Shown here piece after piece: positions 1 through 55,122 of a DNA stretch of 55,122 nt. A program made the position numbers and the translations under genes. Below the pieces are notes generated by a model, which had not been told where the DNA came from, did not search any database, and saw only the letters and a program-made list of their open reading frames with translations. Source of the DNA: an uncultured Alphaproteobacteria bacterium (GTDB taxonomy: Bacteria; Pseudomonadota; Alphaproteobacteria; Rs-D84). The stretch is from contig CALXLG010000007.1 in NCBI GenBank assembly GCA_944389135.1, forward strand, positions 1 through 55,122, read 5' to 3'. Each line of letters starts with the position of its first letter. Position 1 is the first letter of the stretch.

Positions 1-206
1 TCTTTTCCACCGGTCTTCCCAGCGGCATCATCACAAACAGCATATACTTTTACTGTCTTTTTCTGTGTCTTCGTATCTTGAACACGTTGCTTCATCGCGT
101 TAACATCGTACTTTGTATAAGAATCAGCTGCAAAAGACGAAATACCAGCAAATTGCATCAATGGCATCAAAAAGAACATCGAAAAAACAAACTTCTTTAT
201 CTGCAT
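1..206 (-). CDS. Exported protein of unknown function, 3' part outside window
   Basis: Only the first 68 or so codons are inside the window. The N-terminus has two lysines, a hydrophobic core rich in Phe, Leu and Met, and an Ala-containing end (SSFAA-DS), a normal Sec signal peptide. The mature part starts polar and charged. The ATG at 206 overlaps the end of the upstream gene by 10 bp, so the two are probably translated together. The start lies in AAGATAAGAT-like sequence without a clear Shine-Dalgarno, which fits coupling. The function cannot be told from this fragment. Confidence 0.7.
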   Translation of the reverse strand, partial: MQIKKFVFSMFFLMPLMQFAGISSFAADSYTKYDVNAMKQRVQDTKTQKKTVKVYAVCDDAAGKTGGK

Positions 207-1255
207 AAGATATGTTCCTTTATTTGCGCAATATCTGTGTCTTCTTTTAAAGGTTCAAGTTTTTCAACCGCAGTTATATATTCTTGAATATCTTCTTCAT
301 CTTTTAAGGACGCATCATTTTTTATTTCCGCAACATATTCCTTGTTTTCTGCTATTATGTTATTACAACGTTCTATTTCTTGTTGAATTATTTCTTTCAA
401 TTTGCTTTGTATTTCATCACGTTTTCTCAATATTTCTTCAGAGTTTTCTTTTGGCGCATCTTTGTTAATTGCGATATTTGCAGCAATACTTGCAACCGCA
501 CCAACACCTGCGGTAATTGCACCGGTCTTTAACTGTTCTGCTGTCTCGGCTTTCTGTGCCGCCCATTCTGCTGCGTCTGCGCCTGTTGGATTTGATAACG
601 CAGATGCTAGTGATGTAAACGCACCGTCTGTCTTGCCAAGGCTTTCATTATCATACAGCCCCATGTTTGCTTTATCTAATATCTCTTCTGACTCTATGCC
701 AGGTGCCATACCTAGGGCTTCTTTACGCATCTTTAGGTCTTGTGCCAACTGTACATATTCTGTATACAACGGCGCCAACGCATTACCACCAGGCAGTACA
801 ATATCTGTTTCGCCGCCTTTTATATTTCTTCCTTGTCCAAAATCACATCTGAATGTTGCAAGATATGCGGTCATATCTAATTCTGCAGCCTCGTCAGCTT
901 GTTGTTCTGCCAAAGAAGACGCAATCATTTGACCACCGGCACCAATTGAAGCCATTGCACCGGCCCCAAGAAGTTTGTTTTCCGTAGATTGCTCTTTTTC
1001 TTTCATCGCATCATAGTTTTCTTGCAGTTCTTGGGTATTTGAATCAAGGCTTTTCATTAAGCTATCTACTTCATCATAAATTTCTTTTCTTTCCTCGTTT
1101 TCTTCTTCACCCCACCCAAGGTCAGTCATTATAGAATATATCTCTGATAAATATTCATTATTTTCTGTATCTTGTGCAACATCAGCATCTTCCGCACAAA
1201 CTATTGTGGGAAACAATAAAAAAGCGACAAAGAAAATATGCTTTAGGAACTTCAT
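197..1255 (-). CDS. Exported protein of unknown function with two Gly/Ala-rich hydrophobic segments
   Basis: This 352-residue protein has a clear signal peptide (MKFLKHIFF..., cleavage near VCA-ED). The frame stays open upstream to a TTG at 1279, but the ATG at 1255 puts the signal peptide at the very start and follows an AAGAGAG sequence directly. The mature part has acidic coiled-coil-like stretches near residues 20-80 and 270-345, and two Gly/Ala-rich hydrophobic segments (near GAGAMASIGAGG and GAITAGVGAVAS) that could span or insert in a membrane. A short RCDFGQG motif stands between them. No known family is recognised. It overlaps the next gene by 10 bp and follows the 499-residue exported protein, so the three may form one operon for an envelope structure. 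Confidence 0.8.
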   Translation of the reverse strand: MKFLKHIFFVAFLLFPTIVCAEDADVAQDTENNEYLSEIYSIMTDLGWGEEENEERKEIYDEVDSLMKSLDSNTQELQENYDAMKEKEQSTENKLLGAGAMASIGAGGQMIASSLAEQQADEAAELDMTAYLATFRCDFGQGRNIKGGETDIVLPGGNALAPLYTEYVQLAQDLKMRKEALGMAPGIESEEILDKANMGLYDNESLGKTDGAFTSLASALSNPTGADAAEWAAQKAETAEQLKTGAITAGVGAVASIAANIAINKDAPKENSEEILRKRDEIQSKLKEIIQQEIERCNNIIAENKEYVAEIKNDASLKDEEDIQEYITAVEKLEPLKEDTDIAQIKEHILCR

Positions 1256-1332
1256 CTCTCTTAGAAAAAATTTTATCAAAAAGCAAAAATTTGCGCAAGT
1301 GTTTATATATATGCTTTTATTCTTTAAGCAAA

Positions 1333-2832
1333 CTAAAAACCATGTGTCATCTCTTGAACAAGCACTTTTTCTAAATCTTCATCATTTTCTGATTGCAATT
1401 TATTCAAACGCTGGGCAGTATATTCTTGAATTCTAACCAATTCTATTTGTTGCTCTAACATTTTATTTATTTTATTAAATATCGCCCCAACAGAAACATC
1501 TGAATCAATATAACTATCAAAATCCGTTCTTTTTTTGCTTACAACAAAATTCGGTACCAAAATACCATTCTCTTTCATAATTTCTATCGGAAGATTAATA
1601 TTATGACTTCTTGCTTCTATAGATTCTTTTACTTCTTTAGGATACTTTATTTTAGAACCAGGTTTCATAGTATTTAATTTCGCTGCAAAATAATCAATTT
1701 TATCTCTATTTCCCATATCAAGATATGCAACAGAAAAGTATTTTTCAAACAATTGAACTTCTGGATAATAATTTTTAAGATATTCTAATTCTTTTCTTTC
1801 TGACTCGTTAAGTTTTTTGTGCTGATAATAAATAATTAACAAATAATCTTTAAATATCTTATGTGCATTCTTAGACGTATAATTTGCAGGGTAAGTTTTT
1901 CCGCCTGTTTTCAAAAAAGCATTATACGCATCATTATAAATCTTTGCCAAACCCAAGCGGTTAAAAGCCTGATGGCAATCATTTAAAACAGCCTGACTTG
2001 GAATTCGTATAGAAATTTCTTTGTCCATTTTTGTACCAGACAATATCAATTTATTTGCAGCATCTATGTTATTAGATAACCAACGAATTAACGCAAACGC
2101 TTGCTCTTTGTCTTTTGAATTATAAAAATTATGTATTAAATTTGTTGTATACTCAAATATGCTTATATATAAGTTAATTGCCTGACTATTATTCTGGTTT
2201 TCTGTTGCGTATTTTAAGCAATTTTCTATCAACTCTTTTTTGTGTTGATTTTGCAAGATATCACTTGTGTCTTTTAAAACAAAATCCAAAGATTTTTCAT
2301 ATAAATCTGCTTTATCCACAATTAAATCAGATAATTCTTTATCTGCCATAATCGCATACGCATCGCTTTCAGACATATTTACAGTGGCATTTTCAACAGC
2401 ATGTGAAATCAGCTCTTTTTTTTCGCTTAACCCAAGTTTTTTTAGCATTTGTGGTGTAATAAATTCTGCCATTTGCTTTGCTTGATTTAAAGGAATATTT
2501 AATTTGTTATAAAATAGAGCAGGGTTCTGCATAAAATTCATAAGCTTATATATATCTTCAATTTTAAATGCTTCGGGTTTTTGATTATATCTTTTAACTA
2601 AAGTATCTATTATTTTATTTGACTCTGTCGCACTAATTGTATCTGAAGGAACAATAGCATTTATATTGATTTTAAAAGTATCTTTTGGCACCGGCTTTTT
2701 TTTACCAATAGAATCTAATATAGTCGTAGCATACGGGTCTTGCACACCTGTTTCTGTAGTTGTAGCAGATGCAGAAGCCATCGGGCTTAACCCTAAAAAT
2801 GCTAATGGTAAAATTTTTTTCTTAATTTTCAT
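1333..2832 (-). CDS. Exported helical protein of unknown function
   Basis: A 499-residue protein starting at the ATG at 2832; a TTG two codons upstream is less likely. Residues 1-24 form a signal peptide with an Ala-Ser-Ala cleavage region. The rest is rich in Lys, Asn, Glu and Leu without transmembrane segments and looks all-helical, possibly TPR-like or ARM-like, with no motif that can be named. About 80 bp separate it from the next exported gene downstream on the same strand, so joint transcription is likely. It is divergent from the TatD-type gene, with a roughly 108 bp shared promoter region. The function is unknown. Confidence 0.8.
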   Translation of the reverse strand: MKIKKKILPLAFLGLSPMASASATTTETGVQDPYATTILDSIGKKKPVPKDTFKININAIVPSDTISATESNKIIDTLVKRYNQKPEAFKIEDIYKLMNFMQNPALFYNKLNIPLNQAKQMAEFITPQMLKKLGLSEKKELISHAVENATVNMSESDAYAIMADKELSDLIVDKADLYEKSLDFVLKDTSDILQNQHKKELIENCLKYATENQNNSQAINLYISIFEYTTNLIHNFYNSKDKEQAFALIRWLSNNIDAANKLILSGTKMDKEISIRIPSQAVLNDCHQAFNRLGLAKIYNDAYNAFLKTGGKTYPANYTSKNAHKIFKDYLLIIYYQHKKLNESERKELEYLKNYYPEVQLFEKYFSVAYLDMGNRDKIDYFAAKLNTMKPGSKIKYPKEVKESIEARSHNINLPIEIMKENGILVPNFVVSKKRTDFDSYIDSDVSVGAIFNKINKMLEQQIELVRIQEYTAQRLNKLQSENDEDLEKVLVQEMTHGF

Positions 2833-2891
2833 GTACAAACATTTTATACAAAAAAGCCAGTCTTGTCAAACAATTGAATGTTTTTAATATA

Positions 2892-2919
2892 TTGCAAGTC
2901 TTTCTTGAAATAATATAAA
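2892..2919 (+). promoter_or_regulatory. Candidate sigma70 promoter of the TatD/TcdA pair
   Basis: TTGCAA at 2892-2897, a 16 bp spacer, and TATAAA at 2914-2919, about 20 bp before the ATG at 2941. It fits the consensus reasonably well and resembles other TTGCAA promoters in this window. Confidence 0.4.
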
Positions 2920-2940
2920 AAGTATATATCTTTATAAACT

Positions 2941-3675
2941 ATGAGCAAATATATTGATATTCATTGTCATATAAAAGACATATCTTCAAAAGATACCGAA
3001 CAATATCTTTCATCTGGTATAGTTGGGGCAATATGCAATGCGACCGCTGAAGACGAATGGGCACAAATAATATCTGCATCAGAATTACAAAACAACTTCT
3101 TTTCTGGCGCGATAGGAATTCACCCATGGAAAATTCACGAAGCAAAGGCAAACTGGGAAGAAAGACTTATACAAAAGCTACAAGAAAACACAAAATTAAT
3201 GGTCGGTGAAATAGGTTTAGACAAGACAAAAGACAACTTTGATTTTCAGATTGAATATTTTATATCTCAACTAAAAATTGCGCATATATTAAGCAGGGGC
3301 GCACATATACACTGCGTTGGTGCTTGGGATAAAATGTTATATATTTTAAAAGAAAACAAAAAACAAAACCCGCCATTTATTGTATTTCATTCTTATACAG
3401 GTGGGGCAGAGCTTATTAAACAACTACAAGATAAATATAATGCATATTTTTCTTATTCGCCCCGTACAATAAAAAACATCAGCAAAAAAGCATATGAATC
3501 TATTTTAATGACACCGGCAGACCGATTATTATTAGAAAGCGACAGCGACAAAATTACAGACGTAATACAAATAGCCACCCAAATATGCGAAATAAAAAAA
3601 GAAGATAAAGAAAAACTTATAGACACCATATATAAAAATAGCATAATAATAAAAAACAATGGACAGACTAAATAG
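2941..3675 (+). CDS. TatD-family metal-dependent hydrolase
   Basis: A 244-residue member of the TatD/amidohydrolase family of metal-dependent nucleases. Metal-binding landmarks are in the expected order: HCH at residues 8-10, GEIGLD with Glu90, a His in the GAHIHCVGAWDK segment, FHSYTGG, and LLESDSD towards the end. In the family these residues bind divalent metals in a TIM-barrel. Members act as 3'-5' DNA exonucleases or D-tyrosyl-tRNA deacylases; the substrate here cannot be decided. The length is slightly below the usual 255-265. Its last 17 bp overlap the tcdA start, so the two are one operon. Confidence 0.88.
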   Translation: MSKYIDIHCHIKDISSKDTEQYLSSGIVGAICNATAEDEWAQIISASELQNNFFSGAIGIHPWKIHEAKANWEERLIQKLQENTKLMVGEIGLDKTKDNFDFQIEYFISQLKIAHILSRGAHIHCVGAWDKMLYILKENKKQNPPFIVFHSYTGGAELIKQLQDKYNAYFSYSPRTIKNISKKAYESILMTPADRLLLESDSDKITDVIQIATQICEIKKEDKEKLIDTIYKNSIIIKNNGQTK

Positions 3676-4351
3676 AACAAGATTACTTTTTGGTGATGCG
3701 GCAATAAAGAAGCTTAGCTCTGCAACAATAATGATTGTTGGATGTGGGGCGGTCGGCTCTTTTGCAATAGAAGCACTTGCCCGAAGCGGTATTGGAAATT
3801 TAATATTAATAGATTCCGACCGTATAGAAGAAAGCAACATTAACAGACAACTATTCGCCTTAGATTCAACGATAAACAAAGAAAAAGTAGCTGTTGCAAA
3901 ACAACGTATCAACGATATAAACCCAGAAATAAACGTAGTTGCTAAAAAGCTTTTTTTTGATAAAGACACTAATTTAGAAATTCAACCTGATTTTGTAATT
4001 GATGCCATAGACACAGTCTCTTCAAAAATAGCGCTATACCAATGGTGTCAAAGTCATGGGATTCCTTTTATATCTAGTATGGGCGCGGCACGCAAAACAG
4101 ACCCAACAAAAATAAAAATAGACAAACTATCTAAAACAAGTGTATGCCCACTTGCTTCTAAAATCAGAAAGCTGGTAAAAGCGTCTGCACTTCAAGACTT
4201 TGATACAGTTTTTTCTACAGAATCAGTTACAGATTCTCCAGAAGGTAAAAACTTTGGCTCTCTGATAACAGTAACAGGAACGTTCGGTCTTTTTCTGGCA
4301 AATTACGCTATACAATTTATTTTGAACAAGCCTATGCAAATACGGCAATAA
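3659..4351 (+). CDS. tcdA: tRNA threonylcarbamoyladenosine dehydratase (TcdA/CsdL type, ThiF fold)
   Basis: A 230-residue E1-like protein. It has the nucleotide-binding GxGxxG-type motif (VGCGAVGSF) near residues 23-31, the DSDxIxxSNxNRQ signature (DSDRIEESNINRQ) near 51-63, and the IDAIDTVSSK motif near 113. TcdA is known to cyclise t6A at position 37 of ANN-decoding tRNAs to ct6A using ATP. It lacks the C-terminal rhodanese or catalytic-Cys extension of MoeB/ThiF activators, which favours TcdA. It overlaps the TatD-type gene by 17 bp; TatD-family and TcdA genes are also often close in other bacteria. Confidence 0.88.
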   Translation: MDRLNRTRLLFGDAAIKKLSSATIMIVGCGAVGSFAIEALARSGIGNLILIDSDRIEESNINRQLFALDSTINKEKVAVAKQRINDINPEINVVAKKLFFDKDTNLEIQPDFVIDAIDTVSSKIALYQWCQSHGIPFISSMGAARKTDPTKIKIDKLSKTSVCPLASKIRKLVKASALQDFDTVFSTESVTDSPEGKNFGSLITVTGTFGLFLANYAIQFILNKPMQIRQ

Positions 4352-4422
4352 GCACCAGTATTTAATACAAAAAAACTAAGATTTCTAAGCATAAGAACCT
4401 TTTCCTAATTCCAGTATTAAGA

Positions 4423-4451
4423 TTGCAAGAAGATTTAAAAGCATATATAAT
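4423..4451 (+). promoter_or_regulatory. Strong sigma70 promoter of the DUF378 gene
   Basis: TTGCAA (4423-4428), a 17 bp spacer and a perfect TATAAT (4446-4451), 46 bp before the ATG at 4498. The Shine-Dalgarno AAAGGAG lies about 8 bp before that ATG. Confidence 0.8.
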
Positions 4452-4497
4452 TGGAATGTCTTAGGACAAGTCATAACCCTTGAAAAGGAGAGAAAAG

Positions 4498-4704
4498 ATG
4501 AGAGGATTGACAAATTATGTTTTAAAACCACTAACATTTATCGGCGCATTAAACTGGGGCTTGATAGGTATATTTGGTTTTGATTTAGTTGCATTTATCT
4601 TTGGACCTGCCACATTAGCAAGCAGCATAGTATACAGCCTTGTAGGTATTGCTGCGCTGGTATGGTTGATAATGATGTTCATTGATAAACCAGCTAATAA
4701 TTAA
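4498..4704 (+). CDS. DUF378 small inner-membrane protein
   Basis: A 68-residue protein with two hydrophobic helices (near residues 10-32 and 38-60) and the family's typical LNWGLIGIFGFDLV stretch between them. DUF378 proteins are small integral membrane proteins without a firmly established role. The ATG at 4498 is chosen over the in-frame TTG at 4480 because AAGGAG stands at the right distance before it. It is a single-gene unit, with its own promoter and a terminator directly after. Confidence 0.85.
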   Translation: MRGLTNYVLKPLTFIGALNWGLIGIFGFDLVAFIFGPATLASSIVYSLVGIAALVWLIMMFIDKPANN

Positions 4705-4731
4705 TAAAAAACAAAAAAGTTTCATGTCATC

Positions 4732-4765
4732 CGCCCCAATATAAAATAGGGGCGCTTTTATTTTT
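4732..4765 (+). terminator. Rho-independent terminator after DUF378 gene
   Basis: Inverted repeat CGCCCC...GGGGCG (4732-4737 and 4749-4754) with an 11 nt loop, followed by CTTTTATTTTT. Confidence 0.8.
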
Positions 4766-4783
4766 GATATAGAAGAGGGCAAA

Positions 4784-4860
4784 TGGTGGATGTGATTGGA
4801 CTCGGACCAACGACCTCTTCGATGTGAACGAAGCGCTCTAACCAGCTGAGCTACACATCC
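4784..4860 (-). tRNA. tRNA-Val (CAC)
   Basis: A 77 bp cloverleaf with encoded CCA. The acceptor GGATGTG/CACATCC is fully paired. The anticodon stem CTTCG/CGAAG encloses loop TTCACAT, giving anticodon CAC, and the T-arm carries TTGGTCCGAGTCCAA. It is the last gene of the four-tRNA cluster read on this strand. Confidence 0.9.
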
Positions 4861-4899
4861 AAAACATATATAAAAAACCGCTATACGCGGTTAAATAGG

Positions 4900-4986
4900 T
4901 GGTGGGGATAGTGGGACTCGAACCCACACGGTTGCAATAACCAAAGGATTTTAAGTCCTCAGCGTCTACCATTCCGCCATATCCCC
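4900..4986 (-). tRNA. tRNA-Leu (TAA)
   Basis: An 87 bp class II tRNA with CCA encoded. Acceptor GGGGATA/TATCCCC, anticodon loop CTTAAAA giving TAA (reads UUA), and a long variable arm before the GTGGGTTCGAGTCCCAC T-arm. Confidence 0.92.
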
Positions 4987-5000
4987 TGCAACCTTTACTG

Positions 5001-5076
5001 TGGTGGAGCTGATGGGACTCAAACCCACGACCTCTACGATGCGAACGTAGCGCTCTATCAACTGAGCTACAACCCC
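5001..5076 (-). tRNA. tRNA-Ala (CGC)
   Basis: A 76 bp tRNA with CCA encoded. Acceptor GGGGTTG/CAGCTCC contains the G3:U70 wobble that is the alanyl-tRNA synthetase identity element. The anticodon stem CTACG/CGTAG encloses TTCGCAT, anticodon CGC. Confidence 0.92.
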
Positions 5077-5080
5077 ACTA

Positions 5081-5167
5081 TGGTGGGCATAAGAAGACTC
5101 GAACTTCCAAGGTATTGCTACCACTAGTACCTGAAACTAGCGCGTCTACCAATTCCGCCATATGCCC
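5081..5167 (-). tRNA. tRNA-Leu (CAG)
   Basis: An 87 bp class II tRNA with CCA encoded. Acceptor GGGCATA/TATGCCC, anticodon stem CTAGT/ACTAG enclosing TTCAGGT, anticodon CAG (reads CUG), and a long variable arm. It is the first gene of the cluster, starting 14 bp after the promoter's -10 box. Confidence 0.92.
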
Positions 5168-5181
5168 ACAAAACTTAGCGA

Positions 5182-5210
5182 ATAATACCGCAACTTATAT
5201 TAATTTGCAA
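5182..5210 (-). promoter_or_regulatory. Promoter of the tRNA cluster
   Basis: On the minus strand TTGCAA (5205-5210), a 17 bp spacer and TATTAT (5182-5187), reading straight into tRNA-Leu(CAG). The short leader and near-consensus boxes fit a stable-RNA promoter. The four tRNAs are spaced 4, 14 and 39 bp apart and are probably one precursor. Confidence 0.75.
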
Positions 5211-5312
5211 CAGAAAAATTATTTTTATTTTAATTAGGTATAAAAATACTTTTAGATTTATCTTTTTTTGCTTGCCCTGATTTTTTATATTTTGCTAACA
5301 TTTAATACAGAG

Positions 5313-8006
5313 ATGAAGAAATTTCTTTTGTTTTTATGTTCTTTATTTGTCTGCATCGGCTTTGCCGAGGCGGCTGTACGTGATGAAAATGCAACAGACA
5401 GACAGTCTTCTAGCAACATTAACAGCAACACACAAAACCGTTCTGCAACAGTTCAAAAGTCTGTCGTAACAAATAGAGCATCAACAACATCACGTGGTAG
5501 TCAACAAAAAAGCGCCACATCAAGCAGAAGCGGTGTCAATCAAACCGTAATCAGCAGAAGTGCTGTTAGCACCAATACACCCACAAACAGCTCTGCTATA
5601 TCTAACACATTGACTTCTCGACCAAGCACAACGATAAATCGTACCAGCCCCACCAGTACGAATAACATCAGCCGGGCAGCTACAAATGTTGCCGTACGCA
5701 ACCAAACGCCCGTTGTATCACGTGCAGCGATTGACGAAACTTCATCTGTAATTACAGAAACCAGAACCGGTGCGGAATACGAAAAATGCAAAACAGCATA
5801 TTTCACATGTATGGATCAATTTTGTCAGTTAAAAGACGACAACTACCGCCGTTGTTCATGCAGTAATCGCGTATTTGAATTATCAGAAATCCGCGGTGTA
5901 ATGCAAGATGCGGGTCAACAACTTACAGTATTTACAGAAAACTTAGATGTTGTCGGCATGACAGCAGAACAAGCCACAGCAATGAAAACAGCTTCAGAAG
6001 GGGAAAATGCTTTAACCGACGACAACTCTGCATCAAAAGCTTTATTACAAGCCATAATGAACTCTATACGTGGCGAAGACGCGACTGTTGGTGGCAAATT
6101 TTCTGATTTAAACAGCATTAATTTGGTTTTTGATACAGCAAACGCTTTTGGCACACAAGACGCGGGTCAAATAATTGCAACTTACAACGGTCAAAATTTA
6201 TACAACGCTGTATATCCTCAGTGCAGGGCGGCAGTCAAAGCAGACTGCACAGACGCACAACTACAGCGCGCCATTACCGCATATTTGATGGCAGTTGAAC
6301 AAGACTGCAACACCGTAGAATCAGCAATAGAGCAACAGCAAAAAGAAATGAAATCTGCTGTTCGCGAAAGCAGCGCTTTGTTAGATTTAGCGCGCGTTGA
6401 AAACAGACAGAAACACAACTCGGACGATATAACAACATGTTTAAATAATGTAGAAGCAGCCATTTTAAGTGAAGAAGTATGCGGTGCAAATTATAAAAAA
6501 TGCTTAGACAATGGTGAATTTATTGATGTATCTACGGGTTCGCCTATTGCAGGTGTAGAAAATTTCTACGAACTTGGGAATTTATTAAAATTTGCAGACG
6601 GTGTTGACGCAGCGGACCAAAAGCTATCAAAAGTTTCTGCTAACAAAACTTTTGTAACAAACTTTGAAAAACGAGTTAAAAAATTTGCGGAACCAGCACT
6701 TGATAAATGTGTAGAAGACGCTGACGAAGTATGGTCTGAGTATTTGGACAAGGCCTTGCTGGCAATATATTATTCACAACAAGACAAGGTAGACGAAATT
6801 AAGCAAGGGTGCTTTGACCTTGTTTCTGCATGTTATATGAATGGCGACAAATCTTTAACAGATGCAATGAAAGAAATTACTGATGGCTACGATGTTATTT
6901 TACAACCAGACAAAATTACATTAAACACGACAATGTGTAACGATTACATAACTTCATGTAACATGATGTTTGCAGAAGAATCTGGGGACATAATTGCAGA
7001 TTATATAAACAATCGTCAAGAAACAGATACACTTACTGCATGCCGTGCTGTTGCAAAGCAATGCTTTGATAAATACGGCGGCACAGGATATGAAAACTTC
7101 TATTATCCTTACAGTGGGCTATTTACAGCGGGCGAAGCCTTAAAATGGTTCACATTGTATGAATATGATAGGAATGGAAACGTAGATAAAACAAAACCTG
7201 TCTCAGAGTGTGCAAAGCAACTGAAAAGTATTGAATCTTGTAGCTCTGAAGAAATGATGGAAAAAGCATTCGGAGGAATGGACTTACTTGTAGTATCTAA
7301 GGGGCTTTTGAATAATGAAATTATTTATTTCTGGAATCCCATTTCTTCTCAGGGTCTAAGTCAAAAATATGGTCTATTAAACGAAGAACTTGTTGAAATT
7401 GACGATGGTCACATAGCACGATTGTTACAACATCGCACACCAAGAGCAACTGGGGTTGCAACTGAAATATACAATCAAATAGTTGATACTTTAACAACAC
7501 AATGCACAAACCTTCAAGGTCGCTTTGTAGAATATCAATTTATAAAAGATGGCCTATACGATGAAGATAATTTCTGTTTAGCGACATTTGAAGATTCCAA
7601 CGAATATGGAGGAGCCGGCGGATTCCCGAACTTATTTAGTCTTTATTCTATATTAGAAAACGAAAATATGTGTCCACGAGATTACTCACTAAGCGTAGAC
7701 ACACAATCTTGGGGTGCATGCTTGTGTTGGGAAAATGGTGGCAGACGCAGTAAAAACGGATTAAGTCCAAAATGTGTCGCAGCATTACCGGTTGTCGAAA
7801 CTGCAAATGATAATGCTTGCAGCACTAACACCCCTTGGAATACAAGTTCAGGAGCACCTACAATCAACAACTGGTGTACCAAAGGAAGTACCTCTAAAAA
7901 TCAAGTGTGTCCATTAAATGCATCAGAATCGACCGAAGAAGACTCCAAGGGATATTGCAAAACAGATACAGACATAGTATTAGACAATCTTCCAGAAGGG
8001 TTATAA
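5313..8006 (+). CDS. Large exported cysteine-rich protein with Ser/Thr/Asn-rich N-terminus
   Basis: An 897-residue protein. The frame opens at 5268, but the ATG at 5313 begins a typical signal peptide (MKKFLLFLCSLFVCIG..., cleavage near AEA-AV). Residues about 25-150 are low-complexity Ser, Thr, Asn and Arg, like a flexible or wall-crossing linker. The rest has many cysteines in recurring Cys-x3-Cys type spacing (YEKCKTAYFTCMDQFC, CRCSCSN-like, ANYKKCLDNGEF, CVEDADEVW), suggesting disulphide-bonded helical units in the periplasm or on the surface. No known domain is recognised. It is a single-gene unit, preceded by tRNAs on the other strand and followed by a shared terminator. Confidence 0.85.
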   Translation: MKKFLLFLCSLFVCIGFAEAAVRDENATDRQSSSNINSNTQNRSATVQKSVVTNRASTTSRGSQQKSATSSRSGVNQTVISRSAVSTNTPTNSSAISNTLTSRPSTTINRTSPTSTNNISRAATNVAVRNQTPVVSRAAIDETSSVITETRTGAEYEKCKTAYFTCMDQFCQLKDDNYRRCSCSNRVFELSEIRGVMQDAGQQLTVFTENLDVVGMTAEQATAMKTASEGENALTDDNSASKALLQAIMNSIRGEDATVGGKFSDLNSINLVFDTANAFGTQDAGQIIATYNGQNLYNAVYPQCRAAVKADCTDAQLQRAITAYLMAVEQDCNTVESAIEQQQKEMKSAVRESSALLDLARVENRQKHNSDDITTCLNNVEAAILSEEVCGANYKKCLDNGEFIDVSTGSPIAGVENFYELGNLLKFADGVDAADQKLSKVSANKTFVTNFEKRVKKFAEPALDKCVEDADEVWSEYLDKALLAIYYSQQDKVDEIKQGCFDLVSACYMNGDKSLTDAMKEITDGYDVILQPDKITLNTTMCNDYITSCNMMFAEESGDIIADYINNRQETDTLTACRAVAKQCFDKYGGTGYENFYYPYSGLFTAGEALKWFTLYEYDRNGNVDKTKPVSECAKQLKSIESCSSEEMMEKAFGGMDLLVVSKGLLNNEIIYFWNPISSQGLSQKYGLLNEELVEIDDGHIARLLQHRTPRATGVATEIYNQIVDTLTTQCTNLQGRFVEYQFIKDGLYDEDNFCLATFEDSNEYGGAGGFPNLFSLYSILENENMCPRDYSLSVDTQSWGACLCWENGGRRSKNGLSPKCVAALPVVETANDNACSTNTPWNTSSGAPTINNWCTKGSTSKNQVCPLNASESTEEDSKGYCKTDTDIVLDNLPEGL

Positions 8007-8021
8007 AATAAACAATACACA

Positions 8022-8057
8022 TAAAATAAGCGCCATATAAAAACAGCGCTTATTTTA
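8022..8057. terminator. Bidirectional terminator between the cysteine-rich gene and lpxB
   Basis: A perfect 12 bp inverted repeat, TAAAATAAGCGC (8022-8033) and its complement (8046-8057), with a 12 nt loop. A/T-rich flanks let it work on both strands. The lpxB stop codon lies inside the right arm. Confidence 0.75.
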
Positions 8058-9195
8058 AACTTGCATAAACACCTTGTGCAATTAAAGCACTGGGACTACC
8101 ATCTGGGCGCAACCATAAATCATCGGCACTTTTTAATTCAGCAATCATTTTATTGCGTACTGACGGAATTGTTAACTGTTGAATTTCTTGTAAAATATTT
8201 TCTGCAGTTGCACTTTTGCCCAACAATTCTGGCAGAACAGGGCGATTTAACAATATATTAACCAATGAAACCCAGTTAACTTTTATCAATAACTTTCCAA
8301 TCCATGTAGTTATCGCATTCATTTTATATACAACAATTGTCGGAATATGAAGCATAGCCAACTCAGCCGAAACAGTACCACTGGCTGCAACAGCAATATA
8401 TGTTTTTGCATAAACATCATACCTTTTATCAGCTGCAACCAAATCTGGCTTCACTTTCCAATCTTTGACACATGATTTAATGTATTCTTCGGTTGTTTCA
8501 ACTGTCGGTATTATAAACTTATATCCTATATAACCACCTGAAACTAAACGTTCTGCAACTTCTTTAAATACTGGCATTAACTTTTTTACTTCAGACATTC
8601 TGCTGCCTGGAATAAGAGTTATTATTTTCTCATCACTATTTTTAGCTTTAGCTATTTTTTTCCCAATTAAACCATCTGCAATCGGATGCCCAACAGCAAC
8701 CGTATCTAAACCATGTTTTGTAAAATAAGGAACCTCAAAATCAAAAAAAGCGTACAATTTATCAAATATTTGTGCGTATTTTTTTGCGCGTCCTTCGCGC
8801 CATGCCCAAACTTGGGGTGCAACAACATGATGAAATTTCAGACCATGCTTTATTAATTCTTGCCCACCCGCTTGTTTTTTTAGTTCTTTTATTACACCCT
8901 TGGCAAAACCAGGTGCGTCAATTGTTAAAACAATATCTGGCTTTTCTTTAATGATAACATTGGCGGTTTCTCTGATTCTTTTTGTTAAAGTCTTTGCATG
9001 TGCCAAAACCTCTACAATTCCCATAACAGCGATATCAGATATTGGAAACAAAGACTGCAACCCAGCCTTTATCATATTTTCACCACCAACACCAACAAAA
9101 TGGGTGCCTGGCAATTCTTTCATTATCTTGGCACCTAAAACATCACCCGATACTTCGCCAGCAATTATAAAGACTTTTATTTTTTTATTCTGCAT
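8050..9195 (-). CDS. lpxB: Lipid-A-disaccharide synthase
   Basis: A 381-residue GT19-family enzyme. It condenses UDP-2,3-diacylglucosamine with lipid X to form the lipid A disaccharide at the inner face of the cytoplasmic membrane. Family landmarks are the N-terminal AGEVSGDVLGAK, GVGGENM, DAPGFAKGV, the APQVWAWREGR segment, LIPGSRMSEV, and the C-terminal ASGTVSAELA followed by PTIVVYKMN. The start at 9195 is preferred over a longer frame to 9216 because it begins at the family's usual point and overlaps the lpxA end by 11 bp, indicating translational coupling. Confidence 0.95.
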   Translation of the reverse strand: MQNKKIKVFIIAGEVSGDVLGAKIMKELPGTHFVGVGGENMIKAGLQSLFPISDIAVMGIVEVLAHAKTLTKRIRETANVIIKEKPDIVLTIDAPGFAKGVIKELKKQAGGQELIKHGLKFHHVVAPQVWAWREGRAKKYAQIFDKLYAFFDFEVPYFTKHGLDTVAVGHPIADGLIGKKIAKAKNSDEKIITLIPGSRMSEVKKLMPVFKEVAERLVSGGYIGYKFIIPTVETTEEYIKSCVKDWKVKPDLVAADKRYDVYAKTYIAVAASGTVSAELAMLHIPTIVVYKMNAITTWIGKLLIKVNWVSLVNILLNRPVLPELLGKSATAENILQEIQQLTIPSVRNKMIAELKSADDLWLRPDGSPSALIAQGVYASLK

Positions 9196-9982
9196 TTTTA
9201 GAAGTACCAATACCACGTTTTGAACGATTTTCTATAAAGTCTATAGCATCCATTGCATATTTGTTATTTTTAACTTCCTTGCGCACTTTTGCCAAGCGTT
9301 CTGACACTGTTCCTTCTGTACCACGGAAAACAGCAGAATAAACAGAGTGTATCGCATGCATATCTTCATTGGTAAAACCATGACGCATTAAGCCAACACG
9401 ATTAATAGTACGATAAACAGCACGTGGAGAACCGTCATAAATTGCATAAGGCAATACATCATTGCCAACACCAGACATACCACCAATAAACGCATTTCTT
9501 CCTATGCGGGCGAACTGCAACACCATTGCGCCACCAGATAATATCGCAAAATCTTCTACTTCTACATGTCCCGCAACCTGAACCAAGTTAGACATCACAA
9601 CACTATTACCAATCTTACAATCATGCCCAACATGTGCATTAACCATTATCTGACAATCATCCCCTATGACCGTACCATCCGAAGCAGGTGTACCAGAATG
9701 AATTGTTACATATTCACGAATTTTACATCTTTTTCCAATACGCAACCCTGTCATAGTTGACTCATCTTGCCATTTTAAATCTTGGCTCATTACCCCAAGA
9801 ACAGCAAAAGGATAAACAATTGAATCATCACCAATAGATGTCTTGCCATCTATAACAACATTAGAAACCAGTTCTACCCTGTCACCTAATACTACGTTTG
9901 GACCAATTATACAAAATGGACCAATTTTACAATCAGCACCTATTACTGCACCTTCATGAATAATTGCGGTTGGATGTATCAT
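9185..9982 (-). CDS. lpxA: Acyl-[ACP]-UDP-N-acetylglucosamine O-acyltransferase
   Basis: A 265-residue left-handed beta-helix acyltransferase catalysing the first step of lipid A synthesis. The hexapeptide repeats run through residues 1-190. The catalytic His is His120 in NAHVGHDC, matching His125 of the E. coli enzyme, with His117 matching His122. The C-terminal helical domain is normal in length. In many proteobacteria lpxD and fabZ precede lpxA; here only lpxA-lpxB are present, so the rest of the pathway is elsewhere. Confidence 0.96.
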   Translation of the reverse strand: MIHPTAIIHEGAVIGADCKIGPFCIIGPNVVLGDRVELVSNVVIDGKTSIGDDSIVYPFAVLGVMSQDLKWQDESTMTGLRIGKRCKIREYVTIHSGTPASDGTVIGDDCQIMVNAHVGHDCKIGNSVVMSNLVQVAGHVEVEDFAILSGGAMVLQFARIGRNAFIGGMSGVGNDVLPYAIYDGSPRAVYRTINRVGLMRHGFTNEDMHAIHSVYSAVFRGTEGTVSERLAKVRKEVKNNKYAMDAIDFIENRSKRGIGTSKNAE

Positions 9983-10074
9983 ATTTTCAAAGCCTTACTT
10001 ACTTTTTATTGCTTTAAGTTTGACAAAATAATACATCATTATGTTATTGATTGGTATTAAAGAAATATAACGAA

Positions 10075-11064
10075 TTATAACAAACCTTTTATACGCTGCC
10101 AGACATCTTTACAATCGTTATTTACCCAATATAAAATTCCCACCGCCGTTATTGCGGGCATAACTGTTAAAACACCAAAAGCAATCATAGATAAAGCATA
10201 CATTTTTTTAGACAAAACATCTGACGCGCTTTCAAGATGCCAAACAGAAGTTCCAACCAAAAGAGCAACCATGAATAACGTACCGAAGAACAATGGAACA
10301 GATTCTGTAAACAAAAACAAAGCGGCACATAAAACAGCCATTACTCGCAGCAACCATTTTATCTTTACATACACGCTATTCTTTATTCCAGCGCATGGTT
10401 TTATATTTCTAAGAACAACTGTCGCCACACAAAAAGCACCAACCAAAAACAATATCAATAAATGAAATATTGTCAGGTTTCCCAATTGACCAAACCTAAA
10501 AAACTCTGGTTGCATAAGTATAGCAGACGCAGTACCAAGCATTAAAACAGTTCCTGAAAAAACGGCAGAGATTTCTTTTTTTATAAATCTACCACATAAA
10601 AAGCCTATCACAACAGCACCTATTTGTAGTACCGCCCCCCACCATGCATGCAAATCTGACAATCCTACAGCAATTAATAACAACAACCCCAGAACCCAGA
10701 CTTTTCTTTTACTAAAATTCTGAACATTTATGTTTTTTGAATAATTACCTGCAACAAGTGAAGCAAAGAAATAAAGCCCTGCTAAAACAAACGGTAATAC
10801 GGTTATATCGTCTCTAAGCACTTCATAAGCGCCACTAAACAAAACCAGCCACAAAAAAGTTAAAACTATTACTAACTGTGAAATTCGTACTGTTAATACA
10901 GACTTTGTCCAACCAATTTTTTCCAAGAAAGCATTACCACAGAAATAAACCAATGCAAAAAGTGGCAATGCAAGCAATGCCCACCACAAAAAAGCGGGTC
11001 CAACCAAAGCAGCATTATTGAAAGCACTAACCGCACTTTGTACAACAACTATATCATCAAACAT
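10075..11064 (-). CDS. Polytopic inner-membrane protein of unknown function
   Basis: A 329-residue protein with about nine or ten hydrophobic segments, short loops and few charged residues. The last segment is followed by a cytosol-type basic tail (WQRIKGLL). No transporter or enzyme signature is recognised, and no cysteine or histidine clusters stand out. It is divergent from the methyltransferase gene, with under 40 bp between the starts, and lies 92 bp upstream of lpxA on the same strand. It could therefore be transcribed into lpxAB, although nothing else links it to lipid A. Confidence 0.75.
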   Translation of the reverse strand: MFDDIVVVQSAVSAFNNAALVGPAFLWWALLALPLFALVYFCGNAFLEKIGWTKSVLTVRISQLVIVLTFLWLVLFSGAYEVLRDDITVLPFVLAGLYFFASLVAGNYSKNINVQNFSKRKVWVLGLLLLIAVGLSDLHAWWGAVLQIGAVVIGFLCGRFIKKEISAVFSGTVLMLGTASAILMQPEFFRFGQLGNLTIFHLLILFLVGAFCVATVVLRNIKPCAGIKNSVYVKIKWLLRVMAVLCAALFLFTESVPLFFGTLFMVALLVGTSVWHLESASDVLSKKMYALSMIAFGVLTVMPAITAVGILYWVNNDCKDVWQRIKGLL

Positions 11065-11102
11065 AAACTTGCCTTTTTATTTTGTTGAATTATTATATAG
11101 CT

Positions 11103-11786
11103 ATGGCTGAAAAACAAGATATTTTTACCTTATTAGGTGGTAAAGTACATATATTCCGTGGCAGATACAACCCAACATCTGACGCAGTGTGGCTTGCTGC
11201 GTACGCACCAAAGAACATAAAAACCGCTTTGGACGTAGGAATAGGAACGGGCGGAGTATCTCTATGCTTACTATATCATAATCCTGCTGTATCTCTAACG
11301 GGCATAGACAAATCATCCAATATGCTAAAAGAAGCAGGCTTAAATGCAGAACTTAATGGCAAACAAATAGATTTGATTAACGCCGATATAACCACTTGGA
11401 AAACCGACAAGACTTTTGATTTAGTGATAACAAACCCGCCTTATTTCAAGGGAACACCAGCCAAGCATGATGCACATCATAACGCAGATTTAAGGCTTTG
11501 GGTAAAAAAGTGCATAGCCCGTGTTAAACCACGTGGATATTTTTGCATAATAGTTGATGCAGGCGCATTAGGCGAAGTAATATCTGAAGTTTCGACCCAT
11601 TGTGGCGACATAAACATATTTCCACTTTTTGGCGCAAAAAGCACGGCAGAAAGAGTATTGATAAAGGCAAGATTAGCTTCCCACGGGGGCAGCGTGCTAT
11701 ATAGTGGCTTACCCATGAATTACGAACCCGTATTGCGCAATGGCTTGACTATTGAAGAAGCATTGTCTAGACTAAATAAGCTATGA
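11103..11786 (+). CDS. TrmN6-like tRNA adenine-N6 methyltransferase
   Basis: A 227-residue class I methyltransferase. The SAM-binding motif LDVGIGTGGVSL is near residue 40 and the catalytic NPPYF motif near residue 112, which marks N6-adenine or N5-glutamine methylation. The overall form matches the YfiC/TrmN6 family, which methylates A37 of tRNA1(Val); the exact substrate is inferred. The ATG at 11103 is preferred over an upstream TTG at 11082. Its stop overlaps the next start as ATGA, so it is coupled to the M23 peptidase gene. Confidence 0.82.
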   Translation: MAEKQDIFTLLGGKVHIFRGRYNPTSDAVWLAAYAPKNIKTALDVGIGTGGVSLCLLYHNPAVSLTGIDKSSNMLKEAGLNAELNGKQIDLINADITTWKTDKTFDLVITNPPYFKGTPAKHDAHHNADLRLWVKKCIARVKPRGYFCIIVDAGALGEVISEVSTHCGDINIFPLFGAKSTAERVLIKARLASHGGSVLYSGLPMNYEPVLRNGLTIEEALSRLNKL

Positions 11787-13063
11787 TTAATTTTATAACA
11801 AGATATTTTACATCCCTGTGGGCATTTATAACATCGCCATTTCGTGCGATATGGCGTGGAATATGCAAAATATTTCCACCACGAGAATTCACCGTTATGG
11901 ATACACCACGTGGTAATGTTTATACTTTTAAGCAAAGCAGTTTTTGGCGTTTTACTAAGTTTTGTGGTAAAATAGGACTTGTTATATGGGCCACATGGTC
12001 AACTTATGTATTTGTATATCACAGACCTTTATTACAAAGAAGAACCCAGCAACTAGAAGAAGCAAAATCGCTTCATGCACGTCAAATGACAGATTTACAG
12101 TCTTATTTGGAAAAGTATAATGAGCTGACAAGAAATTTAAATGTAATTGATGACAAGATTTTAAATGCGGACAAAAAAATTACAGATAAGCAAAAAGAAG
12201 AGCTTATGAATACTCGCATAAAAACTTGGGGTGAACTAGATTTCTTACGTACAAGAATCACTGAAATGTTCACGAATGAAGAATATTCGGCGGAATACAC
12301 AAAACTATCTGAATTATCTATAGAATTTGAGCTTACCCGTGCAGAGAACGAAGAATTAAAAAAGCAAAACGCGCAATTAATAGAATCTATGCAAAAAGTT
12401 GCAGATGCAGATAACCAAATAATTGATTTAGTATCAAAACTAACATCTGAAAATACAGATACATTGAAAGAACCTATAAACAATATCAACAGTACAATTG
12501 CATCTTTGGGCCTAACCCAAAAAACACTCATAAGAAATGCAAACAAATATTCAAATCCATTTGTAGGTTCTGCTTTTAGTCCGTTAGACTTTGATAAGGA
12601 TATGGACCCAAAATATAAAGAATTAGCCGATGATTTAGAATTATGGCACGGTCTAAAAAAACTTAACACAATATTACCACTTGGTGCACCTATAGAAAAA
12701 GCCAGAATTACATCTAATTATGGTATGCGCAATGACCCATTTACTGGCGAGCCTAAACGTCATCGTGGAATAGATTTTGCGGGTAAGATAGGAACAGAAT
12801 TAATGGCAGTTGCCCCCGGTCGCGTTGTTTCTGCAGGCGAACGTGTTGGATATGGAACAACCGTAGAAATCGACCATGGTCTTGGTTTTACAACCTTATA
12901 TGCTCATTTATCAAAAATTATGGTTGCACGTGGTGATTGGGTAAGGCCTGGCACAGTCGTTGGTCTGGGCGGTTCAACAGGTCGCTCCACAGGTCCACAC
13001 TTACATTATGAAATAAGGTATAAAGGCGTACCATTTGACCCATCAAAATTTGTAAAGGAATAA
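11783..13063 (+). CDS. Membrane-anchored M23 peptidoglycan endopeptidase
   Basis: A 426-residue protein. It has a basic cytosolic N-terminus, one membrane segment near residues 60-80, a long coiled coil to about residue 260, and a C-terminal LytM/M23 domain. The zinc-site motifs are HRGIDF, then TLYAHL and GPHLHYE, all intact, so it should be an active cell-wall endopeptidase facing the periplasm. It is followed by a bactofilin gene after 2 bp. M23/bactofilin pairs are known to shape cells in several proteobacteria (for example LmdC-BacA and the Csd/CcmA set of Helicobacter), and the same role is likely here. Confidence 0.93.
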   Translation: MINFITRYFTSLWAFITSPFRAIWRGICKIFPPREFTVMDTPRGNVYTFKQSSFWRFTKFCGKIGLVIWATWSTYVFVYHRPLLQRRTQQLEEAKSLHARQMTDLQSYLEKYNELTRNLNVIDDKILNADKKITDKQKEELMNTRIKTWGELDFLRTRITEMFTNEEYSAEYTKLSELSIEFELTRAENEELKKQNAQLIESMQKVADADNQIIDLVSKLTSENTDTLKEPINNINSTIASLGLTQKTLIRNANKYSNPFVGSAFSPLDFDKDMDPKYKELADDLELWHGLKKLNTILPLGAPIEKARITSNYGMRNDPFTGEPKRHRGIDFAGKIGTELMAVAPGRVVSAGERVGYGTTVEIDHGLGFTTLYAHLSKIMVARGDWVRPGTVVGLGGSTGRSTGPHLHYEIRYKGVPFDPSKFVKE

Positions 13064-13065
13064 AA

Positions 13066-13419
13066 ATGTTAGCATTTACAAACGCAAAAGAAAAAACATC
13101 TCCGACAATTATTGGGGCAGGTTGTAAACTAACCGGTGACATAAAGACAGAGCATACTGTTCAAATTCATGGTCATGTTGTCGGAAATATTATGGCAGAC
13201 ACAGTTATTATTGGTCGTGGTGGCAAGGTTATTGGAAAAATAGTTGCGAACGACTTGTTTCTTCATGGAAGCTTAGACGGCCCAGCAACAGTAAACACAG
13301 CAAATGTGTTCAGTAATGCACAAATGACAGGTGTTTTATCTTATTATACTTTAAATATAACAGGTAACACAGGACTAGAATGCAAACTTGCAAAAAGAAA
13401 GGACAAAAAAAATGAATAA
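13066..13419 (+). CDS. Bactofilin (polymer-forming cytoskeletal protein)
   Basis: A 117-residue bactofilin with the family's right-handed beta-helix pattern (repeated Gly and Val/Ile turns such as IHGHVVGNIMAD, GRGGKVIGKIVAND, LFLHGSLDG). Bactofilins assemble into nucleotide-free filaments and localise wall enzymes. The gene directly follows the M23 peptidase and overlaps rpiB by 8 bp. The short, charged C-terminus (KRKDKKNE) is typical of the disordered tails of the family. Confidence 0.92.
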   Translation: MLAFTNAKEKTSPTIIGAGCKLTGDIKTEHTVQIHGHVVGNIMADTVIIGRGGKVIGKIVANDLFLHGSLDGPATVNTANVFSNAQMTGVLSYYTLNITGNTGLECKLAKRKDKKNE

Positions 13420-13858
13420 AACTATATCAAAAGTTTATATTGCATCTGACCATCGTGGAGTAGGGTTAAAGCTTTATTTGATAGAAATGTTAACTGCTGC
13501 GGGTTATGTTGTTGTAAATCTTGGTGTTGATGACCCTAACAAAATAGTAGATTTCCCAGATGTTGCTAAAAATTTAGCAGAAACCATGGAAAACGATGAA
13601 AAATCACGTGGTATATTAATTTGTGGCACAGGCGCAGGCATGGAAATTGCCGCCAATCGTTATAGACACATTCGCGCATCAAGGTGCGAACGCCCAGAAC
13701 AAGCCCGTGATGACAGATTCCACGATGATATAAATGTGCTGGCCTTGGCATCTGACGACATTGATATAGAAATGGCTTTCATATGTGCCAGAACATTCCT
13801 AGAAAGCCCGTTTGACGCAATTGAACGCCGTATCAGAAGAATTGAAAAAATATCATAA
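13412..13858 (+). CDS. rpiB: Ribose-5-phosphate isomerase B
   Basis: A 148-residue RpiB/LacAB-family isomerase interconverting ribose 5-phosphate and ribulose 5-phosphate. It shows ASDHRG at the N-terminus, the catalytic-Cys loop ILICGTGAGMEIAANR, and the RxxDRFHDDINVLALA segment. The ATG at 13412 is chosen over 13388 because it gives the usual N-terminus and has an AAAGGA sequence upstream. It overlaps the bactofilin end. The transketolase gene at 25523-27304 supplies the next step of the non-oxidative pentose phosphate pathway. Confidence 0.93.
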   Translation: MNKTISKVYIASDHRGVGLKLYLIEMLTAAGYVVVNLGVDDPNKIVDFPDVAKNLAETMENDEKSRGILICGTGAGMEIAANRYRHIRASRCERPEQARDDRFHDDINVLALASDDIDIEMAFICARTFLESPFDAIERRIRRIEKIS

Positions 13859-13874
13859 AAACAAATAGTTAAAT

Positions 13875-13905
13875 AAAAAATGCCCATTCGGGCATTTTTT
13901 ATTTC
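13875..13905. terminator. Bidirectional terminator between rpiB and leuS
   Basis: An 11 bp perfect stem, AAAAAATGCCC (13875-13885) and its complement (13890-13900), with a 4 nt loop ATTC. Runs of A before and T after serve both converging genes. Confidence 0.9.
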
Positions 13906-16295
13906 TTTATCACAAAGTTCACCATTCTATTTGGAACGACGATAACTTTAATTATCTCGGCTCCATCTAGACGTTTTGCTGCAACCGATTTAGCCGTTTC
14001 TATTAAATCTTCTTCTGTAATAGCCACAGGAACTTGGAAATCCGCAGCTCTTTTACCGTTTACAGAAACAACCATCGTAATGCTTGTTTTTTCCAGTTTT
14101 GCCGCGTCATATTTTGGCCAAGACTGGAACACTAACATTTCTTTATGTCCCAATTTTTCCCACAGTTCTTCTGTCATATGTGGTGCAAATGGGTTTAGCA
14201 TTTGCAACAAAGTTTCATAAGCAGGGCGGGGCATTTTGCCGCTAAACGCATTTATAAATTCCATCATGGCAGAAATCGCCGTATTAAAACGCATGTTTTC
14301 AAGTCTTTCCGTCATATCTGCAATTAATTGATGAACTAAACGTTCCTGTTCTGCGGTCATTGGTTCGTCAGTTAAGTTTTCAGCCATATTTTCTACGCGC
14401 TTTAAGAAACGTTGAACCCCAGCCAGCGCACCTTCAGACCAGTTAACATTAGTATCCCATGGTCCCAAAGATAAAACAGTTGTTCGTGCAGCATCAGCAC
14501 CAATTTCTGCAACTTTTTCATCAACTTGGAAACCGTTGCCTGCTGATTTAGACATTTTTTTACCGTCTGTCCCCATTAACAAGCCATTTGTTGTTCTTTT
14601 CTTATAGGGTTCTGGTGTTGTAACAAAACCTAAATCATACAAAGCCTTATGCCAGAAGCGAGAATAAATCAAATGACGCGTATTGTGTTCATTTCCACCA
14701 TTATAGTGGTCAACAGGCATCCACTTTTCTTGCTGAGACTTAGAGCAGAACTCTTTATCATTATGTGGATCCAGATAACGCATATAATACCAAGAAGACC
14801 CCGCCCATTGTGGCATCGTATCTGTTTCTCTTTTTGCATGTCCGCCACATTTAGGGCAGGTAGTATTTACCCAATCTGTCGCACGTGCCAGGGGGCTTTC
14901 ACCATCTTCTGTTGGTCTATAATCTTCCATATAAGGTTGCATTAGTGGCAGTTCAGATTCTGGCACAGGCACCCAGCCACATTTTTCACAATATACTAAT
15001 GGTATTGGCTCGCCCCAATACATCTGACGAGAAAAACCCCAATCACTCATTCTAAAGCGTGTTTTAGGACGCGCGAACCCGTGTTCTTCACCATACTTTA
15101 TTGCAGCAGCAATTGCATCGGCCTTATTCATACCATTCATAAAACCAGAATTTATATGTTCGCCATCACCTTCCCATACTTTATCTGGTTCACCACCAGC
15201 AATCACAGGTATAATATTGATACCGAATTTCTTTGCAAAGTCCCAATCGCGTCCGTCATGTGCAGGAACCGCCATAATAGTACCATGTGCATAGTTAACC
15301 AACACATAATCAGCAACGAATACAGGAATTTCATCACCAGTATAAGGGTTTTTTGCCATTATACCTGCTAGCTTAACACCTGTTTTTTCTTTCGTAACAT
15401 CTGTACGGTCAAATTCTGACTTTGCTGCGGACGCTTTTATATAATCGCGCACAGCATCAGCATTTGATATTTTTCCTTCATCTAACCATTTTGCTAGCAA
15501 CTTATGCTCTGGCGCAATTGCACAGAATGTAACACCAAATATAGTATCAGGACGCGTTGTATAAACAGTCATCTTATCATCGCCAACCATAAAGTCTACA
15601 TCTGCACCAGTTGATTTACCAATCCAATTAGTCTGATCGCGTTTTACACGTTCTGGGTAATCAACCAAAGCCAAATCATCTAACAAACGTTGTGCATATT
15701 TAGTAATCGCCAGATTCCACTGCATTTTTTCACGAATTTCTACTTCGCCATGGCAACGATTGCACTTACCGTCTTCTAATTCTTCATTTGTCAGGGTAGT
15801 GCGACAATGCGGGCACCAATTCATAGGCAACATAGACTTATATGCCAAACCAGCATTAAAGAATTGAATAAACATCCACTGTGTCCACTTAATAAATTCT
15901 GGGTCAGAAGTCGCAACCTGAGAATTCAAGTCAATAGACCACCCCATTTCTATCATGCTTTTTGTGAACTTTTTTATTAAATCTTCAACAACAACTGACG
16001 GATGTTTACCAATTTTTGTCGCATAATTTTCAGCAGAAATACCCAAAGAGTCAAACCCCATAGGATATAAAACATCATAGCCTTGCATACGACGAAAACG
16101 TGCCATAACATCGCCACCAGAATAAATTAACATGTGTCCACCAGTCAACCCTTTACCAGACGGGAAGGGAAATTCAGCCAACATATAGAAAGGCTTTTTG
16201 GTTCCGTCGTTTTTAGGTGTAAAGACTTTTTCATCATTCCAACGTTTTTGCCACTTGGCTTCACGTTCTTTAATTTTTGTAATATCATCTGCCAT
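13899..16295 (-). CDS. leuS: Leucyl-tRNA synthetase
   Basis: A 798-residue class I synthetase that charges tRNA-Leu. It has the N-terminal Rossmann fold, a zinc-type cluster (CPHCRTTL...CNRCHGE), the CP1 editing domain with TTRPDTIFGVT and GTIMAVPAHDGRDWDF, the KMSKS loop GKKMSKSAGNGF, and a C-terminal anticodon-binding domain. The frame continues upstream to 16436, but that segment holds the promoter of the divergent gene and the family's N-terminus begins at 16295. The usual HIGH-type motif (HxGH) reads TGGH here, with the first His replaced by Thr. The protein is shorter than the ~860 of E. coli. Confidence 0.93.
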   Translation of the reverse strand: MADDITKIKEREAKWQKRWNDEKVFTPKNDGTKKPFYMLAEFPFPSGKGLTGGHMLIYSGGDVMARFRRMQGYDVLYPMGFDSLGISAENYATKIGKHPSVVVEDLIKKFTKSMIEMGWSIDLNSQVATSDPEFIKWTQWMFIQFFNAGLAYKSMLPMNWCPHCRTTLTNEELEDGKCNRCHGEVEIREKMQWNLAITKYAQRLLDDLALVDYPERVKRDQTNWIGKSTGADVDFMVGDDKMTVYTTRPDTIFGVTFCAIAPEHKLLAKWLDEGKISNADAVRDYIKASAAKSEFDRTDVTKEKTGVKLAGIMAKNPYTGDEIPVFVADYVLVNYAHGTIMAVPAHDGRDWDFAKKFGINIIPVIAGGEPDKVWEGDGEHINSGFMNGMNKADAIAAAIKYGEEHGFARPKTRFRMSDWGFSRQMYWGEPIPLVYCEKCGWVPVPESELPLMQPYMEDYRPTEDGESPLARATDWVNTTCPKCGGHAKRETDTMPQWAGSSWYYMRYLDPHNDKEFCSKSQQEKWMPVDHYNGGNEHNTRHLIYSRFWHKALYDLGFVTTPEPYKKRTTNGLLMGTDGKKMSKSAGNGFQVDEKVAEIGADAARTTVLSLGPWDTNVNWSEGALAGVQRFLKRVENMAENLTDEPMTAEQERLVHQLIADMTERLENMRFNTAISAMMEFINAFSGKMPRPAYETLLQMLNPFAPHMTEELWEKLGHKEMLVFQSWPKYDAAKLEKTSITMVVSVNGKRAADFQVPVAITEEDLIETAKSVAAKRLDGAEIIKVIVVPNRMVNFVIKK

Positions 16296-16388
16296 TTTAT
16301 AAACCTTAAGGTATAGAAAAACACCCCAAATGATAAACAAAATATAGTTTTCTTTCAAGGAAAAATCTTGGTAGCCAAAAAGAGTCTG

Positions 16389-16417
16389 TTGACAATAATA
16401 CACAAAAAATATAAAAT
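16389..16417 (+). promoter_or_regulatory. Strong promoter of the first cysteine-rich exported gene
   Basis: A perfect TTGACA (16389-16394), a 17 bp spacer and TAAAAT (16412-16417), 23 bp before the ATG at 16440, which has AGGGG just upstream. Confidence 0.8.
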
Positions 16418-16439
16418 TAAATACGATTAGGGGCATTAA

Positions 16440-17093
16440 ATGACAAAACTAAAAAAGTTAGTATGGTTAACTATTTCATTTTTTATAACAATAATATTTA
16501 AAACGGATATCGCCAGCGCTGCTAGTAATTCATATTATAACGCTACATACATAAAGACAACTACAAATGGCGTACGAATACAAATACGTACATCAGATCG
16601 AGATTGTTCCACAGAAGCAGTAGGTCATAAATGTAATGGCTCAGTAACCAGTTACTTGACAATGTTAGAAGCCGCATTAGAAAACGATATTATAACAGCA
16701 AATGGATGTGGAGTAGGTAAATATTGGTCCAGCTGTGGTTGTGCCGACGATAGAAGTAGTGATTGCTGTAATACACTTACAGACATATCACGATTAAAAT
16801 GTTCTCCATGTCCTCAAAATGGTACAACAGCTACAGCTGGGGCATTTTCTTATATTGGGCACGAAATAAAAGGGAATACAGCAGGCGGATCTTTTTGTTG
16901 TCATATAGACCCGTTTGGAAACAATATAACATCTAACGGGGATTCCATCAATCAAACTAGCTATTATTTTACAATTGATATTCTTGGCGGGATTTTTCCT
17001 AAGAAGACAATTGAGGACTGCTACATACCAAAAGGACCAGTATATGGTGACAGATATGGTTCTTATGATTTTGTAAGTAGCTGTTATTATTAA
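16440..17093 (+). CDS. Exported cysteine-rich protein, paralogue A
   Basis: A 217-residue protein with an N-terminal hydrophobic signal (near residues 7-28, cleavage near ASA-AS). The mature part has about 15 cysteines arranged as CGVGKYWSSCGCADD, DCCNT, KCSPCPQNGT and FCCH, with a conserved ending (YDFVSSCYY). The same order occurs in the next gene (CPKGTYLASCGC, GCCNA, TCKTCPGIGT, YCCH, SCYYN), so the two are paralogues. No named domain is recognised. The CPxxGTYxxxCGC pattern suggests small disulphide-rich surface modules. It stands alone behind a strong promoter. Confidence 0.82.
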   Translation: MTKLKKLVWLTISFFITIIFKTDIASAASNSYYNATYIKTTTNGVRIQIRTSDRDCSTEAVGHKCNGSVTSYLTMLEAALENDIITANGCGVGKYWSSCGCADDRSSDCCNTLTDISRLKCSPCPQNGTTATAGAFSYIGHEIKGNTAGGSFCCHIDPFGNNITSNGDSINQTSYYFTIDILGGIFPKKTIEDCYIPKGPVYGDRYGSYDFVSSCYY

Positions 17094-17119
17094 TTAATAA
17101 TTATTGCACTTTCTATGCT

Positions 17120-17149
17120 TGACATAACTTATATAAAGAAGATATAATC
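17120..17149 (+). promoter_or_regulatory. Strong promoter of cysteine-rich paralogue B
   Basis: A perfect TTGACA (17120-17125), an 18 bp spacer and a perfect TATAAT (17144-17149). A GGGAAGGG ribosome-binding region stands about 10 bp before the ATG at 17196. Confidence 0.88.
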
Positions 17150-17195
17150 TAATCATTATTAGGCACATTTTGTAAAAGGGAAGGGCATACAAACC

Positions 17196-17819
17196 ATGAA
17201 ACACATACAGAAAATACTATGGTCTATTGCAGCTACATTTATAGCAATAATTTTTAAAACAGATTTAGCACAGGCAGCAGGGGAATATTACAATAGAAGT
17301 TTTACAGAAGTATTAAGCAACGGAATAAGATTATCGATTACAACCACTTCTTATAGCTGCGATTGGGGTGACAAATATAATTGTCCAATAACCACCCTTA
17401 CAGAAAAAATAAACAACCAAGGCGAAACAGTATCAAAATGTCCAAAAGGCACATATTTAGCAAGTTGCGGTTGCACAACAGGACTTGGTTGTTGCAACGC
17501 AACCACAGATGTAAACAGCATAACTTGTAAAACCTGTCCAGGTATTGGAACAACAGCAGATGTGCCAGTATATTATTATCCAGGGCAAGAAATCAAACCA
17601 ACAAATGGACCTTCTTCTTATTGTTGCCACCGTACCCCAGATGGCAACGTAATATCCCCGGACGGAACTATGAGAAGTTATATATACAAAGTATATATAT
17701 TAAGTGGCTTTATATTAAATGACGCAGATGCGGCAACAGACTGCTTTCTGCCAAAGGCAACAACTTATAACGATACGACAGGCAGTTATCAATATACTAA
17801 CAGTTGTTATTATAATTAA
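17196..17819 (+). CDS. Exported cysteine-rich protein, paralogue B
   Basis: A 207-residue signal-peptide protein (MKHIQKILWSIAATFIAIIF..., cleavage near AQA-AG), paralogous to the gene before it. The two share the signal-peptide style (IIFKTD then Ala-rich), the cysteine order and the ending SCYYN/SCYY. Between the cysteine blocks the sequences have drifted a lot. Each copy has its own strong promoter, so expression may be high. It is followed after 15 bp by the GT2 gene and may be co-transcribed with the glycosyltransferases. The function is unknown. Confidence 0.82.
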   Translation: MKHIQKILWSIAATFIAIIFKTDLAQAAGEYYNRSFTEVLSNGIRLSITTTSYSCDWGDKYNCPITTLTEKINNQGETVSKCPKGTYLASCGCTTGLGCCNATTDVNSITCKTCPGIGTTADVPVYYYPGQEIKPTNGPSSYCCHRTPDGNVISPDGTMRSYIYKVYILSGFILNDADAATDCFLPKATTYNDTTGSYQYTNSCYYN

Positions 17820-17834
17820 TATAATAAAAATATT

Positions 17835-18776
17835 ATGAAAAAACCAAAAATTTCAATAATTATTCCTAATTACAATTACGGTCGTTATATTGATGACGCT
17901 TTAAAATCAGTACTTGCACAAAAATTTAACGACTGGGAATGTATTGTTATTGATGATGCTAGCACAGACGATTCTATTAAAATCATAAAAAAATATATAA
18001 AAAAAGATTCTCGCTTCAAACTGATACAAAGTAAAAAACATATAGGCACATCATCATCTAGAAACAAAGGTCTTGATGCTGCTCAAGGGGACTATATTGC
18101 TTTTTTGGACTCTGACGACTGTTATACAGATTACGCCTTAGATATGCTTTATAATTTAGCCCTCAGCACAAAGGCGGATATGATAGGTGCACAAACAACA
18201 ATAGTTCCTGAAAACTATTCTTTTGTTCCAAATGCAAACGCCTCATATCCAACAACAAATATCAGCATAAGCAACAATCCTGTAGAATTTTTATTGTTGC
18301 CAAAAAATTATAACTGGTGTTGGATATGGCGTCGAATTTACAAACGTGAACTTTTAAAAGACGTTCGTTTTTTACCTGATTTTGAAACGATTGGTGATGA
18401 TTTAACATTCATGTTAAATGTATGCTGGCGCGCAAAAACAATTGTAGAAACTCCTAACATTTCTGTAATGCATAGATATAACAGATTCTCTGTTATGAAC
18501 AAAACTTTTGACATTGATAAAATAGACTGGTTCCCAAAATATTTTAAATATATAAAAAATAACATGCTAGATAAATACGATTTCGTTTTCCTAAGGTATT
18601 TTTATCAAAACACCTTAAAATACCTTTTACTAGAAACTGTCGCAAAACCCAAAATGTATAATAAGCTTCATTTAGAATCAAGAAAGATATTAATTGATTC
18701 CTGTAAATACATTCCCTTAAGATATTTAACATTTAAGCAAAAGATTTTGTGTAAGTTCTTATCATGGCTGAAATAA
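17835..18776 (+). CDS. GT2-family glycosyltransferase
   Basis: A 313-residue GT-A glycosyltransferase. The N-terminus has SIIIPNYNYGRYIDDAL, VIDDASTDDS and the DxD-type FLDSDD near residue 95. Family 2 enzymes transfer a sugar from a nucleotide donor to an LPS, glycan or protein acceptor at the inner membrane. There is no membrane segment. Its 3' end overlaps the GT8 gene by 13 bp, so the two work from one transcript, probably adding successive sugars to the same acceptor; the acceptor is unknown. Confidence 0.9.
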   Translation: MKKPKISIIIPNYNYGRYIDDALKSVLAQKFNDWECIVIDDASTDDSIKIIKKYIKKDSRFKLIQSKKHIGTSSSRNKGLDAAQGDYIAFLDSDDCYTDYALDMLYNLALSTKADMIGAQTTIVPENYSFVPNANASYPTTNISISNNPVEFLLLPKNYNWCWIWRRIYKRELLKDVRFLPDFETIGDDLTFMLNVCWRAKTIVETPNISVMHRYNRFSVMNKTFDIDKIDWFPKYFKYIKNNMLDKYDFVFLRYFYQNTLKYLLLETVAKPKMYNKLHLESRKILIDSCKYIPLRYLTFKQKILCKFLSWLK

Positions 18777-19711
18777 ACGTATTATATGCTTTTGATACAC
18801 GTTTCTGGAAACTTGCTTCTGTTTCCATGTATTCTTTATTAAAAAATAAAAAAAACACCACTAGCATTAATATCTACTGCATGGTTGCTCCTCATACTAA
18901 AGGTAAAAAGAAAATATTTTCTATAATAAAAAAATTTCCTAATACAAAGCTAATATGGCGCCCAATTAAACCATATGAAAACCCATTCAGAACATATGAA
19001 TATTCCAGATGGAGTCCTGTTATATTCTATCGTTTATTTGCTCATAAAATATTTCCAAACGTAGATAAACTATTATATCTAGATTCAGACACACTGATAT
19101 GCGATGATTTAACAGAATTATATGAAACCAACCTATCAAAATATGTTATCGGCGCTGTACAAGACCTGGCCCCAATAGAAGACCCAACAAACCCCAATGG
19201 TACATTTGCAAAAGGATTTTCTGAACAATATTTAAACAACGGCCCGTACTTTAATTCCGGCGTATTATTAATTAACACAAAAAGAATGAAAGAATTTGAA
19301 AACGCTTTAATTTCTGTAAAAGCCAAATTAACATACCCAGATCAAGACATAATGAACGTAGCACTTCTTGACCGTATAAAGCCATTAGAATTAAAATATA
19401 ATTTCGCGCCGAACGTAAAAGTACCAAAACACTTTCCACCCAAACAAGCAAAAGAAGTCATAGAAAACAAATATAAAATTCTTCATTTTTATACAGTAAA
19501 GCCTTATTATTACTTATATATATCACGCGATATATATTCAAGATTCTATAATACGGCAGACGAAATAGATATGCACCCAGAAGATTTTATAAAACAAGAA
19601 AACAAACATCTAAAAAAATATGCAAAGAAAAATACGAAGACCAACATCCCTTTTCTAAAACTTCGTAGAGGCACAATTTATTTATTCGGCATTAAAATTT
19701 TACAAATATAA
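18764..19711 (+). CDS. GT8-family glycosyltransferase (LgtC/RfaJ-like)
   Basis: A 315-residue GT8 enzyme with INVLYAFDTRF at the start, the LYLDSDTLICDD metal-binding DxD, YFNSGVLLIN, and a late LHFYTVKPY motif. GT8 members typically add galactose or glucose to lipopolysaccharide core. The C-terminal basic tail (KYAKKNTKTN...) may bind the membrane. It overlaps the GT2 gene, and its stop is 3 bp from the convergent tlyA stop. Confidence 0.9.
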   Translation: MAEINVLYAFDTRFWKLASVSMYSLLKNKKNTTSINIYCMVAPHTKGKKKIFSIIKKFPNTKLIWRPIKPYENPFRTYEYSRWSPVIFYRLFAHKIFPNVDKLLYLDSDTLICDDLTELYETNLSKYVIGAVQDLAPIEDPTNPNGTFAKGFSEQYLNNGPYFNSGVLLINTKRMKEFENALISVKAKLTYPDQDIMNVALLDRIKPLELKYNFAPNVKVPKHFPPKQAKEVIENKYKILHFYTVKPYYYLYISRDIYSRFYNTADEIDMHPEDFIKQENKHLKKYAKKNTKTNIPFLKLRRGTIYLFGIKILQI

Positions 19712-19714
19712 AAC

Positions 19715-20422
19715 TTATAAATTAAAGCCGGCCAAAAACTCAACATTTCCACTGCCACCAAGAATAGGGGACTGTATAACACCAATGCACTTTAACCCCA
19801 ACTTTTCAAAGCAAGCCCTAACTTTTTCTATCGCTTGATTCCTGTCTATTTCAGACCTTATAACACCATTATATCGGGCTGCAACCTCTCTAGACACTTC
19901 AAATTGTGGCTTTATAAGCGCAATTATTTTCTTCGCACCCCATTTTTGTAAAGCATCGGCAATATTAGTTAATGAAATAAAAGAAACATCTATTACTATC
20001 AAATCTACTGGTTCAATAGGGTCCAATGTCCTGATATCAGTTTTTTCCAACGATATTACACGCGCGTCTGAACGCAATTCTGGAACAAGTTGATTTGTAC
20101 CAACATCCACCGCAATAACCTTTTTAGCACCACGATTTAGCAAAGTTTCTGTAAAACCACCAGTACTTGCACCAACATCCAAACAAACCATACCATCAGG
20201 ATTTATATTGAAGTAATCAAGAGCATGAGACAATTTTAGACTGCCACGACTTGCAGAATAGGGCAAATTTCCGGCTATCAACTCATCTGTATCTTTTATA
20301 TTTTGACTCGGTTTTTGCGCAATTTGTTTATTAACATAAACTAACCCCGCTTTAATAGCAGCTACAGCCTTTGCACGCGTAGGATAAAAATTTTTAACAA
20401 CCAATGCTTGATCTAATCTCAT
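19715..20422 (-). CDS. tlyA: TlyA-family rRNA 2'-O-methyltransferase
   Basis: A 235-residue protein with an N-terminal S4 RNA-binding domain (MRLDQALVVKNFYPTRAKA, about residues 1-60) and a C-terminal FtsJ-type methyltransferase domain (LDVGASTGGFTETLL, VIDVSFISL, LIKPQFE). TlyA proteins methylate ribose of cytidines in 16S and/or 23S rRNA, and some have been called haemolysins. The conserved DVGASTGGFT and VSFISL motifs make the family clear; the exact target is inferred. Confidence 0.92.
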   Translation of the reverse strand: MRLDQALVVKNFYPTRAKAVAAIKAGLVYVNKQIAQKPSQNIKDTDELIAGNLPYSASRGSLKLSHALDYFNINPDGMVCLDVGASTGGFTETLLNRGAKKVIAVDVGTNQLVPELRSDARVISLEKTDIRTLDPIEPVDLIVIDVSFISLTNIADALQKWGAKKIIALIKPQFEVSREVAARYNGVIRSEIDRNQAIEKVRACFEKLGLKCIGVIQSPILGGSGNVEFLAGFNL

Positions 20423-21637
20423 AACAAACTAAATTATAGTCTTTAAAAAAATAAAATCAATTTTTGTAATATATTTTATAAATTCAGAGCAATAATTATA
20501 ATTAATATTTTTTATTAACTTAATAGTTTATTCACATAAATATACTTATATTTATAACGAGCACAAGACATAAAAAAACAACCATACAAGCAGTTAAAAA
20601 ACAAAAATATAATTTCGCAGAAAACATCCATATAAAAAACACATAAGCTAAACTAAATTATAACACAATATACAATATAATATTGTATTTATTAAATAAA
20701 TACTATTAATAAAACAATACGCAGAGCAGGGGCATAAAATCAACGTGCCAAGCGCTTCTATAAAGCATAAAAAAACAAGCTTTAAAAAACCGCCATATAA
20801 AAAATACGCAAAAAAACGGCAAAAAAAACACGTACAACAACAAAAAATGTAACAATAAAAAGTAAACATCAACATTTTTATAACACTTACCACGCCGAAC
20901 ACCACAAGCAAGCTTTAGCCGTTATCAACACAGAAGCCACAGATTGCATAACTCAAAACAACTTATACAAATACAAATCGAAAGCAACTAAGAATTAACA
21001 AACGCGCCAAACAACACTCGCCAACAATAATACAAAATACATAAACTCCCCCCGGTTCCACAATACGACTATACATAATATACATTATACGCCTTCTGCT
21101 AATACTTGCCCTGCAGTACAAAAACACGACAAACTTATAAAAAACAACTGCCCAACAATTTATTAAAAGTCTCGCTCTAACACGACATCACAACACACAT
21201 TTTTTAAAACACCAAAAAAATATACACAACTTTAATAAAAACAAATATCTTTTTGATTTAAATACAATTTCAAAAATTTTTTTCTCATAACAACAATAAA
21301 AGAACTATGTTTTTCTATACAAGCCACAAAAACTCCCTATAAAAAACATCTCACACATAAACAAAGCAATGTTTTTTTTGGACATACAACCTGGCTCGCC
21401 GTTCCCTTAGTTTATACCCACAAACAAGCTTTTTATAAGACTTTAATTTAATTTCCACAGTCTCTTCTTTCTCTTTGATAAAAAGCTATCGTCCACCTGT
21501 TGTTTTTCGACTACATGCCCACAATTTTGTCGTTTTTAATCTCAAAATTATCTGACAATTAAATATTTATTTTATTAATTATTGAGTTCGCAAGAACCAG
21601 AATCTGAAAGTTTATTTTGTGAATCAACTTTTGCTTT
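20423..21637. other. 1.2 kb AT-rich stretch with no convincing gene
   Basis: No frame here looks like protein. The longest, on the minus strand at 20648-20911, is only Phe, Leu, Cys and Tyr from T-rich sequence. The plus strand is markedly rich in A and C and poor in G through about 20640-21400. Seen in it are DnaA-box-like 9-mers TTATTCACA (20528-20536) and TTATCAACA (20922-20930), a small palindrome ACAATA-TAA-TATTGT near 20670, and GGGGGG near 21050 on the minus strand. No tRNA, RNase P, tmRNA or 6S signature was recognised. It could be a decayed gene, a long non-coding RNA or a replication-related spacer. Confidence 0.5.
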
Positions 21638-22213
21638 CTACAAATTGTTTTTATTTGTATTTTTCAAATATTGTTTCAACGCAAAATCTACTTTATCCAA
21701 CGTTTTACGCAGGCTTTCATCCTTTGTTTCAACAGTAATATTCGCCTGCGAATAAATATCATAGCGTTCGTTAATCAGCTGCGCCAAAATCTTTCTACTA
21801 TCAGCATGCAATAACTGAGGTCTAGTATTACGAAAATTAGTTCTCTTTACCAACAAATCTAAATCTGCCTTCAACCAAACAGTAACAGCCTTTTTTAATA
21901 CCATTTCTCTTACTGCCGGGGTTATAAACGCCCCTTCCCCGGTTGATATAACTTTTCCAACAGGCGCGGTTTCCAGCAATCTTTCTATAATTTTCTGTTC
22001 AACACGACGAAATTCCGGTTCACCATACAAAGAAAAAATATCAACAACACTACAACCAGCCGCAGATTCTATTTCTTTATCAGAATCAACAAACGGAACA
22101 CCCAATTTTCTTGCCAGAGCTCGCCCAACGCTTGTTTTACCTGCCCCCATTAAACCAACCATAACAATCGGTCTATCTAACAAAATTGCTTTATCTTCTT
22201 TCATTCTTTGCAT
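21638..22213 (-). CDS. aroK: Shikimate kinase
   Basis: A 191-residue P-loop kinase that phosphorylates shikimate in chorismate synthesis. It has Walker A GLMGAGKTSVGR, the DSDKEIE shikimate-binding Asp pair, a TGEGAF motif in place of the usual GGGA, and an RPQLL lid. The frame opens at 22243; starts at 22213 or 22204 fit the family better, and neither has a clear Shine-Dalgarno. In many bacteria aroK is followed by aroB; here it is followed by the long gene-free stretch. Confidence 0.88.
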   Translation of the reverse strand: MQRMKEDKAILLDRPIVMVGLMGAGKTSVGRALARKLGVPFVDSDKEIESAAGCSVVDIFSLYGEPEFRRVEQKIIERLLETAPVGKVISTGEGAFITPAVREMVLKKAVTVWLKADLDLLVKRTNFRNTRPQLLHADSRKILAQLINERYDIYSQANITVETKDESLRKTLDKVDFALKQYLKNTNKNNL

Positions 22214-22245
22214 AATACTAATAAAAACACCCTTAAAAAACAATA

Positions 22246-22272
22246 AAAAACCGCAAAAAGCGGTTTTTTTAA
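22246..22272. terminator. Terminator downstream of prfA
   Basis: Stem AAAAACCGC/GCGGTTTTT with loop AAAAA and T/A tracts on both sides. It lies between the prfA stop and the aroK start, so it probably ends the hisS-prfA transcript on the minus strand. Confidence 0.8.
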
Positions 22273-23333
22273 TTTAAATTAGCCAATTGTTCTAATTGAT
22301 CTGCTGCAATTAATGCATCTATCATCTCATCCAATCCTTCACCACCGGCCAAAATATCCTCCAACTTATATAAAGTTAGTTTTATACGATGATCTGTAAC
22401 ACGTTGTTCTGGAAAATTATAGGTCCTAATTTTCTCGCTACGATCACCGGAACCAACCATACTTTTTCTTGAAGCATTACTTGCATTCATCTGTTCTTGT
22501 CTTTGTTTTTCGTATATTTTTGAACGAAGAACTGACATAGCAGAAATCTTATTTTGCAACTGACTGCGTTCATTTTGACACGTTACAACAATACCTGTTG
22601 GGAAGTGCGTTATTCTTATCGCACTATCGGTTTTATTAACATGTTGACCACCTGCACCGGATGCACGGAATATATCTATTCTTATATCTTTATCATCAAT
22701 AACGACGTCTATATCTTTTGCTTCTGGCATAACCGCGACAGAAGCAGCACTAGTATGAATTCTACCGCCCGCCTCTGTTTCCGGCACACGTTGAACACGA
22801 TGTATTCCTGATTCAAACTTCATACGCGCATAAGCACCATTGCCATCGATTTTGAACACTATTTCTTTATAGCCATTTAAAGACGTTGCATTTTCTTCTA
22901 TAACTTCGACCTTCCAACCATGACGCAACGCATAAGATTTATATTGATTATATAAATCCCCCGCAAACAAAGCAGACTCTTCGCCACCAACACCTGCACG
23001 AATTTCCATAATAACACTGTTATCATCCGCTTCATCACGTGGTAATAACGCAATTTGTAGTTTTTTTTCTGTCTCTGGCAGTTTATGATTAAGATCATCT
23101 AATTGCTGGGCCGCAATAGATTTTAATTCGGCATCGTGCAACATCTCATTAGCATCGGCGATGCCCTGAGTTATCTGAAAATATTCGGTTATCAAAGGCA
23201 AAATTTCTGACAAACGAGAATATTCTTTTGACAACTTAGTTAATTCTGCGCCAGACCCCCCCCCAGAATTCATCTGGGTTTCTATTTCTTTGGCACGCGC
23301 TTGAATATCTCGTAATTTTTGTTCTATTATCAT
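22269..23333 (-). CDS. prfA: Peptide chain release factor 1
   Basis: A 354-residue class I release factor reading UAA and UAG. It has the GAGGQHVNK motif that triggers peptidyl-tRNA hydrolysis near residue 229. The recognition loop sits in HRVQRVPETEAGGRIHTSA, where the PxT form marks RF1 rather than RF2 (SPF). The length is normal. It is 4 bp downstream of hisS and surely co-transcribed. In many genomes prmC follows prfA; it does not here. Confidence 0.96.
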   Translation of the reverse strand: MIIEQKLRDIQARAKEIETQMNSGGGSGAELTKLSKEYSRLSEILPLITEYFQITQGIADANEMLHDAELKSIAAQQLDDLNHKLPETEKKLQIALLPRDEADDNSVIMEIRAGVGGEESALFAGDLYNQYKSYALRHGWKVEVIEENATSLNGYKEIVFKIDGNGAYARMKFESGIHRVQRVPETEAGGRIHTSAASVAVMPEAKDIDVVIDDKDIRIDIFRASGAGGQHVNKTDSAIRITHFPTGIVVTCQNERSQLQNKISAMSVLRSKIYEKQRQEQMNASNASRKSMVGSGDRSEKIRTYNFPEQRVTDHRIKLTLYKLEDILAGGEGLDEMIDALIAADQLEQLANLN

Positions 23334-23337
23334 GACA

Positions 23338-24630
23338 TTACACCGTTTTTAACAAATTTATTGTTTCTTCAAGACCTAACGTCTGTTGTTGCCCTGTTTG
23401 CATATTTTTTACGGATAGAACGTTAGTATTTTTCTCGTTTTCACCTATTATTATACTGAAATCAGCCTTGATTTTATCCGAAAACTCTATTTGATTTTTA
23501 AATTTCTTGTTCGCATCCAAATAAGGAACAGCTGTTATACCAGAATTACGCAAAGCAGCCAACACAGACATAGAAAAAGCAACCTGCTCGCCCCCCATAA
23601 CCAATACCGCCACTTTTACAGGACGTTCAAATTTGCTTAAATCTATTTTATTCTCGTCCATTAACGCAACCATAAGTCTTGAAAAGCCAACAGCAGCACC
23701 AACACCAATTATTTTTGTTTTGGAAAACTTTGATGCAAGGTCCTCATAACGACCGCCCCCACCTATTGCGCCCAATTCTGGAAAATTATCCAAGAAGAAC
23801 TCAAACACAATTCCTGTATAATATGCGTGTCCACGCATAATTCCAAGGTCTATTTTGGCATTTTTTATACCCATAGAGTTTAACAACACCATAAATTCGT
23901 CTAACTCTTTTATTGCGGCATCTAATGCCTCTGCGCGCCCTACAAAAGAAGAATAACCATTTGAAAATACATTATTTATTTCATTTGCTGCATTTTCCCC
24001 AACTTCTTCAACAAGTCCTTCATAAAAATCTGATATCTTATCTTTTTTATCTATCAAAACGAATGCGGCACGTTGCTGTTCTGCGCTTAAATTCAAACTT
24101 GCAAACATCGCATTCCAAAAGCGACGGTTTCCAACCCTTACATTTACAGGCCCAATAAATTCTTCAACAGATTTATATGCATCCGCCAAAGTCGCAACTA
24201 TTTCCGCATCGTAGTTTTCAGACAAACTATCTATTCCCATAATATCCAAGTCCATCTGATAAAATTCACGATATCTTCCACGCTGGGGTCTTTCCCCACG
24301 ATAGTTGCGTGCAAATTGGTATGCTCTAAAAGGAAAAACTAAATCATTTATATGCCCCGCTACATAACGAGACAGCCCGACAGTCCCGTCATAGCGTAGC
24401 CCCATTTTAGTATCACCCTTTTGAAATAAAAACATCTGTGTTTCTATTTCATCCCAATTATCTTTATCTGTCAAAACTTCTGCACGTTCAATAGCCGGCA
24501 AATCAAGATGACAAAAACCCGCTGTCTTTAACACACGTTGCATACGCATTGCACATTCATCAAAGCAACGCTGTTGAACAGGCAATAATTCAATAAATCC
24601 AGACAAAGTTTTCGTTGGTTTCAATTCCAT
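23338..24630 (-). CDS. hisS: Histidyl-tRNA synthetase
   Basis: A 430-residue class II synthetase. Motif 2 appears as LRYDGTVGLSRYV followed by FPFRAYQFARNYRGERPQ-type sequence, the histidine-binding motif as RGHAYYTG (usually RGLDYYTG), and motif 3 within GAIGGGGRYEDL...GVGAAVGFSRL. A C-terminal anticodon-binding domain runs from about residue 335. It leads the hisS-prfA pair, behind a TG-extended -10 box at 24680-24685. Confidence 0.95.
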   Translation of the reverse strand: MELKPTKTLSGFIELLPVQQRCFDECAMRMQRVLKTAGFCHLDLPAIERAEVLTDKDNWDEIETQMFLFQKGDTKMGLRYDGTVGLSRYVAGHINDLVFPFRAYQFARNYRGERPQRGRYREFYQMDLDIMGIDSLSENYDAEIVATLADAYKSVEEFIGPVNVRVGNRRFWNAMFASLNLSAEQQRAAFVLIDKKDKISDFYEGLVEEVGENAANEINNVFSNGYSSFVGRAEALDAAIKELDEFMVLLNSMGIKNAKIDLGIMRGHAYYTGIVFEFFLDNFPELGAIGGGGRYEDLASKFSKTKIIGVGAAVGFSRLMVALMDENKIDLSKFERPVKVAVLVMGGEQVAFSMSVLAALRNSGITAVPYLDANKKFKNQIEFSDKIKADFSIIIGENEKNTNVLSVKNMQTGQQQTLGLEETINLLKTV

Positions 24631-24679
24631 TTTTTTATTCCTATATTTTATAAAAGAAATCTGAACACATTTAGTGTTA

Positions 24680-24688
24680 ATTATATCA
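24680..24688 (-). promoter_or_regulatory. Extended -10 promoter element upstream of hisS
   Basis: On the minus strand TGA followed by a perfect TATAAT (24680-24685), about 50 bp before the hisS ATG. No good -35 is seen, which a TG-extended -10 can tolerate. Confidence 0.5.
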
Positions 24689-24716
24689 TAAAAATAATTA
24701 GTATGCTATAAACAGT

Positions 24717-24730
24717 CGCCCACCAGGGCG
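24717..24730. terminator. GC-rich hairpin between the YgjP-type gene and hisS
   Basis: CGCCC-ACCA-GGGCG, a 5 bp stem with a 4 nt loop in AT-rich surroundings, 75 bp after the upstream gene's stop. Only a weak T-tract follows on the minus strand, so terminator function is uncertain; a leader hairpin for hisS is the alternative. Confidence 0.35.
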
Positions 24731-24804
24731 TGATGAACCAAACGATAAAGATATTCTTTAGAAATCATAACTTGATTTTACGATATTTTTTTCAAAATTC
24801 AAGG

Positions 24805-25512
24805 TTAAAAATATTTATGTAATTCCGCCCCATGCTGATTTAGCCATCTTTTTGCGCGTTCTACCCCAAATCCGTACAATTCAGACACCTGATGCCAGAA
24901 AGCTGCAGAATGGTCCATATGTTTTTGATGTGCTAGCTCATGCATAACAACATAACGCATAACTTCTGGCGGCGCAAATGCCAATCGCCAAGAAAAAGAC
25001 ATTGTTCCGCTGGTAGAGCAACTGCCCCAACGTGAAGACGTATCACGAATTGAAACTCTTTTCGGCCAAAAATCTTTTGGGGTTGTTTTTATAATTTGCT
25101 TTACAGATATTAAGAATTGCTCTTTTATAAAATCACGTACGCGACGTTCCAACATATCGATACTCCCCCCAACAATCAAGACACACGTACCATCTTCACA
25201 CAGCAAAAATTCATTTCCTCGGCGATTTGGGTTATGCTTTATTAACACTTTTTTCCCCAGAAATTCTATAACATCATTTTCTTTAAGTTTTTCTTTAGCT
25301 GGGGCTTTTGCAAATATACGTTCGCACCATAATCGCTTTTGTTCCAAGAACCTCAACGCAGCAGACGTTGAAGCCAGCCACGGTTTTGTTATAACAATTT
25401 CACGTTTTGGTGTCGTTTTTGGGCGTAAAGTGATATTACGCAAACCGCGTCTTGTATTTATTACGACAGGAATCTTTTCTCCTGACGACAAAGTTAATTC
25501 GTAATCAGCCAT
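24805..25512 (-). CDS. YgjP/DUF45-type metallopeptidase-like protein
   Basis: A 235-residue protein with the zinc motif HELAHQKHMDHSAAFW near residue 192 (HExxH plus a downstream His) and the preceding SSRWGSCS and LAFAPPEVMRYVVMHE segments typical of the DUF45/YgjP family. The family is related to M48-type gluzincin proteases; its substrate is not established. It starts 10 bp after the transketolase stop and should be co-transcribed with it. Confidence 0.88.
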   Translation of the reverse strand: MADYELTLSSGEKIPVVINTRRGLRNITLRPKTTPKREIVITKPWLASTSAALRFLEQKRLWCERIFAKAPAKEKLKENDVIEFLGKKVLIKHNPNRRGNEFLLCEDGTCVLIVGGSIDMLERRVRDFIKEQFLISVKQIIKTTPKDFWPKRVSIRDTSSRWGSCSTSGTMSFSWRLAFAPPEVMRYVVMHELAHQKHMDHSAAFWHQVSELYGFGVERAKRWLNQHGAELHKYF

Positions 25513-25522
25513 ATTTATAAAG

Positions 25523-27304
25523 TTATTTTATTTTTTTAGAAATTGCACGCGAAATAGTATCTACATCAAAACCAAAATAATTATAGACATCTGCCCCACT
25601 GCCAGAAACACCAAAAGAATCAATTCCGATAACAGCATCTGCAAACTCAAACCAAGGACTTGTTACCCCTGCTTCTATGGCAACGACAAAACCAGACAAT
25701 ATTTTTTTCTTATACTTTTCATCTTGACTGCGGAATATTTCAACAGACGGCATACTAACAACTTGTACACCTGCACCTAACTTTTCCGCAACAGCCACCG
25801 CCAAGGGCACTTCACTGCCAGTTGCAATTAAAGTTGCTTTTATTCTGCCGCCAGATTTTTTAATTACATACCCACCACGTGAAATATCTGCATCCTGCGG
25901 GGTATCTATCTGCTTTATCTTTTGTCTTGATAGAATTATTGCGGACGGCTTGTCGCTTTCAGAGATTGCCTTGCACCAAGAATACGCAACCTCTGCCCCA
26001 TTGCAAGGTCTAAACACATTAAGGTTCGGCATTAAGCGCAACGATGCCAACTGCTCAACCGGTTGATGCGTTGGACCGTCTTCACCAACCGCAACGCTAT
26101 CATGCGTAAACACATAAATCACCGGTAATTTAGACAGCGCAGACAAGCGAACGGCCGGCCGCATATAATCACTAAACGCCAAGAACGTAGAACCATACGG
26201 GCGCAATCCAGCAGCTGCCAGTCCGTTCATAATTGCCCCCATTGCATGTTCACGCACACCATAGTTGATGAAGTTCCCAGCAAATTTTTTCGGAGATATA
26301 GAAACGTGACTTTTTGTTTTTGCACACGTACTGGACGATAAATCTGCACTGCCCCCGATTAAGCCAACGCCACCTGCCACCAAAGATTCTAGAAACATAC
26401 CTGATAATTCACGTGTAGAAATATCTTTATCCACACTTGGCGCAGAAATACCTTTTGGACACGCTTCTGCTTGATTCAAGACATATTTTGCAGGTACGTC
26501 TTTTGCAACGCTTGCCCACAGATTTTCACCGTCAACAGAAATAAATTGCTCTATCAGCTTCATCATTTCCGAATCGGACAAAGCAAAACCATGTGCTGCC
26601 GGCGTTCCTGCCAAAGAAGAACCAGCCCCAATCGTGGTCTTGCACTGTATAAACACAGGTTCATGCGCCAAAGCACTGTTTCGCAACGCCTTATCAATTT
26701 TATTAAAATCGTTTCCAGATATTTTAACGACACGCCAACCAGCAGACTTCATACGTTCTGCAACATTTATATCTGTCAATGCGTCACCGTCAATACTGAT
26801 ACCATTATCGTCCCATAATAAAACAAGATTATTTAATTTATACCTGCCGGCGAAAGTTATTGATTCTGACGCAACGCCTTCCATTAAATCGCCGTCACTG
26901 CACAAGCAATATACACGTTCATCAGATTTTTTAATTTTTGCCGCCAGCGCCAACCCAACAGCATTTCCGACCCCCTGCCCCAAAGGACCTGTTGTTGCAA
27001 ACACACCGTCAATACCGAATTCTGGATGCCCCGGCAAACCGTCAATTTTTCTAAAAGAATTCAATTCGCCGATATCATACCCAGCTAACTTTAATACAGA
27101 ATATAGCAAAGCACTGCCATGCCCGGCAGACAAGACGAACTTATCCTGACCACGCCGTAAAAAATTTGCATAAATAGTGGTAATAATGTCCGCGGCACCC
27201 AGCACGATTCCAACATGTCCAGAACCAGCGGCACGCACCGCACCCAGTGCATGCGCACGGACTGCGTTTGACATTTCTTTTAATTGTTTCGCATCAAATC
27301 TCAT
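25523..27304 (-). CDS. tkt: Transketolase
   Basis: A 593-residue thiamine diphosphate enzyme of the pentose phosphate pathway. It has the AAGSGHVGIVLGAADI start, the TTGPLGQGVGNAVGLAL loop, the cofactor motif SDGDLMEGVASE with DDN further on, the second-domain VGEDGPTHQPVEQLASLR, and a C-terminal domain. At 593 residues it is shorter than the 660-670 of most bacterial transketolases, mainly by compact loops; all visible cofactor residues are kept. rpiB in this window supplies a neighbouring pathway step. Confidence 0.94.
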   Translation of the reverse strand: MRFDAKQLKEMSNAVRAHALGAVRAAGSGHVGIVLGAADIITTIYANFLRRGQDKFVLSAGHGSALLYSVLKLAGYDIGELNSFRKIDGLPGHPEFGIDGVFATTGPLGQGVGNAVGLALAAKIKKSDERVYCLCSDGDLMEGVASESITFAGRYKLNNLVLLWDDNGISIDGDALTDINVAERMKSAGWRVVKISGNDFNKIDKALRNSALAHEPVFIQCKTTIGAGSSLAGTPAAHGFALSDSEMMKLIEQFISVDGENLWASVAKDVPAKYVLNQAEACPKGISAPSVDKDISTRELSGMFLESLVAGGVGLIGGSADLSSSTCAKTKSHVSISPKKFAGNFINYGVREHAMGAIMNGLAAAGLRPYGSTFLAFSDYMRPAVRLSALSKLPVIYVFTHDSVAVGEDGPTHQPVEQLASLRLMPNLNVFRPCNGAEVAYSWCKAISESDKPSAIILSRQKIKQIDTPQDADISRGGYVIKKSGGRIKATLIATGSEVPLAVAVAEKLGAGVQVVSMPSVEIFRSQDEKYKKKILSGFVVAIEAGVTSPWFEFADAVIGIDSFGVSGSGADVYNYFGFDVDTISRAISKKIK

Positions 27305-27340
27305 TTTATGATATTATAACATAAAACGAAGGAAATAAAA

Positions 27341-27769
27341 ATGTTAAAAATATGGACAGACGGCAGTTGTCTTGGGAATCCTGGCCCAGGCGGGTGGGCA
27401 TTTATAGCAACAAACGGCAAAGAAACGGCACAGCGCAGCGGGGGCGAAGCAAACACAACAAACAACCGTATGGAATTAACGGCGGTAATACGTGCCTTAA
27501 CAGCGGCGCGTCATCATGACGAACTGGAAATACACACCGACAGTCAGTATGTAAAGAACGGTATGCAGACATGGCTGACACAATGGAAGAATAATAATTG
27601 GAAGACGGGGGCAAATAAACCGGTAAAGAACAAAGAACTGTGGCAACAACTGGACGCAGTTGCCAAAGATAAAAAGATACATTGGGTTTGGGTACGTGGT
27701 CACGCCGGCAACGAAATGAACGAGCGTTGCGATGAACTGGCACGCACCGCGGCAGAAAGCTTTAGATAA
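27341..27769 (+). CDS. rnhA: Ribonuclease HI
   Basis: A 142-residue RNase HI cutting the RNA strand of RNA-DNA hybrids. Catalytic residues are Asp7 (TDGSC), Glu45 (NNRMEL), Asp67 (TDSQYV) and Asp131, with His121 in RGHAGN. These match E. coli Asp10, Glu48, Asp70, Asp134 and His124 with a constant offset of three. AAGGAAA precedes the ATG. Its last ten codons and terminator occur again in altered form at 33879-33965, next to the second surface-protein gene. Confidence 0.97.
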   Translation: MLKIWTDGSCLGNPGPGGWAFIATNGKETAQRSGGEANTTNNRMELTAVIRALTAARHHDELEIHTDSQYVKNGMQTWLTQWKNNNWKTGANKPVKNKELWQQLDAVAKDKKIHWVWVRGHAGNEMNERCDELARTAAESFR

Positions 27770-27788
27770 AGAACATCGAACCAAATAT

Positions 27789-27822
27789 AAAAAACGCCCG
27801 TTATTTTGGGCGTTTTTTATTA
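27789..27822. terminator. Bidirectional terminator after rnhA
   Basis: An 11 bp stem, AAAAAACGCCC (27789-27799) and its complement (27808-27818), with an 8 nt loop and T-tract. It serves rnhA and the convergent surface-protein gene. A near copy is at 33931-33965. Confidence 0.88.
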
Positions 27823-27846
27823 ACACATGGCTGACCAAAACTTATT

Positions 27847-30800
27847 TTACTTCCACGCCGCCGGTATTGAACTGTAATCTGACAACCCTGTCGCACCACG
27901 GTACATGTCGTCGACGTAACTTGATGTGGCGGTATCAAAATAATCATATAAATACGTACCGTCTGGCTGGCGTGCGGACGGACCTGTGAGTTTACTGCAT
28001 CCAGAAAAAGTATCATAAAACATGTTTTCTGCAGGTACACCCGACAGTTCACCAAACAATCCCAATGGTATTTCACCTGAAAGATTACTGCAATTACGAA
28101 ATGTAGCACCAAACATACCTTCTGCAGGCGCACCCTGAATACCAGCAAACAAATCTGCTGGGATACCGGTCAGACCACTGCATCCATCAAAGGTACTCTG
28201 AAACATACGCTCAGCTGGCGCACCCTGAATACCAGCAAACAAACCTGCTGGTATTTCACCGGTTAAACCACTACACCCATCAAATGTACTATAAAACATA
28301 TAACTTGCTGGCGCACCTTGAACGCCACTAAATAGGTTTTCCGGTATACTTACAAGCGATGTTTCCATAAATGTAGCTGCAAACCTTGGTTGACGACCAT
28401 CTGGCAATGTACTGAATATTTCACCCAAACTTCCTGATATTTTCGCAATATTGGTATTTTCTGCAAAGCTTATCGCCGCAGACATCATAAGCTCCATAAA
28501 ATCAATAGATTGGTTTTCTTCTGTTTCCAACTCGCTATAATCCGTTGCCTTACCGTCAAGCCCTATAAAATACTGACCTGCTTTGTCATACGTATGACTG
28601 TATGGTGTCATAGTTGTATCAGACTTTGTTATTTTCTCGGTTTTGCCATCACCCCAGTCAATCGTATATTCACCAGCCGCACTTATCTGAAAACTAAAAC
28701 TACTGGTATCAGGCGTTGTTGTTATATAGAATGATGCTTCGACTGGTTCTATCGGATCCGTTGAGCCACCACATACACCACCGGCACCACCCCACAATTC
28801 TGGTATACATGGATAATCTTCTAACCCAGTCGCCCCTGTGTACATATCACCGACTTGTGTTATTGTTGCAGTATCAAAATAATCATACAAATACGTACCA
28901 TCTGGTTGGCGTGCGGAAGGTCCCGTCAAACCACTGCATTCTGAAAAAGTCATCATAAACATCATTTCTGCTGGGGCACCAGATAATTCCCCAAACAGAC
29001 CCAACGGGATTTCACCTGAAAGATTAGTGCACCCGGTAAACGTTGCCGCAAACATCATTTCTGCTGGTGCGCCCGATATACCATCAAACAAACCATCCGG
29101 TATACTTGTTATTGGCGTCATACCAAATGTACCGTAAAACATACCATTTGCTGGCGCACCCTGAATACCACTAAACAAGTTCTCTGGTATGCTTGTTATT
29201 GGTGTCCCTACAAATGTCATTGCAAACATAAAATCTTTTGGAGCACCTTGAACGCCACTAAACAAGTTCTCTGGTATGCTTGTTATTGATGTCATCATAA
29301 ATGTAGCTGCAAATCTTGGTTGACTGCCATCTGGTAATGTACTGAATATTTCGCCCAAACTTCCTGATATATTCGCAATGTTGGTATTTCCTGCAAAGCT
29401 TATCGCCGCAGACATCATCATCAATTCTTCTGAACCTTCTTGAGTTATATCTATCTCTGCATCATTATAATCTGTGGCTTTACCGCCCAAGCCTATTGTA
29501 TATTCACCTGCGGTATCATACGTATGACTGTATGGTGTCATATTAGTATCGGTTTTTGTTATTGTCTCGGTTTTGCCGTCACCCCAGTCAATCGTGTATT
29601 CACCCGCCGCACTTATCATTATATCAAAACTGCTGGTTGTCGGGGTTGTTGTTATAAAGAAAGAAGACTTAGGCGCACATACACCACCGGCGCCACCCCA
29701 TTCTGTAGGTATGCATGGATAATCATCCAGCCCAGTCGCACCAGAGTACATATCAAAACTACCGCCCTCTGCAAAGTAATCATATAAATACGTACCGTCT
29801 GGCATTCTGGCAGACGGACCAGTGAGTCCCGCACAACCAGAAAACGTTGCCCAAAACATTAAAGCATTAACCGAATTCGACAATTCGCCAAATAATCCCA
29901 ATGGTATTTCACCGGCTAACCCACTGCAACCAGAAAACGTCAATGCAAACATCTCCTCTGCTGGTGCGCCAGACAATTCACCAAACAACCCCGCTGGGAT
30001 ACTTGTCAAGCCACTGCATCCAGAAAATGTACCATCAAACATACACTCTGCTGGTGCGCCAGACAATTCACCAAACAACCCTGCTGGGATTTCACCTGTC
30101 AACCCGCTGCAACCAGAAAACGTATATGCAAACATATACCCTGCTGGCGCACCCGACAATTCACCAAACAGCCCCGCTGGGATTTCACCTGTCAGATTCT
30201 TGCATCCATAAAATGTTCTATAAAACATATACTCTGCTGGTGCGCCAGACAATTCACCAAACAAGCCCGCTGGGATTTCACCAGTTAAACCGCTACAGCT
30301 ATCAAATGTGTTGTAAAACATATTCTGTGCCGGCACACCGCGAATACCTGAAAATAAGCCTGCTGGGATTTCACCAGTCAACCCACTGCAACCAGAAAAC
30401 GTACCAGCAAACATCTCCTCTGCTGGCGCACCAGACAATTCACCAAACAACCCCGCCGGGATTTCACCGGTTAAACCACTACAGCCATCAAATGTGTTGT
30501 AAAACATCCCACTTGCTGGCGCTCCTGATATACCGGCGAACAGGTCCGCTGGGATACTGCCAGTTAGGCCACTGCATCCAGCAAACGTACCACTAAACAT
30601 ACTATCCGCATGCGCACCGGATATCCCGGCAAATAAACTTGCAGGGATACTACCTGTTAGACCACTACATCCTGCAAAAGTCTGCGCAAACATCCCCATT
30701 GCCGGCGTACCTTTGATACCAGAAAAAAAGCCCACAGGAATACTGCCCGTCAACCAACGACAACCAAAAAATGTTGATGCAAACATTCCAACTGCTGGTG

Positions 30801-31629
30801 CACCTTGAATATCAGCAAACAAACCGGCTGGTATGCTTGTTATTGGTGTCATCATAAATGTCATTACAAACATAAAATCTGTTGGGGCACCTTGAATACC
30901 ACTAAACAAGTTCTCTGGTATGCTTGTTATTGATGTCATCATAAATGTAGCTGCAAATCTTGGTTGACTGCCATCTGGTAATGTACTGAATATTTCACCT
31001 AAACTTCCTGATATGTCCGCAATATTGGTATTGCCCCCAAAGCTTATCGCTGCAGACATCATCGCTAATTCTTCTGAACCTTCTTGAGACGAGTCTATCT
31101 CTGCATCATTATAATCTGTGGCTTTACCGCCTAGTCCAATTGTATATTCACCTGCTTTATCATACGTATGACTGTATGGTGTCATAGTGGTATCGGTTTT
31201 TGTTATTGTCTCGGTTTTGCCGTCACCCCAGTCAATCGTGTATTCACCAGCCGCACTTATCATTATATCAAAACTGCTGGTTGTCGGCGTTGTTGTTATA
31301 AAGAAAGACGACTTATTCTGTTTTTCTATCAATCTGTTTACTGCATCTATCGTTGCAACAGTGTCTGCGGCATATAAGGTCGCGTATTCACTGTTGCCAT
31401 AGTCTGTCGTAGGGGTGCCATTTAATATCTCGTTCGCTTTGTCTACTGCTTTTAATACATATTCCATATTTGCTGCATATTTCAGACTATCTTCGTAATA
31501 CGGCACGTCTATATTCCAGACTTTCTTTATCAGGCTGTGTACGTATTCTACGTTTACTATTTCCGCACTATGTGCAGGTACATATGATGTAAATAACAAT
31601 AATATCGCCAGAAATATTCGCTTTAACAT
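27847..31629 (-). CDS. Exported repeat protein, three PKD/BspA-like modules (surface protein 1)
   Basis: A 1260-residue protein with signal peptide MLKRIFLAILLLFTSYVPAHSA. A helical N-terminal region (to about residue 110) is followed by three modules. Each has a ~65-residue PKD-like domain centred on IDWGDGKTE, then tandem ~31-residue repeats of the form GCSGLTGEIPAGLFxxxxG, APAxxMFxxTF, then a cap GPSARxPDGTYLYDYF...GATGLxDYP. By eye the modules carry about 12, 4 and 4 repeats. The repeat resembles the BspA/DUF285 leucine-rich type found in surface adhesins. Inner modules end in WGGAGGVC and the protein ends in DYSSIPAAWK. AAAGGA precedes the ATG. Confidence 0.9.
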   Translation of the reverse strand: MLKRIFLAILLLFTSYVPAHSAEIVNVEYVHSLIKKVWNIDVPYYEDSLKYAANMEYVLKAVDKANEILNGTPTTDYGNSEYATLYAADTVATIDAVNRLIEKQNKSSFFITTTPTTSSFDIMISAAGEYTIDWGDGKTETITKTDTTMTPYSHTYDKAGEYTIGLGGKATDYNDAEIDSSQEGSEELAMMSAAISFGGNTNIADISGSLGEIFSTLPDGSQPRFAATFMMTSITSIPENLFSGIQGAPTDFMFVMTFMMTPITSIPAGLFADIQGAPAVGMFASTFFGCRWLTGSIPVGFFSGIKGTPAMGMFAQTFAGCSGLTGSIPASLFAGISGAHADSMFSGTFAGCSGLTGSIPADLFAGISGAPASGMFYNTFDGCSGLTGEIPAGLFGELSGAPAEEMFAGTFSGCSGLTGEIPAGLFSGIRGVPAQNMFYNTFDSCSGLTGEIPAGLFGELSGAPAEYMFYRTFYGCKNLTGEIPAGLFGELSGAPAGYMFAYTFSGCSGLTGEIPAGLFGELSGAPAECMFDGTFSGCSGLTSIPAGLFGELSGAPAEEMFALTFSGCSGLAGEIPLGLFGELSNSVNALMFWATFSGCAGLTGPSARMPDGTYLYDYFAEGGSFDMYSGATGLDDYPCIPTEWGGAGGVCAPKSSFFITTTPTTSSFDIMISAAGEYTIDWGDGKTETITKTDTNMTPYSHTYDTAGEYTIGLGGKATDYNDAEIDITQEGSEELMMMSAAISFAGNTNIANISGSLGEIFSTLPDGSQPRFAATFMMTSITSIPENLFSGVQGAPKDFMFAMTFVGTPITSIPENLFSGIQGAPANGMFYGTFGMTPITSIPDGLFDGISGAPAEMMFAATFTGCTNLSGEIPLGLFGELSGAPAEMMFMMTFSECSGLTGPSARQPDGTYLYDYFDTATITQVGDMYTGATGLEDYPCIPELWGGAGGVCGGSTDPIEPVEASFYITTTPDTSSFSFQISAAGEYTIDWGDGKTEKITKSDTTMTPYSHTYDKAGQYFIGLDGKATDYSELETEENQSIDFMELMMSAAISFAENTNIAKISGSLGEIFSTLPDGRQPRFAATFMETSLVSIPENLFSGVQGAPASYMFYSTFDGCSGLTGEIPAGLFAGIQGAPAERMFQSTFDGCSGLTGIPADLFAGIQGAPAEGMFGATFRNCSNLSGEIPLGLFGELSGVPAENMFYDTFSGCSKLTGPSARQPDGTYLYDYFDTATSSYVDDMYRGATGLSDYSSIPAAWK

Positions 31630-31762
31630 AGTCCTTTCCCCCCAACATTGTTTTACATAACCACAAAAAATGCCTATTTTCTGCGGTTCTTTCCCAATGT
31701 AGATATATTTTCATACTTATTAAAGCAAATTTAACTTTTTTTTACAAGAGTCTTTTTTATGT
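31630..31762. repeat. Promoter/leader repeat, copy 1
   Basis: This 133 bp segment upstream of surface protein 1 is repeated at 37059-37192 upstream of surface protein 2 with only a few differences. It includes the promoter and the whole 5' leader, and similarity stops abruptly at both ends. Confidence 0.9.
31700..31728 (-). promoter_or_regulatory. Promoter of surface protein 1
   Basis: On the minus strand TTGCTT (31723-31728), a 17 bp spacer and TATCTA (31700-31705), giving a leader of about 65 nt. Confidence 0.6.
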
Positions 31763-31764
31763 AA

Positions 31765-31795
31765 AAAAGCCCCATATAATCGGGGCTTTTATATA
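31765..31795 (-). terminator. Terminator of the 199-residue exported protein gene
   Basis: Stem AAAAGCCCC/GGGGCTTTT with an 8 nt loop, followed on the minus strand by a T-tract, 40 bp after the stop at 31831. Confidence 0.82.
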
Positions 31796-31830
31796 AATAA
31801 ACAACCACAGTAATTACAAAGGCTATAAAA

Positions 31831-32430
31831 TTACGGCAACGGTTGTGTTGGAACTTTCAAAGACCCGGTAACCTCATAAGTACCTTGCAATACCTGATCT
31901 GCCTCTGGCACAGTATCAACTTTTGTATCCAGAGAATCTTGCAAATCGTTATCTGTTTCGTGCAAAGCATCTGTTTCCGCATACATTTCTTCGCGTAATT
32001 TATCAATTTCACTTTGCAAATCAGCCGCCATTCCACTATCAAAACCACCATCAGCATAGCCATCATCATTTGGTGCCTGTGGTTTTATAGAACTGCCACC
32101 ACTAATAGACGTGCCGCCACCTAAGAATTTTCCAATAGATAATCTTGGGAGAGCAGCTGCACGCCCAGCATTAGATGTGTTATTAGTTTTTATTGTTGTA
32201 CTGCTTGCGCTTTGTCCCGAACCAGAAGTTACCCTTACAGAACCGCCACGCAAAACAGCAGATGACGCCCCCGCAGAACTTTTTGAACCGCCACCAGACG
32301 CAACCGCAGCGCTAGAATAAGTACCTGCACCACCCAAGCTACGTACAGACGCAGCCGCATGTGCGCCATCTACACAAAAAGCCGCTACAAAAAGGCCACA
32401 AATTATAAAAGAAAAGTATTTTTGTATCAT
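31831..32430 (-). CDS. Exported Gly/Ser-rich protein sharing a C-terminal motif with the 122-residue protein
   Basis: A 199-residue protein with a signal peptide (cleavage near AHA-AA), a Gly/Ser/Ala-rich region (residues 25-120) and a short acidic coiled coil (about 132-172). The C-terminus reads LQGTYEVTGSLKVPTQPLP. The same plan ends the 122-residue protein at 38782-39150 (LQGTYNVSGVMYVNTPTLP), also after a KVD segment. The start follows an AGAGAGAGAG tract instead of an ordinary Shine-Dalgarno. No known family is recognised. It lies downstream of the outer-membrane barrel gene with 29 bp between, so they may be one operon. Confidence 0.82.
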   Translation of the reverse strand: MIQKYFSFIICGLFVAAFCVDGAHAAASVRSLGGAGTYSSAAVASGGGSKSSAGASSAVLRGGSVRVTSGSGQSASSTTIKTNNTSNAGRAAALPRLSIGKFLGGGTSISGGSSIKPQAPNDDGYADGGFDSGMAADLQSEIDKLREEMYAETDALHETDNDLQDSLDTKVDTVPEADQVLQGTYEVTGSLKVPTQPLP

Positions 32431-32459
32431 TGCTCTCTCTCTTTTTTATTTAACAAGCC

Positions 32460-33194
32460 TTAGAATTCGTATCTTAACCCAATAGAGATAGAATTATCTA
32501 ACACAAGCCCTATTTTATTTTCTACATACGCATCTTTCCAAACTCCCGGTGCATCTTCTGTGTCATACTGCAAATGACGCGTTTGACTGCCACCATAAAA
32601 GCCAGACAATCTATAACGAATATCCAACACAAGATTATAATCTAACTCCTTGGCAAATCCAAACATCAGTCCTGCCATAGGCGACACAGATGTCTTTTTT
32701 CTGTCACCAGCGATAAAATTCTCATAATCCATACGTTTAATTGGCATTGCCGCACCTAAACCAGCACCAACATAAAAGTTATTTGCAAAATCATAATAAC
32801 CATTAAGCATAACGTATGGAACAGTTAAACCAAATTCGACATTATTATCTTTATCTGTATATTGGCCTAAGATACCAGCTTCTAATTCAGCACGCCAGAA
32901 ATACATAAAACGATAACCAGCAGACAAGTTACCACCAATCACAGGCTCAAAAGAATATTTATCACTATTAAAATTTTCGTTTACCCCTGGATAGTCAGAA
33001 CTATATTTATTAGTCCAATTTAAAAAGCTAAGTTCTGCACGACCACCAACATACCACCCAGACTTTGCTTTATCTGTATAATCATAAGTAACCTTATATG
33101 CATCTGTTCCAACACGTGTTAAATAGCTTGGTGCAGCAAATGCGCCAGAGACACCCATCAAAACACATAATGATGACAGCAATATTTTTTTCAT
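32460..33194 (-). CDS. Outer-membrane beta-barrel protein
   Basis: A 244-residue protein with signal peptide MKKILLSSLCVLMGVSGAFA. The mature part has alternating aromatic and hydrophobic residues in about eight strands (GWYVGGRAELSF, PVIGGNLSAGYRF, FYVGAGLGAAMP, SISIGLRYEF) and ends in Phe, the usual signal for barrel insertion. It matches the general plan of small Opa/OmpA-like barrels; a specific family or ligand cannot be named. It is divergent from pal. Confidence 0.85.
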   Translation of the reverse strand: MKKILLSSLCVLMGVSGAFAAPSYLTRVGTDAYKVTYDYTDKAKSGWYVGGRAELSFLNWTNKYSSDYPGVNENFNSDKYSFEPVIGGNLSAGYRFMYFWRAELEAGILGQYTDKDNNVEFGLTVPYVMLNGYYDFANNFYVGAGLGAAMPIKRMDYENFIAGDRKKTSVSPMAGLMFGFAKELDYNLVLDIRYRLSGFYGGSQTRHLQYDTEDAPGVWKDAYVENKIGLVLDNSISIGLRYEF

Positions 33195-33283
33195 GTTAAA
33201 AATCTCCTTGTTTCCATTTATTTGTATGTATTATATCATATGATTCATTATATTAACAGAAAAAAATAATCAAAATACCAACA

Positions 33284-33312
33284 TTGACATATACATTATA
33301 TTATGATATTTT
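33284..33312 (+). promoter_or_regulatory. Promoter of pal
   Basis: A perfect TTGACA (33284-33289), a 17 bp spacer and TATTTT (33307-33312) with TGA directly before it (extended -10). AAGGAA precedes the ATG at 33344. Confidence 0.78.
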
Positions 33313-33343
33313 ATATATGAATATATAACCAAGGAAATTAATC

Positions 33344-33742
33344 ATGAAAAAACTTTTGGGTTGTTTTTTATGCTTACAGCTTGTTGCATGTGGTGGGCTA
33401 ACAACAATAGAAGATGAAAAAGTATTCTTTGCATTTGATTCTGCACATATTTCTGATGAAGCGCGTGAAAATCTTGAAGAACAAGCTTTATATATGAAGC
33501 GTCATCCCGATATCAAGGTATTAGTTGCGGGCCATTGTGATGAACGTGGTTCAACAGAATATAATTTGGCATTAGGTGCATTACGTGCTGGGAACGCAGC
33601 ACATGTTTTAATTGCCGAAGGCATTGAACCAGAACGCATTGAAACAATCTCGTACGGGAAAGAGCGTCCACAATATCCAGGCACAGGTGAAGAGGTTTGG
33701 GCCAAGAATCGTAACGCAACGACGACTGTTATTAGTGAATAA
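33344..33742 (+). CDS. pal: Peptidoglycan-associated lipoprotein (OmpA-like domain)
   Basis: A 132-residue lipoprotein with lipobox LVAC near residue 16 and an OmpA/Pal domain (VFFAFDSAHISDEARENL, VAGHCDERGSTEYNLALGALRA, ISYGKERP, NRNATTTV). Pal anchors the outer membrane to peptidoglycan in the Tol-Pal complex. The Asp and Arg that bind diaminopimelate (DERGSTEYN and the late NR) are kept. At 132 residues it is short, with almost no linker between lipid anchor and domain. The tol genes and ybgF are not next to it here. Confidence 0.93.
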   Translation: MKKLLGCFLCLQLVACGGLTTIEDEKVFFAFDSAHISDEARENLEEQALYMKRHPDIKVLVAGHCDERGSTEYNLALGALRAGNAAHVLIAEGIEPERIETISYGKERPQYPGTGEEVWAKNRNATTTVISE

Positions 33743-33761
33743 AAATCATAAACATTTCCAG

Positions 33762-33791
33762 CAAGGCGATATAATATCGCCTTGTTTTTTT
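33762..33791 (+). terminator. Terminator of pal
   Basis: A 10 bp perfect stem CAAGGCGATA/TATCGCCTTG with a 3 nt loop, followed by seven T. Confidence 0.88.
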
Positions 33792-33878
33792 ATATATTAG
33801 GTATTTCAAAATAAAATAAGAAGCAGATATCTGCTGATAAACACGTATTAACCGAATCGGTATTGCGATAGATTTATA

Positions 33879-33911
33879 TTGGCGCGCATCGCCACAGAAA
33901 GTTTTAGATAA
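33879..33911 (+). pseudogene. Remnant of the rnhA 3' end
   Basis: The reading frame gives LARIATESFR and a stop. The rnhA gene ends LARTAAESFR and a stop. The bases after the stop (AAGAA, then GAACCAAATATAAAAAACGCC) and the terminator also match those after rnhA at 27770-27820. Weaker similarity may begin near 33855. It marks one end of the unit duplicated together with the surface-protein gene. Confidence 0.85.
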
Positions 33912-33930
33912 AGAAGATTGAACCAAATAT

Positions 33931-33965
33931 AAAAAACGCCCAGAACAACGGGCGTTTTTTATTAA
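33931..33965. terminator. Terminator copy next to surface protein 2
   Basis: Stem AAAAAACGCCC (33931-33941) and its complement (33950-33960), with an 8 nt loop. It is a near copy of the rnhA terminator, keeping both arms exactly while the loop changed. Confidence 0.88.
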
Positions 33966-33986
33966 CGCATAGCTGAAGCCCCTATT

Positions 33987-36900
33987 TTACTTCCACGCCG
34001 CCGGTATTGAGGCGTAATCTGACAACCCAGTCGCACCAGTGTACATATTCTCAACATGACTGGTTTTTGCGGTATTAAAGTAATTATATAAATACGTTCC
34101 GTCTGGCTGGCGTGCTGAAGGCCCTGTTAAACCACTGCATCCATTGAATGTTTTATAGAACATAGAAGTTTTTGGTGTGTTTGATGTAAAGGTTCCAAAT
34201 AACCCCAACGGTATTTCACCCGTCAGCCCACTGCATCCAGAAAATGTACCACTAAACATATACTCTGCCGGCGCACCCTGAATACCTGCAAACAGGTTTT
34301 CTGGTATACTGCCCGTAAGTCCACTGCATCCAGAAAATGTACCACTAAACATACTTTCTGCTGGCGCACCCGTTATCCCTGCAAACAGGTCTGCTGGGAT
34401 ACTGGTCAGGCCACTGCATCCATCAAACGTACCACTAAACATACGCCCTGCCGGCGCACCTCGTATTCCTGCAAACAAATCTGCTGGTATTTCACCAGAA
34501 AGATTACTGCATCCAGAAAATGTACTGAAAAACATACTACCTGCTGGCGCACCCTGTATCCCTGCAAACAGGTCCGCTGGGATACTGGTCAGGCCACTGC
34601 ATCCAGAAAATGTATACGCAAACATACTAATTGCTGGCGCACCCTGAATACCAGCAAACAGGTCCGCAGGGATTTCACCAGTCAGGCCCCTGCATCCATA
34701 AAAGGTATAGTAAAACATACCAAATTCTGGCGCACCCTGAATTCCTGCAAACAGCTTTTCTGGTATACTGCCCGTGAGTCCCGTGCAACCTTTAAATGTA
34801 TTGCTAAACATCTGTTCTGCTGGTGCACCCTGCACACCTGCAAACAGGTCTGCTGGTATTTCACCCGTCAGCCCACTGCATTCAGAAAATGTAGAATAAA
34901 ACCTTGGTTGTGTGCCGTCTGATAATGTTGAAAATACCTTGCCCAAACTGCCCGATATTCCAACAATGTTTTTATTACTACGGAAACTTACTGCCGCAGT
35001 TGATGTACTGCTGCTATATGCAGTTGCCTGACCACCAAGACCGATTGTATATTCACCCGCACTGGCATATGTATGCCTGTATGTCGTTTCCGTTGTATCA
35101 GACTTTGTTATTGTCTCTATCTCACCGTCACCCCAGTCAATCGTATATTCACCTGCCGCACTTATCTTAAAACTAAAACTGCTGGTTGTCGGCGTTGTCG
35201 TTATAAAAAACGACGGTTTAGGCGCACATACACCACCGGCACCACCCCACGCCGTCGGTATGCACGGATAATCTTCTAACCCAGTCGCACCTGTGTACAT
35301 GCCACCGACGTGACTTGATGTGGCGGTATTAAAATAATCATATAAATACGTACCATCTGGCATTCTGACGGATGGTCCCGTCAAATTCCTACAGTTACCA
35401 AAGGCTTGATAAAACATATAATTTTTCGGTGTTTTTGTATCATAATCACCAAATAACCCCAACGGCACAGTACCAGTTAAACCGGAATCCCCCCAAAAAG
35501 TAGCTCTAAACATGCCTTCTGCTGGTGCACCACTTATCTCGCCAAATAAACCTGCAGGAATTTCGCCAGTTAACCCGCTACAACCATAAAATGTAAAAGC
35601 ATACATATAATTTTTTGGCACGCCAGAAACTTCTCCAAACAATCCATCAGGTATACTACCGGTAAGATTACTAGCCAATCCGAACACGCCTGTATACATA
35701 TAATCTGCCGGTGCGCCTGATATACTACCAAACAACCCTGCTGGAATTTCACCGGTTAAACCGCTACAGCCATAAAATGTATAAGCATACATTCTTTCTG
35801 CTGGGGCACCACTTATCTCACCAAATAAATTTTCCGGAATGCCTCCTGTCAGGCTTTTACAATCTTGAAACGTTTGAGCAAACATACGAACTGCGGGAGC
35901 GCCTTTTATGTTACCAAATAATTTTTCTGGAATAGGACCTTGTAAGCCACTACAACCATAAAAAGTTGAATAAAACATATACTCTGCTGGTGCACCACTT
36001 ATCTCACCAAATAAATTTTCCGGTATCCCCCCTGTTAGACTATCACAATATTGAAAAGTTTGAGCAAACATATACTCTGCGGGAGCCCCCCGTATTCCCG
36101 CGAACATGTCCGCTGGGATTTCACCTGTGAGGTCCGTGCACCCATAAAAAGTACCATAAAACATACCTGTTGCTGGCGCACCTTGAATACCACTAAATAA
36201 ATCAGACGGTATACTTGTTATTGGCGTATAACCAAAAGCATATGCAAAAACATACGACGCAGGCGCACCAGAAATTCCAGAGAACAAATCATTAGGTATA
36301 CTTATTAATGACGTATTAGTAAAAGTCATTGCGAACATCCAATCTGTTGGTGCACCTTGAATACCACTAAACAGATTTTCAGTTATACTTGTCAAACCAC
36401 TGCATCCAGAAAATGTAGCATAGAACCTGGGCTGAGTGCCGTCTGATAATGTACTGAATATTTCACCCAAACTGCCTGATATACCAGTAATGTTTGTATT
36501 ATTTAAAAAACTTACTGCTGCGGTTTCCGTATCAGAATTATATGCAGTTGCCTGCCCACCAAGACCGATTGTATATTCACCTGCACTAGCATACGTATGA
36601 CTGTATGTCGTATCCGTTGTATCAGACTTTGTTATTGTCTCGGTTTTGCCATCACCCCAATCAACCGTATATTCACCCGCCGCACTTATCTTAAAACTAA
36701 AACTGCTAGTTGTCGGCGTTGTTGTTATAAAGAAAGATGACTTATTCTGTTTTTCTATCAACCTGTTTACTGCATCTATCGTTGCAACTGTATCTGCCGC
36801 ATATAAGGTCGCATATTCACTGCTGCCATAGTCTGTCGTAGGGGTGCCATTTAATATCTCGTTCGCTTTGTCTACTGCTTTTAATACATATTCCATATTC

Positions 36901-37058
36901 GCTGCATATTTCAGACTATCTTCGTAATACGGTACGTCTATATCCCAGACTTTCTTTATCAGGCTGTGTACGTATTCTACGTTTACTATTTCCGCACTAT
37001 GTGCAGGTACATATGATGTAAATAACAATAATATCGCCAGAAATATTCGCTTTAACAT
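33987..37058 (-). CDS. Exported repeat protein, two PKD/BspA-like modules (surface protein 2)
   Basis: A 1023-residue paralogue of surface protein 1. The signal peptide and the first ~110 residues are almost identical. It has two modules, each a PKD-like WGDG domain followed by ~31-residue repeats (about 11 and 8 by eye) and the GPSxRxPDGTYLY cap. Several first-module repeats have diverged (GGIPENLFGEISGAPAERMYAYTF, TVPLGLFGDYDTK), while the second module is more uniform. It ends in DYASIPAAWK like its relatives. Likely located on the cell surface; no enzymatic motif is seen. Confidence 0.9.
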   Translation of the reverse strand: MLKRIFLAILLLFTSYVPAHSAEIVNVEYVHSLIKKVWDIDVPYYEDSLKYAANMEYVLKAVDKANEILNGTPTTDYGSSEYATLYAADTVATIDAVNRLIEKQNKSSFFITTTPTTSSFSFKISAAGEYTVDWGDGKTETITKSDTTDTTYSHTYASAGEYTIGLGGQATAYNSDTETAAVSFLNNTNITGISGSLGEIFSTLSDGTQPRFYATFSGCSGLTSITENLFSGIQGAPTDWMFAMTFTNTSLISIPNDLFSGISGAPASYVFAYAFGYTPITSIPSDLFSGIQGAPATGMFYGTFYGCTDLTGEIPADMFAGIRGAPAEYMFAQTFQYCDSLTGGIPENLFGEISGAPAEYMFYSTFYGCSGLQGPIPEKLFGNIKGAPAVRMFAQTFQDCKSLTGGIPENLFGEISGAPAERMYAYTFYGCSGLTGEIPAGLFGSISGAPADYMYTGVFGLASNLTGSIPDGLFGEVSGVPKNYMYAFTFYGCSGLTGEIPAGLFGEISGAPAEGMFRATFWGDSGLTGTVPLGLFGDYDTKTPKNYMFYQAFGNCRNLTGPSVRMPDGTYLYDYFNTATSSHVGGMYTGATGLEDYPCIPTAWGGAGGVCAPKPSFFITTTPTTSSFSFKISAAGEYTIDWGDGEIETITKSDTTETTYRHTYASAGEYTIGLGGQATAYSSSTSTAAVSFRSNKNIVGISGSLGKVFSTLSDGTQPRFYSTFSECSGLTGEIPADLFAGVQGAPAEQMFSNTFKGCTGLTGSIPEKLFAGIQGAPEFGMFYYTFYGCRGLTGEIPADLFAGIQGAPAISMFAYTFSGCSGLTSIPADLFAGIQGAPAGSMFFSTFSGCSNLSGEIPADLFAGIRGAPAGRMFSGTFDGCSGLTSIPADLFAGITGAPAESMFSGTFSGCSGLTGSIPENLFAGIQGAPAEYMFSGTFSGCSGLTGEIPLGLFGTFTSNTPKTSMFYKTFNGCSGLTGPSARQPDGTYLYNYFNTAKTSHVENMYTGATGLSDYASIPAAWK

Positions 37059-37192
37059 AGTCCTTTTCCCCCCAACATTGTTTTACATAACCTCAAAAAA
37101 TGCCTATTTTCTGCGGTTCTTTCCCAATGTAGTTATACTTTCATACTTATTAAAGCAAATTTGACTTTTTTTTACAAGAGTCTTTTTTATGC
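37059..37192. repeat. Promoter/leader repeat, copy 2
   Basis: A near-identical copy of 31630-31762, with single-base changes and one extra T. Similarity ends at 37192, immediately before the stop codon of surface protein 3, so the duplicated unit abuts the third paralogue. Confidence 0.9.
37130..37158 (-). promoter_or_regulatory. Promoter of surface protein 2
   Basis: On the minus strand TTGCTT (37153-37158), a 17 bp spacer and TAACTA (37130-37135), at the same place as in copy 1 but with changed -10 bases. Confidence 0.55.
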
Positions 37193-37194
37193 TT

Positions 37195-38745
37195 TTACTT
37201 CCACGCCGTCGGTATTGAACTGTAATCTGACAAGCCTGTACAGTTATAATACATATCACGCGCAGCAGAACTTGCGGTATTAAAATAATTGTACAAATAC
37301 GTACCATCCGGCATTCGGGCTGATGGTCCTGTCAACTTGTTACAATTATAAAAAGTATTAACAAACATATTTGTCCTTGCTGTATTTGATGTGAAAGTAC
37401 CAAACATTCCTAACGGTATTTCACCGGAAAGTTCTGTACAACCTTCAAATGTAGCTTGATACATATAATCTGCTGGTGCGCCATTTATTCGTGAAAACAA
37501 AGGCCCTTCTATAGTTTTTAGCTTGGTACAAGTAAGAAAAGTACCATTAAACATAAATGTAGCTGGTCGCCCATATATCCCTGCAAACAAGTTTGCAGGG
37601 ATAGACTCTATACCAGACTGACGAAAAGTCGTTTGAAACATGCCATACGCAGGCTCGCCCTGTACACCTGCAAATAAATTTTCTGGAATTTCTGATATGC
37701 CGGAACATCCCCAGAACGTAGATTGAAACATCTGTTGCGCAGGTTTCCCCTGAATACCTGCAAACAAGTTTTCTGAGATTTTTGTCAAACCGCTACAATT
37801 TGCAAAAGCACTATAAAACATGCTTTGCGCTGGTGCACCTTGAATTCCAGCAAACAAATTGCCCGGGATTTCCCCAGTTAAACCACTACAGCCCTCAAAA
37901 ACACGATAAAACACAAACGGTTGTGGCGAACCATTTAATCCGGCAAACAGATTTTCTGGAATTTCACCAGTGAAACCACTGCATCCATAGAAAGTATTGT
38001 CAAACATATTTGATACAGGTTGCCCAGTAACACCAGCAAATAAGTTTTCTGGTATATTACTTTTTATATTGGTACAATTATAGAATGTTTGATAAAACCT
38101 TGGTTGTCCCCCATTAGCTAACGTACTAAAGACCTCTCCTAAACTGCCAGATATTTTTGCGATATTTTTATTAGCATTGAAACTTACTGCTGCGGTTGTT
38201 GTATTAGAATTATATAAAGTTGCCTTTCCCCCAAGACCAATTATGTATTCTCCTGATCTAGCATAAGTATGACTATATGTTTTGGTTGTTGTATCTGTTT
38301 TCGTTATCTCATCTATATTACCGTCACCCCAGTCAATCGTATACTCTCCCGCCGCACTTATCTTAAAACTAAAACTGCTTGTAGATGAAGTAGTTGTTAT
38401 AAAGAACACAGAATTCAACTGCTTTACTATCAAATTATTTACTGCATCTATCGTTGCAACTGTGTCGACAGCTCGCTTCGTCGCATAACGCGTATCAGTT
38501 CCATACGAAGAGGTCTCCCTACCATTTAAAATCTCGTTTGCCCTATCTACTACTTTTAATAAATATTCCATATTGGCAACCATTTTTGCATTCTCTAAAA
38601 AATAAGGAACATCTATCTGCCATGTTTGTGTAATCAATTTATGAATATATTCAACATTCACAACTTGTGCGGCATTAACTGTTGACACGTTCATGCCAAC
38701 AAACAACAAATAAACTATAAAAAAAATACGTTTTAGTATTTTCAT
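37195..38745 (-). CDS. Exported repeat protein, one PKD/BspA-like module (surface protein 3)
   Basis: A 516-residue member of the same family with one module. It has a signal peptide (MKILKRIFFIVYLLFVG..., cleavage near VNA-AQ), the helical N-terminal region with VNVEYIHKLI and ANEILNG, one PKD-like domain (IDWGDGNIDEI), about eight ~31-residue repeats (for example GCSGISEIPENLFAGVQGEP) and the end DYSSIPTAWK. It is the most diverged of the three, with repeats less alike, so it may be the older form. It follows the 122-residue exported gene by 36 bp on the same strand. Confidence 0.9.
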   Translation of the reverse strand: MKILKRIFFIVYLLFVGMNVSTVNAAQVVNVEYIHKLITQTWQIDVPYFLENAKMVANMEYLLKVVDRANEILNGRETSSYGTDTRYATKRAVDTVATIDAVNNLIVKQLNSVFFITTTSSTSSFSFKISAAGEYTIDWGDGNIDEITKTDTTTKTYSHTYARSGEYIIGLGGKATLYNSNTTTAAVSFNANKNIAKISGSLGEVFSTLANGGQPRFYQTFYNCTNIKSNIPENLFAGVTGQPVSNMFDNTFYGCSGFTGEIPENLFAGLNGSPQPFVFYRVFEGCSGLTGEIPGNLFAGIQGAPAQSMFYSAFANCSGLTKISENLFAGIQGKPAQQMFQSTFWGCSGISEIPENLFAGVQGEPAYGMFQTTFRQSGIESIPANLFAGIYGRPATFMFNGTFLTCTKLKTIEGPLFSRINGAPADYMYQATFEGCTELSGEIPLGMFGTFTSNTARTNMFVNTFYNCNKLTGPSARMPDGTYLYNYFNTASSAARDMYYNCTGLSDYSSIPTAWK

Positions 38746-38781
38746 ATAAAATTATTCTATTAAAAACAATTTTTAAACACT

Positions 38782-39150
38782 TTAATTCGCCGCAGGCAAC
38801 GTAGGCGTATTAACATACATAACACCAGAAACATTATATGTTCCTTGCAATGTTTGATTTGTTCCTGACGCAACATCCACCTTTGTTGTCAATGCATTTT
38901 TTACCGCCAGCGCACTAGGATATTTTGTATTGTCGCTAAATGTTGTATTCAAACTTGAAACTTTGTTTGACTTGTCCTCTTTTCCAACAATCGCATCCGC
39001 TATTTTCTGTGCTAATTCTGAAGTATTTAGCTTTAACGCCAACCTCTCTGTCAAATATCCTGCAGATACAACATCAGCAAAAGCTACCCCTTGTGGAAGC
39101 ATGCCCACAACCACACAAAACACACAAATCGCACGTTTTATTATTCTCAT
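38782..39150 (-). CDS. Small exported protein with LQGTY C-terminal motif
   Basis: A 122-residue protein with a signal peptide (cleavage near AFA-DV). Near the N-terminus, VVSAGYLTERLALKLNTSE resembles in layout the VNVEYVHSLI start of the surface proteins. The middle, KVSSLNTTFSDNTKYPSA and LAVKNALTTKVD, looks like a phage-fibre or trimerisation-type segment. The C-terminus LQGTYNVSGVMYVNTPTLP matches the end of the 199-residue protein at 31831-32430. The ATG directly follows a GAGAGAG tract. It is probably first in an operon with surface protein 3. The function is unknown. Confidence 0.8.
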   Translation of the reverse strand: MRIIKRAICVFCVVVGMLPQGVAFADVVSAGYLTERLALKLNTSELAQKIADAIVGKEDKSNKVSSLNTTFSDNTKYPSALAVKNALTTKVDVASGTNQTLQGTYNVSGVMYVNTPTLPAAN

Positions 39151-39199
39151 CTCTCTCTACAAGCAACTTGTTTTATTATATAAAAAAAATTTTTTTTTA

Positions 39200-39865
39200 T
39201 CAATTAAATTTTCTAAAACCAGTTGCGACAATAAACATTTCTACGGAATCTTTTCGTGATGCAGGTGGCTTTATATGATGCACATTATCAAAGCGTTCTT
39301 TTATCTGCTTTAACAATTCACCTGTTGTTCCACCTGTAAAAGACTTTGCAACAAAAGTACCACCTGGCTTCAAAGCACGCACTGCAAAATCAAATGCATA
39401 TTCCAACAATACCATTTGACGCAAATGGTCCGTCTTTTTATGCCCGACAGTATTTGGCGCCATATCCGACATAACAACATCTACATTACCATGAGTTGCG
39501 GAATCCGTAGGTAAATTTAACTTTTCTGTCAACCAATCCAGCGCAGCATCTGTTGTAAAATCGCCTTGATAAAACTCAACACCTGGAATTGGTACAATTT
39601 CTAACAAATCCATTGCAAAAACACGAGAATGCGGGAAAGTTCGCATAACATATTGCGACCATGAACCTGGCGCAGCCCCTAAATCAACCACAACCTGCCC
39701 GTCTTTTAGGAAATTAAACCGCTCGTTCATTTCTATCAACTTATACGCCGCACGCGCACGATAGCCTTCTTTGTGTGCACGTGCAACATATGGGTCAGCT
39801 GCCTGACGCTGTATCCACGTAGCAGAAGATTTTTTTGAAGCAATTTTTTTATTTAATATTTTCAT
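39200..39865 (-). CDS. rlmE: 23S rRNA (uridine-2'-O-)-methyltransferase RlmE (FtsJ)
   Basis: A 221-residue FtsJ/RrmJ methyltransferase modifying U2552 of 23S rRNA. It has the RARAAYKLIEMNERF start, the SAM motif VVDLGAAPGSWSQYV, VMSDMAPNTVGHKKTDH and GGTFVAKSFTGG, giving the K-D-K-E catalytic set of the family. The C-terminal HIKPPASRKDSVEMFIVATGF is typical. It lies 15 bp after the M-domain protein and is probably co-transcribed with it. Confidence 0.95.
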   Translation of the reverse strand: MKILNKKIASKKSSATWIQRQAADPYVARAHKEGYRARAAYKLIEMNERFNFLKDGQVVVDLGAAPGSWSQYVMRTFPHSRVFAMDLLEIVPIPGVEFYQGDFTTDAALDWLTEKLNLPTDSATHGNVDVVMSDMAPNTVGHKKTDHLRQMVLLEYAFDFAVRALKPGGTFVAKSFTGGTTGELLKQIKERFDNVHHIKPPASRKDSVEMFIVATGFRKFN

Positions 39866-39880
39866 TTCTTGTATTCAAAT

Positions 39881-40387
39881 TTATTGAATGCCTGACTTTT
39901 TCATTTTTTCCATTACTGCTTCCATTCCGCCCATGCGCTGAATCATCGCCATCTGCTGACGCATTTTAGTATATTGCTTTATAATATGCTCTACGTCACG
40001 AACAGTACAACCTGCCTTTTCCGCAATACGAGCCTTGGCATTTGCAAAAATCTTTTCTGGGTCAGCACGTTCTTCTACAGTCATTGCTTCTAATATTTTT
40101 ATCTGGGCATCAACACTGCCATCTTTGATTTTTTCTTTCATCGCAGACACTGCCCCTGACATACCTGGAACCATTTTTAACAGTCCGCTAAAATTACTCA
40201 TCTTTTTTATCTGCTTTAGCTGCGCCAACATATCGTTCATATCAAATTGACCAGACATCATACGCTGGGCGGTTTCTTTCATACCACTTGGAATTTTATC
40301 TTCCATTTTCTTCAGTTCTTTTTCATCAATCTGGACATCTGAAGTTTCTTTGATTTTTTCCGCTTTCTTTTTTCCGAAACCAAACAT
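39881..40387 (-). CDS. Stand-alone SRP54 M-domain protein
   Basis: A 168-residue protein that aligns by eye with the C-terminal M domain of Ffh. It has FDMNDMLAQLKQIKKMSNFS, LLKMVPGM, the EAMTVEERADPEKI stretch, a RIAEKAGCTVRDVEHIIKQY segment and a Met-rich tail (MRQQMAMIQRMGGMEAVMEKM). There is no GTPase (NG) domain; the N-terminus is a short basic start (MFGFGKKK) and an acidic linker. The signature loop that binds SRP RNA in Ffh (GSRxxRIAxGSG) is altered to NAKARIAEKAG. It may bind hydrophobic segments or RNA, or compete with Ffh. It sits between uvrA (24 bp) and rlmE. Confidence 0.82.
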   Translation of the reverse strand: MFGFGKKKAEKIKETSDVQIDEKELKKMEDKIPSGMKETAQRMMSGQFDMNDMLAQLKQIKKMSNFSGLLKMVPGMSGAVSAMKEKIKDGSVDAQIKILEAMTVEERADPEKIFANAKARIAEKAGCTVRDVEHIIKQYTKMRQQMAMIQRMGGMEAVMEKMKKSGIQ

Positions 40388-40411
40388 ATTTTTACTCCTT
40401 TTCTTTGAATT

Positions 40412-43270
40412 TTATTTTTTCTTTGGCGCTTTGTCCAGATACTTCTTTAAGTATTTTCCTGTTAAAGATTCAGGGTTAGTCGCAACTTGTTCTGGTGTGC
40501 CTGTTGCAATTACTTTACCACCACCTGCCCCACCAGTTGGTCCTAAATCAATAATCCAATCTGCCGTTTTTATAACTTCTAAGTTATGCTCAATTACAAT
40601 TACTGTATTACCTTGGTCCACCAATTCATGCAAAACCGACAGCAACATTTTTATATCTTCAAAATGCAACCCCGTTGTCGGTTCATCCAAAATATATATA
40701 GTCTGACCTGTGCTGCGTGCAGCAAGTTCCTTGGACAGTTTTATACGTTGCGCTTCGCCTCCCGATAAATCAAGTGAACTTTGCCCTAACTTTATATAAT
40801 CTAAGCCAACACGTTTTAATAATTCTAACTTACGCGCAATCTGCGGAACATTTATAAAGAATCTATACGCTTCGTCTACCGTCATATTCAAGACATCTGC
40901 AATTGACTTACCCTTATATTTTACCGCCAGCGTCTCGTCATTATATCTTGCACCATGGCACTTATCACATTCTACATATACGTCCGCCAAAAAGTTCATT
41001 TCTATCTTTATCTGGCCATCACCTTGGCACGCTTCGCATCGCCCACCTTTTACATTAAATGAAAAGCGTCCCGATGAATAACCACGAGCTTTAGCTTCTG
41101 GCAGTGCCGCAAAGAAATCACGAATATTCGTAAACACGCCTGTATATGTTGCAGGATTACTGCGTGGCGTACGTCCAATTGGCGACTGGTCAATATCAAC
41201 AACCTTGTCAACATTTTCCATACCGCGAATTATATCGTGCTTACCAGCCTCTATCTTAGAATTATAAAGCGCGCGCATTAATGCGGGATACAAAGTATCC
41301 AATAACAATGTAGATTTACCAGAACCAGACACACCTGTCAGTGCAATAAACTTGCCCAACGGGAAATCCACGTTTATATTCTTTAGGTTATTTTCACACG
41401 CACCATAAATAGAAATCATATTACCGTTACCGGCACGACGCTTTTTAGGTACTTCTATCTTACGTGCACCAGATAAGTATTGTCCTGTCAAAGAATCTGG
41501 ACATTTTATTACATCACTTGGCTTACCTGCTGCAACGACATTACCACCATTAACACCTGCACCACGCCCAATATCAACTAAAAAGTCCGCGGCTCGCATT
41601 GCATCTTCATCATGCTCTACAACGATTACAGTATTGTCCTTGTCTCGCAACATTTTCAAAGTATCTAACAGCTTATCATTATCGCTTTGATGAAGACCAA
41701 TAGAAGGTTCGTCCAACACATATAAAACACCAGATAAACCGCTGCCAATCTGTGAAGCCAATCTTATACGCTGTGCTTCACCCCCCGATAACGTACCGGA
41801 CATTCTTGATAAGGTTAAATACCCAAGTCCAACATTTTGTAAGAACTGCAGACGGCTTGTTATTTCACGCAAGATTATTCTGGCAATATCATTTTCTTTC
41901 TGAGACAAACAATTAGGCAAATTATCAAACCAGCGCAAAGAATCATCTACAGACATATCACATACGTCCATAATATCTTTATTGTTTATCTTTACACATA
42001 ACGCTTGTATATTTAAACGCTTACCATGACATACCGGGCACGGCTTTTCTGATTGATATTTTGCCAATTCTGTTCGCATTGCTTCAGAATCAGATTCACG
42101 CCAACGACGTTCTATATTAGGTATAACACCTTCATACGGTTTTTCATAAACAAAACCGTTCCAGTTAATTTTTATTGGCTCGTCCCCACTGCCATATAAA
42201 ATAATATTTTTCTGTTCTTCAGTCAGTGTATGCCAAGGCTTAGTTAACGGTATCTTATACTTTTTATGCAATGCATCTAATAAATGCTCAAACTGACTAA
42301 GCATACCACCACGCGACCAAGGTGCAATTGCACCGTCCAAAATAGATTTTGACGGGTCTGGGATAACTAAATCTGGCGACATATTTAACTGTACGCCCAA
42401 ACCATCACAAGCACTACACGCACCCATTGGCGCATTAAAAGAAAATAAGCGAGGCTCTATTTTTGGAACTGTAAAACCACTAACCGGACACGCATAATTC
42501 TGAGAATACAGAACATCTTCATTTGTATCCAAACGCCTTACCAGAACAGAACCAGGGACCAAACGTAACGAGCCTTCAAATGAAGAATACATTCTTGAAC
42601 GAAATTCTTCCAAATCTGACTCTGTTGCGTTTTCAGACGGCATCTGAAGTCTATCTACAATTACAAAAATGCTGTGCTTTTTATTTTTATCCAATGGCGG
42701 AACAGCAGACAAATCATATAACTCATCATCAATTATTGCGCGCTGATACCCCTGCTTTATTAAGAACGCAATTTCTTTTCTATATTCACCTTTACGTTCA
42801 CGAACAAGTGGTGCCATAATAAAAACTTTCGTTCCCGCCGGAATTTTCATTGTCCAATCAACCATTTCCCCAATGGTCTGAGATTTTATAGGCAACCCCG
42901 TCACAGGTGAATGAGGAATTCCGATACGCGCCCACAAAAGTCGTAGATAATCATAAATTTCTGTAACTGTTCCAACCGTAGAACGTGGGTTTTTTGACGT
43001 AGTTTTCTGTTCTATTGAAATAGCCGGTGCCAAGCCTTCTATTGTATCAACATCAGGCTTTTTCTGCATATCTAAGAACTGACGCGCGTATGAAGACAAA
43101 GACTCTACATACCTGCGCTGGCCTTCGGCATAAATAGTATTAAAAGCCAAGGACGATTTACCCGAACCGGATACGCCAGTAAAGACCACCAACTTATTTT
43201 TTGGTATGTCTAGGTTAATATTTTTAAGATTATTTTCGCGTGCACCGCGAATTTTTATTATTCCACTCAT
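40412..43270 (-). CDS. uvrA: Excinuclease ABC subunit A
   Basis: A 952-residue UvrA, the damage-sensing ATPase of nucleotide excision repair. There are two ABC units with Walker [13 protein letters not shown] and [12 protein letters not shown], two signature motifs (LSGGEAQRI), and two Walker B regions ([20 protein letters not shown]). Zinc modules include [16 protein letters not shown] in the first half and [16 protein letters not shown] in the second. The length is normal. The end of the protein (DKAPKKK) and all motifs are intact. Confidence 0.97.
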
Positions 43271-43310
43271 GCTAAGAAATATAGCTAAAATATTATAAAA
43301 TTCAATAGAA

Positions 43311-43332
43311 CGGGCGAAATTTCTTTCGCCCG
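43311..43332. terminator. GC-rich hairpin between the RodZ-like gene and uvrA
   Basis: A perfect 9 bp stem CGGGCGAAA/TTTCGCCCG with loop TTTC, 8 bp after the RodZ-like stop. The following T-tract is weak, so it may terminate only partly or protect the 3' end. Confidence 0.55.
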
Positions 43333-43339
43333 CTTAGCT

Positions 43340-44197
43340 TTACTGATTATCTGCATTTTTTTCAGGCATTAAATCTTCTGCAGACAAGCTTATACCAGAC
43401 TTACGAACATAATTTGCCCCCTGCTTTGGTGCAAGTTTTCCGTTAACCCAAATATCTACACCGCCAGCATTTCCAAAAGTTGCCTTATACTTATCTTCTG
43501 CTGGAACATAATAGATATCACCTGGCACCAAAACACGACTAAACACAGTGTTTCCACGCGCATCTTCAACTTTTACCCAAGATTCTTGATTTGCCTGCAA
43601 TATCACTTGTGCAGTTTCACTGTTTTCTGTACCAAAGCGTTCTCTAACCGCAACTTTATATTCTGGTTCAACAACATTTTCAACAGCAACTGTATTCTTA
43701 TTATCCGATATAGCTTCTGTATCCGTTGGTAATAAAAATACCAATAAAGAAATCAATAATACAAATATTACTAAACCCGAAGCAAACCATATCCAATTTT
43801 TACGAACAAATTTATAACAACGGCTTGCAACTTTCTTTATATCTAATTTCTGTTTTGCGTTACCCCCAGGTAAAGCGCAATTACCACTATTTTCGCTTTC
43901 TTCGTTCTCTTCACAATCTGGGATTAACCCCATTTCGCGCTTTAATTTAGTTACAATTTCATCTGGGTCCAAGCCTAATTCCATAGCATAATTACGTGCA
44001 AAACCTAATATATAAACATTTTCTGGTATTACATTATAATTACCGTCTTCTAACGCTTGCAAAAATTCTTCGCGGATACACAACAACTTAGATAAGGTCG
44101 TAATTTCACGTTTACGGCGTCCTGTTGTTCTGGCGTTACGCAAAATTTCACCGACTGTCATTTCTTCTTTTGGTGCTTCTAAATTATTTTCGCTCAT
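43340..44197 (-). CDS. RodZ-like membrane protein (HTH_25 plus DUF4115)
   Basis: A 285-residue protein with a cytoplasmic helix-turn-helix domain (VGEILRNARTTGRRKREIT, about residues 14-85), an acidic linker, one membrane helix at about 136-156, and a periplasmic DUF4115 domain (ANQESWVKVEDARGNTVFSRVLVPGD, near 198-262). In RodZ this layout links MreB to the wall machinery and sets rod shape. No mreB is in the window, so the role is inferred from the domain order. Confidence 0.88.
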   Translation of the reverse strand: MSENNLEAPKEEMTVGEILRNARTTGRRKREITTLSKLLCIREEFLQALEDGNYNVIPENVYILGFARNYAMELGLDPDEIVTKLKREMGLIPDCEENEESENSGNCALPGGNAKQKLDIKKVASRCYKFVRKNWIWFASGLVIFVLLISLLVFLLPTDTEAISDNKNTVAVENVVEPEYKVAVRERFGTENSETAQVILQANQESWVKVEDARGNTVFSRVLVPGDIYYVPAEDKYKATFGNAGGVDIWVNGKLAPKQGANYVRKSGISLSAEDLMPEKNADNQ

Positions 44198-44234
44198 GCT
44201 TATATCCTCTATCTATTTAGACTTATCATAGAAT

Positions 44235-45158
44235 CTATATATTCAATTCGCAACCCCAAAATTCACAAATTAAACGTTTTAATTCTTTTTCTTCTGTTGT
44301 TTGATTAACTTTGATACGAAACTCCGCAGAATTTGGCATCCCTGATGAATACCAAGCCACATGCTTACGAAACATTTGTACTGCATTTTTCGTTCCATAA
44401 TATTCCAGCATATATTCAAAATGTCTTAGTGCTACTTCCCCAACATTTATTGATTGAATTTCATTGCCTGCCAATTGCCCAAGTATCCACGGTTTCCCCA
44501 GCATAGTTCTGCCTATCATAACACCGTTATAGCCAAGATTTTCTGCTTTTTGCATACTTTCTATATCTTTTATATCACCGTTTGCGATAATTGGTATTTG
44601 AAATTCTGGTTTTGGTGGCAATTCTGCTTTGCCAAGATAAAGCTGTGCCCTTGTTCGCCCGTGCACTGCGGCGAACGCAACACCAGAATCAATTGCAATA
44701 TTTATTAAATCTTGCCAATCTTTATGCGCATCATCCCAACCGAGACGTGTTTTGATAGAAACAGGTATACTTACCGCCTTTACAACAGCCGACATTATTT
44801 TACCGGCAAGTTCGTGGTCGCGCATAAGATAAGCCCCCGCACCAGAACGCGTAGCAACTTTTGGCACAGGACATCCCATATTTATATCTATCCACGCAGC
44901 CCCAGCATCTTGCAAAATTTTTGCGGCTTCTGCCATAAGTTTAGGGTCTGCCCCGAATATTTGCGTTCCGATATTACCTTCTGTGTCATACCTATCAAAA
45001 TTACGCAGACAATTTTTGTGTGCCCCGACCAAAGAATGACAAGAAATCATTTCTGTATATAATGGCGATGTTGGTGAAAACATACGAACAACCTTGCGGA
45101 AAGGTTTATCCGTAATTCCAGCCAAAGGCGCACCAAAAATTTGCTTATCAGTAAACAT
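44235..45158 (-). CDS. tRNA-dihydrouridine synthase (DusB-like)
   Basis: A 307-residue FMN-dependent TIM-barrel enzyme reducing uridines in the tRNA D-loop. It has APLAGITDKPFRKV at the start, QIFGADP, the catalytic Cys in DINMGCPVPKV, the SIKTRLGWDD Lys, VHGRTRAQLY, IIANGDI and GVMIGRTMLGKPW. It is best placed with DusB-type enzymes, but DusA/B/C assignment is not certain without alignment. It is divergent from the ftsB-like gene, with only 19 bp between the two starts. Confidence 0.92.
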   Translation of the reverse strand: MFTDKQIFGAPLAGITDKPFRKVVRMFSPTSPLYTEMISCHSLVGAHKNCLRNFDRYDTEGNIGTQIFGADPKLMAEAAKILQDAGAAWIDINMGCPVPKVATRSGAGAYLMRDHELAGKIMSAVVKAVSIPVSIKTRLGWDDAHKDWQDLINIAIDSGVAFAAVHGRTRAQLYLGKAELPPKPEFQIPIIANGDIKDIESMQKAENLGYNGVMIGRTMLGKPWILGQLAGNEIQSINVGEVALRHFEYMLEYYGTKNAVQMFRKHVAWYSSGMPNSAEFRIKVNQTTEEKELKRLICEFWGCELNI

Positions 45159-45170
45159 TTATGATATAAT
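45141..45170 (+). promoter_or_regulatory. Promoter of the FtsB-like gene
   Basis: TTGCTT (45141-45146), an 18 bp spacer and a perfect TATAAT (45165-45170). The expected transcription start falls at or next to the ATG at 45178, so the mRNA may be leaderless. The -35 lies inside the dus coding region. Confidence 0.5.
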
Positions 45171-45177
45171 GCCACCG

Positions 45178-45504
45178 ATGAAAGAGAAAATCAAAAATTT
45201 ATTCAGTTTTATTGGGCGGGCTTGGTCCGGCAGTTTTCGTGGTAAAATCGGCGTTTTTTTAAGTATATTTGCTGCATTTATGTTTGTTCGCATATTTTGG
45301 GGCGAAGTAAATTTACAAAAATTTATAATAAATATCTGGCGCATGAATGCAGAACAAGAACAATTAATAGCCGAGCAAGAAAAGCTTGAAACAATCAACC
45401 GCCACATAGAATTACTGCAAGGCTACAGCCCTGATTATGTAGAAGAACTTGGATTAAAATATTTAAATATTGGTGATCCAAAGGCAAAAATATTAAAGAT
45501 ATAA
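45178..45504 (+). CDS. FtsB/DivIC-type septum formation initiator
   Basis: A 108-residue protein with a basic cytoplasmic N-terminus, one membrane helix (about residues 22-40), a coiled coil (EQEQLIAEQEKLETINRHIELLQ) and the C-terminal GYSPDYVEELGLKYLNIGDP block typical of FtsB/DivIC proteins, which bridge FtsL and FtsQ in the divisome. Starts at 45169 or further upstream are possible, but 45178 gives the usual topology and follows the promoter. Confidence 0.85.
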   Translation: MKEKIKNLFSFIGRAWSGSFRGKIGVFLSIFAAFMFVRIFWGEVNLQKFIINIWRMNAEQEQLIAEQEKLETINRHIELLQGYSPDYVEELGLKYLNIGDPKAKILKI

Positions 45505-45505
45505 A

Positions 45506-45535
45506 AAAACCGCCTAAAAGGCGGTTTTATTTTTA
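45506..45535. terminator. Bidirectional terminator between the ftsB-like gene and tspO
   Basis: Stem AAAACCGCC/GGCGGTTTT with loop TAAAA and a T-tract, placed between two converging stops. Confidence 0.88.
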
Positions 45536-46009
45536 ATTCAAGTAAAGAATCATTCCATTTAAGAACATAGCAAAAACTTGCCATACTATATAAGGGATAA
45601 CCAGATATCCTGCTGAATGTCTGATTTGATAGAAAGCGCGCGCCATCCAGATAGAGAAACCGAACAAGACGAACAGCTCTACCAACGCAAGCCCGACCAA
45701 ATGTGCACCAAAGAACAAATAAGTCCACAAAGCATTTAAGACCATATGAGCTACGAACAACCAATAAGCTTTTGCTTTACTTAATTTTGTTTTTGTATCT
45801 GTTATTATTAAATACAAAGCGATACCCAACAGCACGAACAATATTGGCCAAACGACAGCGAACACCCAACCATCTGGTGTCAGGACAGATTTTATCAACA
45901 TATTATACCACATATCCGACCCTTCGCCATTTGGCGAGAAAGCCATACCAACGAAAGAAGGTATGAAAGAAATTAAAATAGAAATTATGAATATGAAAAA
46001 CTTTTTCAT
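45533..46009 (-). CDS. tspO: TspO/MBR family membrane protein
   Basis: A 158-residue protein with five hydrophobic helices and the family motifs TPDGWVFAVVWPILFVLLGIA-like (Pro-Trp-x-Phe-x-x-VWP), LNALWTYLFFGAH, and an aromatic-rich fourth and fifth helix. TspO proteins bind tetrapyrroles and are linked to stress regulation in alphaproteobacteria. AAGGAG precedes the ATG. Confidence 0.9.
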   Translation of the reverse strand: MKKFFIFIISILISFIPSFVGMAFSPNGEGSDMWYNMLIKSVLTPDGWVFAVVWPILFVLLGIALYLIITDTKTKLSKAKAYWLFVAHMVLNALWTYLFFGAHLVGLALVELFVLFGFSIWMARAFYQIRHSAGYLVIPYIVWQVFAMFLNGMILYLN

Positions 46010-46099
46010 TTTAAGACTCCTTAGTTCTGATTAAATGATATCAGAAAGCGGCGAGATTCTGCACAGGAACGATTTCACATAAAAAAATTGGTGTATTAC

Positions 46100-46128
46100 T
46101 TGAAATTTCAATAAATATATAGTAGAAT
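46100..46128 (+). promoter_or_regulatory. Promoter of tRNA-Arg
   Basis: TTGAAA (46100-46105), a 17 bp spacer and TAGAAT (46123-46128), ending 10 bp before the tRNA. Confidence 0.8.
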
Positions 46129-46138
46129 CTTGAGCAAC

Positions 46139-46215
46139 GCGCCCTTAGCCCAGCTGGATAGAGCATCGGATTTCTAATCCGCAGGTCGCAGGTTCGAATC
46201 CTGCAGGGCGCGCCA
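46139..46215 (+). tRNA. tRNA-Arg (TCT)
   Basis: A 77 bp tRNA with CCA encoded. Acceptor GCGCCCT/AGGGCGC, anticodon loop TTTCTAA giving TCT (reads AGA), and T-arm GCAGGTTCGAATCCTGC. The top pair of the anticodon stem (27-43) is a T-C mismatch. Its 3' end is repeated downstream. Confidence 0.95.
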
Positions 46216-46228
46216 GAAATTAAAACCG
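46197..46228 (+). repeat. 32 bp direct repeat, copy 1 (3' end of tRNA-Arg, attachment-site-like)
   Basis: The last 19 bases of tRNA-Arg plus 13 following bases. An exact copy lies at 46361-46392. A repeat of a tRNA 3' end is the usual footprint of integration by a tyrosine integrase. Confidence 0.85.
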
Positions 46229-46250
46229 GCTTTATGTCGGTTTTTATTTT
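46222..46250 (+). terminator. Terminator of tRNA-Arg
   Basis: Stem AAAACCG/CGGTTTT, extended by a C-G pair and a wobble, followed by a T-rich tail. Confidence 0.75.
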
Positions 46251-46260
46251 TGTGCAAGTC

Positions 46261-46279
46261 CCAGGATTTGAACCTGCGA
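46261..46279 (-). repeat. Inverted partial copy of the tRNA-Arg T-arm
   Basis: On the minus strand this 19-mer reads as the tRNA-Arg T-arm (TCGCAGGTTC, then AATCCTG) with 17 of 19 bases equal. It lies between the two 32 bp direct repeats, next to a perfect 14 bp palindrome GCGGTTCGAACCGC at 46285-46298. Confidence 0.7.
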
Positions 46280-46360
46280 GGGGAGCGGTTCGAACCGCAG
46301 TAAAAAGGCGGACGACAGTACGCCGGTTATGCAAAGCATAATTTTACAAGGTGACGAAGT

Positions 46361-46392
46361 AATCCTGCAGGGCGCGCCAGAAATTAAAACCG
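46361..46392 (+). repeat. 32 bp direct repeat, copy 2 (attachment-site-like)
   Basis: An exact copy of 46197-46228. Bases before it (AGGT-GACGAAGT) still weakly resemble the tRNA's T-arm region. Confidence 0.85.
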
Positions 46393-46412
46393 CCATTTCG
46401 GCGGTTTTTTAT
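46386..46412. terminator. Terminator of the DUF308 gene
   Basis: Stem AAAACCGCC/GGCGGTTTT with loop ATTTC, overlapping copy 2 of the tRNA-end repeat and the DUF308 stop codon. Confidence 0.82.
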
Positions 46413-47008
46413 ACTAGCTTTTTCAAACGCAATAATTCTATAAACATATATACATCTGCTGCAGCATACAGCAATAAAGTTACAGCCAAATAATATACAA
46501 CCGCAACTGCACCAGCCAATGGATATACCAACAAAACAACCGCCAAAACAATCAAAATTATTGACATAATCAAATCAAACCAATAGTGCCCAAAACGTGC
46601 CCTTGCCATATTTATTGCAAATATCAATGCACGCAAAGCTTTGAACATAAATAATATTACAAATATATATGTTAAACTTATCATAGAACCAACTGGATAT
46701 ATACAGAACAAGACACCTATTACAACATTTAACAACCCGAATAATACATCAAACCAACCTGCTCCGAAATCACGCGTGGTAATAAATCCTGCAATTGTTC
46801 TGTATAACCCAAACAGAACCAGCGCACCACCTATAATAAAAGTCAAAATTGCCAAAAACGCAACAGGTTTAAAAAACATTAAAACTGCCGCGACACCAAA
46901 CAACAAAGCCTCACATACCAATAACGGCGCGCTTTTGTTATAAAGCTTTTTTATAGACTCTGCTATAACTGAAGTATTTTTTCTTTTTTTGTTTTTTATA
47001 CTTGGCAT
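46409..47008 (-). CDS. DUF308/HdeD-like membrane protein
   Basis: A 199-residue protein with a basic cytosolic N-terminus (to about residue 25) and six hydrophobic helices in pairs, as in the HdeD/DUF308 family (GGALVLFGLYRTIAGF, DVLFGLLNVVIGVLFCIYP). HdeD is known from acid resistance in E. coli, but most members have no proven role. The ATG at 47008 has AAAGGGG upstream and is preferred over 47032. Confidence 0.85.
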   Translation of the reverse strand: MPSIKNKKRKNTSVIAESIKKLYNKSAPLLVCEALLFGVAAVLMFFKPVAFLAILTFIIGGALVLFGLYRTIAGFITTRDFGAGWFDVLFGLLNVVIGVLFCIYPVGSMISLTYIFVILFMFKALRALIFAINMARARFGHYWFDLIMSIILIVLAVVLLVYPLAGAVAVVYYLAVTLLLYAAADVYMFIELLRLKKLV

Positions 47009-47058
47009 TTTATTCCCCTTTCTAAGAATCATTAAAAATTATAACGATTTAATTATAA

Positions 47059-47094
47059 TTACCTCATCAGAAAAATTCAAGTCTGATGAGGTAA
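47059..47094 (-). terminator. Hairpin after the 187-residue barrel gene
   Basis: A perfect 13 bp stem TTACCTCATCAGA/TCTGATGAGGTAA with a 10 nt loop, 22 bp after the stop. The T-tract is broken (TAATTATAATT). Confidence 0.7.
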
Positions 47095-47115
47095 ATTTAT
47101 TAAAGAAATAAATCC

Positions 47116-47679
47116 TTAGAAAATTACACGCAAACCAATTTTCGGTACTAAAGAATTTACATTTGGTTTATACGTATAATAATAATCAACTCCTAAATCA
47201 ATTCCAACATGTTCAAAGTTTATGCTAAGCCCTGTATATGCCCCCAATATTGGCGAATAACCATCTTCAACAGTCTCTAACCCAGTTCTTTGATAATTTA
47301 TTACAGACTCATATGCGCTTAGTCCAGCTCCACCCCCAACATACCAAGCAAAATATTTTGAAGAAAAGATATCGTAATAACCGTTTGCAATTAATGCATG
47401 TTGTTCCAAAGAAGCCATAGTCTGAGTCAATAAAGAACTAAACATTTCGCTAACTGTTGCCCTTTCTTGGAAAGCAAGTTCTGCACGCCAACGATTTTTT
47501 TGGGCACCTGCTGCAAAATTAAACATACCCTGGAAACCACTTAAATCATAATCTGAAACAGTTGTATCTGAATAAGTAAGTCCTGCATCAGCCCTTAAAT
47601 AAAATCGCCAATTATCGTTAGTATCTGCAAAAGCAAATGTTGGCATCATCGCAACTGCAAGTATAAATATTTTTTTCAT
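47116..47679 (-). CDS. Small outer-membrane beta-barrel protein
   Basis: A 187-residue protein with a signal peptide (MKKIFILAVAMMPTFAFA) and an eight-strand barrel pattern (RFYLRADAGLTYSDT, FNFAAGAQKNRWRAELAF, WYVGGGAGLSAY, VGIDLGVDYYYTYKP), ending in IF. It resembles the 244-residue barrel at 32460-33194 in plan only. It follows the lipoprotein gene by 10 bp and has a GGAGGCACC ribosome-binding site, so the two are likely one operon. Confidence 0.84.
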   Translation of the reverse strand: MKKIFILAVAMMPTFAFADTNDNWRFYLRADAGLTYSDTTVSDYDLSGFQGMFNFAAGAQKNRWRAELAFQERATVSEMFSSLLTQTMASLEQHALIANGYYDIFSSKYFAWYVGGGAGLSAYESVINYQRTGLETVEDGYSPILGAYTGLSINFEHVGIDLGVDYYYTYKPNVNSLVPKIGLRVIF

Positions 47680-47689
47680 AAGGTGCCTC

Positions 47690-48022
47690 CTATTGTTTTG
47701 TTGGATATAAAGAAATTATCTCAAGCACTTCATAAGTTCCATCGTATTCTGCCCCGAACCCATCTTCCATTTTCGGTAATTCTTTAACCTTTAGTTCTGC
47801 ATTAATTGGTACATATGCTCCCTGCTCAATCGGTGCTATTTGCAAATATTGTTTATATAATTCCCCAGATTTATCAATTACCCAGTATTCTTTATCTTGT
47901 CCGGTTTCAACAAAAGCCCTAACTTCGTGCCCCATTGTTAAGGTTCCACTTACAACTTTTTCTGTAGGTTCTGAACACGCTGCAGTAAGCATACACAATA
48001 AAAATAGGAAAAATTTTTTCAT
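47690..48022 (-). CDS. Small lipoprotein of unknown function
   Basis: A 110-residue protein with lipobox LTAAC (Cys16) followed by Ser-Glu, which favours outer-membrane sorting. The mature part (SGTLTMGHEVRAFVETGQDKEYWVID, then KQYLQIAP...YVPINAELKVKELP) looks like a small OB-like beta domain of the kind seen in NlpE or copper-resistance-type lipoproteins; this is an impression only. It is co-oriented with the barrel gene. Confidence 0.8.
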   Translation of the reverse strand: MKKFFLFLLCMLTAACSEPTEKVVSGTLTMGHEVRAFVETGQDKEYWVIDKSGELYKQYLQIAPIEQGAYVPINAELKVKELPKMEDGFGAEYDGTYEVLEIISLYPTKQ

Positions 48023-48133
48023 CTTTTACATCCCCCTCTAAACAAATGATATCTATTAAAAAAATAAAAACAAGAAAACAATCAAACAGATCACTATTTA
48101 AATATGAATTTACTATAAATTTAAAAGATTGTA

Positions 48134-48142
48134 TGATATAAT
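48134..48142 (+). promoter_or_regulatory. Extended -10 promoter of the 433-residue gene
   Basis: TGA plus a perfect TATAAT (48137-48142), 28 bp before the ATG at 48170. No good -35 is seen. Confidence 0.55.
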
Positions 48143-48169
48143 TCTCATAAAATAATCAAGAGAAAAACT

Positions 48170-49471
48170 ATGAAATCTGATAAATTTTATAATGCAATAA
48201 ATTCGTTAGAAGAGGCCCAGTTTGAACAACAATATATGTCTGACATTAATAATTATCTGGCAATTCATGCAACACGATACCTGCCACCAGCACACAAAGA
48301 CGGCACCCATTATATACCGTCTACTGCAATGGTACGCGATGATGGCTATCCACGGTCAACCGTACATTTTGCACTAAATCATATTGTAGAAGGGCATATT
48401 GGCGGTAATTGGAGTGGCATGCAATACGTAATTATGACGCCTTTTAACGATTTAATGCAAGATAACGGTGCACCGGCAGAATTATCAATGGTAGACACAT
48501 ATTTTTCTGTTAATCCTGACAAAGGAATTATTTTACCTAAAAGTTATCACATTGTTAGGCCAGGCAACTTGCCCGCAGGAAAATTATACGAAATTCGTGG
48601 CAACACAACCATATATAAAAATGAAAACTTTACCGCCACCGAAAAACAAGAATTATTAGAACAAATGGACTCAAAGGACAAATTAACATACAAAAGATTT
48701 AATACGGGTGATTTAGAAGAAATTGAAATAGAAAAAGAATTATCTAAACTAGGCGAAAAAGGAAAGAAATTATATAACACAGCCAAGGATAAAAAAGCTT
48801 TTTTACGCGGCATACTTGAAAATACTTGTAACGATATGCTATCCCGTATTTCACGCGACATTGCCACCCAGGCAACCGCTCAACAAATGGGCTTTAAAAT
48901 ACTTCCTATCAGCAACGGCATTATCGACGGTTCTGACCTACTTTGCACTGTTGAAACAACTGCACAACAGCATAATATACCGGGGAACTGTACTAACAAG
49001 GGGCACAGTCTATCAATTTACTATGCACTAGAAATAACCGCCAGATACATAGATGCTTTACTAAAAGAAGATTACCATTTTAATACTAAAGGGATTTATA
49101 ACAATAAGGATGACCTAAAAACTCTAGGAACAGACCTTATAACTATTGATAACCCGCTGAAAGCAACATTTATACAAAGTATAATTAGCAATAAACCACT
49201 GGGGTTAAACAAAATATTTGAAAACGCATTTCGGTATGAAGTAAAAGACCGTACAACACGCAACCCACATTTCAAACAATATAAAACAATTGCAGAATGG
49301 GATGCTAACACAGCTGAAACAATTCGCAGGTATTGTGACAAAAACGAACAGCAATTTGCAACTTGGCGACAACAAATATCACAGCAACCGGACTATCAAG
49401 AATTTATCAACACACTACGCACATGGCAAAACAAACAAAATATTGCCCACGTACTAAATAGTCGTGAATAG
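48170..49471 (+). CDS. Cytoplasmic or secreted protein of unknown function (433 residues)
   Basis: No signal peptide or membrane segment is seen. The N-terminal half has a compact His/Trp-rich block (PRSTVHFALNHIVEGHIGG, then NWSGMQYVIMTPF) and IVRPGNLPAGKLYEIRGNTTI. The middle is charged and helical (EEIEIEKELSKLGEKGKKL), followed by a more hydrophobic region. No family is recognised. The absence of a signal and its first place in the accessory island would suit an effector or toxin-like role, but this is only a guess. Base composition is like its neighbours. Confidence 0.78.
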   Translation: MKSDKFYNAINSLEEAQFEQQYMSDINNYLAIHATRYLPPAHKDGTHYIPSTAMVRDDGYPRSTVHFALNHIVEGHIGGNWSGMQYVIMTPFNDLMQDNGAPAELSMVDTYFSVNPDKGIILPKSYHIVRPGNLPAGKLYEIRGNTTIYKNENFTATEKQELLEQMDSKDKLTYKRFNTGDLEEIEIEKELSKLGEKGKKLYNTAKDKKAFLRGILENTCNDMLSRISRDIATQATAQQMGFKILPISNGIIDGSDLLCTVETTAQQHNIPGNCTNKGHSLSIYYALEITARYIDALLKEDYHFNTKGIYNNKDDLKTLGTDLITIDNPLKATFIQSIISNKPLGLNKIFENAFRYEVKDRTTRNPHFKQYKTIAEWDANTAETIRRYCDKNEQQFATWRQQISQQPDYQEFINTLRTWQNKQNIAHVLNSRE

Positions 49472-49567
49472 TTGTTTTGTTGACACTTTTCCTCTGTCTG
49501 CGAAATAAAGTCCTACTTTTAACCTTCAGTATAACTCGTACACCGGGCGATTTATTACATTCCGACC

Positions 49568-50011
49568 GTGATGGCTAACAAGAAATTCTGGAACTTCGCA
49601 AGACATATAAATGAAGCAACCGAACAAATGGAGTTCATAACAAGCAAAGATGAAGTAATAATAACCGTTCCAGTTATTCTGCGTAAATACGCAACAACAC
49701 GTATTGATAAAGATGCCAAGACTGGAGTTCTTAGCATAACCGACAATAATCATTTAATAGTAAAAGCCTTTGCAACCGCCTGGCGATACAAGGAACTATA
49801 CGAACGCGGAGTCAGGATAAAGAAAATTGCCAGAGATGAAAAACGCGACCTGCGAACTATTTATAAATATCTGAACCTGGCATACCTGTCGCCACGAATT
49901 ATCAACGATATCATGAACAGTAAAATTCAATTCCACATCAACCTGCAAACGTTATTCGTCATCGCAAGTAAGTACGAGGATTTTACGGAACAGGAACTGG
50001 TATTTTATTGA
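49568..50011 (+). CDS. C-terminal fragment of a large serine recombinase, probable remnant
   Basis: A 147-residue frame whose order of motifs matches the end of alphaproteobacterial large serine recombinases. A beta segment (EVIITVPVILRKY) is followed by LIVKAFATAWRYKELYERG, a helix-turn-helix (KKIARDEKRDLRTIYKYLNLAYLSPRIINDI), then LQTLFVIASKYEDF. The catalytic resolvase domain is missing, and no ribosome-binding site stands before the GTG/ATG at 49568/49571; the frame is open upstream only to 49535. It is therefore probably the tail of a lost recombinase. A small independent DNA-binding protein is the alternative. Confidence 0.65.
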   Translation: MMANKKFWNFARHINEATEQMEFITSKDEVIITVPVILRKYATTRIDKDAKTGVLSITDNNHLIVKAFATAWRYKELYERGVRIKKIARDEKRDLRTIYKYLNLAYLSPRIINDIMNSKIQFHINLQTLFVIASKYEDFTEQELVFY

Positions 50012-50068
50012 TAAAAATATTGAATTATTTGAAAAAATATAATATTTATTTTATGTAAGGAATCATAA

Positions 50069-51406
50069 ATGTCAGCAACAAACAACTATAAAGTTACAGT
50101 TCTTTATAGATATAGAAAATGTAATGAATTTTTGTTTGAAGAACTAGAAAAATCAGAAATATATTTTTCTGATTTGAAATCATTAAATGATCCAATGGAT
50201 GGGTATAGGAGCATACACTTTTGTGGTTCTAAAGGGGATTGGAGTAATTTTTTTAAAAACTATATATGGTGTTTGTATGAAAATATTATAAATCGTGTAA
50301 ATAACGATTGTTATAATAAAAAAATTGCAATTTGTACAACCTTAAAACATCTTAATGAGATAAACTTAAAGAAATTTAATAAGCTATCATCTGCTTTTGC
50401 AAGTTCTGATTTTATTACGGATGTGATTTCAAGTTTAGAAAATACTATGCTTATGGGCACAGAATTATTTAGAATAATGAAAATATGCCATCCAATTGCA
50501 ATCCAATTCATTCTAGAAAACATAAAACCAGAAACTAAAGCTAAATTACCTAGATTGGAAGATGGTTTTTTATCGGTTAAAGAGCGTTTAGAAGCAATAA
50601 ATAGTCAGATAATATTAAAAAACAAGGCAATGGATACATTTGGAAGACTAGCCTGTCAAAAAGACAATGAGTGCGTAGCCGGCATGTTTTTAGATCGTGA
50701 GATATTCAATCCAATGAATATTCATGGTTCTCCTTTATTGTCTATAGAACAAATAAAGTTTTTATATATTGATTTTCCACAATATTTTCTAAAAGAATGC
50801 GAAAATATTATTTTTAACTCTTTCAGAATAGCCTGTTTTTGTAGTGAGTATAACAACTCTGCAATGTGGGCACATTATGCCGATTCTCATAAAGGTGTGT
50901 GTTTAATCTTCGGATCAGTAGACAATAATTTTTTTATTGAACAGGATAAACTCCCAACCTATGAAGTAAAATATGAGCATAAATTATTGCAACATAATTT
51001 CTTTTCTTTAATAACTCAATTAAACAAGAAAATTACGGCAAAGCTTTGGAAGAAAGAAAAGTCAATATATATTTTCGCTACTACAAAAAATAATCCCATT
51101 ATAGACAATGTATTAAAGTCTTTAACTACCAAAAGTCCGGAATGGGAATATGAAAAAGAAACAAGATTAATTATACAAAATTCTGATAATTTGCCAAAAC
51201 GAGTATACCCTTTTGAAGCTCTAGTTGGCATTATATTTGGGATTAATACAGCAATTTCAGACAAGCAAAAAATTGTAAAAATTATCAGAAATAAATGCGA
51301 AAAACATAAAATTACTTTTTCTAAATTCAAATTTTATCAAGCATATCAAGATTATACTTATGGGACGGTACGGATTCGCGAATGTTGCAAATTCAATAAT
51401 GATTAA
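50069..51406 (+). CDS. DUF2971 protein
   Basis: A 445-residue protein with the DUF2971 landmarks: LYRYRKCNEFLFEELEKSEIYFSDLKSLNDPMDG at the N-terminus (shown here in parts as LYRY and LNDPMDG), IACFCSEYNNSAMWAHYADSH and KGVCLIF in the middle, then WEYEKETRLI. DUF2971 proteins are frequent in accessory and defence-associated regions; no activity is firmly known. TAAGGA precedes the ATG. A long spacer of about 160 residues separates the first two blocks. Low GC and a Lys/Asn/Ile-rich sequence suggest acquired DNA. Confidence 0.85.
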   Translation: MSATNNYKVTVLYRYRKCNEFLFEELEKSEIYFSDLKSLNDPMDGYRSIHFCGSKGDWSNFFKNYIWCLYENIINRVNNDCYNKKIAICTTLKHLNEINLKKFNKLSSAFASSDFITDVISSLENTMLMGTELFRIMKICHPIAIQFILENIKPETKAKLPRLEDGFLSVKERLEAINSQIILKNKAMDTFGRLACQKDNECVAGMFLDREIFNPMNIHGSPLLSIEQIKFLYIDFPQYFLKECENIIFNSFRIACFCSEYNNSAMWAHYADSHKGVCLIFGSVDNNFFIEQDKLPTYEVKYEHKLLQHNFFSLITQLNKKITAKLWKKEKSIYIFATTKNNPIIDNVLKSLTTKSPEWEYEKETRLIIQNSDNLPKRVYPFEALVGIIFGINTAISDKQKIVKIIRNKCEKHKITFSKFKFYQAYQDYTYGTVRIRECCKFNND

Positions 51407-51934
51407 GTAATAATCCCTTTGCGCAAATAATTTGACTCCGCAGAAATGCCCATTGTATACAAAGGAGTATATTTGGGGTGGATTTTCGGATATTCGGCGG
51501 ATACCACAATCAATGTTAAACGCAAAGCCCCGCGGATTGCGGGCGACACACAAAAAAGCCGCGTGAACACGCGACTTTGAACTTTCTGGTCGGATTCAAA
51601 TACCGCGCCCTGTGGCACATACAAAATCGGCTAAAACACATACGTCGTGCAATAAAAAACAGGGAAAAACAGGGATTTTTTTTTGCAAAAAAACGGGCAT
51701 TTTGACCAAAATTCACACAACCTGCACTAGAATTCACACACAGTTTTCTAAGCACTTACGCCCTACTCGCCCCAAAATTCCCTGCAAAAATAACAGGGAT
51801 TTTTTTATAACATAACAGGGATTTCCCATCGAATATCAGGGAATTTAATAAGCTAACAGCGAAACCCATTTTTATCTTGTTTTTCAAGGTGTATGTGATA
51901 CATTAGCTTCGATATATAAAGGATTGGATCATAT
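51407..51934. other. Gene-free spacer with CAGGG motif cluster and hairpins
   Basis: No convincing gene in 528 bp. About 51420-51620 is clearly richer in G+C than its surroundings. It holds a CCCGC-GGATT-GCGGG hairpin (51526-51540) and a second hairpin, AGCCGCGT-GAAC-ACGCGACT, at about 51557-51576 which on the minus strand is followed by TTTTTT, like a terminator. From 51600 to 51845 there are at least seven CAGGG/CCCTG words, several as AACAGGGAtttt. AATTCACACA occurs twice about 20 bp apart. It ends in the promoter of the OLD gene. Confidence 0.55.
51877..51904 (+). promoter_or_regulatory. Promoter of the OLD-family gene, part of a duplicated promoter segment
   Basis: TTGTTT (51877-51882), a 16 bp spacer and TACATT (51899-51904) with TGA before it. 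The segment 51877-51900 matches 53850-53873 at 23 of 24 bases. Confidence 0.65.
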
Positions 51935-53617
51935 ATGTCTCTTTCAAAAGCTTTTCTAACGGGAATAACTTTTTCAGGCGGTCAAACGATACCACTTAAT
52001 AAAGGCGATATAGTCATTATTGTTGGAGGCAATAATTCTGGCAAAAGCACCGCTCTAAAAAACATATTATCGTATTCTCGTGACTCTAAGCCCCAAAAAG
52101 TCATAACACAAACTAAAATGTCTTTTGAAGGCGACGCTACTGGCTTCGTTGAATATGCAAAAGCTATGATGATACAAAAAGGTGAATACCTTGTTTTCGG
52201 TAGCACATACATAGAAAAAAATAAATTGGAGGATCATTGGCCAATCAAAAATGGTGATATCATATCAAATTTGTTTTTTAGCCTATTATCAACAAGTAAC
52301 AGACTAAGTTCTGCAGACTCCTCGCCATCTTTTGACGCTTCTTCTGAATCACCGAGGACCCCTTTACAAAAAATTTTCAACGATGATGAAACAGAAAAAC
52401 GAATTAGCGACTTATTTAAACAAGCATTTGGTAAAAACCTTGTCATAGACGTTAGGGGCGGACAAAAAATATCAATGCACGTGACAGATGATGACGCCTT
52501 GCCATATGACACTAACCGCAGCACTTCAGAATTCACCAAGCGTTTGCGCACATATCCTAAAATCGATGATGAGGGCGATGGAATGCGCAGTTTTGTAGGA
52601 ATATTGTTACATGCACTAACAAGTCAAAAAAGTATCACTCTTATAGATGAGCCAGAAGCCTTTTTGCACCCCCCACAAATACGAATATTGGCAAAAACTT
52701 TAGCTACAGAAACCCCTACTGACAAACAACTCATAATCTCAACCCATAGTCAGGATTTTATAAACGGAATTCTAGATTCTGACATTACGGACAGAGTGAA
52801 GGTAATCCGTATAGAACGAGATGCTAGTGTAAACAATGTATCTCTTTTAGAATCCGCGGCAGTTAAGGAGCTTTGGTCTGACCCTTTATTACGATACTCT
52901 AATATTTTAAGCGGTTTATTTCATGAACATGTAATACTTTGCGAAGCAGATATGGACTGCAAATTTTATCAAACAATATTAGATCATATAGTTGCTAATG
53001 CTCATATAAAGCAACCAGACATACTATTCACTCATTGTGGGGGAAAAGCGCGCATGAAAAATGTAATAAAAGCTTTGCAGGCGATAAAAATTCCTTTATC
53101 TATAATTTGTGACATAGATGTTTTAAACAATGAAGAAACAATCAAAAGCATTGTTGAAGCAAAGGGTGGAAATTGGGAACACTTTAAACCAGATTGGCTT
53201 GTTGTTTATAATGACATAGTAAACATGAGACCCGAAATATCAAAATCCGATCTCTCCCAAAAACTAAGTGAACAAATATCAAATATCTCAAATGAAACAT
53301 TAACCTCGGAAGATATAGAAAATTTACGAAAAACAATAAAAAAAACATCCCCATGGGAAACAATCAAATCTGGTGGAAAATCGGTTATTCCATCAGGAAA
53401 TGCAAGTTTAAAATTTAACTCTATTAATGAAAAGCTTGAAAGAATTGGAATATTTATTGTACCTGTTGGTGAAGTAGAATGTTTTGACAAAACAGTTGGC
53501 GGTCATGGCAACAAATGGTTAACTAGTGTTTTACAAAAAGAAATAACCAATGAATATTTAAACGACGCAAAAATTTTTGTAAAAAATATATGCCGCAAAT
53601 CTGGGATTATTTTTTAA
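51935..53617 (+). CDS. OLD-family ATPase with TOPRIM nuclease domain
   Basis: A 560-residue protein. The ABC-type ATPase has Walker A GGNNSGKST (residues 31-39), a signature-like DEGDGMRSF (212-220), Walker B ITLIDEPEAF (from 234) and the STHS switch His (269-272). A C-terminal TOPRIM domain follows, with Glu337 in CEADMD and Asp393/Asp395 in CDIDV, and a GGKARM block between. OLD proteins are nucleases gated by ATP; several protect against phage (the P2 Old, GajA and relatives). No partner helicase (GajB) follows, so this would be a single-gene type. A role in phage defence is inferred. Confidence 0.88.
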   Translation: MSLSKAFLTGITFSGGQTIPLNKGDIVIIVGGNNSGKSTALKNILSYSRDSKPQKVITQTKMSFEGDATGFVEYAKAMMIQKGEYLVFGSTYIEKNKLEDHWPIKNGDIISNLFFSLLSTSNRLSSADSSPSFDASSESPRTPLQKIFNDDETEKRISDLFKQAFGKNLVIDVRGGQKISMHVTDDDALPYDTNRSTSEFTKRLRTYPKIDDEGDGMRSFVGILLHALTSQKSITLIDEPEAFLHPPQIRILAKTLATETPTDKQLIISTHSQDFINGILDSDITDRVKVIRIERDASVNNVSLLESAAVKELWSDPLLRYSNILSGLFHEHVILCEADMDCKFYQTILDHIVANAHIKQPDILFTHCGGKARMKNVIKALQAIKIPLSIICDIDVLNNEETIKSIVEAKGGNWEHFKPDWLVVYNDIVNMRPEISKSDLSQKLSEQISNISNETLTSEDIENLRKTIKKTSPWETIKSGGKSVIPSGNASLKFNSINEKLERIGIFIVPVGEVECFDKTVGGHGNKWLTSVLQKEITNEYLNDAKIFVKNICRKSGIIF

Positions 53618-53849
53618 TACAAAATCATAATACATATTTTATGGATTTCTTTAGTTCTCTATGATTCTGAACTTTAAAAAATGTGTAAAAAAATACGGCG
53701 GAACAAAACACAACAAGAAAAAGATTCTGTAAAAAACGCCAAACAGTCAAAATTAAAAAAATAATCAACAAAAACTTGTTGCGGAACTTCTAATATCTTA
53801 CAACTATAAAAAATATTTTTACACAATTTTCTACAAATACTTTTTTACC

Positions 53850-53877
53850 TTGTTTTTCAGGGTGTATGTGATATTTT
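53850..53877 (+). promoter_or_regulatory. Promoter of the pyrophosphatase-like gene, second copy of the promoter segment
   Basis: TTGTTT (53850-53855), a 16 bp spacer and TATTTT (53872-53877) with TGA before it, 20 bp before the ATG. Nearly identical to the promoter of the OLD gene. Confidence 0.65.
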
Positions 53878-53896
53878 TCAAAAAAAGGGCCTCAAT

Positions 53897-54244
53897 ATGC
53901 CACAACAAACAAAATCTTCTGACTATCTGAATAAAATTGTATCTGTTGTCATGGACAGACCATTGGGCACAAAGCACCCAAAGCATGGATTTGTGTACGA
54001 AGTAAATTATGGCTATATTCCAAACACAGTTTCTGGTGACGGCGAAGAGCTTGACGCATATGTTTTAGGCATAGACAAGCCACTAAAAGAATCCACAGGA
54101 CGTTGTGTAGCAATCATTCACCGTACAAACGATAACTATGATAAACTGGTGGTTGTTCCTGACGGCTTACAGATAACGAACCAATTCATAGAACAAAAAA
54201 CAAATTTCCAAGAACAATGGTTCAAACATAAGATTATTAGATAA
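53897..54244 (+). CDS. Small inorganic pyrophosphatase-like protein
   Basis: A 115-residue protein with a short form of the soluble pyrophosphatase core: MDRPLGTKHPKHG, YEVNYGYIPNT, DGEELDAYVLG (residues 48-58), and IIHRTNDNYDKLVVVPDG. The DGEExDAY block supplies the metal-binding Asp/Glu residues of family I enzymes. At 115 residues it lacks the C-terminal helices of the ~175-residue housekeeping enzyme. Short members like this are known from other bacteria; whether they hydrolyse pyrophosphate or a nucleotide is not clear. It is 14 bp upstream of the NERD gene, so the two are one unit. Confidence 0.85.
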   Translation: MPQQTKSSDYLNKIVSVVMDRPLGTKHPKHGFVYEVNYGYIPNTVSGDGEELDAYVLGIDKPLKESTGRCVAIIHRTNDNYDKLVVVPDGLQITNQFIEQKTNFQEQWFKHKIIR

Positions 54245-54258
54245 CAAACGGAATAATT

Positions 54259-55005
54259 ATGATTATCTTTTACATAATTGTTATTCTATTTTTGTTATAT
54301 ATCGTAATAAAAAAACACAAACGTAAACACGCGCACAAAGTTGGCAAAACGTTCAACGTTTTTGAATATCTTTCAAATAAAAGACAGTTAATCGAAACAG
54401 TAACTTCTCTTGAAAGAGGAACATGGTCTGAAAGAGAACTTATTCTAAAACTATTAAAAAACGATTTCCCAGCAGGCTCAATATTTCATGATCTGTATAT
54501 CATAAAACCAAATGATCAAACATCACAAATAGATCTGGTACTAGCCACCAAAGTTGGTCTAATTATCTTTGAAGTTAAAGATTATTCTGGCTGGATTTTT
54601 GGCAAAGGCAACCAACAAACATGGACACAAGTCTTATCTTACGGACGAGAAAAGAACAGGTTTTATAACCCTATTTTACAAAACAAGAAACACATCGACA
54701 CACTTCGTAAACAATCCAAACAATTTGCTAAAATCCCAATTTACTCTGTCATAGTATTTTTCGGCAGTTGTTCTTTAAGAAACATAAGTTTTATTCCAAA
54801 AGACACAATTGTTACTACGTCATCCCGAGTAATAGAAGCCGTACAAACAATAATTTCAGAAAATGCCCCCGCAAACTATACTGACAAACACGAAATAGTA
54901 CGTATTTTGAAACAGGCGGTCTTAAACGGCGGAGACACAAACATACAAGAAAAACATATCACCCAAATAGAAGATATGATTGGAAAAAATCGTTTATTTG
55001 AATAA
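54259..55005 (+). CDS. Membrane-anchored NERD-domain protein
   Basis: A 248-residue protein with an N-terminal membrane helix (residues 2-17), a basic stretch (KKHKRKHAHK), and a nuclease-related NERD domain: WSERELILKLL, IFHDLYI, TSQIDLVLATKVGLIIFEVKDYSGWIFG, and FYNPILQNKKHIDTL. The ID...EVK residues correspond to the PD-(D/E)xK-like core of NERD. NERD proteins are common in accessory regions and are suspected nucleases. It is co-transcribed with the pyrophosphatase-like gene. The C-terminus (about 180-248) has no clear domain. Confidence 0.87.
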   Translation: MIIFYIIVILFLLYIVIKKHKRKHAHKVGKTFNVFEYLSNKRQLIETVTSLERGTWSERELILKLLKNDFPAGSIFHDLYIIKPNDQTSQIDLVLATKVGLIIFEVKDYSGWIFGKGNQQTWTQVLSYGREKNRFYNPILQNKKHIDTLRKQSKQFAKIPIYSVIVFFGSCSLRNISFIPKDTIVTTSSRVIEAVQTIISENAPANYTDKHEIVRILKQAVLNGGDTNIQEKHITQIEDMIGKNRLFE

Positions 55006-55026
55006 ATTAGCCGCAATGAAACAAAT

Positions 55027-55122
55027 CTACGATTTGCTATACAACTCCCACAGATATTCAAATCGTTCTGAATATTCTTTGTTCGGTTGTTCAAAAAACA
55101 GGCAATTTTCACTGTTACTTTT
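55027..55122 (-). CDS. C-terminal end of an unknown protein, 5' part outside window
   Basis: The last 31 codons of a minus-strand frame open to the edge, reading CLFFEQPNKEYSERFEYLWELYSKS before TAG. The composition (Glu, Arg, Tyr, Trp) is that of a normal folded protein end. It converges with the NERD gene, 21 bp apart. The family cannot be told. Confidence 0.5.
   Translation of the reverse strand, partial: KSNSENCLFFEQPNKEYSERFEYLWELYSKS

What the first reader, a model, noticed from the sequence alone, without database searches (positions are those of the whole stretch)
27847..38745. Array of three modular surface proteins with 3, 2 and 1 copies of the same PKD-plus-repeat module
Seen: three paralogues on one strand share signal peptide, helical N-terminal region, a WGDG-type domain, ~31-residue repeats (about 20, 19 and 8 by eye) and a shared ending DY(S/A)SIPxAWK. 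They differ in number of modules. Known: BspA/DUF285-type repeats occur in adhesins of host-associated microbes. Inferred: the array grows and shrinks by recombination between 93 bp repeat units and between modules, giving antigen or adhesin variation. The strict period near 31 residues, with invariant G-APA-xMF, differs from the usual 26-residue BspA description and may be a separate repeat class.
Basis: partly seen in the sequence, partly recalled or inferred. Interest (0 to 1): 0.7.

Follow-up and report, generated by a model that had tools for sequence, protein, structure and literature searches.

The report
Fast-diversifying leucine-rich-repeat surface proteins
A bacterium with a very small genome carries three related exported proteins made of an Ig-like (PKD) domain plus long leucine-rich repeats, in which five residues of each 31-residue repeat change faster than silent DNA sites while the rest is held fixed, which is what one expects of a binding or target surface under selection to vary.

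Summary
Three minus-strand paralogues have 3, 2 and 1 PKD domains and 20, 19 and 8 counted repeat units. The usual spacing is 31 residues. They share a signal peptide, a helical N-terminal region and the ending DY(S/A)SIPxAWK. They are not one contiguous array: three unrelated genes lie between A and B. The fold is a confident leucine-rich-repeat (LRR) solenoid next to a PKD domain. The repeat is a long-period relative of the BspA/PARCEL repeats. The same PKD-repeat-cap design occurs in phage tail proteins. The family is large and lineage-specific: 104 of 183 genomes of its taxonomic family have it, and none of 397 others drawn from the phylum. The locus between rlmE and rnhA is an accessory-gene site: empty in 14 relatives, holding this family in the window and four others. 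Between two species the gene differs by 93, 93 and 276 nt (whole units), and the block was exchanged horizontally. New here: unit positions 3, 4, 7, 30 and 31 have pN/pS 2.7 (2.25-3.2) against 0.17 for the framework. I read these as exported adhesins or antigens with a diversifying recognition patch. Ligand and cell-surface location are not shown.

The parts
37195..38745 (-). Paralogue C, 516 aa: signal peptide, helical N-terminal region, 1 PKD, 8 repeat units, C-terminal cap
33987..37058 (-). Paralogue B, 1023 aa: 2 PKD modules, 19 repeat units
27847..31629 (-). Paralogue A, 1260 aa: 3 PKD modules, 20 repeat units
29668..31311 (-). Module A1 (PKD, repeats, cap, Cys linker)
28738..29667 (-). 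Module A2; its PKD and N-cap DNA is 92.5% identical to A1
27850..28737 (-). Module A3 (terminal)
35217..36740 (-). Module B1
33990..35216 (-). Module B2 (terminal); its repeat part (33990-34961) modelled at mean pLDDT 93
37198..38412 (-). Module C1
31270..31761 (-). 5' block of A (about 130-nt leader with promoter-like sequence plus about 360 nt of coding DNA), mostly 95-100% identical to the block of B; the leader is found nowhere else in the genome
36698..37191 (-). 5' block of B, the counterpart of the A block
38782..39150 (-). s122: small secreted protein directly upstream of C (36-nt gap); it accompanies the family gene at this site in four other species
31831..32430 (-). s199: secreted protein between A and B; its C-terminus resembles that of s122
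32460..33194 (-). Outer-membrane beta-barrel-like protein, 244 aa (weak match to the rickettsial adhesin Adr model, below its cut-off)
33344..33742 (+). Pal/OmpA-like lipoprotein, 132 aa
39200..39865 (-). RlmE, conserved left border of the insertion site
27341..27769 (+). RnhA, conserved right border of the insertion site

Best explanation
These are exported, modular LRR recognition proteins, most likely adhesins, of a gut bacterium with a reduced genome. Each module is a PKD domain carrying an LRR solenoid closed by a C-terminal cap. The conserved residues of each 31-residue unit (MF..TF..C..L.G.IP..LF...G.PA) build the solenoid. Five probably outward-facing residues per unit (positions 30, 31, 3, 4 and 7) form a patch that is diversified by selection and so probably contacts the partner. 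Length changes by gain and loss of whole 93-bp units, modules duplicate, and whole gene blocks move between species at accessory sites such as rlmE-rnhA. Shown by tool: anatomy, fold prediction, family restriction, whole-unit indels, horizontal exchange of the block, excess of amino-acid change at the five positions. Inferred: export from the signal peptide, exposure at the cell surface, binding function, nature of the partner (host mucus or cells, protists, other bacteria, or phage).
For: LRR solenoid at mean pLDDT 93, pTM 0.91. Closest solved folds are nearly all LRRs, including BspA-type proteins of gut bacteria (4fs7 E 1.9e-4, 4gt6; VIA Z up to 16.6). PKD domain by Pfam. Hypervariable positions were defined on the window and tested on 228 units from 34 other genomes: among 160 unit pairs chosen on framework similarity alone, pN 0.482 at the five positions and 0.030 elsewhere, with pS 0.197 and 0.169. 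The ratio pN(hv)/pS is 2.74 (bootstrap median), bootstrap over genomes 2.25-3.20. Whole-unit indels, and a block 97% identical in the s122 gene and rnhA while transketolase is 71% identical. Empty and filled sites. The phage tail proteins that share the design act, by general knowledge, at the host-contact end of phages.
Against: No known cell-surface anchor or outer-membrane exporter was recognised, so the proteins could stay in the periplasm or be released. No binding partner is known. In the one clean orthologous pair (G096/G107) the five positions have pN/pS 0.80, not above 1, so the excess comes mainly from comparisons between units whose orthology is uncertain. Concerted evolution could lower framework pS. 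The N-terminal 108 residues had no confident model.
Confidence: 0.58

Rival explanations
1. Variable surface antigens or decoys: the patch varies because antibodies, phages or protist predators recognise it, not because it binds a ligand. LRRs are only the scaffold.
For: Diversifying pattern confined to five positions per unit; from 0 to more than 20 matches per genome within one genus; horizontal exchange of blocks.
Against: No switching device was recognised in the window, and there is no reverse transcriptase. The strict framework and shared phage use point to a working recognition scaffold.
Confidence: 0.25
2. Structural or matrix proteins: PKD-LRR chains build a coat or intercellular matrix, and repeat number sets length; variation is only relaxed constraint.
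For: Giant ORFs of about 6,400-6,600 aa in relatives; weak similarity of the PKD part to a pilus/matrix protein model, NF058578 PamR.
Against: Relaxed constraint cannot give pN/pS of 2.7. The PamR match is far below its cut-off (59.9 against 300 bits) and covers only the PKD motif.
Confidence: 0.1
3. Phage-derived: the genes are captured tail-fibre distal ends, or parts of a tail-like particle.
For: Sequence similarity to phage tail proteins at E 3e-20, the same kind of C-terminal cap, and predicted phage proteins with PKD plus LRR.
Against: The proteins have signal peptides, no phage domains by Pfam and no phage genes recognised beside them; the family is spread through one taxonomic family. 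Exchange could also have gone from bacteria to phages.
Confidence: 0.07

Closest known systems
PARCEL / DUF285 (PF03382, TIGR02167) repeat surface proteins (Roske et al. 2010, PMC2996958)
   Same: Tandem repeats around MF-x-x-C-x-x-L, conserved hydrophobic core with variable hydrophilic residues, lineage expansion in small genomes, horizontal spread; the relative L057 scores 90.4 bits against a cut-off of 30.
   Different: Period 31 instead of 25; window proteins miss PF03382 entirely and TIGR02167 narrowly (29.1 of 30); no dyad symmetry of the coding DNA beyond synonymous shuffles.
BspA-type LRR proteins (LRR_5, PF13306; TpLRR), e.g. Bacteroides ovatus BACOVA_04585 (4fs7)
   Same: LRR solenoid, gut and host-associated proteins, modelled repeat domain closest to 4fs7 by Foldseek.
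   Different: No match to LRR_5 or to the 23-residue TpLRR pattern; motif LTGxIPxxLF and 31-residue unit.
Phage tail proteins with repeats: Klebsiella phage ST16-OXA48phi5.4 (QBP07953.1), Escherichia phage WPEC6 (XXK93211.1)
   Same: In the Klebsiella protein a PKD-like YGDG domain, then CxxLxxxPxxLF repeats; in both a terminal cap (LDDYDDLPGNW, LSDYNNIPSGYK) like LSDYSSIPAAWK.
   Different: Fused to a P2 tail protein I domain (Klebsiella) or RCC1-like repeats (Escherichia); period 27 in the Klebsiella protein.
LRR recognition proteins with diversified exposed residues (plant LRR receptors, variable lymphocyte receptors; own knowledge)
   Same: Constant scaffold with a few selected, variable positions per repeat.
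   Different: Bacterial, with repeat gain and loss plus point change; no assembly or somatic mechanism seen. Which face the patch occupies was not determined.

Membership tests
Leucine-rich-repeat fold | Curved solenoid of stacked repeats with a leucine/hydrophobic core | tested here: met
   pLDDT 93, pTM 0.91; the top 50 rows are nearly all LRR proteins, Z up to 16.6 over 247 residues at rmsd 3.3; Foldseek 4fs7 E 1.9e-4.
PKD domain (PF00801) | Match above the curated cut-off | tested here: met
   A 33.5 and B 28.0 bits against 23.5; C only 14.0, but its PKD part aligns with those of A and B.
BspA-type LRR_5 (PF13306) / TpLRR | Profile match or 23-residue TpLRR pattern | tested here: not met
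   No LRR_5 match at E up to 10; 0 pattern matches in A, B and C.
PARCEL / DUF285 / TIGR02167 | Match to PF03382 or TIGR02167 above cut-off | tested here: not met
   Window proteins: none for PF03382; TIGR02167 29.1 against 30 in B. The relative L057 passes with 90.4.
PARCEL / DUF285 / TIGR02167 | 25-residue (75-nt) period | tested here: not met
   Period 31 in A and B; units 29-32.
PARCEL / DUF285 / TIGR02167 | Dyad symmetry in the coding DNA | tested here: not met
   6, 7 and 6 hits against 4.8, 4.3 and 3.0 in synonymous shuffles; a simpler test than the MEME palindromes of the paper.
PARCEL / DUF285 / TIGR02167 | Conserved hydrophobic and variable hydrophilic residues | tested here: met
   Per-position entropies.
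Diversity-generating retroelement target | Reverse transcriptase in the genome and adenine-directed change | tested here: not met
   No RVT_1 in the window genome; 83 of 431 changes at third codon positions and only 66% involve A.
Adhesin or surface-exposed protein | Shown location outside the cell and binding | not testable with these tools
   Only a signal peptide by eye; no anchor recognised.

The most novel reading that the evidence does not exclude
A whole bacterial family with genomes of about 1.1 Mb or less keeps a large, horizontally exchanged repertoire of LRR recognition proteins in which a fixed 31-residue scaffold presents a five-residue patch under strong diversifying selection. 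It would be a bacterial counterpart, in design, of LRR immune receptors, used to choose or track partner cells and sharing its module with phage receptor-binding proteins.
Probability: 0.3. Interest if true: 0.75.

Novelty: new variant of a known kind. Interest (0 to 1): 0.56.

Why it matters
BspA/PARCEL repeat proteins are widespread and mostly without known function. Here a family-wide set of relatives lets one see selection at the level of single repeat positions, which points to the likely contact surface and makes binding tests direct. It also gives a concrete candidate for how partner-dependent, reduced-genome gut bacteria recognise other cells, and a module shared with phage tail proteins.

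Tried and rejected
DGR mutagenesis: rejected. PARCEL palindromes: not found. Weak Pfam hits below cut-off (MMTV_SAg, Integrase_DNA, aRib, TTR_TEN1-4) were taken as chance. PDB sequence searches gave nothing significant for repeat or module. IMG/VR scan with module patterns found no relative. The GTDB contig scan found only three distant hits, in Bacteroidia, Bacteroidales and Patescibacteria. Homology of the N-terminal region to s122: hhalign probability 6%, only the signal peptide region. Phage origin of s122: no significant hit. The leader shared by A and B occurs nowhere else in the genome, so it is not a genome-wide regulatory element. Foldseek with the 516-aa model gave no significant PDB hit; the repeat part alone did. 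Relaxed constraint as the reason for variability: rejected for the pooled unit pairs by pN/pS above 2, but not by the G096/G107 pair alone.

Full report
1. The observation. Three minus-strand genes, A (27847-31629, 1260 aa), B (33987-37058, 1023 aa) and C (37195-38745, 516 aa), carry 3, 2 and 1 PKD (WGDG) domains and 20, 19 and 8 units anchored on M[FY]xxxF. Of 41 complete units 25 are exactly 31 residues long, the others 29, 30 or 32; the 31-mers are 61% identical on average against 8.7% when shuffled. TRF sees the 93- and 186-bp periods. All three start with a signal peptide (by eye) and a conserved N-terminal region of about 110 residues and end in DY(S/A)SIPxAWK. Internal modules end in DYPCIPxxWGGAGGVC. 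Between A and B lie three other genes: a secreted 199-aa protein, a beta-barrel-like protein and a Pal-like lipoprotein on the other strand. No other copy exists in the genome (986,597 bases, 98.5% complete), and the N-terminal region occurs only on these three.

2. What the module is. AlphaFold2 with only window sequences gives pLDDT around 90 or above for PKD, repeats and most of the cap of C, and mean 93, pTM 0.91, for the repeat part of B2. Nearly all of the top 50 solved chains are LRRs; by Foldseek the best is the BspA-type LRR protein 4fs7 of Bacteroides ovatus (E 1.9e-4). Short bridge strands fall at unit positions 12-14 (LTG) and 24-26 (IxG). So the repeat is an LRR with an unusually long unit. 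It has no match to LRR_5 or DUF285 and just misses the PARCEL-repeat model (29.1 of 30 bits in B), which a close relative passes clearly (L057, 90.4 bits). tblastn finds proteins named BspA family in Ruminococcus and Enterococcus (26-residue period), an LRR protein in Treponema (23) and a fimbrillin-like protein in Segatella (26).

3. Phage tail proteins share the design. Module B2 matches phage tail proteins, best a Klebsiella Peduoviridae phage protein (E 3e-20). Reading it shows tail protein I, Big_2, a YGDG domain, 27-residue CxxLxxxPxxLF repeats (Pfam LRR_5 and DUF285 above cut-off) and the end CAGLDDYDDLPGNW. A tail protein of Escherichia phage WPEC6 ends CTKLSDYNNIPSGYK. The 58-residue end of A aligns with that phage cap over 91% of its length at 40% identity, though alone only at E 0.1-0.2. 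A structure search of predicted viral proteins gives LRR and PKD-domain phage proteins at E 4e-15 to 1e-8. Direction of exchange is unknown.

4. Distribution. 87 of 141 genomes of the genus have relatives, with several genomes at 20 or more matches and single ORFs up to 6610 aa. In the taxonomic family it is 104 of 183 genomes, 9 of 13 genera. The wider order adds no positive genus (9 of 22), and none of the 397 other genomes drawn from the phylum matches at 1e-10. Genome sizes of 0.6-1.1 Mb fit Candidatus Enterousia (order Rs-D84), described as gut bacteria with reduced genomes that probably depend on a partner (PMC12306168). That identification is my inference, not a test.

5. The locus is a site of exchange. 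RlmE and RnhA are convergent neighbours in many genomes of the genus. In 14 relatives they are about 10-280 bp apart. In the window, G099, G029, G096 and G107 the s122 protein and family gene(s) lie between them; in 17 others the interval holds 0.8-5.2 kb of other sequence, many of its ORFs with signal-peptide-like starts. G099 against G029: s122 96.6%, rnhA 97.7% identical in DNA but transketolase 71.4% and the next marker 78.7%, so the block moved between species. The gene differs by indels of 276, 93 and 93 nt, whole units. G096 against G107, with flanks 90-97% identical, keeps 3 PKD and 24 units with 12 gap positions, so length is not hypervariable at that distance. In the window, A and B share a leader and 5' block at mostly 95-100% and then diverge, which points to recent duplication or conversion of the 5' end; A1 and A2 PKD DNA is 92.5% identical.

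6. Diversifying selection on five positions. In the window units entropy is high at positions 3, 4, 7, 30 and 31, the residues around MF..TF. Tested on 228 units from 34 other genomes: among 160 unit pairs whose framework DNA differs by at most 10% (the five sites not used in the choice), pN is 0.482 at the five positions and 0.030 at the other 26, while pS is 0.197 and 0.169. The ratio to overall pS is 2.80 (bootstrap over genomes median 2.74, 2.25-3.20), against 0.17 for the framework and 0.32 for eleven semi-variable positions. With framework difference of at most 5%, hv pN is 0.356 and framework pS 0.070. The orthologous gene pairs give hv pN/pS 4.0 (G099/G029, unit alignment partly uncertain) and 0.80 (G096/G107), against 0.52 and 0.11 for the adjacent framework. 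The excess is therefore strong between units and only consistent with, not proven by, the cleanest orthologue pair. DGR mutagenesis is excluded by codon pattern and absence of reverse transcriptase.

7. Mechanism. Most likely an exported LRR adhesin or recognition protein; the five-residue patch is the contact or target surface; the scaffold is kept; repertoire changes by point change, unit gain and loss, module duplication and block transfer. Antigenic evasion is the main rival and need not exclude binding. Export beyond the periplasm, anchor and partner are open.

8. Novelty. A lineage-specific, long-period variant of the BspA/PARCEL LRR group. The position-resolved selection, the mobile rlmE-rnhA site and the cap shared with phage tail proteins are what a specialist would find new; I found no paper on them, within limited full-text searches.

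Noticed in passing
window 39881-40387 (-); L127 17827-18345; L128 5281-5805: A 168-aa ORF between UvrA and RlmE is an SRP54 M domain alone (the only PF02978 match in the genome). The SRP GTPase domain of Ffh and FtsY (PF00448) gives no match in this 98.5% complete genome although all 14 control genomes ring. M-domain-only ORFs of 173-175 aa sit at the same place in two relatives. The lineage may have lost both SRP GTPases and kept the M domain, which would be very unusual.
   Followed up: partly
window 38782-39150 (-); L095 13295-13696; L106 1238-1774; L107 839-1165; L108 806-1144: Small secreted protein with a YPSALAVKNAL..KVD motif always directly upstream of the family gene at the rlmE-rnhA site; a doubled copy of the segment in G029.
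   Followed up: partly
L052/L053 (G086:C10), L054 (G136:C2), L056 (G088:C2): Relatives have open frames of 6358, 6610 and 4110 aa with the same modules in genomes of about 0.8-1.0 Mb.
   Followed up: no
window 29822-30596 (+): Two overlapping plus-strand ORFs of 129 and 231 aa run opposite the repeats of A; probably a by-product of the repeat codons.
   Followed up: no
L082 1322-4348: Klebsiella phage tail protein I fused to Big_2, a PKD-like domain and more than 20 LRR-type repeats: an LRR-ended phage tail protein.
   Followed up: partly
L104-L131, rlmE-rnhA interval: In 17 relatives the same interval holds various other accessory ORFs, often with signal-peptide-like starts.
   Followed up: partly
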